Below are positions 1-64,000 of a DNA stretch of 64,000 bases, one piece after another. The translations under genes were made by a program, and so were the position numbers. Under the pieces are notes generated by a model that was given only the letters and a program-made list of their open reading frames with translations, had not been told where the DNA came from and made no database searches. The DNA is from Diadema setosum (Eukaryota; Echinodermata; Echinoidea; Diadematoida; Diadematidae): positions 15,381,696 to 15,445,695 of the forward strand of contig NC_092686.1 in assembly GCF_964275005.1 (NCBI RefSeq). Reading direction: 5' to 3'. Every line of letters starts with the position of its first letter. Position 1 is the first letter of the stretch.

Positions 1-1533
1 TGGAAAGGCTCAATAAAGTCTTGATGATACAGTTCATTCCCATTCTAACGAGCATGGTTGTAATGAAATGCTTGTTACAATGAATTAGAATTTCCGGTCA
101 AGAGATTATAATTTTCATACATTTATGTACTTTGCTGTTCAGCTATAACAAAATTTTGATACAACAAAAGAACCTGAGGACTTTGTTATAACAGGAGTGC
201 GCTATACGAGATAATTTTATGCTAAAATTGTCATTAATAATTTCCCTTACTCTCTCAGCCCATTTCCACACTGACAAAAAAAAAAAAAAAAAAAAGAGAG
301 ATGAAGGGGGCAGCACAAGTCACACCACATCACACACAAGGTGGAGAGGTGGCACTCGCTGTGCAGTGTATGAAAGTTTCTCTTCCATTGAACGTAGTGT
401 AAAATGTATTACCAGTATGTACACGAGAACCCTGTTACGAGAGTGTAGGACCAGATTTCTGTTGCATAACAAAATCTTGTTACTGTAAAAGCTGTTATTT
501 TCAGCATACGGATATTTTCAGCATACAGATACATGTATTTTCATGAATCATCGGGTTGCAGACATTTTTGTGAGCTGTTTTCGGGAATGGACACTAATGC
601 TATCAAAAGTGCAGTTACCCCAGCGCATGGTGACATTTTTGAATGCTGTTAAATTTGCAGTCCAACAGTGATTCACAAAATTCGCAAAGATTAAACCCTC
701 GCAAAAATAGCAGCTTGTACATACGGTTTTTAGTATACCGGTACATTCGTGTCAACAACTCAATATCTTGCAAAGAAGCAAGTGAAAAATGTAAAAGTGT
801 AGAATCTGTAAACTGAAGGTGAAAACATGAAACTACAATTGCAGCATTCACAGCAAATATTCAGTTTATTCAGAGGTCTGCAACTGTTAGAAAGATGCAT
901 GCACAGTATTTGGGGGTGGGGAAAATGTTCTGCTCATTTTCAGTGACGAGCTTTCCGCCAACCTTACAGGAGGGGAAGTGTCTCCTAGTCAACCAAAGAA
1001 ATGGTCGCATCTTCTCCAACAACCATGTACAGAAGTGGGTAGATAGTACACTGTGCACTACATGCTACAGTGGATGCGAAACCGACATACACTGCACAGT
1101 GTTGCCTCTCAGCTTCAAGTGTGACGAGGTGCAACATGCACCATGTATGTGTGCGTGTAGCATATTTATAAAATGTGTGCATGGCTGTGAATCCTTGAAG
1201 TATGTACACTGTATCAGGAGTACGAGGATTGTCACCCCTCCCCCCAATGTTAAAAAAATTTGTACCAGGAAAATCTCGTACTTGTGTTCGTTCTGGCCAT
1301 GAGACAGTGTGTGCATTGCTGTGTAAGAATATTGAATATGTACAATATGCATATTGTAAGAATATATAAGGTATTGTTATAGCCCATGATAATAATGCCT
1401 CGCGTCAAAAACAAATGATTTCAGATCATTTTGTACAGTAGAAACTAATGTTGGTCATCACCACATTCAAACAATCCTCACCCTTACTGAAAAATGTACC
1501 AAAGCAGTGAAATGAGTAACAAAGTAAAATATT
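1..1533. other. no gene seen; short low-complexity tracts
   Basis: No exon with a recognisable protein match on either strand. It contains a poly(A) run at 276-294 and AT-rich unique-looking sequence; the open frames present are short and overlap on both strands without codon character. Confidence 0.6.
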
Positions 1534-3072
1534 TTAAAGGGAAAGTATAGTATTTGATGAAGTTAGAATTCAGCTTTTAACTTTTTGTAAGATACCTGGA
1601 AACCACTTTATTGTCCCCGCCGAACGAGTTCGAGCAGGGGACTATGAAACGGGCTCCGTACGTGTGTGTGTCCGTGTGTCCGTCCGTGTGTCCGTCCGTG
1701 CGTCCGTGTGTCCGTGCGTCCGTGTGTGATCAAAATGTTCAAAATGCTACTCCTTCGCCATTTCTAACCCGATTTTGATTCTGTTTGCTTTATATGATAG
1801 CACTACATAGGAGCTTTGAAACTTCTATACAGAATTTCAGTTGTGACCTTTGACCTTGACCTTTGACCTATATTGTACATTTTGCTTCAAAATGCTACTC
1901 CTTCGCCATTTGTAACCCGATTTCGATTCCGTTTGCTTTATATGATGGCACTAGGTGAGGGCTTCAAAACTTCTACACAGAATTTTGACCTTTGACTTCT
2001 TTGACCTTTGACCTTGATTTTTGACCTATATTGTACTTTTTTGCTACAAAATGCTACTCCTTCGCCATTTGTAACCCGATTTCAATTCCGTTTGCTTCAT
2101 GTGATGGCACTAGGTGAGGGCTTCAAAACTTCTACACGGAATTTTGACCTTTGACTTCTTTGACCTTTGACCTTGATTTTTTACCTATATTGTACTTTTT
2201 TGCTACCAAATGCTACTCCTTCGCCATTTGTAACCCGATTTCGATTCCGTTTGCTTTAAGTGATGGCACTAGGTGAGGGCTTCAAAACTTCTACACAGAA
2301 TTTTGACCTTTGACTTCTTTGACCTTTGACCTTGATTTTTGACCTGTATTGTACATTTTGCTACCAAATGCTACTCCTTCGCCATTTCTAACCCGATTTC
2401 GATTCCGTTTGCTTTATGTGATGGCACTAGGTGAGGGCTTCAAAACTTCTACACAGAATTTTGACCTTTGACTTCTTTGACCTTTGACCTTGATTTTTTT
2501 TTACCTATATTGTACATTGGCTACAAAATGCTACTCCTTCGTCATTTCTAACCCGATTTCGATTCCGTTTGCTTTATGTGATGGCACTAGGTGAGGGCTT
2601 CAAAACTTCTACATAGAATTTTGACCCTTGACTTCTTTCACCTTTGACCTTGATCTTTTTACCTATATTGTACATTTTGCTACTAAATGCTACTTCCGGC
2701 GGGGACATATTTTACGCACCGCGTAATTTCTACTTTTCCTTGTGAAATGTTAAAATGCATACGATTCTAAGAGGAATTCAAAGTTTATTTGATGAAATTT
2801 GGTTTTGACATGGCTGATATCCAAAAACGGAGTAAAACAAAGTCATCCTAGTAAAAGGTGGGTCCCACCTTTTAGTAGGATCGCTTTGTTTTGGATACAT
2901 TGTATCTCGGCCGTTTCAAAACTAATTTTCATCAAATGAACTTTGAATTCCTTTTACAATTATATGCTCTGTCATACTACATAACAGTTTTCTCATCTCA
3001 AAAAGATCTTCATTAAAAAAAATGTTGAAAACCTCAAGCCCCATCTGAACCAAAACTGTACCATCCCTTTAA
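1534..3072. mobile_element. foldback MITE, copy 1, split by an inserted array element
   Basis: The outer parts (1534-1611 and 2708-3072) match two other copies in this window (55381-55825 and 62595-62989). All begin TTAAAGG and end CCCTTTAA. The right part is a long near-palindrome centred near 2864 on GGTGGGTCCCACC, with arms carrying AATTCAAAGTTTATTTGATG and its complement. The left 78 bp align with the left ends of the other copies, and homology resumes after 2707, so the 1612-2707 element sits inside this one. No coding capacity; non-autonomous DNA element of unknown superfamily. Confidence 0.75.
1612..2707. repeat. TIR-bounded tandem array, ~159-bp unit
   Basis: The ends are inverted repeats TGTCCCCGCCG / CGGCGGGGACA. 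A (TCCGTGTG)n-like stretch at 1660-1725 is followed by about six units that start at TGCTACTCCTTCG (1745, 1893, 2052, 2211, 2369, 2529, with a stub at 2688), spaced 148-160 bp. Each unit contains the dispersed motif GACCTTTGACCTTG. It looks like a transposable unit with an internal satellite-like array. Confidence 0.85.
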
Positions 3073-3271
3073 GCAGAATTGATATACAACTGATTATATG
3101 ACAGTCAAATATTTGTGAGTTACGACTGTCTTGTGTTGTCTCGAGGTCATCATACATGATAACCTAGGGGAAATAATAACTGCCATTTACGCTTTAGACT
3201 TTGGTAATGGAATATCTTACATTATTCTTTTTTCCACATATGAAAACCATACTAACTTGTATATACACGTG

Positions 3272-3512
3272 TACTGTATACGCCATATATTTCGCGAGAC
3301 ATTTTAGCGAATCGGGACTTCCAAACAATTTCGCGAGTGATTAAATTCGCGATCGTGGAGTCCTATACTGAGCGGAGAAATGTATACGCGTACGTCACAT
3401 TCATATTGGCGCTAGAGTCAATATTTTCCTTTGTTTTTAATTTCGCGAATAGCAGCCGACTCGCAAAATTCGTGAAAATAAAAACCTTGCGAAATCTTCG
3501 GCGTATAAAGTA
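3272..3512. mobile_element. small MITE with GTATACGCC/GGCGTATA ends
   Basis: The ends TACTGTATACGCC and GGCGTATAAAGTA are imperfect inverted repeats. The inside is rich in TTCGCGA/TTTCGCGAA motifs. A degenerate relative occurs near 5080-5205 (GTATACGGCGTATAC), and loose TTCGCGAA-rich matches occur near 26960-27010. No ORF. Confidence 0.6.
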
Positions 3513-4353
3513 GCACACAAACTGCCTCAACTCGTGAATACATGTACTGTATGCAGGAAAATAATCTAATCTTTCAAGTTAAGTCGTGAAAACCTAGGGA
3601 ATTGTGAAATTTGGAAGGGCAGCCATGTTCCATGTCTTGTTCACAATGACAGTGATTGTAACTCTGATATTAATGTCATTTGATATGACTTGCTCAGTCT
3701 TCACAGATCACTTGCTTTGGTTTTAGCACTCTAATTCCAAATCCTCCAAGGGATTTACTACATGTACATTGTATTTCAAAAATCTTTGTCCGGTACAGAG
3801 GTATGGAACCACAATATGCAGCAGATACTGTACTTGTAAAGGTAGGCCCTACATTTACGTAGTTATGTGGAATAACTTCACATTTACCTTAAAGGAAATC
3901 TTAAAAGGCTTTTGCCTTTCTGTTTTAAACAGCATATCTAAATCAGCTCATGTACATGTTTGGCAAAATTGACAAAAACAAATTTACTTTGCATTTCATG
4001 TTTTATTCATTTCATGTCATTGTGTAGCATTACATCATATAATTGATGTGTGACATAATATTCTTTACAAGATGCAAATAGATGTGGTCATAGCAACACA
4101 GCTGATCTGCGGAAGAAAACACATGCACAATGAATTGATTCATGGAAAACAAAAAAGCAAATATATATATATATATGTAAACATATTTTATAACAAAAAA
4201 AAAACAACAACCTAGAAATGTTGCTGTGGGGACTGGGTTGCCTCCGCCATATTGCATTATTTTCGTAAATGGTCTTCAGTGCATCTTGCCAAAGCATTTC
4301 TAGGGTATGGAGAAAGTGTAATTTCAGCATAGAATAGCATAACAGAAGTATGA

Positions 4354-4660
4354 TTTTACCCTGACCTCTGACCTTGACCTTTCACCTCATGACTTTAACT
4401 ACAAAGAGATCAATGTCAGGCAATACATGTATATGCACCGAGTTTCATGAAGATACCAGCGTCATTTCCAAGATAGGGAGGAAAAAGGTGACATTTTAGC
4501 ATGTTCACTTGACCTTTGACCTTGCACATGTCGAGTTTTATTTGGATACCTCAAATGGTTCTTAAGTTAATTTGTCCACAAAATTAAATACGGATGAACA
4601 AACGTATGGATGGACAACTCAAGAACATAATTTGCCTGTGGAGCCACTTGGTGGTAGAGG
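4354..4660. repeat. dispersed repeat with GACCTTTGACCTTG motifs
   Basis: It contains the CTGACCTTGACC/GACCTTTGACCTTG motif twice, with a 'gatggacaactcaag' and 'gccacttggtgg' tail of the kind seen in the longer arrays at 1612-2707 and 20316-22404. It is probably a single decayed unit of such a repeat family. Confidence 0.5.
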
Positions 4661-5232
4661 CATTCTTTAAAAAAAAAAGAAGGAAGAAATGAAGCAGCCT
4701 TGTGCACGAATAGTCAACCAGAACTCAAAGGGACAAATAGAAACAAGTCTGACATTACTCATGGACAATTACAATTCCCAGGCAGACGTCTGAATCAACC
4801 ATGCACACTGGAAGTATAATGACAGAATCCACTTTCCGTGTTGGTGAACACAGGATTGATGGTGCTCTCTTGAATAACTAACAGGTAGACACTTCATCTT
4901 CCATGAACTGGTTAACTGATTTCTAGGCCCTCTGAATACGCTTGAAGTTTTGCGAATTGGGACTTAGGGATAATAATTTCATGATCGAAAACCACACTGA
5001 GGGAATAGAAAGATGTACATGTATCATGGCTTTCTATGAAAAAAAAAAAAATAATTGTGGTATCCTACCTTGGATACCATATATGATGCATTTCTGTTGG
5101 GTGGCAATATTTTTGGGAGTTGCTAATTTCACAAATATCAGGGGACTTGCAAAATTCATGAAAATAAAAAATTGTATACGGCGTATACTATGTACACTGT
5201 TCATGATGAACCAAAAGTCGTACCCAGATTTG

Positions 5233-5325
5233 TTAACCCGTTGAGGATGGATTGATTTTGCTACAACACGCATTTCCCACAGACACCTGCCCGAGTATAC
5301 TCTGGACTCGTCCTCAATGGGTTAA
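5233..5325. mobile_element. 93-bp palindromic MITE
   Basis: Ends TTAACCCGTTGAGGA / TCCTCAATGGGTTAA are inverted repeats; the interior carries CCCGAGTATACTC. A related copy is at 59186-59273 and a partial one at about 31609-31675. Confidence 0.7.
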
Positions 5326-6326
5326 GACGTTGATACAGCATTTCTGCTCAAATACCAATATGCTACTATAAATACTTCTCCATCAATAACAACAATAACT
5401 GGGTTTGTCGAACATGTACATTACAACATGACAAACACATAAGAACATATTGTGTCAATGTAAACAATCTGTCAACCATCTGTGGGGAAGACGACAACCA
5501 AATTTTCTTAATTTCATGTCAAATTAGATGAAATTTTCATGTGTGTGTTATTCTGTCTTATTTTACTTCACTCATCAGAGTAAAGTAGAACATGGTGTAG
5601 AATTGCACATTAAAGAATACAATGGACATTCATATCATGGTACAACTCTGGTCAGAAGACCTCCTTACAGATGAACACACGAGACAATAAAATAGTTTCT
5701 CTTGTAGAAAAAGATTTAGTTTCTGCACTTCAAACTAGGCCCTCTTTCATAGGTTCATTGTTTTATAAATAATAAATTGCTTCATAAATAATAAATGACC
5801 CACTATGGTTTTGTTTTTATAAACCTGAAGTATAACATGTCACCCTGATAAAAATTGTGTCAAATAGTGGCCAAATGGGGGTTCTGAAGCAAACTAATCC
5901 AGATGAGAAAATTCAATCTTCCATGTGCAATCTTAAACAACTTTACTGACACGAGTGGTAGCTCATGTGGAAAAAAGAAATGTAGAGAACATGACACAGC
6001 CCACGTTGTGTGTCAAAATTCTGTACCTTGTCAGTTACAACAGATATTCACCTTCCTTTCTGATAATGTTCATCAAAATAAGCATGACCAATGTTGAAAG
6101 ATTTGCAATGAACAAAGGCTTCAAGGAAATCATCTACTCTCTTGCCCAAATAATGGCCCGTGCTGCGTGGATCTTTAGATCAAACTGTGTCAGCAAAGTT
6201 CATGCTTGTTTTCGTAGAGGATACAGCTAGAGATTTGGAGACAAGTCGGACTGGTTAAGGAGTCAGTCTGGTGACATTCTTTTCTTCACATGTTCATGTG
6301 TTACGTCTTCCATTGTTGCCTCAAGC

Positions 6327-8662
6327 TCAGAATTCCCTGGTAAGTGGATGTACTGCTTTGTAGCCATGATTCTCAAAGACCTCATCGGCAATCCTCAACA
6401 CTGATGCGTCATTGTTGTAGTCTGGTGCTATCGAGAGAGAAAGAAGAAAGCAAAAAGATCTGATCATATGTCCACTCTACGACTTTAATGACAGACTTTT
6501 TTGTTGACTTTTGCACTTTTCAGAGTGACAATTTGCTCATGTTTATGTGATGTCGGCGATGGAAAAGAAAAGGTAGGTACATCATTTGAAAACACAAAAC
6601 ACAACAAAACACAACAAGTAGGAACATCCTGTCATGAGGTATGGGACAGGAAAAAAAGAATTCCTCAGTATGACTGCCATTAGCATATGAACAACCCCAA
6701 AATTCTTTGAATCATATTACAGGACTCTCGCATTCCACTTTGTTAACCTGTTGCGAGTATGCAAATGCAACTGCACTGTTCTCAATAAGGCATACATACA
6801 AACACAGTAAAAATGCAGAGAATGATCATTTGGCTGACTAGTGACAGATGGCCCTTCTTGTCGAAAAAATGATACCTACCGAGTCGGATCTCAGTCATGG
6901 CCTGCCTGACTCGATCGTGGGCCTCGTTGACGAAAGTGGTCGCAATGAGGACTTCGTGGTCACAGTTCCGGAGTCCGATGGTCTTGGAGCGAGACGCCCG
7001 CGAGAGGACAGCGGTCATGGCATAGAGGTCAATCAGGATGTTGGCCACTCGCTTCAGGACCAGCTGTTCCTTGATGACATCCTGGTTGTCAGGGAAATGG
7101 AAAGAAATGACCAGATTTGACATGGTGAGATAAACATGGAACAGTTCCCTTGCTAGTCATATTTGTTGAATGTTAAACGGCAGAAAAAACAAATTATTTT
7201 ACATCCGAAGAGCCACAGGAATATATACATGTTTGATACCAACAGCAGTGGTCCTCTTTGTAAATGTTTGGGGGTTGTGCCATTTGTACAGTCATAGTAA
7301 GCTAGAATGACAGTTTATTTGGCAAGCATGTACAGAGGCCTCGATGCCCATGTGGAAATGTACTGACATATTTGATATACATTGTATTGTCCTGCTGCAT
7401 ATCATTGAAAAAAGTCTTACCAAGACTGAGGAAGCTACAAAATGCCCCAAGTTTTACAGAAAGATGAAATGAAATGACACCAATAGAATACTTTTGTGCT
7501 TTTTATTGCTAAAAGCACAGGCAGTCTGATTTTTTTTAATTTTTTTTATTATTTCACACTTGCTATTTTGCCATCACATGCCACCTTCATATAATTTTAC
7601 AGAATTCTTCAAACATTGAGCTGGTAGTAGAAACAGATATATTCTCAATTGAATGTGGACTTTGTGTCCAAGTCCTTGAAGACTGGTTATGTGCTCACAC
7701 CAAGGACCACTCCAGTTCCCTAATATGTGGATACCAGTTCAAATGCCAATTGAAGGTACTTTGATGGTCTGTTACACTTTTACTATGTAACCAAGGGACA
7801 TTCATGACCAAAGTGTGGGTGTATCTTGTTTGTGTCTATTCATGGAATGGTCTGTGTTGTTGTGGCATTAAATACCTGAATGTAAACACCCCGCTCTAAC
7901 AAACACACAACAGACATACATGTATACATAATCACAAATACACGCAAGACAAATACATTAACACTACACAAACACACCACTTACAACACAAAACACACAG
8001 ATATATTCACACACTACACATACACAAACCACACACACACAATGCTCGGAATATAAATGTGATGACCAATTTGACCTGGCAGAAAATCCACCATTACTGC
8101 GGAGTCCCATGTGTGCACATGTATGCTTAATGCATGATACAAGGTATATATTGTGGTGGGTTGGAGTCTGTCGCAATATGTATGATATATTCTCACAAGC
8201 GTATGCACGTGAAACACCGCAGTGTTAAAGGTCGGATTGGTCTATTACACCACACTCTTGACTAACCTTCTTATACTTGCTGAGGATACCCTCAATGACA
8301 GTCTGGAATGCTGAGATGCACTCGGCAAGCTTCTTGCCACTGGCCTGCAGGAGAGATACACGACGCTTCAGTCATAAGACATCCTGTATTTTGTAATTTG
8401 TCATTGTGTGTTTTGATTTGTCTTTGTCTTGTCCTGCTCTTACGTCTTGAACACACTAGATGACTGAAATTGAATGAATAATTTTAGGTCGGCCCAAAAT
8501 GAGGGACGTCTCCTTTCTGGCTGCTGCCTACCATAGCATACCTGTAAACCTATGTACAAATGTACGTATAATTGTCATTCTATTTTGCCAATTTTTTTTT
8601 TTTTTTTCACTGTTTAACCGATATGTTTGTATCAAATTGTATTTCAATGTGGATGTATGAGG

Positions 8663-8704
<42 letters not shown>

Positions 8705-11700
8705 ATGTTCCTTGCTTTAATGAAATAGAAAAACTTGAAACTTGAAATAGATAAGTGAATGGGCAATACAAGCTTGTTGGTATCAAAGAGTAAAACCATT
8801 CATACACCCTTTCAGGTTTTTTACAAGTCTCAGACACGGATTTGCTTGGTAAATGCGCCGACTTCAATCTAGTACAGAGATTTGCAACGGGCAACAAAAC
8901 TTTTCTCCAGATGAGTGACAAGCAGCAAATTGCTATTTGAAGATGTACAGGTTCTTATAAATGGCATGGAGCATAAATGCAAAGTCCAGAAACACATTAG
9001 GTCAACAATGTCCAATAAATGTGTCATTGTTATTTGTATTCCCCTAGCACTACTGAATTCTTCACACATGGGTGATGATATTGCAAGAACTGAAGAAAAG
9101 GGATGTTCACTTTGCTAAACTCTTGGTAGGTCAAGATGAACATACTTTGTACTTTCAATGAAAAGAATGAAATCTGGGCCCCATTTCATAAAAGATGTTT
9201 ATAGGATAGCAACTCTTGCTGGAATGACAACTTCCCATAGCAACAGCCAATCGGGAAGCTGGATTCTTGTCATTACCATGACAACTGCCATTCCAACAAG
9301 AGTTGCAATCAAATCAACTTTACAGGAAATGGGGCCTCAGTGCCGGCTAAGAAGTAAAGGAGCACACACAATGGAAAAAAAAAAAAAATATATATATATA
9401 TATATGCTTACCACAGGTCTGTTAGCCTGCAGATATGTATATCTGCTTGAATTACATTCATCTCTCCTCTCTATAACTGGAAGGCAAACTCCAATCCATG
9501 TTCTACAATCATTTATCCTTTTTGACTGACCTGCATGGATGGATGCACCCCTCCATCCTCGTGCTGGAGCTTCACTGAGCTCCCCTTCAGCCCAATCCTA
9601 GACAGCATCCTACCCGTCAGGGTCTTCATGGCGAACCCTGGGTTGGACACTGGGTTCTGCAGTTTCCTGCATGCCATTGGGAGTAAGCGGAACGAATGGC
9701 AGTTACCCTCCACATTCATGCGAAATACAATGGTGATATGCGCAATATTGGCAACTTGAGGGTTTTCATCTCGTCATTCTTACACATTGTTTTCTTCAAT
9801 CAAGAATGTAACAGTTGTAGAGCGTTAACTGATAAGAAACCAAAAGCTGTAATGTTTTGTCTTTGTTTGTTTGTTTATTTGTTTAGACAAGTGAGGATTT
9901 AATAACATATTTGTTCTCATTTCACATACATGTAGTAGTTAATTTGCAGTTACATGTAGATGATGTAATCTGGATTAACAAACATGAAAAACCCACAGAG
10001 CAGAATAATATGATTATGCTCTACTGTTCTCGTTGGTAACAGTGCATTGATGAAATGCATTGCAAGCTTACTTTATCAGTACGGATATATAATGTAATCT
10101 CTGAGAGGAACTCACTTCACCATGGCACCCAGTTCTTTGCCTGCATGCTGGAGACACGTCAGAGCCACATAGAGCCGCAGGATTTCATTGGTTCCTTCGA
10201 AAATGAGGAGGATGCGGCAGTCCCGCAGGTAGCGCTCATACGGGTAGTCCTTCATGTAACCCAGACCACCCAGGATTTGAAGCGCTTCACTCACACACAC
10301 CCATCCTCCTTCTGAGCTGAAGATCTACAACACAGCATCCAATCAAATCATATGAGAATACTGATAAACAACATTTTATATACCACATATTCAATATGAT
10401 ATTCATCAATGCACTTTACACAGTAAAATTGTCTCAATGATGCGCTCAAAAAAAAAAAAGGATTTTTTTTTTTTTTTTTTAATTCTTTAGCTTAACACAT
10501 AGCATCTGGAGCACTGTAATATCCATGGCAGTGCACAATTTATAAGTCAAACAGTGGGGAGAGTGTAACATTTGTAAATCAAGGAAGATAGTCAATAAAG
10601 AGAAGCAAGCATGCATGTGGAACTAGCTGCTACAGGTGTGGTTCTTGTGAAAAAGAAAAGAATAAGATCAAACAAAAGAGATGTTGTTGATACAAACTCC
10701 ATGTTCTTTGTGTCCTGTTTAGAATCACAATATCCTTGTCAAAAAAAAAAAAAAAAAAGTTTTGTGGCCAAGAAATGAAAGGATAAAACAAAAAACTCCT
10801 ATAATCCCCATATATACATTTCCTTTGCAATTACCAGCATATCAAAGGTTCTTTAGATTGTGGCTCTTTTGAGCACTCTTAAATGAGTTTCCACAATATG
10901 CAAAGATAAAACTTCCCTTCCCAAAGACCCATGGTAATGCCTCAATAATTATGCTAATTTCATGCATGGAAAAACGTTTTGTTGTAAATATTTAACATGA
11001 CAAATTTTTGACAGAGTATTAGTAAAACCAAGGTGTAAATGTCCCACCAACAAAACGACTAATTGCTCTTCACTTTTGATAGCAGTTTGCAATCGTCCAA
11101 TGATGTAAACCTCAAGATATATAATCTTTGGGAAATTTGGTGCAGTGATGTAGCAATATATTTGTGCATATTTAAACTGAGCTTCTGGCATACCTTGACC
11201 ATGGCTGCCTCCACCGAGCAGTCCGGCACACCAGGTTTGTCGAGGATACCCGCTGTGAGGTAAGCCATGCTTTCCATGGCGTAGGCCGTCATCGTCATGC
11301 GACCAATCTTTTCCTGTACCATGCCAAAGTCCTTCAGCTTCGTCTCAAACTGCTTGCGTTGGCCGGCGTGATCTGCTGCCATACCTAGTGGAAAAATAAC
11401 ATTTTTCTGTGTGTGTAATTTTCCCAGAAAGCAAGGTGCAGAAATGACTGGCCCTTATTGTTTACAATCTATTTGTATTTCAACAAATGACAAACGTCTG
11501 TAAAATTAGGAGAGCAGTTCATACATTTTTCAATCTAGCAATTACTGTGAGGTATCACAGACAACCCTGTTTTGGGCAAAAGTCATACATATCTTTGCTC
11601 TGAAGTAATTTCTGTTCAATACTTAACACCGATTGCACTATGACTCTTCAACACTTCCTAAACTGCATTTTCTCTAGCTGGGAAATGTTTCACTGTATCA

Positions 11701-11941
11701 CACTTATTTTTGATAATCCTATGCAGTTGGAAATCGGAGGTAGTAAATTCTTTACGATGAAAAGTTGCACGTTGCATGTGTAGATGTGTAACTTACCACT
11801 CTCAGCATAACCATAGCAAAGGGCATTCAACATTGTATGCAAAATGTTTATCAACAGTCATGGCAGAAGTTGATATATATGTTAACAACAACAACAGCAG
11901 TGACTACCATGACGATGACGACGACGACGACGACGACGACG

Positions 11942-11972
<31 letters not shown>

Positions 11973-14900
11973 AAACAAAAGGAATGGTCAGAATTGGGAA
12001 CATGGGGTTTGTTGGTCTGATTAGTCATTGTTACCTATCAGTTTCTTCAGCATGCCGGCCCCAGAGCTGCCCATGCTGAATCGTCCACTGTTGAGAATGT
12101 TCATGGCTACCTTGAAGCCACCGCCCACTTCACCGATGATGTTTTCTACGGGGACTGGAGTGTCCTCAAAGTGCACCTCACATGCTGAAAACACAACCAG
12201 GAAATCAAATTATCAGAGCAGGAAGAGCATGAATCTAAAACACAAATCATGCACAGGTAGGTCGAGACTTTGCCAACGGACTGCTATGCTAACATGCCAA
12301 TATGCAAATAATGTCATTAGCTGAAATCATACAGCAAAGTTACTGGTACCTCCCCGATGACCACTCACTGCTGATGCTGCTACAATTTATAACTTATTCT
12401 ATGAGTACTACTACCTCTGTACTACTATCACAACATTAAATATTACTTCTTCTACACATACTTCTCCTCCCTCTTCTACAACAACAACAACTACTATTAA
12501 ATCTTCTACCAATAATAATGATACCCCTAAGACTACCATTACTGCTACCACTATTATTACTTATTAATACCACTACTATTGCATCATCTACTACTGCTGC
12601 TACTACTACAATTGTGTACCACTACTACTACTATTACAACTACAACTTCTACCACTACATGTACCTATGACTACAAACACTGCTGCCCCAGCTTTTTACA
12701 ATCAACACTACTACTGTTTATTACTGCAATGACATCTGCTAAAACTACTATTTGTACAACCACCACTTAGACACCATCAAGCAGTACTCACTGTTGGACC
12801 CCCTGATTCCAAGTTTGTCTTCTGGTTTGCCGCTGCTGACTCCTCCGTAGTTCCTCTCAACGAAAAATGCTGTGATCTTATCTTGCACATTACCCTAAAG
12901 CAAAAGAACATAACATGGGAGATCTCAGTTTGGCAGAAGATAAATTCAGACTTCAAGCTAACACATCAAAATGTTCAAACACATATTCAAACTAACATGT
13001 ATATGCAACATTTAAATACTAAAGTAATCATTCAAGATAATGGTAATGATCCAGGAGACAAAGGGGCTGAGATCTAGATGCTTTGTCCATTTTTCACAGT
13101 AACAAATCATAATTTTGGGGATGACAAATGTCTTCTTTATGGCTGAGGGATAAAAGTTGAGACAACAATTTGAGACGTAGCAGATATCAAGCCATCTAGT
13201 CTTGGGAAATACTGCTGCAGATGTCATCATATGATCATTAAATTGGCACTGCTGAAAATCACTGCATGTCCCACACTGGTGAAAGATTGGATAGAACTGG
13301 TCAAATTCATTGACTCTGCACAAAATTAGTAATTTACTCAGGCACTTTTCCATTCTAAAATGTATTGCCAATCTAAAAATTAGTTATAAATTCAGCAATT
13401 AAATGTTTGAAAATTGTGCACTTGCAACAAACAATAGTATATGAACACAGAGCTCAAATGAGAGATAATTTTCTACTTCATGAAATGGTAACAAGAAATA
13501 CTGACAAATCATAACGAAAGAATACAGCACAAAACAATGGAAATGCAGGTTGCGGGGGCTTGATGGGTGAAAAGATGCGTAATACCAAACAAATCAAGTT
13601 AGAGATACATGAAAGCTGAAAATGCATACTTTATTGATGTAAAGGGTTGCCTAGCTATAATCTGTATGGTCTATTCATGCAAAGGTTTTACTACATTTTG
13701 TAAACACAATATACATAGAAGTTATATATGAATGATTTAATCAGGCAAAGGGTTGCTACATACCTGTTCATCAACCACATCTGTTCTGGCAAAGACAGTG
13801 AAGACATCTGCAATACCCCCATTGGATATCCAGATCTAGAATCATTCAAACAAACACAGTCATAAAAAATGTGAATAAATGAACATCTCTCTGAAGGAAG
13901 CTGAGACAAGAATCAGTCTAAAACTCTACCGTTAGATTGCACCACTGCTGAATCAATGTCCAAGTACAAAGTGTCTTGCTTTCGTTGAATATTTGTTGAA
14001 TTGCTTACCGGGTATATTTCTATCTCCTCCTTGTTCTTCAACTTTCATATGTACAACTATGCAATGTATGTTATTGTCTTTGAATACATGTCCCTCTGTG
14101 CCTCAGAATAGACCACTAGATCGACGGCACATTACAAATGCTGTGCTTATTATTATTTATTAAAGTGTCTATGTTAATGCCAGACATAATTGCATGATAT
14201 GATGTGAATGCATTACAGAGCCCTTCTCCGAATCCTTGTAATTGAAATATACTTGTTACTCATAAATTCTCATTCAGATGCAAGCGTTTTCCTCTAAAGT
14301 GATGCTGGTATACCCAGGCAATTAATTCAGTTATGACAGTAAATCGCATGGTGGTAACAAGTTCATCTCTTATTCTCTATGATGCACTTGATACTGACTT
14401 CACTGATGGTTTGTTTACTATCAACACATTATGTACACAAAAATAACAAAGCGACCAAGATATTGCATTGCTTGACATTTCATCAAGTGCCTGTTTTACT
14501 CAAACCCATTTCACGAATATGAAACTTCTCATTTCAAAGACACACAAATAATCACTTACAGAAAGGAAAATGCAAATTTGATTTCAAAATGGTCCAAAAA
14601 AGATTTACACTCAAGAGATATATATGTACTATATCAACCACGCGCTGTAAGGTCACTGATACGGGCAACAAGTACGACACTTACTGGTCTCCCTGGATTG
14701 GAAGAATCATGGTGAATATGATCTTTGTATAATACACACATAGCAGGTACATTACAAACAGGAAATAGGGGTGAAGAATATCACCTTGCTGCCATTCAGG
14801 AGATAATGCTTTCCATCAGGGCTGAGCGTCGCCTTGGTGCGAATTGATGCAGCATCACTTCCACTGTCAGGGAGGAATTATTAAAACAGAATCTACATCA

Positions 14901-17900
14901 ACTGGTTTGACATATGACATATGACAGCTCAAAGAAAACCCACAAAAATTAGACAAAAATGAATATCCACTTTTCTTCATAGTATAACACAGTGAGCTCT
15001 AAGCTTTAAAATGCTATATCACTTGTTGAAATTGGACCATCCTAACCCATTCAAAAGTGAATGAAATATTAAGAGAGGGTTAGGAGGTGCAGCTTCATAG
15101 AAGAGGGAGAGGGTCTGCCAGGCGTGCAGTGCAGACATATCAATGAAAACATGTACTATTCACAGTGAAAGCAGTGCCTGTCCTTAAAAATATAATCCAG
15201 AAAAACTGCAAATATTTCATTTTCTGTTTTGTTTTAAACCACCGAATATTGACAGTAGGTAGAGAGAAGATTACTTTCCCAGGTAAGACAAACTTTGAAA
15301 ATTTGAGTCGTTCAACCAAATAACATTTTTCGGTCCATTACAGAGAATCATAGTCTGCAATTTTTTATGGGTTTAGAGTTTTTAAGTATGATGGTATCAA
15401 TCATCAATTGGAATGAACCCACCAAGTTTTGAAGGTATAATTCCCCTAAACTACCTATAAAAACTTGGAACATTCTCACAGAAAAGCAATGACTGACAAA
15501 GGAGAGCATTAAAGCAAATCCCAGCTTCAAACCCATCTTGACAAGAGAGGTTGGTTTTCTACAAGTTTTCAAAATTGATGGCATTTTTTTTTTTCCTTTG
15601 GTAAAAATCCATATGTAGAATAGGGAAAAGAGGAATAGAGTTACCATGTACACACAAGCAAACACGCACACATACACATACACATGCACACACACACACA
15701 GAGACACACATACACAGACAGGCAGACATACAAGCAAATAAACTCTTACCTGGAAGGTTCTGTGAGGCAGAATGCTGCTACCAGCTCCCCTGTAGCCAGC
15801 CTGGGCAAATACTTTGCTTTCTGCTCTTCAGTGCCAGCAATCAGAAGGCCCTCAAAAAAAACAACACATATACAGTACATAGTGGCTACCCAAAGTATGC
15901 AATAATCCATATTTCCATGTTCCGTAATGCATTATAATATATCATACCATTTTCAGGTACCGGTACAGTATTCATCGCATAATCGGGACAGGTTGGGAGT
16001 AGCAAACACGGCCCCTTTAAGCGAGGTGCCCGATTTCGCGATGAGCACTCACCATACACTAACGGCATATGACATGTACATGCAGTGTGCACACACACAC
16101 ATGCATACTGACGTACTGTACATGTACATGAATACACAACCACGCTACCCCTCAGCGCAACCCTCTAGCTCTCCCTGCACATAGCTTTGCTTACATTTGT
16201 ATATGTAGGGGAGAAGAATGTTCGCGAAAGCGTGTGTTTCGCAATGGCATGGATACGTATACACGGCGCTTTCATGGCCATGCATGTAAGTGTACTGGAT
16301 GGACGGAGGTCAAAACACACCAGTCCGAAGCTTGCTTTGTAAGTTCGATGTAAACAACAACTGATAGGGAATCTTTGAAATATTGTTGTGGTATTTTGGT
16401 AGATTTTTTGGGTAAAATATCAACAAAATCAAAGATCGCTTGAAGAAAAATTGTCCCGTTTATCAGAGGTCCCCGCCCAATTATCCAGTGAAAATAACAT
16501 GCATTGGAAATATTTCTGGGAAGCGTATGTCATTTAAGCGAGGTTCCCGATTATCAGATGCCCGATTATGTGATGAATACTGTACCATTTTTACAGCTGT
16601 GTGCAGCACCAGTTTCATATTAGGCCTTCAACTCACAACATGGGTGTTTTTGTTGATTTAAACATCTACGTCAATATGATATCATGATTACAATGATATT
16701 ATACATTGTATTCTGGTATGAAAGTCCCTAAACCACCCACTGTTTATACACCATGCAAAATTTATCTTATTTCTTTGGGTACATAAACACAGATCTTTCT
16801 TCTAAAAAGTGCATAATCATTCTCAAATCAAGTGTGTCAGAGAGATGACATACAAACACGGAACTCCTCTTTGTTTCTCTTCTTTTGAAATCACAGTCGA
16901 AGGTTAGTCCTTTATTCACCTTCCATGTAGGAGCCTAGTGCTTTCTACAAGTGTGTGCAGACAGTTTTGTTCATAAAGCATAAGGCTGTCAGGATAAGTT
17001 TACCTTAAATCCAATAGACTGATGAGCAGCTAGTGTCACAGCTATTGCACCATCAAGAGCTGTTATTTCTGCTAACCTAGCAAACTCAGTGTTGGACAAG
17101 CCCAAGCCACCTACACGATTAGGAAATGAAGATAAAGAATAGAAAGCAAAATTACCAAGTTATATTTCATATTCAAGAGAGAACATACACAGAGGATAAA
17201 CAGTTGACAAGGAAATCAAAAATCTAATTAATCATATCATTTATGCCTTAATTTACAGATGCAAGTTGAAATTGTGCTCAGAGTTCATGTGAGACTGATC
17301 TTGAAGTGAACGCTCTTCATCATTTGCTGCTTGTGAAAATCTTTTTTTTTTCTCATCATTCATTGCCTACTAAATTTCCTACCGATCTACATGAACATTA
17401 TACCAGTTATTAGCTGAAGTTACAGAATGTGACAGACTCTGTGCAAGATCTTTATCTCTTGACAATGTGCAAAATTGTCAAACATAACCATTCACAAACA
17501 GAAATCCAAAATGTTGCAACTTATGATAAAATCCTCCGAGGGATTTCTAGGTTTTTTTTTTTTTGGTTAACCCTTTGTGTACTTTGAGTGTCAATTGGCA
17601 CATAAAACCCCACAGTTTTGTACACACAGTTCAAAGCCCCCAGTACAGATAGGGCTAATTGAGGACACGGGCTATGGCAAGTAAGACTGAATGACACTAA
17701 AACACACATGAATTGCTTCCAGTGCATTTTGGGAAAAGAGACACAAAAGTGAGACAGAACAATTAACTTCTTACCGTACTGTTCCGGCACTTGCTGGCCA
17801 AAGAGACCCAACTCCTTCAGTCCCTGCAAAGTCTTCTCATCTATCTTGGCATTGACATCAATAGTCTTGGAATCCACTGGAAGAAAATTTTACAAAGTTT

Positions 17901-20900
17901 CATGAAATTCGGCAAAGCTGATCCAGTCATCATTATATTCACAACTTCTCATTGGTTAAACTGCATCTGGGATTTAATAAATCATTTTCTCTAGATCAGT
18001 TTTGTCAAAGATAATAATTCAAGTACAATCATATTTCAATGATCACATAAAAATACTCATTTTCCTTTACCCCCCCCCCCAACAAATAAAAAAAAAGAAA
18101 AGAAACGCCTTCCCTTGTGAGGCAAAATATGCCACTCATTTCCAAACTTTTCATAGGAGGGCATTATAACAATACAGGTACACTAACAGTCCCCTACCAA
18201 ACAAACCACACCACAATTGCATGGACTTTAAAGGTATTAGCCCACATTTGTAAACCTGCAGCAATTGGTCTCATAGTTAGCATGGAGTTTCGGTATGATT
18301 GCAGTAACACCTGTGCAAAATTTCGTTCCAATTAGTCCATTACTTTCATAAAAATAAATGAAAATGCACCATAATCCGTGATGCGTATAACGCTCGCTAG
18401 CTCCGGTCCACGTACGTGTTACATGTACAATGTACGTAGCTATAGCCCGCGCTCGTAATTCGATTTTGGGTCGGGTTGACCCGGTTTGAAAATTGATTTT
18501 AAAACGATGATTTTCTCTCTTTTATCGAATGGTATAGACAAAGAGCGACAGGTGAGGTATGTTACTGTTATAACTTGTACTTGAAGTCATATTGGACCTG
18601 TTTTATGCAGTTTTGATTTTCGTGGGTTTGCAAATGTGGGCTAGTACCTTTAAACATCTTGTCAGACAATAACTGTCAAAAGTAGGGAATCAGATCTGAT
18701 GGAAAATCACCTTGACTTTGTTACAACCATGCACATATAAAAATCTTTCAACTGCTGTCATAAAACAAATATACAGACAGGATAAAAGGGAGAAACAAAC
18801 CTTCTTCTGTGAAGAATTTTTCGATGGGATCACACATTTGGTTGAGATTCTCAAACTGCTCCACTGAAACTTCTGGGAAAGGGAAGGCGTCATCCTTTGA
18901 TATAAGAAAAAAAATGAAGAAATTACAATGTATAAGAGTAATGATGATGAGGCTATTTCCAGGTACACTAGGTGAAAATGGTATGATTGCAATGTTTTTT
19001 GTCCCCTTAGTTATTAAAGAATTTGAGAATATCAAGAAGACATGATTGTGCAATGACAATCATGAGTTTAAGGTCAATTGAACATTTGACATATTATGCA
19101 AAATTCTGTTCTTCACTAAAAAACAAGGACACACTGACTTTTCTCTTAACATGAGTGTTCATTATGAGCATTACATAATCAACAGCTTTAATGACCCTGT
19201 ACCATGTTGGGATACTACATTATGTATGAAGTTGAAAGGCTGGCCTGGCTTGGATTTTTCTTTTTTAATTCACTAATCCCTATAACATCAAAATTGTGTG
19301 CAGCTTTACCACTGATTTCTAAGTACACACAGCAAAAAAAAAAAAAAAACTCATTTGGAGTCAACTGTTACTGATACAAGCGTATGCTTTGATGATCATG
19401 CACATTATACACCAACAGGTGCTATTTGTGGGTTTTTAATGTATCCAGTCGTGCAACGAATGAAGATCAATCAAATCTGACCAGCTGTTTCCCCAAGCTA
19501 CTGGTTCTGGAATTAATCACCATGGGACATTAAATCAGATGGTTCAAAATTAAGATTACAAAGACATCCTGTGATACCCAAACAAAATTGCAAATGTAAA
19601 GCAGATAAGAAATTTAGTTTTCTACACAATATTGCACATGTTGTATGGTTATAAACTTAAACATAATCACCTTATTAAATCAACAAACTAAAAATACATG
19701 ATAGTAATCTCTTAGAAAAACAAATCGGTTGGACTTTATCTGATATCTAATTAGAGAGGGCAAAGTGTATTGATACGTGACATCTGCCTTTTTGATGATT
19801 TTTTATGATTATCTGGCAAGGTGTAGTTCAAGCTGATTATCATGAACTTGCAAAATAAGATGTACAGAGTAAGTACTATAGACTCCAATGAGTTTGTGGC
19901 TGGTGATAGAATTGAGACGTACTGAAGTGAGCATCAGTAATTTTTCTAGGGATCTAAATATCATTCAGAAGTATTTTCAACAAAGTAATATACAGTGTAT
20001 ATCCCCTCCTTACATTATGAGTGAAAAAGGAAGACCAGTTCAAGATATCATTCATCTATTCTAAATTGTTGTTTGTGAATAACATACTTCAAACTACTAA
20101 ATACTTCGCAGAAGTGTTCATTGCATGATCAATATGTAGGTGACTGCCCAGCTCAAAACCAACAAAAAAGCAGGCCAAAATTAATTTACACTTTTGTACA
20201 CACTGTAGTTTAAAGTCCCAAGTTGAGTTAAACAGAGTTTTACAGAATTTTGATATGATACAGTGTATATACAAATGTGACTTGCAAAAATTGGACCATC
20301 CTCACCCATTCAAACAAGGCAAGTGCCAAATTGTCTCGCCCATTCGCGTACTAGAAATTAATATTTTTCTAAATCCCAGAAGTTCATTGACCCGCCTATG
20401 ACCTTTGGCCTTGTGGTGACCTTCAACTCCCCAAGGGACATTTACCATCCAAGTTTGGTCACAAACGGACAAAGGGATCAAAAGTTATGAGCCATAATCG
20501 AAACGCGCCATAAAAACTTAATAGAACCTAAAAATTTGTTGACCCCTTTCTGTGACCTTTGACCTTGTGATGACCTTTAATTCCCCAGGGACATTTACCG
20601 AGCAAGTTTGGTCACAAACGGACATAGGGATCAAAAGTTATGAGCCACAATCGAAACGCGCCCTAAAAACTTAACATTGGGCCCTAAACGTTTGTTGACC
20701 CCTGTCTATGACCTTTGACCTTGTGATGACCTTCACCTCCCCAAGGGACATCTACTATCCAAGTTTGGTCACAAACAGACAAAGGGATCAAAAGTTATGA
20801 GCCATAATCAAAACGCACCATAAAAACTTAACATTGGGCCCTAAAAGTTCATTGACCCCTGTCTGTGACCTTTGACCTTGTGGTAACCCTCAACTTCCCA

Positions 20901-23900
20901 AGGGACATCTACCATCTAAGAATGGTCACAAACAGACAGATACAGTTGAACCTCTCGTATCCGGACAAGTCGGGACCGGGGCTCATCCGGATAAGGGATT
21001 TGGCCGGATACGGGAGACTCAATGCTTTATAATAATAATAATAATATCAATTTATAAAGCGCAAAACCTATAGACATATATTCTTCTGCGCTGCAAAAGC
21101 TTCTGGGGGGCGTTTCATCAACGAGTTCGTCGGAGATTTCACCGACAAATTTGCTATCAGCCAATCAGACCAAGGATTTCATTAGCTTTTAACAGTTGTC
21201 AGTGTAAATCCTTGCGTCTGATTGGCTGATAGCAAATTCGTCGGTGAAAACCTCCGACGAACTCGTTGATGAAACGCCCCCCTGATGTGCTTGATAATAA
21301 CGAACAGTTAAAAGAAGAGATGTGTTTTGAGTCGTGATTTAAAGACTGCTACTGTTGGGGATTTACGGACTTCTAGTGGTAGATCATTCCAGAGTTTGGG
21401 AGCTGCACAGGCAAATGCTCTGTCTCCCAATGTTACTTTTGTTTTACATGTTGGAATCTGTAAAAGAAGAGTGTCCTTAGAACTGCGCAAATTATGAGTA
21501 TGTCGATGAGATTTAAACACTAATAATTCGGATATGTAACTGGGGGCTTGACCGATAAGTGACTTATACACAATCAACAAAATCTTAAACAATATTCGTT
21601 TACGAATCGGAAGCCAGTGTAAATCTTTCAGAAGAGGAGTAATCCTTGAAAACCTAGGTTTGTTACAAATAAGCCTTGCACAGGAGTTTTGGACTCGCTG
21701 CAGGCGCCCAACTTGAGAATCAGGGAGTCCATATAATAACCCATTACAATAATCCATCAATTATACATGTACATATATACATACACATGTACTGATGTAG
21801 CCCATTGTAGTACCACATGTAGTAATGTGTATACTGCAACCTTTTCATTGTTACATTTGGGGATGTTTCGGGATGTTGAAATGTCTGAAGGTAAGCAATT
21901 TGGAAGGAAATTTGATGCAATGTATGTTAATCATATTGGAAGTAATATGTAATTCATGTATGTTTGGGTAGGAGTTCTCAAGGAGTTGGGAATCCCCCTT
22001 TCTTCCCGTAATTATTATAAAAAAAATCACGGCGAGATTGCGTCCGGATAATAGAGAGATCCGGATAAAGGGAGGCCGGATAATAGAGGTTCAACTGTAC
22101 ATCAAAAGTTATGAGCCATGAACCAAACGCGCCCTAAAAACTTAACATTGGGCCCTAAAGTTCATTGACCTCTGCCTGTCACCTTTGACCTTGAGGTGCC
22201 CTTCATGTTTGGTAAAATGTGTAACTTTGTATTTAACCACTCTTCCCTCCAAGTTTGATTGAAATTGAAATCCTCAGTAGAGAGTTATTCAAGTTTTTGT
22301 AGCGTTACGGACAGACGACGGACGGACTGACGATGGACGGACCGACGACGAACGGACAGACGCCACAGGCGATCCCTTAGTCTCCCCACACCTCCGGTGG
22401 GCTCGACAAAAATAACTGAAATAAGAGAGAGTTAGGGTTGTAGTTTCGTAGATATAAGGGAGAAGATAGGATTCATAGATTTGGGTCACTCAGGCAATCT
22501 GTGCAGAAGTATCAATGAAAACGTGTTCTATTTCACAGTGAAAGCAGCACCTGTCAAAAACAAAACTGCCAATAGCTCAATTTTGGTTTTGTTGTAAGCT
22601 GCCAAATTTTAGATTTAAGACAAACTATAAAATTTTAGTCGGTAACCAAAATAACATATTTTGGTCCATTACAGAATCCTTTACAACTTTTTGTGGGTTT
22701 TGAGCTGAATGGTCAATACAATGTATGGCAATTCATATTCATATAGAGGTCTAGTGTAACTAGGCCTACATGTTACCACAAATGCCGAGTGACAGAATCG
22801 CTACAGTCATAATTTGTACTAGGCTGGAAAGATACAAATTTGGTTGATTGCCAACATAGGATATCAATTTTATCGTAAAGCCTAACAGAAAATAATATTT
22901 ATGATAAAAATACACATTTATTTTTCCCCCATATCTCTTTGACAAAATATGGGGTATCACAGTACACAATCATAACAGGTTGCTTTTTCAAGTTGAAATT
23001 TGAATTCTCATGCAAATGTCTAATTTGTATTGTGTAAATAATTTTCAGTGCACAGCACAGAGTACTTTATACCAGCATAAATTTTCTTTTCATTTTGATT
23101 GTACAAAAGCAATTACTGGTACTAGCCCAACCAGGCACTGTGCACAGGAAGGAGTCTGTACAGCAACAGGGCTGTGTATATAGTTAAAAAGCAATAGTAA
23201 TCTGATCACCTATCTTTTCCTGAATTAAATCACAAGAAATGGTGAAATGAAGTTCATTGCAGCTTGCCAGGCTCCCCTGAACCTTCCTGACACAAAAGGG
23301 GAAACACTAGCACCCACCACTGGCAAAAAAGAAAAAAAGAAAAGACAAACAAACAAACAAACAAACGAACACCCCCCCCCCCCAAAAAAAAAAAAAAAAA
23401 AACCAAACAAACAAAAAGGACAAACAACCAAAAAACAAAAACAAAAACAAAAACGAAAACAAAAAACCCAACAACAGCCAAACAAACAAAAAGCAGCAAT
23501 TTCACGGACTTTGTATTGTGCTTGTCGTGCTTGTGCTGGCTCATGTGGCCTCTGCTATACATGTAGTATAGCCTATAGGGGTGCTGGACAGCAACAAAAA
23601 AGACCGAATTCACAATTTCTGTGTACACTTTCATGACAAGCAAACATTCAAAGCCGACCGACTGCTGAAAGTGAAAAGAATTATTATCAATATCATTTCT
23701 ATAGTATGACAAAAATGGTGCTACAAGAAAAAAATAGTACAAAACCAAGCATGTAGCTATAGAACTACATGCCAATAAAGCAAGAAATTACAAATGCTTG
23801 TCACAGGACCTACAAAGGAATAGACTTAGAGTCTTACCGGTACGTTTTATCTACTCAAGTTTGATGACAAGATACCTCAAGATGACCTTCACAAGACTCC

Positions 23901-24335
23901 CACATTACACAATGCCCATTGATTAATTGCCCACATTATTATCCAGTTTGTTGCATGTTGGTAGCGATTGCTGCTGTATAGTCTAGACATGGGTATATGA
24001 CAACAACAACAACAACAACAACAAAAACAATTTCCATTAACCTTGTTGAACTTCCCAAGGCACAGGTTCTTCGCGAAACCAACTGACGGTGCCGCTTGTT
24101 CCTTCTGAGCAGAAGCTGCGGTAGTAGTTAGCCATCGCACTCCCGCCGGCGCCGGGGAAGTTTCCCGACCACGAAGAGGTCTGGATGACGCGGTCTGTGA
24201 GCCGATGTATTTGCCCTTCTTGCCATTTTGCCAGCAACCTACAGATCTGACAACATCAGTTTGCAGTCCAGAAACTGTTCTTACTCGAATTAATGCATGA
24301 ATGTTTTGAATATTTCGAATGCTGTGACTAAACAT
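6327..24335 (-). CDS. ACAD9: ACAD9-like mitochondrial acyl-CoA dehydrogenase (15 coding exons)
   Basis: Coding exons, in order: 24335-24042, 18894-18801, 17876-17775, 17110-17004, 15850-15750, 14863-14785, 13835-13764, 12894-12792, 12184-12035, 11384-11194, 10324-10116, 9666-9531, 8344-8267, 7081-6880, 6427-6327 (TGA). All junctions are GT-AG and the phases close to 2019 nt (672 codons). Family knowledge: ACAD9 is a flavoprotein of the mitochondrial inner membrane that oxidises long-chain acyl-CoA and helps assemble respiratory complex I. Seen: a basic, acid-poor N-terminus ([10 protein letters not shown]...) fitting a mitochondrial presequence; FAKNLCLGK like human FAKELFLGK; FPFPEV and EKFFTEE; the FAD/substrate motif FCLTEPSSGSD across exons 5/6 (about 223-236); [10 protein letters not shown] in exon 11, whose first Glu (about 474) matches the catalytic base; and the vertebrate-like C-terminal extension ([11 protein letters not shown]-type, ALSRASRS-like, HPL near the end). 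ACAD9 fits better than ACADVL because of DYPYER, LQHAG and the C-terminal AVHPL. The start ATG is in a good context (CCACCATG). The N-terminus is roughly 50 residues longer than in human, so a later start or an extra exon is possible. Confidence 0.95.
7960..8040. repeat. CA-rich microsatellite
   Basis: Degenerate CA/CACA-rich stretch in ACAD9 intron 13, between exons 8344-8267 and 7081-6880. No coding signal. Confidence 0.6.
9176..9336. mobile_element. 161-bp foldback MITE with GGGCCCCATTT ends
   Basis: The ends GGGCCCCATTTCATAAAAG and AGGAAATGGGGCC are inverted repeats, and internal segments pair as well (AGCAACTCTTG... / ...CAAGAGTTGC). It lies in ACAD9 intron 12, about 195 bp from exon 12. 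The type resembles Harbinger-like MITEs, but I could not confirm the target-site duplication. Confidence 0.6.
11911..11970. repeat. compound (GAC)n(AAC)n microsatellite
   Basis: A run of GAC triplets turns directly into a run of AAC triplets, in ACAD9 intron 9 about 65 bp after the exon 9 donor (exon end 12035). Confidence 0.85.
12372..12775. repeat. imperfect (ACT/CTA)n trinucleotide region
   Basis: About 400 bp dominated by ACT/CTA triplets with many interruptions, in ACAD9 intron 8, ending within 20 bp of the exon 8 donor side (exon end 12792). The overlapping open frames are a by-product of the triplet repeat. Confidence 0.75.
15033..15380. repeat. dispersed repeat, uninterrupted copy
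   Basis: It matches 20285-20315 plus 22405-22715: both have TTGGACCATCCTnACCCATTC, AGAGAG-GGTTAG, TATCAATGAAAAC, CACAGTGAAAGCAG, and ...GGTCCATTACAGA near the end. This copy shows the intact order and so serves as the empty-site reference for the nested insertions at 20316-22404. Confidence 0.7.
15640..15720. repeat. (CA)n-rich microsatellite
   Basis: ACACAC/CATACA-rich stretch in ACAD9 intron 5, just after the exon 5 donor (exon end 15750). Confidence 0.7.
15966..16582. mobile_element. pogo/Tc1-like MITE, 617 bp, TA target duplication
   Basis: TIRs CAGTATTCATCGCATAATCG and GATTATGTGATGAATACTG face each other and are flanked on both sides by TA (15964-15965 and 16583-16584). Sub-terminal GCGAGGTGCCCGATT / GCGAGGTTCCCGATT repeats occur near both ends. 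No transposase frame. It sits in ACAD9 intron 4, about 115 bp from exon 5. Confidence 0.75.
18227..18654. mobile_element. 428-bp MITE with TTTAAAGGTA ends
   Basis: Ends TTTAAAGGTATTAGCCCACA / TGTGGGCTAGTACCTTTAAA form ~30-bp inverted repeats. A GC-richer centre holds CCGGTCCACGTACGTG and GGGTCGGGTTGACCCGG. No ORF. Located in ACAD9 intron 2. Confidence 0.75.
21032..21760 (-). mobile_element. 5'-truncated CR1/L2-type LINE, 3' end with RT C-terminus
   Basis: On the minus strand an open frame (21760-21308) gives the last ~150 residues of a non-LTR reverse transcriptase ORF2. Seen are [59 protein letters not shown] and a final LKTHLFF, the typical C-terminal block of CR1/L2/Jockey-like elements. 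The 3' UTR follows, ending in (TTATTA)n. TTATA is present on both sides (21027-21031 and 21761-21765), matching a single TTATA in the empty copy at 51.9 kb. The preserved frame suggests a fairly recent, severely 5'-truncated insertion. Confidence 0.85.
21107..21284. mobile_element. foldback MITE with GGGGGCGTTTCATCAACGAG ends
   Basis: The ends GGGGGCGTTTCATCAACGAG and CTCGTTGATGAAACGCCCCC are long inverted repeats (about 65 bp arms, including GCTATCAGCCAATCAGAC and its complement). The element lies in the LINE 3' UTR. CTG on both sides is a possible 3-bp target duplication, which would fit a Harbinger-like origin. Confidence 0.75.
22720..24041. other. ACAD9 intron 1, low-complexity part
   Basis: Contains C-run/A-run sequence (about 23330-23500) made of AAAC/CAAA repeats and a (CAA)n run at 24000-24030, ending about ten bases from the exon 1 donor. 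Long open frames across 23247-23636 on both strands reflect this biased composition; no exon is recognisable. Confidence 0.65.
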
Positions 24336-24752
24336 GGTGGAAACCGGATGATTTAAGTCCTATGTTGTAGTGTATCGCCTGGGCTTGGATCCTTCTCCGT
24401 ATCATATCCTACGCACTAATGCTAATAAAATACCTACCGTTGACTACTCAGCTGCATGCATGTTATACAGTACGTATACAAGGTGCGGTTAACACGGTAC
24501 GTAATAACTGTCGCCAACATACGTAATACATATGGAATGCTTTCTGGGCAGTATGTTTTTATAAATTTAGCGTCTATAATATAGAGTATAGAGAGTACAT
24601 CGACGTATCATTTTTTATGAAATTTAAGGTAAACAGACGTAAAAGAATTTTCTGTGTTAAATTTGACATCAATAAAACACAAAACAAAACAATCATTGTG
24701 ACCTCAAGGGACCACTTTTGCTTACCGTCAGCTTACGGTACACACTTGCAAG
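24336..24752. promoter_or_regulatory. putative bidirectional promoter of ACAD9 and FAM50A
   Basis: This 417-bp interval separates the ATG of ACAD9 (leftward) from the ATG of FAM50A (rightward), so both core promoters and 5' UTRs must fit here unless there are non-coding first exons elsewhere. No clear TATA box or initiator could be assigned by eye. The head-to-head arrangement itself is the evidence; shared regulation is inference. Confidence 0.6.
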
Positions 24753-27700
24753 ATGGCTGAATACAAGGGAGCTGCGAGCGAAGCCGGCAGAGTTCGCCAG
24801 CTTTTGATGAAACGAGAAAAACAGAGAGAGGAATTGGAACGTCTGAAGCAGAAGATTGAACAGGTAAGAACGGAATTCTAGAATACCAAATCTAAAGTTT
24901 GATTATTCATTCAGTTGCAGCCAATAGTAAATGAGGCTCGATGGATGGCCATTTCATTACAACTTAATAAAAAAAACTGACTGATTGAACAGCATGCATT
25001 GAACGAACAGTGAACTGTTTTTGTTTGGCTAGTGTTTTATAAATACACACACACAGTTTTCATATGTTGAGGTGTTGCATGTTGAGTGTTATTAATGTTT
25101 TGTGTTTTGAATAGCTGACAAATAAGGGGCGCCGTTTGAGTCCCGTTGTAAGTGGAGATAATTTGCTGGTTAGCAAGTTTTTATTTGATTTTTGTGTCAG
25201 TGTGACACGGCGACAGGACCCACAAATAATTATGTCGCCATGTTGTAGGATGGGGGGTTGGGTGTCCGGACACTTAAGACTCTCACGTACTGACTTGATT
25301 ATTCTACTTTGAATACGCATTTACGCACAGCTCCTCACTGACAAACAACTGTTTATGAAGGCGTGTCATTGTCAAACCAGACACACATTTACAGTAGGCG
25401 TCCGGTCCCACAACCTGTCCGGACACCCAATGACTGGGTATACGTAGCCCGACCAGGTCCAGATGTCGTGTTTTGCATGGTGTCCCCGTGCGCCAGCACG
25501 CGACACTTGTGTACAGCGACAGCTGACAGGGCTGTGTATAGTTATGCTGTATGGTTGAGGGGTCTAGATATCGCGCACGAAAATTTGAAATGCTCTTATA
25601 ATAGAAGTTATTCCATAATCGTACCTGAAATTTCTCAATGAATATCACGAAAATGCAGAAAAATCACCTCCCAGAATCTCCTGATGATACGATGACGGAG
25701 TATTGCGCTGTCGCCGTTTGTATGTCGGACCTTTTTTTATGCGTTCAATTTCTCGGGGTATGTAAAGATCGCGCAGCTGCCCTCTGTAGTTTCATGCGTG
25801 AAAGTGTCTGCCCCTCTGCGGCTGTAACGTGCTCCGGCTTTCGTAGAATATTTTTTCACTTGATATTAAATTTGTCCCTGTTTAGCAACAGCAGTTTTAC
25901 CTAACTTGTGTATATTATTGTTATTATTATTATATGTGTTATTATTATTATTATTATTATTATTGTTATTATTACTATTATTATTGTTATTATCATTATT
26001 ATCATTATTACTATTATCACCGCACCACCATCATCATAATCATCATCATTATCATTTTCATTATTATTATTATCACTTCCATCACCATCATCATTTTATC
26101 ATTCTTATTATCATTATTTTTATCATTGATATTTTCATAATCGTTAATGATTTTCATTTATAAAGTTTTCTTACAATATTTCTAATCACTTTAACCAATA
26201 ATATACACGTAATATAAAATGGAAAAAAAGTAAAATATGAACATATATTTTGTGTGTGTGTGTGTTTGTGTGTGTGCTTACCCATTCGTCACCCTCTCAA
26301 AAAAAAAAAAAAAAAAAAAAATCGTCACCCATTTGTCACACTCTCATCTAATTTGTTTTCTTCAGTATCATTATGGCCCTCCCCTGTCACAAATATATCA
26401 CAAGTTAGCGCAAGAAATCACAAGCAAATTCATATTGAAATCACACTTCAACTTCGATAGACTGAAATATTTATTCCTTTGTAATATTATAATCGTTGTG
26501 TTAAAATTTGGCTTAAAACAACATTTATTAACAGTATTTCAGCGTAGCTGGCAGCATACATTGTTCTTGTGTATGATGACGTCACGTGGTAAACGATCGA
26601 TGGAACAAATTACGAATTCTATCGACTACGAACGAGACAAGCGAGACGACACGTCTAGGCTACAACATCCTTAGAACAGATTTTAAGGGAAGGTAGGTTT
26701 GTACAAGGTAAAAAATTGGAAATTTAGTGGAAAATTTGTTAGAAATCAAAATTTCTTACCTGCTTCCTTCTCATGTTGAGCGGTAAGTCAGGTATGTTTA
26801 TTCCATGGCCGTATCGGCAAATTCTGCGCTTAGTCCTACGCGTAATATCGCTTGCTATACGCAGTTACGCTATGCGCGATCATTAGGTCCCTGCGCGAGA
26901 CCTAGTACCCTTACTATACTAAGTAAGAGTGAGACTAGACTACCGTACTGTAATTAAAACAAGGAATGTTCGCGTGAATTTCGCGAATGCCAAGATTCGC
27001 GAAATTAAAATGCATGCAAAAGCTTGTCTACACCATCACCATATGCATTAAATTGCCAGTGAATGTGAAAATTTCATGCCGCGAATAGACTTTATATCAT
27101 GTTTTACAGTGTTGACTCAATCAAGAGTGAATTCTCGTATGAGTGACAAAATAAAGCTGAGACAAAGGCATGTCAAATCTATTGCGCACATTCTTCGCAT
27201 AACATATGATGTCTTTAAACAATCAAACAAACTCAAATAACTACTTTTTTTCTCTTTTTTTTTAAAGCTAGATACTTTACCAAATCACTGGTTTTCTCAC
27301 TAAACAGTTTTGTTGTTTTTTGCCAGTTTGAAAAACTAATTTCACTGTTAGTGTTATGCAATCTGGCAATGCTAATACACCGGCCAGTACATCTGTATTC
27401 CAGTAGAGTGAAGAAGCATTTGGTTTCTTGTTCCTTTCACTTCTCACACAGGACAATGTCAGCAGGGTCGCTACAATCAGTGCGAAATTTTCAGCTCATT
27501 ATGATGCAGTGGAGCAGCAACTCAAGAGCAGCACCATTGGTAAAGAGCTCATCATTTGTAGAATAATCTTGTGTTGTAGCAAAGTTGAAAGTAGACATGA
27601 ACCTGCTCAGTGGTGGATCCAGGCGGGGGTGCCCCCTGAAGTATTTGTTAAAATGAAATAAAATGAAAAAAAAAATGGGGAGGGGTGTGTGCGCCCCCTC

Positions 27701-28527
27701 TTTATTTTTGTAAAGGCGCCCACCCCCCGTTATGGAATTCCTACATGTAGATCCGCCCCTGCTGCTGACTGTAAATCCTTCCAGGATCTGAATAGACACA
27801 AGACCCAGTGCCCAGTAGGCAGTAGCCACTGAGATAAATGATGGAGACATGATGGAACAGTACAAATCCTGATACATGAAGAATCTAATTCAATTAGGAT
27901 ATCACCTGACCATCCAACTCTTTATAAAAGGAAACTAATTGTTCGCCCTAATTGATGCATTTAAATTCATTAAAAAAGAAATAGTCATATCAAAAGTATC
28001 ACAGTAATAATGACATGCAGCAAGTGGACACAGGTTTACATACTGCTATATTAGAGGTAGAGCTGCCTGTTTTAGCAAGACCAATGCATACAATGTAAGC
28101 TGTGTTCTGTAGTCTCCATTGAAATGAGGGGTTATTTGTTTTATACATTGCATTTATTTTGTGCTTCCATAGGTCTTGTTACCCTTGACCAGATGAGGTC
28201 AAAGCGAGATAACTTGCTGAAGGAGCGCGAGAAAGAGCTCGCCCAGTCGAGCAAGTCATCGTAAGTCGTGCGCTGCACTAGGGCAGAACTGCATAATTTT
28301 GTTGAAAAACCCTTGACCAATGTAGAGCCTTTTGATGAGAATGGAACAAACAAAGTTTAGTTCTGATGAAATGAAAAATTGTATTCCATCCCAGAAATGG
28401 TTGATTTCTATTTTTAAAATGATGCATATTTGTCTCTCACTTTGCTTTCCTAATTTCCCTTTCCTGTTACCTGGGTTCCTACTTGCCTATTCATTTTGCC
28501 AATCCAAAAGTTCTTCATTATTTTGTG

Positions 28528-28588
<61 letters not shown>

Positions 28589-31500
28589 ATCGTATAGACA
28601 GTAAGTGTTATATGTAAAGAGAATAAATGACATTTAGAAGTACCTATGCATGTATGTACAGCAAGTGAGTAGTGATACAACTTTATTACTAAACTTTTGT
28701 CATTAATTGTTGACAGGTAAACAACTAAGATAGTTGCTGTACTTTGTTTGTTTTTTGTTTGTTTAAGCTATGAAAGACTTGGTTCTCATTCTACCTATGC
28801 CTCTTCCTTGTAATAGTAGCGAGCTTTAGATCTGCGACGCAAACACTAAGATGATGCTAATTAGGCAAGAAATTGTGTTCTGCACATGTGGAGACAGGTG
28901 TTTCCATTGTCCAACTCATGAGGCTGCATTGTCTTAGCATTCATGTTGTAGATTAAGAGCTCGCTATTCCTGATTAATTGTGTAGAGAAATGCTGGCCAG
29001 ATTCACCACTACCAGGTCTATGTTCTTTATACATTTGTAGGTCGGACAAGTCTGGTAAGAGAAGAAAGAAGCACAAGAATGCCGGCACGCTGTCTTTCAA
29101 TATGGACGAAGATGAGGAGGAGGGAGAAGAAAACGAAGAAAAGGAGGAGAATGGATTTGTTGATGATGATGAAGGTTAGCAGTTGAAGTTAATATGTGAC
29201 CCGCTACAACAAAAGGATCCAAAAGTCGGGGGAGGACAATTTTCTGAAAATGACACGACATTATTCCCTTACTCGTCTACTTTAATTTCACATATAACAC
29301 AACTCATTAAAGTACTTGGTTGCGGAGATATCATTATTTTATGAGCGCATGTCAAGTGGTTGAGGAAATCAGAGTTTCGAAAAAAACGCCTTGAAAATTT
29401 TCCTTCTGACCCTAACATGATCAAGGGGAGGCGAGACAGTTTTCACCGCTTGACAATAGAAGGTATGCTCCTAGCGACCTCCGCGATGTTCATTCAAGCT
29501 TACCACTAGCGTTCTACGCACAACCAATCAGTAATAAGGATACCACGCACTGACCAATAAGATTACTCCCTCGTTGCTAGGGGCGGAGTCTAGTTGCGGC
29601 ACTAAATCCAAATCTCCGGACACGTTTCTGTTACGTTGAAAGACGGAAAATCATGGCCCGGAAAAACGTTAATTTCTTGCCTTTCGTATGATCATTTAGC
29701 TTCGAAATTTCGGCAGATGATAGACAAAACATTAGAATACAAAATTGTGCCAAAAACAGAAATCCGATTAATTTGACCAATTTTGATGATGTTACTTCAA
29801 ACTCGATTTTCTCTGCTCAGCCGTCAGCGACTTTAGGATCCTTTGGTTGTAGCGGGTCACATATGTTGTTCCTTCTCCAGGTCAGTCATTGATCACTGAT
29901 CAAGACACAGATTGAAAGTTGTTGATTCATTCTTACCACAGCTGTTTATTGTTTTCTTCATACAAATTCAGAACTACAAACTAAGGTATTACCCTAAGAA
30001 TATCATTTCTGCAGGTAGGAATCCTCAACATGAATGTATCATGCCATAAGGTGTTCAGATTGTCTGACAAAATACCACCTTTTGAACTGATGAATTGCCG
30101 CCTAATCATACTTCACTTTGGCTTTCTTTTATCCTTAAAAAGCCCCTCATATTCCAAGACTATAGCATGAGCAACAGCAGACAACACCACATATTGTCTT
30201 CACTTTGTGGTTTCACAATCTATACATTTTACAATGGCGTACCAGTTCATAATCAGGTACTCCTGTTTCCGTGGTACTTGTAGGATCTGAAAGAAAAAAA
30301 AAAAATCCTGTCCATGAAAGAGAAGTGTTCACCTCTCAATCAGGTGCTCTGGTTACTTAATAGCAATGATCTAATCAGGCTGGTCCTCTGTAAGTAGACG
30401 AGATGATATAGAACTGATTTCTAGTTTGTGTCATAGTAATTCTTGGGTCATTAGATACATTTGCTATTCAAGTGTATTTCCACTCTTCTATGTTCCTTGT
30501 TTATATTTACACAGAGTGCAGCTCATTTCTATGCGTCTCCCTCTGTCGATTTAGATTACATGATCTTCTGAGATTCATGCCCATATTCTATGTAATTTAA
30601 CTGAGAAAGATTACTTGAAAACGAGCTGTAATGATATACCATGCGGCTGTTTTTTCATTCCTTCAGATGTGCCAAAGAAGAAGAAGAGGATCGGCAAGAA
30701 TCCAGATGTAGACACAAGTTTCCTGCCTGACAGAGATAGAGAGGTAAAAAAAAATTTGTCACATATTTGTAGCCTCATGTTATAATCTGCAGAAGAAATG
30801 AAAGATAAGTCTAGAGAGCTCTCTTTTGTCTCCATCAGACTCTGAAATGTCTGCATTTCCCTCTTGTGACTTGTATCGAGTATAAAGCTATGAGCAGTGC
30901 AGCACACATGGTCATTGAAAGGCATATTTAGCATTGAAGAAAACTTAATGCATGAAATTGCCTATCAGATTTTGAGTCAAACTTTACTTAGTCATGAAAT
31001 GATAGAAGATACATGTATGTTTTTTTTTTTTCTTTTTTTTTTTTTTGGGGGGGGGGGTTTCCTTCCTATTTTTAGTCATTATCCACCCTATTAAAAATCC
31101 ATATATACTTTTTTCTTCACATTTAAAAATTGTCTTTTATACAAATATTACCATTTAGAACATTTAGAATCATTTGTGCTAACTGCGCAATTTACTTAAA
31201 GGGACAAAAGTCTGTTTTTGTTTGACAGGGATCATGATGTTTTGCAATGAGAACTGCTCTCTGTAAACTCAAAAGAATATGAATATCAACCAGATGTACT
31301 GGCATACCTATCTTTGCATTCTCTAATTTCCCCCAAAATGCTACAAAATTGTCTTTTAAATGACATTTTAGTTTCATGTTGACAAGCCATCTGTCTTCAA
31401 GACCAGTGAAGAGTTGGAACACTTATGCTGTTGTCTATTTAGATATCTACTCGAATCTTACCGTTTTTAGAATGAGTGCAAGAATTGATTTGTGTTGTAA

Positions 31501-34500
31501 TCTCATTATGGTGTGCAATAACTTTGTGTTTAAAATTCTGCATTTTGTTCTTCTAGGCTGGTCAATTATGAATTGATTGACTGGCTGACCATTTGGATTT
31601 CATTTATAGAGTATACTCGGGCAGGTGTCTATGGGAAATGTGTGTTGTAGCAAAATCAAACCATCCTCAACGGGCTAAGCTTCTACAAGACTTTGATCAC
31701 TGTGGCTCTGTTTCTTCACAGGAAGAAGAGAGTAAGATGAGAGAAGCTCTGAGGCAAGAATGGAGAGAAAAGCAAGAGAAAATCAAGAGTAAGCCTATTC
31801 TTCAAGTTTATTGATTGCTTCCTAAGAATTGTAAGTTAATAATGTTAATGATGATTACAGTTTTATGATAATTGTGAGTCATCTTCACATAGAAAAGAGC
31901 ATTTTGTACGCTGCTTATTTTAGCATTATAAGCCTGCTGCAATATAAAAGATAGTGTAGAATTGGAAGTTTTGTTACCTTCGCCAATGGGTTTATGTCTT
32001 TGCTGGCATTGGCTTGTTTGTCTCTTTGCAAAATAGTTCAAAAAGTTGCGAATGGGATTTGGATGAAATCCAGTTACAAGTTGATAATGGCACAAGGAAT
32101 AGACAATGAAATTTCGGTAATGATCCAGATCACCGTCTTGATTCAGGAATTTGAAAAAAAAAAAAAAATTGAAGGATTCTATATCATTTTGAAATACATG
32201 TAGGGCTATTTTCACTATGTAATATATTAGTATGCTTTCAGAGGTTTGCACTCTCCAAGTGCTTTTCTATTCTAAGAATCAGTGTGTGTGTGGTGTTTTT
32301 CTTTTACCATTCTTACATGCAATCAGCTATAACCTTACATCAACTTCAGTTGAAGTTTTGCATTTTGTTGCAGTATTGGTGCAGTTCGAGGTTCTGTAAC
32401 TTATGGATTTTAAAATGGCATCATGAAGACACCAAGCTTTTAGAAGAAAGATGTGACAGGCAATCAACTGTATTAGAGTGACCTAGTGTCATTTCAAACT
32501 GCTGTGTTTTCCCTTCCACAGATGAAGAGATTGACATCACATACAGCTACTGGGATGGATCTGGGCACAGGAAAAATGTGAAGGTGAGTTTGAAAACAGA
32601 GTCATCTCTTCTCCTTTAAAACAGAATTAGTGCAGGTCACATTTCTTTAAAGGAGTTTATTGCAGTATGTATCAGCTGGAAGCACTTTCAGTGGTTAGAT
32701 CCTACAACAACTAAATATTCCTGGGACTGTCTCATGAAGTCATCACACAAAAGTCTCTACATAAATCTCAGAATGGCCAAAGTCGCTCATATGTAGCTAT
32801 ATGAGACTTTAAAATCCATTTCTTGAAGTCTCATAAGTGTGTCTTATGAGCGAAAAGTCTCTCGTAAGACTTTCATGAAACTTACCCCTGGTGTGCAAAT
32901 TGCCTCCCATGTGCTGCACTGAAATGAGAAACATATGAGAATGATGTGAAGTTTTATTTTGTTTTTGTTGTAGATGAAGAAAGGTGATACAATTCAACGC
33001 TTCCTTCAAAGGTGCCTTGAGGGTCTCAAGAAAGATTTCCATGAACTCAAGTGAGTGAACATACTTCATCTTACCACTGATTTCTTTTTGCACAAATTTG
33101 AAATGGGGATTTTGTATGATGGAACTTCAGTGCCTCACAGAGAACTAACATTCAATTTGTTTCTTCAGAGATAGTCATTTTTATATGTCCTTTAACTATA
33201 GTTTTAGAAGAAATTGACAAAAGTTAGCCCATTTTAGACTCAAAGAATATTTGAGATGATTCACAGGGTACCATATGTGTTATTCAATGCATGTTCCATC
33301 TGAGCGTTTATGCATTGTAAAGCTGTATGCTTTTTCTGGGTCAGCTTTACCAGGGCTTGACACTAACTCTTTTCCCTGGTGGCTCATTTGTACTATTAAA
33401 ATCTGTAAATTTGACATTCTGGTTGCCTGAAATAAAAGGGAACAGAAGAATTCATTCTAAAACATACATATAGTTGCCAGATCAGGCCACCAAAAGATAA
33501 GCTTTTTGGAAATTTGGTGGCCGGACATCAATTTCTAGTGGCCGTGAGTCTCCAGCTACCACCAGTTTCCAGCCCTGGTTATACTTTATATTACTAAACT
33601 GAGTAGTTTTGCTCTTAGATCACATGAAAAGGTGTTTTTATGTTGGGCGAGGGACTCCAAGGATTGCTGAGTCATTAATTATGTTCATTGTGTGATTGCG
33701 GGAAAGAAGAAAGTGACGAGTGATGAATGCCATCATGATTATGGTCAACATTGCCGTACTTCCAGTTCAGAAAGTGCCTATTAAAACTCTTGTCTTTATG
33801 AACCAGAGAGAAACAGCAATTCATGAAGTGCTACCATTGTTATGAATTTAGAATTCCCCCATTCTGTGGATGAAATCTTATCATTTCAAATCAAAGCAGA
33901 TATCAAACTAATTGCTTACTAATAAAAATGGTATATTTTTTCTTTATGCAGATGTCCCTCTATTATTCCGTATTTTTCTCACTCTAATCATTCATCCATG
34001 TCAATGTCTTGTTTGCAGAGCTGTGAGTGTTGAACAGATGATGTACATCAAAGAAGATCTCATCATACCTCATGTAAGAGACTGATTATAAACAACAATA
34101 ACATGTAATTGGTTGGTCAATTTTGTAAATAATTTGTCATCTCTGATCAAATCTATAACCTTGGAAAACACTCAGTGAGAGATGAATGGAAAGCACTTTT
34201 GTTGAAAATATACATATTCTTTATTTTTCTTTGCATTCCTTGGTAAAGGAAGTCGTTGACTTTTCTGGAGGATTGATTTAAGCTGGGTTTTGACATGCAA
34301 CAATCAGTTTTACTGTAAAAGTGGATATTTTTTAAGCTATGCCCAGTACGATGTTAGATGTTCAGTAAGATGTTCATGTTAGTGTTTCAGATTTGTGCAA
34401 AATGCCTGTCAAAGATTACTTTGTATTAAACATGCCAGTGATAGTGACAAGATATTCAGATGGTGTGGCACAGCCTGTGTCATCTAAATATCAATGAAGC

Positions 34501-34524
34501 CAGAAGTAATGTTGGTGTAGGGTA

Positions 34525-34555
<31 letters not shown>

Positions 34556-37103
34556 GTAGTTCAGTATACATGAGTATGGGCTGCAGATTGAAAAATGTGA
34601 GTAAATACTAACTGTGGTTGTAATTTCTTTGAATGTGCAACATTAGCTTTCAAAGGATGATGATGTGATACCGTAATGATTATACTACATCTGGTTGACA
34701 TTTTTCATGTGCATGCTGATTTCTTTTTATCTTTTGTATCTTTTGTATCTATATGTAGCACTATAGTTTCTATGACTTCATTGTCACAAAGGCGAGAGGA
34801 AAAAGTGGTAAGTAAATAATGTGTAATGTACACCAATTAAAGATCTGTGGCTGTATCTTACGTCAGGATGATTAGTATGAGCTTTTTTTTTTGGAAACAT
34901 CTAGTTTACAGAACATTCACTTAGTTCTGGTGGCTTTATAGCATCTTTTATCTTGGTGTTCATAAGAAAGATAAATGAGTTGACTCACTGTGTCTTTTTT
35001 TTTTTCTTCTTTTTCTTAAATTCAGGTCCTCTATTCAGCTTTGATGTGCACGACGACATTCGGATGATCAATGATGCTACTGTGGAGAAAGATGAGGTAA
35101 TCCAAATCCATGTGATGAGATTTAGTTAAAGACAATCTGAACGTACACTTGTACATTATAAGCAGAGGTTCAGAGAGAGAAAGAACGGGAGAGAAAAAAA
35201 AAAAAGGTTGATGTTGAATGAAATGGTTATGAGTCCGTCTTGAAATTTAACATGTATGATTGAGGATATTTTATGCGTTCATGAGCCATACCAAATTCTT
35301 TTTAGTAAATATTGATAAAAAATGCCACTTCCTGTATTCTCTGTAGTAAGTCACAGTAATAAAAAAGAAGAATAGATTGATATCAGAATATATTCTTTAC
35401 AAATTTAGCTGTTTGAGATCTCTAGTAAATTAGTATGAACAAGAATACTGGTCTGAGGCATTTTACCTATCATTTTATGCAACATAATCCTATATGGATC
35501 CTTAGAAATCTATGAAATGTTATTATCTACAGTGGGGAGGTGCCAGAAGCGGATCTAGAGGGGGGGTTGGGGGGTTTCAACCCCCCCCCCCCCCCCAAAA
35601 AAAAAAAAAAATCCGGGGACCATTTTCTTTTATCTTTTTATCTAATCTTTTTTTTTTTTTTTAACTTGTAATTTTATTTTTTTCTATTTATGGCAATGAC
35701 CTCTATACAAAAATAGTGGTGTTTTAGATGCAAGAAAACGCCATTTTCACACACAGATTTTCAAAAATTCTCCCCCCCCCCCCCCCCCCCCCCCCCGCTC
35801 GCTCCGCTCGCTCGGGCTCGGTCGCTCCGTTCCCTCGCATACCGCCCCCAACCCCCTCCTTCATAAAAAGCTAGATCCGCCCCTGCGTGCCCACAGGCAT
35901 TTGATCTCATGGAATACTTGATACAGTGTGTGCACAATGTGCTTTCTATTTCAGTCCCATGCAGGTAAAGTTGTGTTGCGGAGCTGGTACGAGCGCAACA
36001 AGCACATCTTTCCTGCCAGTCGATGGGAGCCCTATGATCCAGAGAAGAAGTGGGACAAGTATACGGTAAGTTAGTTCATCTTCAAATCCATTTCTGTGAG
36101 CTGATTGACCACTCTGAAACTTTGCAATACGAGAAATAAACAAATTAAAGAGCCATCACCAACACACTTTACAATTTCTGGTTTTAATTCGTGTGAGACA
36201 ATACCTTCTTTTCACATCTTCTGAACAGAAGGATCTCAAGTCGTGGATTCTCATAAAAGATAATTTACCAGTTCTGTGCAAGTTTTTTTTTTTTTCTGCT
36301 TTATATTTGTACTACAGAAAGCTATGACATCATGATTGCTCATGTAAACTTTCTTGACAGCAGCGTCACTGCATTTAAGTGATAAGGGGAAACCCTATTA
36401 AAATGAGGTACCACTTTTAACAAATTGAATCTGGCGGTCTCGATCCTTCGGTGGTCTCGATCCTCCATTACTTTATTTCACTAGTCTCTCTTTTAGCACA
36501 TTTACAATGTACAATCAGTAGTCAGGGCAGCGTTGTTATAGTGGGATTTCCATACATTTATGGTATGTCCATGCGCTATTAAATGTAGATGAGGCCAATT
36601 TCAGAATATTGGACTATACTCATGTAATGTGTAGTTTAGTGTATTATGTGATAAAAGTGAGAGATGTGAACAAAGATGTTATTAGAAATTGTTATAAAAA
36701 TCAGTGCCTTGCAAATTATACATTTCCTTGATGTCATGGCACAGGCGACTCCCATTATAAAGAAGTCCTCAGGACCAGCAATTTTCTTTCGTTATATCAA
36801 ATTTCATTATAGCCGGACAGCAAAGTACATAAAGATATAGAGATGATAATTTGGGACTTGAATTTTTTCTTTGTTGTAACGAGAATTTCATCATAAACAT
36901 GTTTATTATAACAGGAAAACACTGTATCTCATGATATGTCGTTGCAATGTGAATGTAAATGCTCGCATTGTGTAATGATTGTGTAACGACTTACAGGAGC
37001 TCTATTAAAATTTTCATTGCAAAAACCAGAAGCAGAAGTGGCCAAAGCGCGGAACTTGAATGTTTCTTGTTATTTTTCATACTTTTTATTGCAGATCAAA
37101 TAA
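24753..37103 (+). CDS. FAM50A: FAM50A/XAP5 family nuclear protein (13 coding exons)
   Basis: Coding exons: 24753-24863, 27452-27539, 28173-28260, 29041-29174, 30667-30743, 31722-31788, 32522-32583, 32974-33050, 34019-34073, 34759-34807, 35026-35096, 35955-36065, 37095-37103. All are GT-AG, phases close, 999 nt, 332 aa plus TAA (human 339). Known of the family: a nuclear, spliceosome-associated protein; human FAM50A variants cause Armfield X-linked intellectual disability. Seen: N-terminal [13 protein letters not shown] and a charged coiled-coil-like stretch (1-95); [10 protein letters not shown] in exon 2; a basic nuclear-localisation-like cluster KRRKKHK (about 102-108) followed by a Glu/Asp-rich run (about 117-140) in exon 4; then the XAP5 domain with [45 protein letters not shown] and [20 protein letters not shown]. 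The last coding exon supplies only Ile-Lys and the stop, as expected next to human ...YTIR. Its ATG lies 417 bp from the divergent ACAD9 start. Confidence 0.97.
25259..25429. repeat. 171-bp segment with GTGTCCGGACA inverted ends
   Basis: TGGGTGTCCGGACA (25259-25272) and TGTCCGGACACCCA (25416-25429) are perfect inverted repeats in the GC-richer first part of FAM50A intron 1. It could be a small foldback element or a chance palindrome pair. Confidence 0.4.
25913..26160. repeat. (TTA)n/(TCA)n trinucleotide region
   Basis: About 240 bp of TTA, then ATC/TCA triplets in FAM50A intron 1. Frames through it translate as homopolymer-like Leu, Tyr or Ile runs and are not genes. Confidence 0.85.
27609..27761. 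mobile_element. small element with GGATCC...GATCCGCCCCTG ends
   Basis: It begins GTGGTGGATCCAGGCGGGGG and ends TAGATCCGCCCCTG, imperfect inverted ends, with runs of G, C and A inside. A similar element is at 35545-35886 (CGGATCTAG... / CTAGATCCGCCCCTG). Located in FAM50A intron 2, about 70 bp after exon 2. Confidence 0.55.
28532..28586. repeat. (TA)n microsatellite
   Basis: About 55 bp of uninterrupted TA dinucleotides in FAM50A intron 3. Confidence 0.9.
28817..28966. mobile_element. ~150-bp foldback MITE, copy 1
   Basis: The ends TAGCGAGCTTTAGATCTG and AATCTAAAG/AGAGCTCGCTA-like sequence are inverted repeats. The inner AACACTAAGATGATGCTAAT matches the second copy at 44229-44380 in complementary orientation. 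It lies in FAM50A intron 3, about 75 bp before exon 4. Confidence 0.6.
29192..29864. mobile_element. 673-bp MITE with ATATGTGACCCGCTACAAC ends
   Basis: TIRs ATATGTGACCCGCTACAAC and GTTGTAGCGGGTCACATAT, extending into AAAGGATCC / GGATCCTTT. GC-richer than the surroundings, with no ORF. It is inserted only about 18 bp after the exon 4 donor of FAM50A (exon end 29174). Confidence 0.8.
33350..33578. mobile_element. 229-bp MITE with CCAGGGCT/AGCCCTGG ends
   Basis: Ends CCAGGGCTTGACACTAAC and CACCAGTTTCCAGCCCTGG are imperfect inverted repeats. GGTGGCCGGACA and GTGGCCGTGAG lie near the right end. FAM50A intron 8. Confidence 0.55.
35545..35886. mobile_element. element with CGGATCTAG...CTAGATCCG ends and G/C runs
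   Basis: AAGCGGATCTAGAGGGGGGG and CTAGATCCGCCCCTG face each other. Inside are two poly(C) runs (35579-35596 and 35773-35797) and GCTCGCTCCGCTCGCTCGGG. Similar to 27609-27761. It ends about 70 bp before FAM50A exon 12. Confidence 0.55.
36742..36924. mobile_element. degenerate pogo-like MITE
   Basis: CAGGCGACTCCCATTATAA and the complement of CAGTGTTTTCCTGTTATAA form imperfect TIRs, with TA after the right end. It lies in the last FAM50A intron. Confidence 0.45.
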
Positions 37104-38677
37104 TGTGCCTGAGAGGAAGGAACTTGATGAATCCGATGTGCACTCAATTCTTCATATTGCATCCCTCCGGTCAGCATCACTTTTTGAACCTCAAGTGTGA
37201 ATGGGAGGAGACACATCAGACAGTTCCTGTTTCACATTTACACTGTACTTCAGTTGAGTTTCATTGGATAGAACTCTGATGTGACAATATATTGCAATAA
37301 CAAACTTTTTCTCTATAATGTCATTGTTCCTGTCACCCTGATGTAAACGAATTTCAGTTTAACAAATACATTTCTTCATTTTTCATTGTTTGATGTAAAA
37401 GATGTCTGATGTGTTGGATTTTGGTCCTGAATTTTGTCATTTCTTTGTGTTTCATTGCTTTTGATCCCCTGGTATAACAGATCTCAATATAACAAACACA
37501 TACAGTGTATCCTCATCCCAAAGAGTTTGATTTAAAACATGAGTCTGCTGTATTGGATGGGGGAGGGGGGGGGGGGACTAAAATTGCAGAGGATCACAAC
37601 AGTTATACTCACACAGGATGCATTTTGTATTGATTTTCCTGTTGGAAATATGTTATATGACAATATGTAATTTACTTCTGCATGCAGTTACAGGGTAGCT
37701 ATATTTCATTTGAAGAAGAATCAAGAAGCTGCAAAATGATTTAGAAAATGATTCTTGTTTCAAACGATTGCATTGTATCGGTCATTGCTGGAAGATGAAC
37801 CATGGTGATGCTCACTGCATTTTGGTTGCTCTCTGTAGATTACATATGATAGTACACCGTATATCATTTATCATTTTTCTCCCCCCCCCCCCCCCCATAC
37901 AGTGTGATATCTAGACTGTTTCACACAAAACCTGTAGCAGCAAAAACTAGTTACTATATGTATGACTTCAGTTTTCTAATTACAGTATGTAAAATGCGAA
38001 TGTGGTACATGTTTTCCTTTCCTGCTACTGATTGTTAGCAAGGATGCCAGTAATTGGGATTTGCCATCATTACAATATAGCACACAACTGCTGATTCAGT
38101 TTGAGAGTGAGTTTAAAAGCTCACAAAGAGTAAGATTTACTGTGATATAATAAGACATATGGCAATAAGCTTACATCTCTTGGAGGAGTACATCATATAC
38201 TGCACTAATCTGGAGCATGTCATGTCTGAAATATAACATGCACATACGTGTAGATGTACATGTACGTTATGTTTAAAAATAGCAATTTCCAAATGTGTTC
38301 TTTTGTACTCTACCACAATTGACCTGATATCGTAAGATTGTCCTGTACGTTCGGATCACATTGCATAGAAGGAAAACAAAATCAAACCCAATTCCATGAG
38401 GTTCTAGATGTGCATTATATACAACTGTCATGGAAGTTGAATATGGATTCCATCCACAGGTGGGATATTTTTGGAATTCCAAGCAAGATTAGTAGTTCGA
38501 TCAGCATGAGATGTCACTCATTCATAATAATGCAAAATAACTGCATTGTATGAATGGTGTTGTTCTTTTTGTCTGTGACATTGTATCAAATCTATGTAAA
38601 TACATGTACACATGTACAAATGTATAAATCTGTCAGTAGACATTTCCAAATATACAGGAGTATGTTTGCGCAAACAT

Positions 38678-38687
38678 AATAAATAAA
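38678..38687 (+). other. candidate FAM50A polyadenylation signal
   Basis: Two overlapping AATAAA hexamers (38678-38683 and 38682-38687) lie about 1.6 kb after the FAM50A stop. A T/GT-rich stretch follows within about 50 bp (38714-38740), as expected for a poly(A) site. This would give a long 3' UTR in the last exon; earlier sites are not excluded. Confidence 0.4.
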
Positions 38688-38935
38688 TGACTTTTCAGAC
38701 AGATGTGATGCTAAGTCTTGTTTTTCTTTTTTTCTGTCAACGAGTATAGTACAGGGTGCACATGTTGGATGTACAAAAATGAGTTTAGAGATGAATTTTG
38801 TAGAGGGTCATCCTTTTCACACTTCAGGGGGTCTTGAATGGGATATACTGTACATGTACATGTACATGTAGTTTATTGTCAGTGTTACTTGATAACGATA
38901 CAGTGGAATTACAGTAACTCATATCTCAAACACAC

Positions 38936-38985
38936 ATGGCAATACATGCTATGTGAAGATTGCTTCACATAACATGTATTGCCAT
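38936..38985. repeat. 23-bp near-perfect hairpin, 4-nt loop
   Basis: Arms 38936-38958 and 38963-38985 (ATGGCAATACATGCTATGTG... and complement) pair with one mismatch around loop ATTG. The loop is too short for an ordinary miRNA precursor. Confidence 0.8.
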
Positions 38986-40580
38986 AGAGATTTCATATTG
39001 AAGGCCTCCGAAAGTAAATCTATCGTAGCCAGAAGTCGATCCACAACGAATGCACAGTGTATCATTACCAAATTACTCTTCCTGTCATGCAAAATTTGTC
39101 TATTTGGTCACTACAAGCGAGACAAGATTCATACGGTGATTCTTCAAATATGATTTTCCCAAATAGATTTGATATTATAGTAATTAGTACTTGTACATTG
39201 TATCATGTAGAATACAGGGTTGGCTTTAAATATAATGCTGATGATGGACATCTCAAAATAATTCCACCTGGGCTGAAATCTCATTTTGCAACTTTGACGG
39301 AAGGGGGAATGCTACCCAAAAATATAGTGTACGTGGATTGAGTAAATCCAGCAATATTAGTAGAACACACATGCAAAGTTTGAGGAAAATAGCACCATTA
39401 ATTCATGAAGCGTTTTGTCCAACAACTTTGTCGCACAAATTTGTTGGACAAAATGAGATGCAAGGATTTCTGTAGGTTACAACATGTCAGAAGAAATATC
39501 TTACAAAACAATATTTTTTCTGAATTTTTGAAGTTGCAGTGTTGCCATATACAATGTACACTGTATAAAGAAAATGTTAAGAGAATTTAACATTTTTAAG
39601 TTTTATTTGCACTTGACTTGCCTCTTACCCTAATATTATGTCAACAACATTTCAAGGGAATTTATCGTACTTTTCATCATAAAAGAAAGAAAAGAAAAAG
39701 GTGCAAGTCTTGGCACTTAAGTGTACCTTCATGTTGGGAAACTTGTACAAATAAATTTTACATATTTTATGATGTTATTTTACAATAAGACAGTTTGGGG
39801 TTCCAGTTTGTGCATGAGCAGAAGAGATCATTTATACCAACAGGGCATGTTGGTTCAGGGAGGTGCTAGAGAAGGAGAGACAACTACTGCTCTCCTTTGA
39901 AGTCATGCGCAGCACCGCCGAGAAGTTATGCGTTCAACTACAGGTGTTGCCCATGTGCTTTGACAAAAGAGAGCATCAATAATCGGGACTAGCGCTCTCA
40001 CATCTAGAAATGCCCCGACTGCAATTCGCTCTCTCTCTTTCAATGTGATGGCAACAATGAATTTGTGTACCGTGAATTGGAGCAGCGAATCAAAATGCAG
40101 TGTAAGACTGACAATTTTAACAGCAAATAGTTTAAAAGCACGCTGGAACACGCTTTAGTGGAGTACTTTATTTGAAAAATCAAAATATACCAGATTAACA
40201 GATAGAAAACTAATATGCGGAAATGTGTGCATTATAGAAGTTTTTAAGAGGGCCTAAGTTTCATTTCATTCCGATTTGCGCATTATGAAGAAACTAGAAA
40301 TACATGTTTATAATATTGAATTCTTTCCTAAACTATTGTAAATCAATTCGAATATTTCATTTAAAATTTTACGGTGAAATAAAACTTGTAATTCAACGAA
40401 AGAAGAAATGCGTTCTTTGTCTCCGAACTTCGTCTTGCAACTAGAGCGGTGCCGAGCATGACTTCAAAGCGTAGTGGAATGCTAGACATCCCATTGTAAC
40501 GTCTTGAACCAAAACATGTGTTTCCACTCCATCTCTGTAACACCTCCCTGGTCATGGTTTTTGAATTCACTTGGATAAGT

Positions 40581-41161
<581 letters not shown>

Positions 41162-43527
41162 AGCAGGCTTATTCATGACCAATGTGACGAAATAACTACA
41201 CAGACACACATACTGATTTCTTATCTGTCATTGATTAGTGACTGACACTTGTTTTATTGTTACAATAGCTGACAAATTTCTTCAAAAGAAACTATGAAAA
41301 GTAAAAAAAAAAAAAATAGTGTAATATTTCTTGAAATTAACTGAATCTGTCATGTAATGTCAGTTAAATTCATCAAGCATATATTGTATACAGTCTAGGA
41401 TGAAATCATCGCTAAACTTTCAAACTGAAAACTAACAATTTTCTGCAATGTATAGAAAATGATGTACGTAGTTCTTGTCTGATTAAGCTGAGATTCTACA
41501 TTTAAAGCACACACTTGACATTTACAATTGTCAAATAAACGCACTGTCGGCATTTGTTCCAAACGTCAGGACTCGTAAAGGGAAGAGAATCGATCAAGAA
41601 GGAAGAATTTTGCTGTAATTGTCATATTTACTCTGCATTAACTCTACTTTGTACAGGATAGATACAAAGAAATACAATGCATTTAATTTAGATTAAATTC
41701 TCTTCATATCAGTTAGAATTGTATGAAACTGTTATAAATATAAAATTATATAGAAGTCTTTATCATAAATATATAAACTACCATTATCAACAAAGACACA
41801 TAAATTGTCATGTTGAATATCCAATTCTGAGGGAAAATATGGTGCATCATTGTCAATTCCCATTTAACACACACTGTTTTATACTCCCCAAGAAAAATTT
41901 TGCCATTTCCATATGAACCAAACACTGAATAGTATGCAAATGCCAAAATTCAAATTCACAGGACTTGATTTTGTTGGATGGAAAACAAACAATATTGATG
42001 GTAACAAAGCTGAGCAAAATTCAGATAGTATTAGTTATATTCAGCCTGTAATTGAAGGATTATTTCACTATAAGGAGTTTACATGACTCCACAATGTGAA
42101 AGCTGTTCTATTCAACAGATTTTACATTTTAGTTAATGCTTGGGTTTATTTCAGTGAAACATTTTTTTTTTTCTTTGATCTAAACTTGTGCCAAAAACAA
42201 TTGGACAATCTGGACTGACCAGAAGCTTCTGAATAAAAGAACAAATTTATTGAAATGAAAAATCTTTTGATGAGCCCAACATATCAGAAACTGCACATTA
42301 TTAGATGTTGGAATGATGTTATTTTTTCCACATAATCTACAAGACATAGAATGACATCATTCTCATATTGCATCAATGAGACACAACTTGTAACTTTTGG
42401 TCAAGCAGAAACTTGTTATTTTTTCCTGTAAGAATAAAGCAATTGTGCTTACTTCATTACATAGTCACAGCAATGAAAGACACCAAATTTTAAATTAAGA
42501 AGAATTACTCTCACAGTGTGTTCATAATTTGTAAAGCACATTTCTATGTACACATTCATCACAATTATTTTAATCTCTTTAATCATATTATCTCAACTGG
42601 AAATATACAATCATCACTGTTGTCTACAATACATACTTCAGATAATACACAAGAACAATTCATTTATTCACAAAGATCGGTATGGAACAGGTAAATGTCC
42701 CTTTTTGCTTGTTTTTGTCTCTCTTTTTTTTTTTTTTTTTATAGATATTATTTTCCCCAAGCGTTACTCATTGTAAATTACACTTTACAAATTACAGTAC
42801 ACTTTTTTTTTTTTCATTTTTCATTATTATTATTATTATTATTTTTTTTTTTTTTTTTTTTTTTTTTTTGGGGGGGGGATGGGTGGTGGTTGCTTTCTTG
42901 TCTGTTTCTTGCCAAGAAATGAAATAGCAATGCCATAACCAATTTCCTGAACAAACAATGATGGTAAACTGTGCGTACCAAAACAATGTGAACTGTTAAA
43001 TCCAAGACCAGCAGTATGGATGTGAACAGCATCTGATCAAGGATGACAAACTACCCTGTTTCTGATACATGCAAACATGTGTCATATGGCCTCTTCCTTT
43101 GTGATTGGTCATTATCTGTCACATGACACTAAGGACAATGGAAGGTGCTTACCAGAGAATCACAAAAAAAAAAAGAAGACAAAATTAGGCACTGATTGAA
43201 GAGTGAATTTCTGTTATGACTATGCTCTCATGACCAACATTTGTCCATGTTGCATAACTTGTAGGATGGATGTGTTTACAAACAAAATAACAACAACGAC
43301 TAGTCAAGTTTGCTATTTTCAGATAATCAAAAGAGAAAGACATGTCAAATTTAGCATTAACTTCCAGCTGGGTTTGGTTCAGTGGTCAAAACTGAATCAA
43401 TTTCTTTTAGCTTACACTTAAGTAAGGTTAGGGTATCTCTAAGTGACCTCATGATACAACTAATACCTTTCATAACACAATGCAGCTCTGACTGTTAATG
43501 GAATGTTGAAACATGTTAACCTAATGG

Positions 43528-43573
43528 ATCATCATCTGGAGTCTAAATGTATCATCATCTGGAGTCTAAATGT
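43528..43573. repeat. 23-bp perfect tandem duplication
   Basis: ATCATCATCTGGAGTCTAAA plus TGT occurs twice in a row (43528-43550, 43551-43573) with no mismatch, so it is recent. Confidence 0.9.
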
Positions 43574-44228
43574 TTTCAAACAATCACAACTACTGTACCT
43601 CTATTGTTCTAGCCTTCACACACACTAAATATCCACTAACAAGAACACCTCAATATAAAGTCTTTGTGTTGCTTCAGAGTTGATGGTTTGTTGATCGGTG
43701 GAGTCTCAACTCGCTACCATGTTGGCAGGAATCAGCAACTAGCTGAATGATGCAGTGCACTGTTGGATACAATAATTGTCGACCACATATCCAATTGAGT
43801 GGGCAACACTTTGATCAGATCAGTAGCATGTTTCCCACATGTTTTGGTCACAAAGAACATTGCATTATGACTGTACCATGAGATTCTATTGGAAGACCAT
43901 GATTCTGATTCACTGGCCTCGCCATCTTTTGCACGTACACGTACATATATATTTGTATATCGCAAATGCGTAAGGCCTTGTGAATTATGGTAAAAAGCAT
44001 TCACAAAATGGATCTAAGCTCAAAGATCATTACAAGATATCTTTCTGTTTTTTTCTCCTGGTCTTCCCATTCTGATGATCAAGTAACTGCATGCTTAGCC
44101 TTCCTTCAGCAAGTCTGAAAGTAACTACGTGTATATTTAAAAGTGAACATTACTGCAAGTCACACAGTTAAGAATGATGATGTAAATTCTATATAAAAAC
44201 CAGTCAAACTTCTTTGCTGAGCCATCAA

Positions 44229-44380
44229 TAGTGAGATTTAGACCTGCAATGCGAATGCTACGATGACGCAGCGTCCCAGGTTGGACAACGGTAACAGCTG
44301 TCTCCTGCATGTGCAGCACACTGTCTTTTTGCCTAACTAGCGTCATCTTAGTGTTCATGTCGCGAATCTAAAGCTCGATA
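44229..44380. mobile_element. ~150-bp foldback MITE, copy 2
   Basis: Ends TAGTGAGATTTAGACCTGCA and TCGCGAATCTAAAGCTCGATA are imperfect inverted repeats; the inner CTAACTAGCGTCATCTTAGT corresponds to copy 1 at 28817-28966. Confidence 0.6.
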
Positions 44381-45186
44381 ATCATATGACTGAAGACCTG
44401 TGCCCACTCTGCTCTTCCTAACTTCCTGCATATGCTCACATTGACTTGTGACTCTACTGGCTATGGTGCAAAACTTTTCTTAATTCTTATGATTCTTTCT
44501 CAACATACACACAGACACACGAGGGCAGCATAAAAGTACAGGCACACATGTTTTTCACATGGAATTCAACTCATTACCTACAAACATAAAATGACATCAT
44601 ACCTAGTGAGTCAGGACAGCATACTTGTCACATACACTTTATATATGATATCAATCCCTGTGGGGGTAGCACAAAAATGATACTTTTTAAAATATCAATC
44701 TGAGGTTATCTCACAGTCTTTGGAAATAATTCTTGTTGCTTGAATGTGTTGCACATTGACATTTATAAAATGCCTCAGACTGATCTGGCTTCAATCTGGT
44801 CTTCTCTCTAGGTTTCAAGCTTTTTTTTTTTCTTGGCAGTAAAAATGACTGCATAAAAAGGTCCCACAAGACCAAGGGAGTCATGAAGACTATTCTTTGA
44901 TGCATTGTAAGGCACTGGTCTGGAGGTTGTGTCAACATTGCATTCCAAATAATTCCATTCTGGCACAACTCATCAAATGAGATGCATAGATTTTTGGTAA
45001 TTTCGACTGTTGCCATGGATTTTGTGGAATGCTGTATGTGGTAACTTCAACAATAAGTTGGGGCATTGGCTCTTTATAATCTTTTTTTCTTTTTACACTG
45101 TCTGTTTTGTTTTTGTTTTGTTTTTTTGGTTATCAAGCAACCACTAATGACCGACATGAAATGCATCTCTTCCATTCATATAAGTA

Positions 45187-45579
45187 CAGTCTGCCCTCTG
45201 TTATCCGGCCATATCACGACCAGCGTCCATACAGATAACGCGACTCGGCCGGATATGAGATTAACAATGTTTATGTACGTTTACATGTAGCTACTAACCG
45301 AGTGCTAGCAAGGTAGGTAGCATACACTGCAACAAAGGTGTAATCTTTGCTAGCCTACTTAAAATTACATTCATCTTTTTTTTTTTAATGGAAATTGAAA
45401 CATTCAATGTAAAATTCAGAATATGTTTCTGCCAGGAATATTATAGGTAAATTGTGTGAGTTTTGTAAGAGTTTTAATTGAGTTTTAAATCGCCTCCATT
45501 TTTTTTTTTTTTTTTTTTCCCGTCTTCACTGCATGAACACGCCCGGATAAGAGATGGCTGGATAACCATGGTCGGACTG
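45187..45579. mobile_element. pogo/Tigger-like MITE, 393 bp
   Basis: TIRs CAGTCTGCCCTCTGTTATCC and GGATAACCATGGTCGGACTG, with sub-terminal GGCCGGATATGAGA and GCCCGGATAAGAGATGG. TA precedes the left end. It is a different subfamily from 20943-22097 and 51896-52312, but shares the TATCCGG core. Lies about 290 bp beyond the GMPPB stop. Confidence 0.7.
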
Positions 45580-45867
45580 AAATGCCAATTCAGTGTTTTG
45601 CCCCGAGAATATGCATTAGGCACTACACACATTATATATAAAAAATAAAAAATAAAAATATGGAAAAAAGATCAATAGATGCTAATTACATCACATATGA
45701 ATGATGCTACAAAATGAACGTACAAAACTGATGCTGACGTGTCATGTATAAATTTTCAGTGAGAATGTTGTTTTTTGTTTGGATGTAACATTCGATACCA
45801 TTAAATATTTTTTGCACGATTGATATCAGAGAATACTGGAAGGAGGGCAGGGCTCGAAGATGTCGCA

Positions 45868-54617
<8,750 letters not shown>

Positions 54618-54819
54618 TACACAAACTCGATTAATAATACGTGGGACTGAGCTTATCCACACATTGATCGACGATGAAAAAGATTCACCTTTCCAACGCT
54701 ACCCAAGGCACGATTTCTGACGTTCAGAAATAATTGGCATTCCTTCGTTTCATTCAGTGGCCCTATGTATGTAAAAATAATATCTAGCAATATGTAATAC
54801 TAATATAAAATTCGCTCAC

Positions 54820-54965
54820 CTCTCAGCTGAGCAAGATCAGAAGTCCAAGGTGACGCAAGCTTTCCCGAGACTTGACGACGTGGCGCCGCTTCGCTCTTCT
54901 TCTGAGATTCTTCCACCAGCTTCAAAACTTTGCACGCTGCTACTGCTTCTATCGGATGAGTCCAT
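54820..54965 (-). other. possible alternative 5' exon with a 42-codon uORF
   Basis: A relatively GC-rich, coding-like stretch on the minus strand starts with ATG at 54965 and reads 42 residues (MDSSDRSSSSVQSF..., ending CVTLDF) to a TGA at 54839-54837. It is followed 17 nt later by a strong donor (gctgagag|gtgagcg, exon end 54820). It lies upstream of GMPPB on the same strand, so it could be an alternative first exon with an upstream ORF. I do not recognise the peptide, and the exon's 5' edge is unknown. Confidence 0.3.
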
Positions 54966-55380
54966 TATGAAATAAAGGTATTCCAAATTTCTGTGTTTGT
55001 CAGAAACACCCAAAAAACTGAGCCAATGATTTTGTATCAACATGAAAATGAAGAGCTAATATCTACTGAACTATATGCAAACAAAGCTTTCACATTCATT
55101 TTAGTTATATCATATTAATTCTAAGCGTATAACTGCCATGTCATGATACCGGTATTTGTCTCCCTATCTATTAGAATGGAAGATACGTATTGATAAACAT
55201 GTGACTTCAGTGTGGGGAAACCATCCAAGCCTACTACACCTATTACGAGTAGTACATCTTTTTCAAGGCAGCCGCTTCTCAAAATAATAGGACAATGTAC
55301 GTACGAATGTACATAAAAACTGTACGTGTACTTGTAAACGTTTTGTATGCAAAACACTCAGTATGATGCCCCTCCCACCT

Positions 55381-55825
55381 TTAAAGGGATGCCGTATTTT
55401 TGGTTGAGATGGGGCTTCAGGTTTCCAACATTTTTTTATGATTTTTTGAGATGATAAGAAACCTCATATTATGAAAATAGTATGAAAGAACATATGATAA
55501 TTCTAAAGTGAATTCAAAGTTTAATTGATGAAAATTGGTTTTGAAATGGCTGAGATATCCCAAACAGAGTGATCCTAATACTCACTGTAAAAGGTGGGAC
55601 CCATCTTTTATTATCTTTTATTATGATCGCTTTGCTTTTGAATGATTACATGTACTTTGTTTTGGGATATCTCAGCCATTTAAAAACTGATTTTCATCAA
55701 ATAAAGTTTGAATTCCTCTTAGAACTGTATGCTCTTTAACATTTCAAAAAGTAGTTTAAGTATCTTGCAAAAAGCTAAATGCTGAGTCCTTACGTCAATC
55801 AGTGCTATATTTATCATCCCTTTAA
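55381..55825. mobile_element. foldback MITE, copy 2
   Basis: TTAAAGGGATGCCG... to ...CATCCCTTTAA, with the central near-palindrome of AAAGTTTAATTGATG / CATCAAATAAAGTTTG arms. Same family as 1534-3072 and 62595-62989. Its right end abuts the next element. Confidence 0.8.
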
Positions 55826-56630
55826 CCCTATTTTAACTGGGCTGTTTGAGACCATGGAGCTACTGTAGCTCCATGTTGAGACCAAGTCTTTACTTATAGG
55901 GGGTCAATTTGACTCCCCTTCAGATCTCGGCCGCTGATGGTGTGATTGCCGCAAAATTTTGCCTGAACATAGAGCTGGATGTCAACTACAAGATTACACA
56001 GTCATAAGATACAAAAATATTGATTTTCTATTTTTAGTAAATTAATTATTCAAATTTATGCATAAAATCATATTTTCACCTGTAACTTCATTAAAAAGAC
56101 TGAAGGATTGCTAAATTTTTGTGTCAGAATTCCTCAAGACACATTTAACAATTATCTTGCAAAAAAAAAAGCACAATCAAAATCAATTTCTTGTTTTTTT
56201 ATTGTTTTGTTAATTTCTTATGCATTTTATTGTTTTTCGGCCTTTTGTTTTCTATTGCTTTTTTTTTTCCAAAATTTGTTGCAGGTACTCTTTCAAGCTT
56301 ATCTACATTAAAATTGATTAATTTCAATGATTCAAAGTTGAAATAATCTATTTTATGTCAGTTTAACAAAACACAATTTGCATTGGATCTGCACACGATA
56401 TCATGCATTTGAGCTGTTTTCGGGTTGACATTCATATGCAAAACATTACGTAACTTCAGAACGGTGTACCCGGACGTCGCAAATTTGGTCTCAAAATATG
56501 CGGGAGACTTTAATGAAAAAAGTAATGAAACGACGCGGCAAAATCTTTGCGCGTTGCGGAATCGTGGCGCGAAATGTCGGGGGGGGGGGTCAATTTGATC
56601 CCCCCCCCCCCCTCAGTTAGAATAAGTTAA
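55822..56630. mobile_element. ~800-bp MITE with TTAACCCTATTTTAACTGGG ends
   Basis: The left end TTAACCCTATTTTAACTGGG and right end CCTCAGTTAGAATAAGTTAA are imperfect inverted repeats. GGGTCAATTTGACTCCCC near the left and a G10/C12 hairpin around TCAATTTGATC at 56579-56613 near the right echo each other. No ORF. Confidence 0.6.
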
Positions 56631-58166
56631 CGTGCTCGAACACTGGCCAGAGACTCCAACCCCAAGCACCTTCTGATCTGGAGATTCTCCCGCCTGAAAC
56701 CCCTAGCAAACGGGAGACTCTAACTTGCGCACATCACGAGCGCAAAGTCCCTTGCGGTCTAGGGTTCTAGATGCTCTCTCGCGCTATTTAAAGCTTATTT
56801 TTCAACATACAATGAAATTAAGTAAGAAATCATTTCAAGCGGGAGAAATTCAATCTCAAGCGGGAGAACGGGAGATTCTGCAAAAATGGGCTTTCGGCGG
56901 GAGATCTCCCGTCGAAAGCGGGAGAGTTGGAGTCTCTCGAGTTGGGGTCCACGAGCCAGTCTGGCTCGTGGACCACCCCGGGGTATACCAACTTCTATTG
57001 TTGAATATAGGGCCTAGATAAGTTTTAGAAGTAAGATAGGAAAAAAAAGTTTGTGAATGAAACGTAGCTCGACCGTCAAGACTATTTTATTCATTTTTTT
57101 TTGGCAACACTGCTTGAATGTATATAGGCCTATGCAGTTAAAAAGCGCTAAACCGCCAGTTATACATTCTCCCCTTCCCCGGACGAGAAAAATACAAAAC
57201 CAATGTACACACACATACAAAATTACGGTGGCCCACAAGTTATTCTCCCCTTTTCTGGATGATAAAAGCACATAAAAACAACAAAAAGCTTACACACTCA
57301 CAAGATTTGCATAAAAATGTGGTGGCCCGACAGCTATTTTTGGTGCCCCCGGGCCACACCACCGCTTATGTCATGCTGATTTTACACTAAAGGGTATGTG
57401 TGTATACCTGTCACATAAATATTTCAAGTAGCCCCCTTGCACTATCCCAAACCCATGGGTCCCCCCCCCCCCGATCCTGAAGGAAGGCAAAATGGATAAA
57501 AAAAGGATAAAAAAAATCAACAACTGATATGTTTCGATCTATACAGCCATACATGAAAAAGAAGAGTATTCTCATTGAAGTTGTCTGTTCATCCAGTCGG
57601 CTTGTGCCGAAAGGGTGGGTTGGGTGGTGGCGCGTCGCGTTAATGGGAACACCACCCTTCGTCCAAAGCCCCCCCCCCCCCCGGTTTTGCCGAAAGGGTG
57701 CGTTAGGAGCATTGGGTCGCGTCGCGTTGACTGGAACCCCACCCTTCGTCCAAAGCCCCCCCCCCCCCCCCGGTTTTGCCGAAAGGGTGCGTTGGTACTT
57801 TTTCTCATGTAATATTCAAAGACGAGTTTTGAATTTATATTCAACCTTCAAACAACCATTTCAAAGAGGCTATCGTCCGGATCGGTTTACACTCTATTAC
57901 CACTTGGTCTACAGCCAGTTGGTCTAATGGACTGTTTAATAGGACCTATCAGTTGGTCTAATAACCAGTTGGTCTAGTCATCATTTCGTCCAATTACTGT
58001 TTGGTCTAATTATTATTTGGTTTAATTACTATTAACTTTGGTCTACAGTCAATTCGTCTAATAATAGCCATTTGGTCTATTTTTGGTCTATTATGAGTTG
58101 GTCTAATTCCATTTCGTCTAGCTAATCATCAAATGGTCTAAAATAAAACCAAATTTGTCCAATATA

Positions 58167-58955
58167 AAGGCCCGGTCCCACTGGCCGATGGACACAAAAC
58201 GTATGCAGAAAGGACACAGCGGACGAGCAAAATTTCGGGGATGGCTCCATCCGCTTTCATCCGCTCCAGAAATTGACAGAATTGGCGAAAATTTGCGAAA
58301 ACAGAACGGAAAAAGAACGGACGTGGGTAGGTATGTAGCGGGGATGTTAAACGGATGTTCATCGGAAGCCTAGCGGATGAAAGCGGATGGAAGGGGATAA
58401 CAGCTCCGAAGGGGTTACCGGAGATAATTGCGAAACGGACGCATAGCAGAAAAAGCGGATGCAGAGTGGATGCAGAGCGGATGCAGAGCGCATGCAGAGG
58501 GGATGCTTTCGAAATGCTTTATATACGAGATGCATACGCTTACATCCTCTCTATTAACGTGCTATTAACGATGTAAAGACGTTCCACGTACCATATCTTT
58601 CCTCCCTCTTTCCGTTTTTAGCTGCAGCGGATGTGAGTTGCGAGGATGCCCAGAGGATGCAGAGAGGATACAGCGGACGTTTAAGGGATGCCGCACGGAC
58701 ATACAACGTTTGTTGCTCGTATGTCGCGGATTTACATCGTACACAGCGGAAAGTTCATCCGTTCTAAAAGTTTTAAGCAGCTTAAAACTTTTTGCGCGGA
58801 TGAAATCACAGTGGACGGATGCTCGATGGATAGAGCGGATGAAACACGTATGCGATGGGTACACAGCGCATTCGTAGCGTTTCCCAACGGATGGCAAGAT
58901 TTTTTGTACGCTTTACATCCTCTTTGCATCCGTAAGTGCAGTGGGACCGGGCCTT
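58167..58955. mobile_element. 789-bp MITE with AAGGCCCGGTCCCACTG ends
   Basis: TIRs AAGGCCCGGTCCCACTG and CAGTGGGACCGGGCCTT. The inside is built of degenerate GGATGCAGAGC/GCGGATG repeats on one half and CATCCG on the other. It interrupts the left arm of the larger foldback element: CCAATATAA before it and AATTTAGTGTACAC after it are contiguous in the right arm's complement. Confidence 0.8.
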
Positions 58956-58991
58956 AAATTTAGTGTACACATCAATAAAAAGGGCCCCCGC

Positions 58992-59029
<38 letters not shown>

Positions 59030-59185
59030 GCCCAGTTGTTCATACAGACGAAACGATGATTAGACCAGGAGGCTGGCTATTAGACCAAATGACAATAAGA
59101 TCAATGGTTATTAGACTAAATGGGTGTAGACTGTAGACTAAATGATGATAGACAGAGGCTAGACCAACTGGGCAATGGACCAAAT

Positions 59186-59273
59186 TTAACCCATTGAGGA
59201 CGAGTCCCGAGTATACTCGGGCAGGTGTCTACGGGAAATGTGTGTTGTAGCAAAATCAGTCCGTCCTCAACGG
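59186..59273. mobile_element. short palindromic MITE (TTAACCC family)
   Basis: TTAACCCATTGAGGACGAG... with CCCGAGTATACTCGGG and ...CCGTCCTCAACGG. Same family as 5233-5325, opposite orientation. It sits next to the inner end of the large foldback's right arm. Confidence 0.65.
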
Positions 59274-59879
59274 ACTGATGTGTACACCAAATTTATATTG
59301 GACAATTTATCTTAGACCATTTGATGATTAGACGAAATGGAATTAGACCAACTCATAATAGACCAAATCGGTATTTGATGATATGAATTGGTGTTAGACC
59401 AAAAAATAGACCAAATGGCTATTATTAGACGAATTGACTGTAGACCAAATAGTAATTAAACCAAGTAACAATTAGACCAAACAGTAATTGGACGAAATGA
59501 TGACTAGACCAAGTGGTTATTAGACCAACTGATATTAAACAGTCTATTAGACCAACTGGCTGTAGACCAAGTGGTAATAGAGTGTAAACCGATCCGGACG
59601 ATAGCCTCTTTGAAATGGTTGTTTGAAGGGTGAATATAAATTCAAAACTCGTATTTTAATATTACATGAGAAAAAGTACCAATAACGCACCCTTTCGGCA
59701 AAACCGGGGGGGGGGGGGGCTTTGGACGAAGGGTGGGGTTCCAGTCAACGCGACGCGACCCAACGCTCCCAACGCACCCTTTCGCCGAAACCGGGGGGGG
59801 GGGGGGGGGCTTTGGACGAAGGGTGGTGTTCCCATTAACGCGACGCGCCACCACCCAACCCACCCTTTCGGCACAAGCC

Positions 59880-61692
59880 CATCCAGTCTATCTTCAAAAA
59901 ATCTAGATTTTTATTCCATGATATGAGGTGGGTGTTTTCCATTCACATGCATTAAATGATTTCACCAATAATATGGTTTAATAACTAAATAACTCCTTTA
60001 TTTTATGCATGGGATTCTTATACATAGCACACATACTCAGGGAGTGACCGCTCTGCCAGGTTTGATTACAATCAATAATGTTGTCAAGTCAGCTGATGTA
60101 GGCCCTATCAATACACTGAGCAAGATATTCAGTTGTATAAACATTTTAGTTTACCACTCAAACCGTAACTCAATGGATAGGCCTATACAGGACATTGATT
60201 ACCACCCCCCCCCCCCAAAAAAAAAATGCAACAACAACAACAACAACCCCCACTCAAAATAACATGTTCATAATCATTCTTTAAAGTCAAATTGTTTCTC
60301 CACAGACTGATGAAAATTGATTTGAATAGAATTAAATTTGAATTGCTGAAACTACACTGGTCTTACACTCGATTTATTTTCATCTTTAACTTGACATCTT
60401 CATATAAGCAAAAAAAAAATACAAACAAAAAGATACAAAATATGATATAGAGCGAGTCATGGCTTAGAAAGTGTGTCAGCATAATCATTATGTACATAAA
60501 AGACAATTCTCTATAACGTGTGAAATATGAAGAAACCGCAAAAGCAAAGCTTGTAACCGCGGCTTCCAGGAAAAAATACTGATGTAAATTTGTTTTGCAA
60601 TGGAGATATGACACAAAGTACTAATGACGAAACTGTATGAAAGCTAAACTAGCAAGGTACAAAGGGCAGAAGAAATAAAAGAAAAGAGAGAGAAAACGGA
60701 AAAAAGAAAAAAAAAGAAAAAGAATAAGAACTGAGCAAAAGAAATAATCGCTTTGGTTACACACAAGTATACGAGCATATCATATCTAGAACCAAAATCA
60801 TAGCAAGTTCAAAGTATGAGTACTAATGTAGTGATTATATGGGAGCATAAAACCAGAGGTAAAGTAAGCTTACACTGCAAATAATGATCCGCCGTGCATT
60901 GAAAGATAAGTACAGTACTATATTAATCCCGACCGACCCAGTTTCCATCATAACATGTGCAAAGTTAGTTCAACTTAGTGTATAATCTTCCAGATGATAG
61001 AGAAACTCAAACAAATATCTTTGATCCAACTATATGTTTTTGTCTGAAGTGATATTTCTTGTGTGTACATGATTGTCAGCTATCTCATGTGAAATTAAAT
61101 ATCATACATACATCGGATCTACAGGGTCCATCAACACATCAAACATTTTATTTTACACAAAATGACACCAAAAAGCTGAATGAATGTTATGTGGAAGTGT
61201 CGTGTAAAAGCTCTTGATGATGAGGAGAGTATATTGCACATAAAAGTAACTGAGCTCTTTTGAAATTAATTGATTTGTTTTTAAAGCCAAAAAAAAAAAT
61301 AATAATAATTGAAAGGAACATCAAAGGAATTGCTGAACGAAGGTTTACGTTATTGCTAACCGTTGCTTTCCTATCTAGGAGTAACATCAATACATAATTC
61401 AAGTTTAGGAAAATCTTATTTTCTGTCATGTCGCAACCTCATTGTTGACAAGGATGTGGTTGGGACGCATTAGTCTTGGCATCAATATGACTTTTGAAAC
61501 TAATTGTAGATGATCATTCTGTAGGTTTAATCTCTACTTTTTTCTTTTCCAAGCATTCTCTTCCTTTTCTCGTCACCAAGAGAAAAAGAAAGTGAAACTG
61601 CTATATGTAGCATTACTGTTTGCTAATGTCATTACGATAAAGACATGTATTCATGACATGCATGTGTGTTTTCTTTCTTCATTCGCTTGAAG
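59880..61692. other. no gene seen
   Basis: AT-rich. A C/A run with CAACAA at 60204-60246 and a GA-rich stretch at 60660-60730. Short frames only, with no recognisable protein. Confidence 0.55.
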
Positions 61693-62290
61693 GTTTTATG
61701 ACATACAAATGCATGTTGATTTGTGTTGATTCATAGTACCCTCAACATCACTTCTGCGGTGAAACGGATATCTAGAAACATTCCATATATTTTTAAATAA
61801 TTTTTCTTCTATTTTTCTTGTTCAGATTACTTGGATACGCTCAAAAAAAACAACAACAACAACAACACAACAACAACAACCTTCCAAACCAAGATTCTAG
61901 CTGTGACCTCATCTGTCAATCATTGCTAAAGTACTGATAATTATGTTTAAGAAAAGACATTGGAGTGCACTTTTCCCTCGACTCAGCATAACTTACATGT
62001 TTCTGTGATATTACTGTGACTAACAAGTTTAATGACATGGCGAGGGAACATGCAAGTATGCTTGGTCTCGAGGAGGATGCATTCCAGTGTTTTTGGTTAA
62101 TCATATTAGTACTCTAGACTGATTGACAGATGAGGTCACAACCAGAATCTTGGTTTGGAAGGTTTTTTTTTTTTTTTTTGTGAGCGTATCCAAATAATCT
62201 GAAGATAAATAGAAGAAAAATTATCTAAAAATATATGGATTAACACACATGAATCAATACAAATCAACAAGCATTTGTATGTCATAAAAC
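61693..62290. repeat. ~600-bp imperfect palindrome
   Basis: GTTTTATGACATACAAATGC at 61693 and its complement ending at 62290 bound two arms that pair almost to the centre (near 62000-62040). Shared blocks are TAATTTTTCTTCTATTT, GGATACGCTCA, CCTTCCAAACCAAGATTCT and GACCTCATCTGTCAATCA. The left arm has an extra (CAA)n patch; the right arm has poly(T) there. No ORF of note. Confidence 0.85.
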
Positions 62291-62594
62291 ATTTCATGTA
62301 GCGAGACATACTGACAGACGAACTTGTTTCTTTGTGATGGAATAATTCATATTGCTCCCCCTGCAGTCATGGCAGTGTCTTGAGAATTGCACTTGACGAC
62401 CGGGATATAGATAGATTGATTGATTTCCTTCCTTTATTCACGTATAACTTTATATTTGTGCAATTTTAGTAAATTATATAGTGATTGATATTTTACAACA
62501 AAATACTACATAAAATTCATTAACTGCAGAAGGAGACATTAAAGCACGAAACAGAAATGAAAAACAGTAATACTCAAAAAAAAAATGAATAGAC

Positions 62595-62989
62595 TTAAAG
62601 GAATCGTACAGTTTTGGTTGAGACTTAATTTCAGGTTTCTAACATTTTTTGGTGAGATAGTGAGAAACCTCTTATGAAATATGAAAGAGCATGTAATTCT
62701 ATGAGGAATTTAACGTTTATTTGATGAAAATTGGTTTTGAAATGGCTGAGATATCCAAAAGAAGAGCGATTCTAATAAAGTGTGGGACCCACACTTTATT
62801 ACGATTGCTTTGTTTTACTTTGTTTTTGGATGTTTCAGTCATTCCAAACGCGATTTTCATCAAATAGACTTTGAATTCCTCTTAAAATGGTATGCTCTGC
62901 ACTATGTCATAAGTGTTTTCTTAGTATCTCGCAAAAATTTAAAAGCCCAATTCTCATCTCCACCAATACTGTACGTACCATCCCTTTAA
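62595..62989. mobile_element. foldback MITE, copy 3
   Basis: TTAAAGGAATCGTACAG... to ...CGTACCATCCCTTTAA with the GTGTGGGACCCACAC-type centre. Uninterrupted member of the family at 1534-3072 and 55381-55825. Confidence 0.8.
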
Positions 62990-64000
62990 GTTGATCTTGC
63001 ATTAAAAGGAAACATAATTAGATCTATGTATCGTTATAATTATGGTGATATTGTTATTACTATTACATGTATTATCATTATTGTGTCAATATTATCGTCA
63101 TTATCATGATCATCATTGTTATTACAACAACTATTACTATACTACCACTAACTACGTACTATACTACTACCAGGGCCGGGGCATGGGGGGGGGGGGGGCA
63201 TAGGGGGAGGGGGCCATTTTAATAGGGGGAGGGGGCGCCCGGGTCCCGACGATTCATACATTTTCATTCCACCCATATGAATATTCATCACTACCTGTTT
63301 ACAGAGCACAAAGTTCATGTGCATTATACACTCAACGCAACACACATACATACTCGATACTGTACGAGTACGTACGTATTGTGTATGTAATGTGACTGTC
63401 GTCTCTTGCTAGCTCGCTGGGGAGAGTTGAATGAAAGAGAAAGTAGGTGAGTGTAAAAATATTTCTGAAACTTGATAGCAGTAGGGTTATTTTTTTGCTT
63501 CTCGTTCCTAAATCCAAACAGTCATCCAAACCATCTAATGTGATACGTATTATTACAACATGAGACGTAAGAAGTATGCTATTCATTTTCACAGTAGAAT
63601 ATCACTTCGTCCTTCGACCCTGTTTGTGCACTCCACGTACGGTGTAGTGGCTCTCGTCTGCATTGCTTTGCTCCGCTGTTGGCTGTTGACTGTATCCCCA
63701 TTCATACACGTACGTAGCAATACTGTGGAAAGCTCGCAAGACGAGGTTCTCCTTGTGCCCTGCTCGTTGCAGCCATTCCATCCACGGTTCTTCTCCCTAT
63801 CTACAGTCAGTACAGACAGTACAACACCTTGATGGTGGTAGTCTGCTAGCTGCTTTCCTCAACCTTGAAAATTCTAACTCGGCCTTTCCACTGACACTGT
63901 CTGAGACTGAGCTGTAGCTGTCTTTGGGTTTGCTCTAAATTTATTCCCTTCTCTTCTTACTCCTGGACCTGTTGGTGATACTCGATACATAGGGTGCATG
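62990..64000. other. no gene seen; ATT-rich and G-rich tracts
   Basis: A degenerate ATT/ATC triplet region (63040-63165), a G-rich tract (63172-63240), then more GC-balanced sequence to the window end. An open frame at 63560-63832 shows no family match by eye. A gene beginning past the edge cannot be excluded. Confidence 0.5.

Follow-up and report, generated by a model that had tools for sequence, protein, structure and literature searches.

A foldback DNA transposon was found at positions 57599 to 59879 of the window (the whole 64-kb stretch of Diadema setosum DNA analysed), where it went in as a single piece and left a 9-bp target duplication. The element belongs to a mobile, non-autonomous family of about 1.4 kb, present in hundreds of copies in the host genome. 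The family is probably (we put this at about 0.82) a cut-and-paste foldback mobilized in trans by a Mutator-type (Phantom/Muta-like) transposase, which would bind an array of short sites, here called the ladder, in its arms.

Architecture of the foldback element

The inverted repeat began and ended exactly where a preliminary description of this DNA had placed a foldback with near-perfect inverted arms. Left and right arms were identical in 533 of 545 aligned columns (97.8%), with 12 substitutions and 9 gaps. In a self-comparison, the top minus-strand match scored 771 bits, whereas none of 100 dinucleotide shuffles of 56800-60700 exceeded 43.7 bits. The left arm occupies 57599..58167 on the plus strand, with a remainder of about 20 bp (58955-58974) past the first of two nested elements; the right arm occupies 59276..59879 on the minus strand. 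Between them lies a middle segment (58975..59275) containing an A35 tract (58993-59027), further ladder motifs and a nested MITE.

The left arm (plus strand throughout) opens with outer unit 1 (57599..57682), which carries the terminus GGCTTGTGCCGAAAGGGTGG and closes with 14 C. It is followed by outer unit 2 (57683..57771), opening with GGTTTTGCCGAAAGGGTG and closing with 16 C, and by the truncated start of a third unit (57772..57793; GGTTTTGCCGAAAGGGTGCGTT). A non-repeated spacer (57794..57882) leads from the outer units to the ladder, with a 97% inverted match to the right arm over 57792-57941. The inner domain (57883..58167) comprises CGGTTTACACTC and then the ladder of TTGGTCTAAT-like motifs. 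On the minus strand, the right arm consists of inner domain and ladder (59276..59591), outer unit 2 (59706..59792) and outer unit 1 including the right terminus (59793..59879). The outer ends of the family are GGCTTGTGCC. In the left arm the outer units measured 84 and 89 bp, and in the right arm both measured 87 bp; all four close with 14-17 C. The preliminary plan of two blocks, a unique segment and a ladder was thus recovered together with the truncated third block; its poly(C) block ends were also seen, while its block length of about 105 bp gave way to 84-89 bp.

The outermost 70 bp have the same sequence in both arms. Compared arm to arm, outer unit 1 was 100% and outer unit 2 94.5% identical, and units 1 and 2 within one arm were 84.1% (left) or 82.6% (right) alike. 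The doubling of the unit therefore predates the parting of the arms.

Ladder motifs were counted at up to 3 mismatches with the core required. The left arm contained 15 and the right side of the element 23, one of which (59193) lies on the edge of the nested MITE; the chance means in 500 base shuffles were 0.8 and 1.4, in agreement with the motif ladder first described. The period is 15-16 bp and the window consensus is TTGGTCTAATAACAAT. Long terminal inverted repeats with internal tandem repeats, the hallmark of the foldback type, are therefore present. The arms are composite, with an inner domain resembling the ladder end of a second family (family D, below) and an outer domain formed by a second terminus in tandem, as two complete copies and one truncated copy.

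Folding of four stretches within the 84-89 bp units gave no significant hairpin (z -1.36 to -0.39). An inverted match inside outer unit 1 was suggestive (5 of 1000 dinucleotide shuffles equally good), and that inside outer unit 2 had no support (58 and 108 of 1000 shuffles equally good). Rfam, at gathering scores, and ARAGORN returned no matches.

Insertion site, nested elements and surrounding sequence

A perfect 9-bp target site duplication, CATCCAGTC, lies flush with the left arm at 57590..57598 and flush with the right arm at 59880..59888. This duplication and the two nested elements had been missed in the preliminary description. Nested element 1 (58168..58954, 787 bp) has 16-bp inverted termini AGGCCCGGTCCCACTG and a duplicated TAA, and contains an 11-bp tandem repeat AGCGGATGCAG; its unoccupied site is visible in the right arm. 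We take it to be PIF/Harbinger-like from its appearance. Nested element 2 (59190..59273, plus strand) is an 84-bp TTAA-type MITE with TTAA on its left side only and with relatives in the window at 5238-5325 and 31609-31676. Both nested elements are younger than the foldback.

The foldback is overlapped by 17 frames that reach 75 aa; twelve of these were scanned, and none of the twelve had a Pfam domain above the curated cut-off. The rest of the 64-kb window had no match to the foldback beyond poly(A) and the nested MITE. The window also contains exons of acyl-CoA dehydrogenase (ACAD9-type) and GMPPB genes. Elsewhere in the assembly, contig C102 (15,708 bases) carries COX1 and COX3; in-frame TGA is present in both, and a 421-base stretch of COX1 has ATA where echinoderms have Ile, features that, set beside echinoderm sequences, suggest an echinoderm and perhaps a sea urchin.

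Several other repeats were recorded. Two copies of one element, with ends TACAGTTGAACCTCT and CCGGATAATAGAGA repeats, lie at 20941-22099 and 51894-52314 and are 97-98% alike where they match. Older palindromic MITE-like elements are present at 2739-3073, 55381-55749, 62593-62991 and 61782-62239. The first three are about 69-77% alike and are probably the scattered MITE copies mentioned earlier for this DNA; within the window, the palindromic elements had no match to the foldback arms. A striking microsatellite of 84 perfect ACA copies occupies 40675-40926.

Copies in the host genome

The host genome (912.7 Mb, 102 contigs; the window is C2:15381696-15445695) was searched using the left arm as query. 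Among the 40 candidates scored of 765, 40 near-full-length matches including the window were obtained, the 39 other loci having 91-95% identity with gaps counted, together with 3 partial matches. The exact 21-bp terminus occurred 545 times (264 + 281), its reversed control 0 times, and the exact 25-bp start of the inner domain 283 times. Among the first 100 listed terminus places (contigs C1-C3) there were 34 convergent pairs with a median of 1406 bp (492-5777), and 32 places were unpaired. The arm and ladder patterns had no matches in viral contigs; in the virus or prokaryote collections, the nested-MITE pattern had no matches and the arm pattern none in genome contigs.

Twenty arm loci and five terminus pairs (the four longest and the shortest) were examined. 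Both ends were present at 16 of the 20 arm loci, which with the five pairs and the window gave 22 two-ended elements; no second terminus was found at L010, L017, L023 and L027, and these four did not enter the count of duplications. Perfect flush duplications of 8-9 bp flanked 16 of the 22 (9 bp in 12, 8 bp in 4). L018 and L026 share flanks as a segmental duplicate, so 15 of the 16 are independent, and apart from this pair the duplicated target sequences were all different. Left and right flanks of different elements matched by at least 8 bp in 2 of 462 cross pairs, which is explained by the same segmental duplicate. An exact target duplication was absent from the remaining six (L015, L021, L025, L063, L064 and L066), and a second element at L022, the 23rd, had no flank match of 8 bp or more. 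All eight copies tabulated carried the ladder in both arms.

Multiple copies with flush target duplications are the second feature expected of a foldback-type element. The preliminary description had held that several copies with the same arms and flanking duplications would support a mobile family, and a single copy a local inverted duplication; the former was observed, with 545 exact termini in place of a single copy.

Two insertions were noted within other family copies. L062:1196-5574 is a second foldback, whose ends carry the 9-bp direct repeat GAGAAAAAG and whose arms consist of GGATAACTACC-like repeats. One of its ends, CGTATCCGGG, resembles the end CGTATCAGGA of a FLYWCH-MULE group described below (group A), and blastn against that group gave no match. 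L065:924-1884 contains non-LTR-type reverse-transcriptase frames, as judged by eye.

Age and likeness of the arms

Arm likeness was compared over the outer 400 bp with gaps uncounted and the L018/L026 pair left out. The two arms within a copy were 95.7-99.2% alike (mean 97.5%, n = 11), against a mean of 97.3% for arms of different copies (216 comparisons); the ten non-window copies rank high in likeness to the left arm of the window, and this may inflate the between-copy value. For every one of the 11 copies, the most similar arm elsewhere in the family (best of 36-40) was a closer match than the copy's own second arm. Since likeness within copies is no higher than between them, family age accounts for it better than a local repair event. 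The recent arm duplication or gene conversion proposed in the preliminary description is accordingly unsupported.

A shared ladder in a FLYWCH-MULE family

Genome matches were obtained to PF10551 (MULE; 27) and PF04500 (FLYWCH; 14). Two sets of FLYWCH matches have MULE matches downstream of them in the same orientation, namely group A and a set on C7 and C10, designated family D.

Family D has at its upstream end about 30 copies of a 16-bp repeat, TAGACCAACTGGTAAT, which is the reverse complement of the window ladder. This ladder is one-sided, with 25 of 25 matches on one strand in L069 (the C7 copy) and likewise 25 of 25 in L070. Motif counts were 24 (L069) and 23 (L070), with consensus TTGGTCTAATTACCAT against TTGGTCTAATAACAAT in the window. 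As a control, 300 shuffled motifs gave 0.4 matches in L069 on average, although one of them gave 18, as compared with 17 for the motif itself (up to 1 mismatch). By blastn, the window arm matched the C7 copy in pieces of 65-77% identity (best E 7e-14).

The D ladder ends at GGTTTATTGCCG. In all eight D sites read by eye, unrelated flanks start there, allowing for small variants, and abut GGTTTATTGCCGCTTGG or a close variant, so the D ladder end is mobile. The D ladder had 42 genome matches (40 candidates scored of 754). Four of the 14 FLYWCH matches lie 0.4-5.4 kb downstream of a D-ladder match on the same strand, at distances of 386 bp (C24), 391 bp (C10:1604), 1.2 kb (C7) and 5.4 kb (C10:746). 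By simple arithmetic, about 0.01 such cases would be expected by chance from 42 sites and about 0.1 from 754 candidates. A MULE match follows further downstream at two of the four sites (the C7 exon scored 31.6 bits on re-scan, cut-off 27.6) and is absent at C24 and C10:746. FLYWCH and MULE exons thus stand behind the ladder in two D copies, which were read from the ladder end only, and the outer units are not shared.

The outer terminus of the foldback was found within 1.5 kb of 0 of 27 MULE loci (up to 4 mismatches) and did not occur in the D sequence examined (up to 6 mismatches). Frames of at least 90 aa in the four long pairs, inspected by eye, showed no transposase. A transposase-bearing copy with the outer ends was not found in a search covering the 27 MULE loci, the D stretches and, of the 34 pairs measured on C1-C3, the four long ones. 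As regards the autonomous relative that the preliminary description proposed to look for, a FLYWCH/MULE family shares the ladder, and the outer termini were not found in the stretches of it that were read. The likeness between the outer terminus and the D terminus (GGYTT..TGCCG) is weak, 62 of 3000 shuffles being as good, or 350 of 3000 when the leading GG was kept. For the unit starts, whose likeness to the D terminus is also weak, 2 of 3000 shuffles were equally good, or 22 of 3000 keeping the leading GG.

MULE groups A and C (L058-L061, L067, L068) had no outer terminus or ladder over the 8.5-13 kb read. Elements of group A start with 41.6 copies of a 16-bp repeat of their own, GGACAACTCCCCCGGG (L067:372-1069). 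The four FLYWCH/MULE copies of this group, on C18 (twice), C20 and C2, are 98.6-99.3% alike, so group A was probably active recently. Ladder motifs occurred within 1.5 kb of one of the 27 MULE loci (L054, on C9), where a degenerate ladder foldback is present some 1 kb away from the frame; this proximity may be due to chance and was not counted as evidence.

Proposed mechanism and alternatives

Transposons of the Mutator (MULE) superfamily produce target duplications of 8-11 bp, typically 9 bp, and the perfect duplications of the foldback (12 of 16 of 9 bp, the others of 8 bp) fall within this range. Judged from sequence features, the foldback likely belongs to this superfamily. A FLYWCH- and MULE-bearing transposase of Phantom/Muta type would be supplied in trans, bind the 16-bp ladder sites, pair both arms and cut at the GGYTT..TGCCG termini, and the element would then be inserted at a 9-bp staggered cut. 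A role for the ladder as a putative transposase-binding array is plausible because an element carrying FLYWCH and MULE exons terminates in the same ladder.

The most serious alternative, to which we assign a minor share of the probability, is membership of a different superfamily that makes duplications of 8-9 bp (P, hAT, Merlin or Rehavkus); the ladder would then have been captured from a MULE and would have no role in transposition. The P superfamily, which includes Galileo, is characterized by duplications of 7-8 bp and a THAP/P transposase. The absence of the outer terminus within 1.5 kb of the 27 MULE matches and from the D stretches read favours this alternative, as does the origin of foldback arms in different superfamilies, Galileo being a P element (PMC3688188, in part). 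It is opposed by the predominance of 9-bp duplications, by the ladder in both arms of every copy tabulated, and by the opening GG..TGCCG of family D, weak as its likeness to the outer terminus is.

Slightly less probable again is an origin of the ladder as host-protein sites or as a satellite seed instead of transposase sites. Foldback tandem repeats can seed satellites, as described for Tetris (PMC4079207), but a transposase-bearing family has the ladder here at its mobile end, where the motifs run in one orientation. A local inverted duplication or assembly artefact, compatible with the single copy in the 64-kb window, is refuted by many copies on many contigs with target duplications, by the substitutions and gaps between the arms and by the presence of nested element 1 in one arm only, and carries a negligible probability.

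For a Mutator-type foldback, the outer domain may have arisen by what we term 'terminus stacking', in which a D-like ladder end (GGTTTA + TTGGTCTAAT) was shifted inward behind a tandem second terminus that is now the cut site. We advance this tentatively, at rather less than even odds. If it is true, the ladder survives as an internal, enhancer-like putative binding array, and long foldback arms grow by the addition of new ends outside old ones. The second terminus stacked outside the ladder end is the detail of interest, and the modular succession of outer tandem termini, spacer and ladder could be used for reconstructing arm growth. Foldbacks often go unclassified, their transposase being unknown; here a family of about 1.4 kb in which no coding capacity was found is linked through its 16-bp ladder to a FLYWCH-MULE element of the same genome, and binding and transposition assays could address directly what purpose the arm repeats serve. 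With their high copy number, poly(C) tracts and inverted arms, the elements would be likely sites of rearrangement and assembly trouble.

Comparison with known systems

The TU elements of the sea urchin Strongylocentrotus (Nature 306:342, 1983, cited in PMC4079207) are reportedly long-armed foldbacks, with an outer domain that contains 15-bp repeats and with duplications of 8 bp. On this description, they may be the nearest of all. A literature search that covered few subscription papers, with Repbase and Dfam outside its scope, found no Mutator foldback from sea urchins or other echinoderms. The published systems below were compared from portions of the papers cited.

Galileo, a P-superfamily foldback, resembles the window element in its long, internally repeated arms and differs in its 7-bp duplications, THAP-domain P transposase and repeats of about 210 bp (PMC3688188, PMC3573991). 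Its arm repeats were shown to bind the DNA-binding domain of its transposase (PMC3688188), and its arms hold several demonstrated binding sites (PMC3688188, PMC3573991), as against putative ones in the window ladder. Tetris of Drosophila virilis shares multi-domain arms, 8-10 bp duplications, a lack of coding capacity and the absence of a known autonomous partner, but has 220-bp arm repeats (PMC4079207). Plant MULEs with tandem terminal inverted repeats likewise carry more than one terminus in tandem at each end, with an internal terminus lacking a flanking duplication; they repeat whole long terminal inverted repeats, whereas the window foldback repeats units of 84-89 bp (PMC3310237).

Muta1 of Aedes aegypti is a Mutator-like element named 'type2 Foldback', with a 10-bp terminal motif followed by 12-bp repeats with 3-4 bp spacers, and Muta5 has 15-bp subterminal repeats (PMC5225508). 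Both generate 8-9 bp duplications and have many non-autonomous derivatives; autonomous copies carry a gene for a MULE transposase, which includes a FLYWCH finger in 13 of 14 families (PMC5225508). As compared by description, the Muta1 repeats match the 15-16 bp period of the window ladder, and the foldback shares with Muta1 and Muta5 the 8-9 bp duplications and a short terminal motif followed by subterminal tandem repeats (PMC5225508). Muta arms are 145-151 bp long against about 570-600 bp in the window, and the outer poly(C) units of the window foldback are not mentioned for Muta in the portion of the paper covered (PMC5225508).

Tm1, a Mutator/Foldback family of root-knot nematodes with a Phantom-type transposase, generates duplications of 8-10 bp, mostly 9 bp (45/53), and has composite arms of 13-15 bp tandem repeats, those of one element being 93.15% alike on average (PMC3169594). 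It shares with the window foldback the mostly 9-bp duplications, the composite tandem-repeat arms and a nested insertion, and differs in its repeat, CGATTCAGTATCCGC, and in asymmetric 7-bp end motifs outside the inverted repeat (PMC3169594).

The proposal that this was an undescribed type of element finds no support, as published Mutator foldbacks already combine duplications of 8-10 bp with repeats of 12-15 bp in their arms (PMC3169594, PMC5225508). Compared with published relatives by description, with Repbase and Dfam outside the comparison, the foldback looks like a new family of a known kind; the kind is known because Tm1 and Muta1 are Mutator foldbacks of very similar layout.
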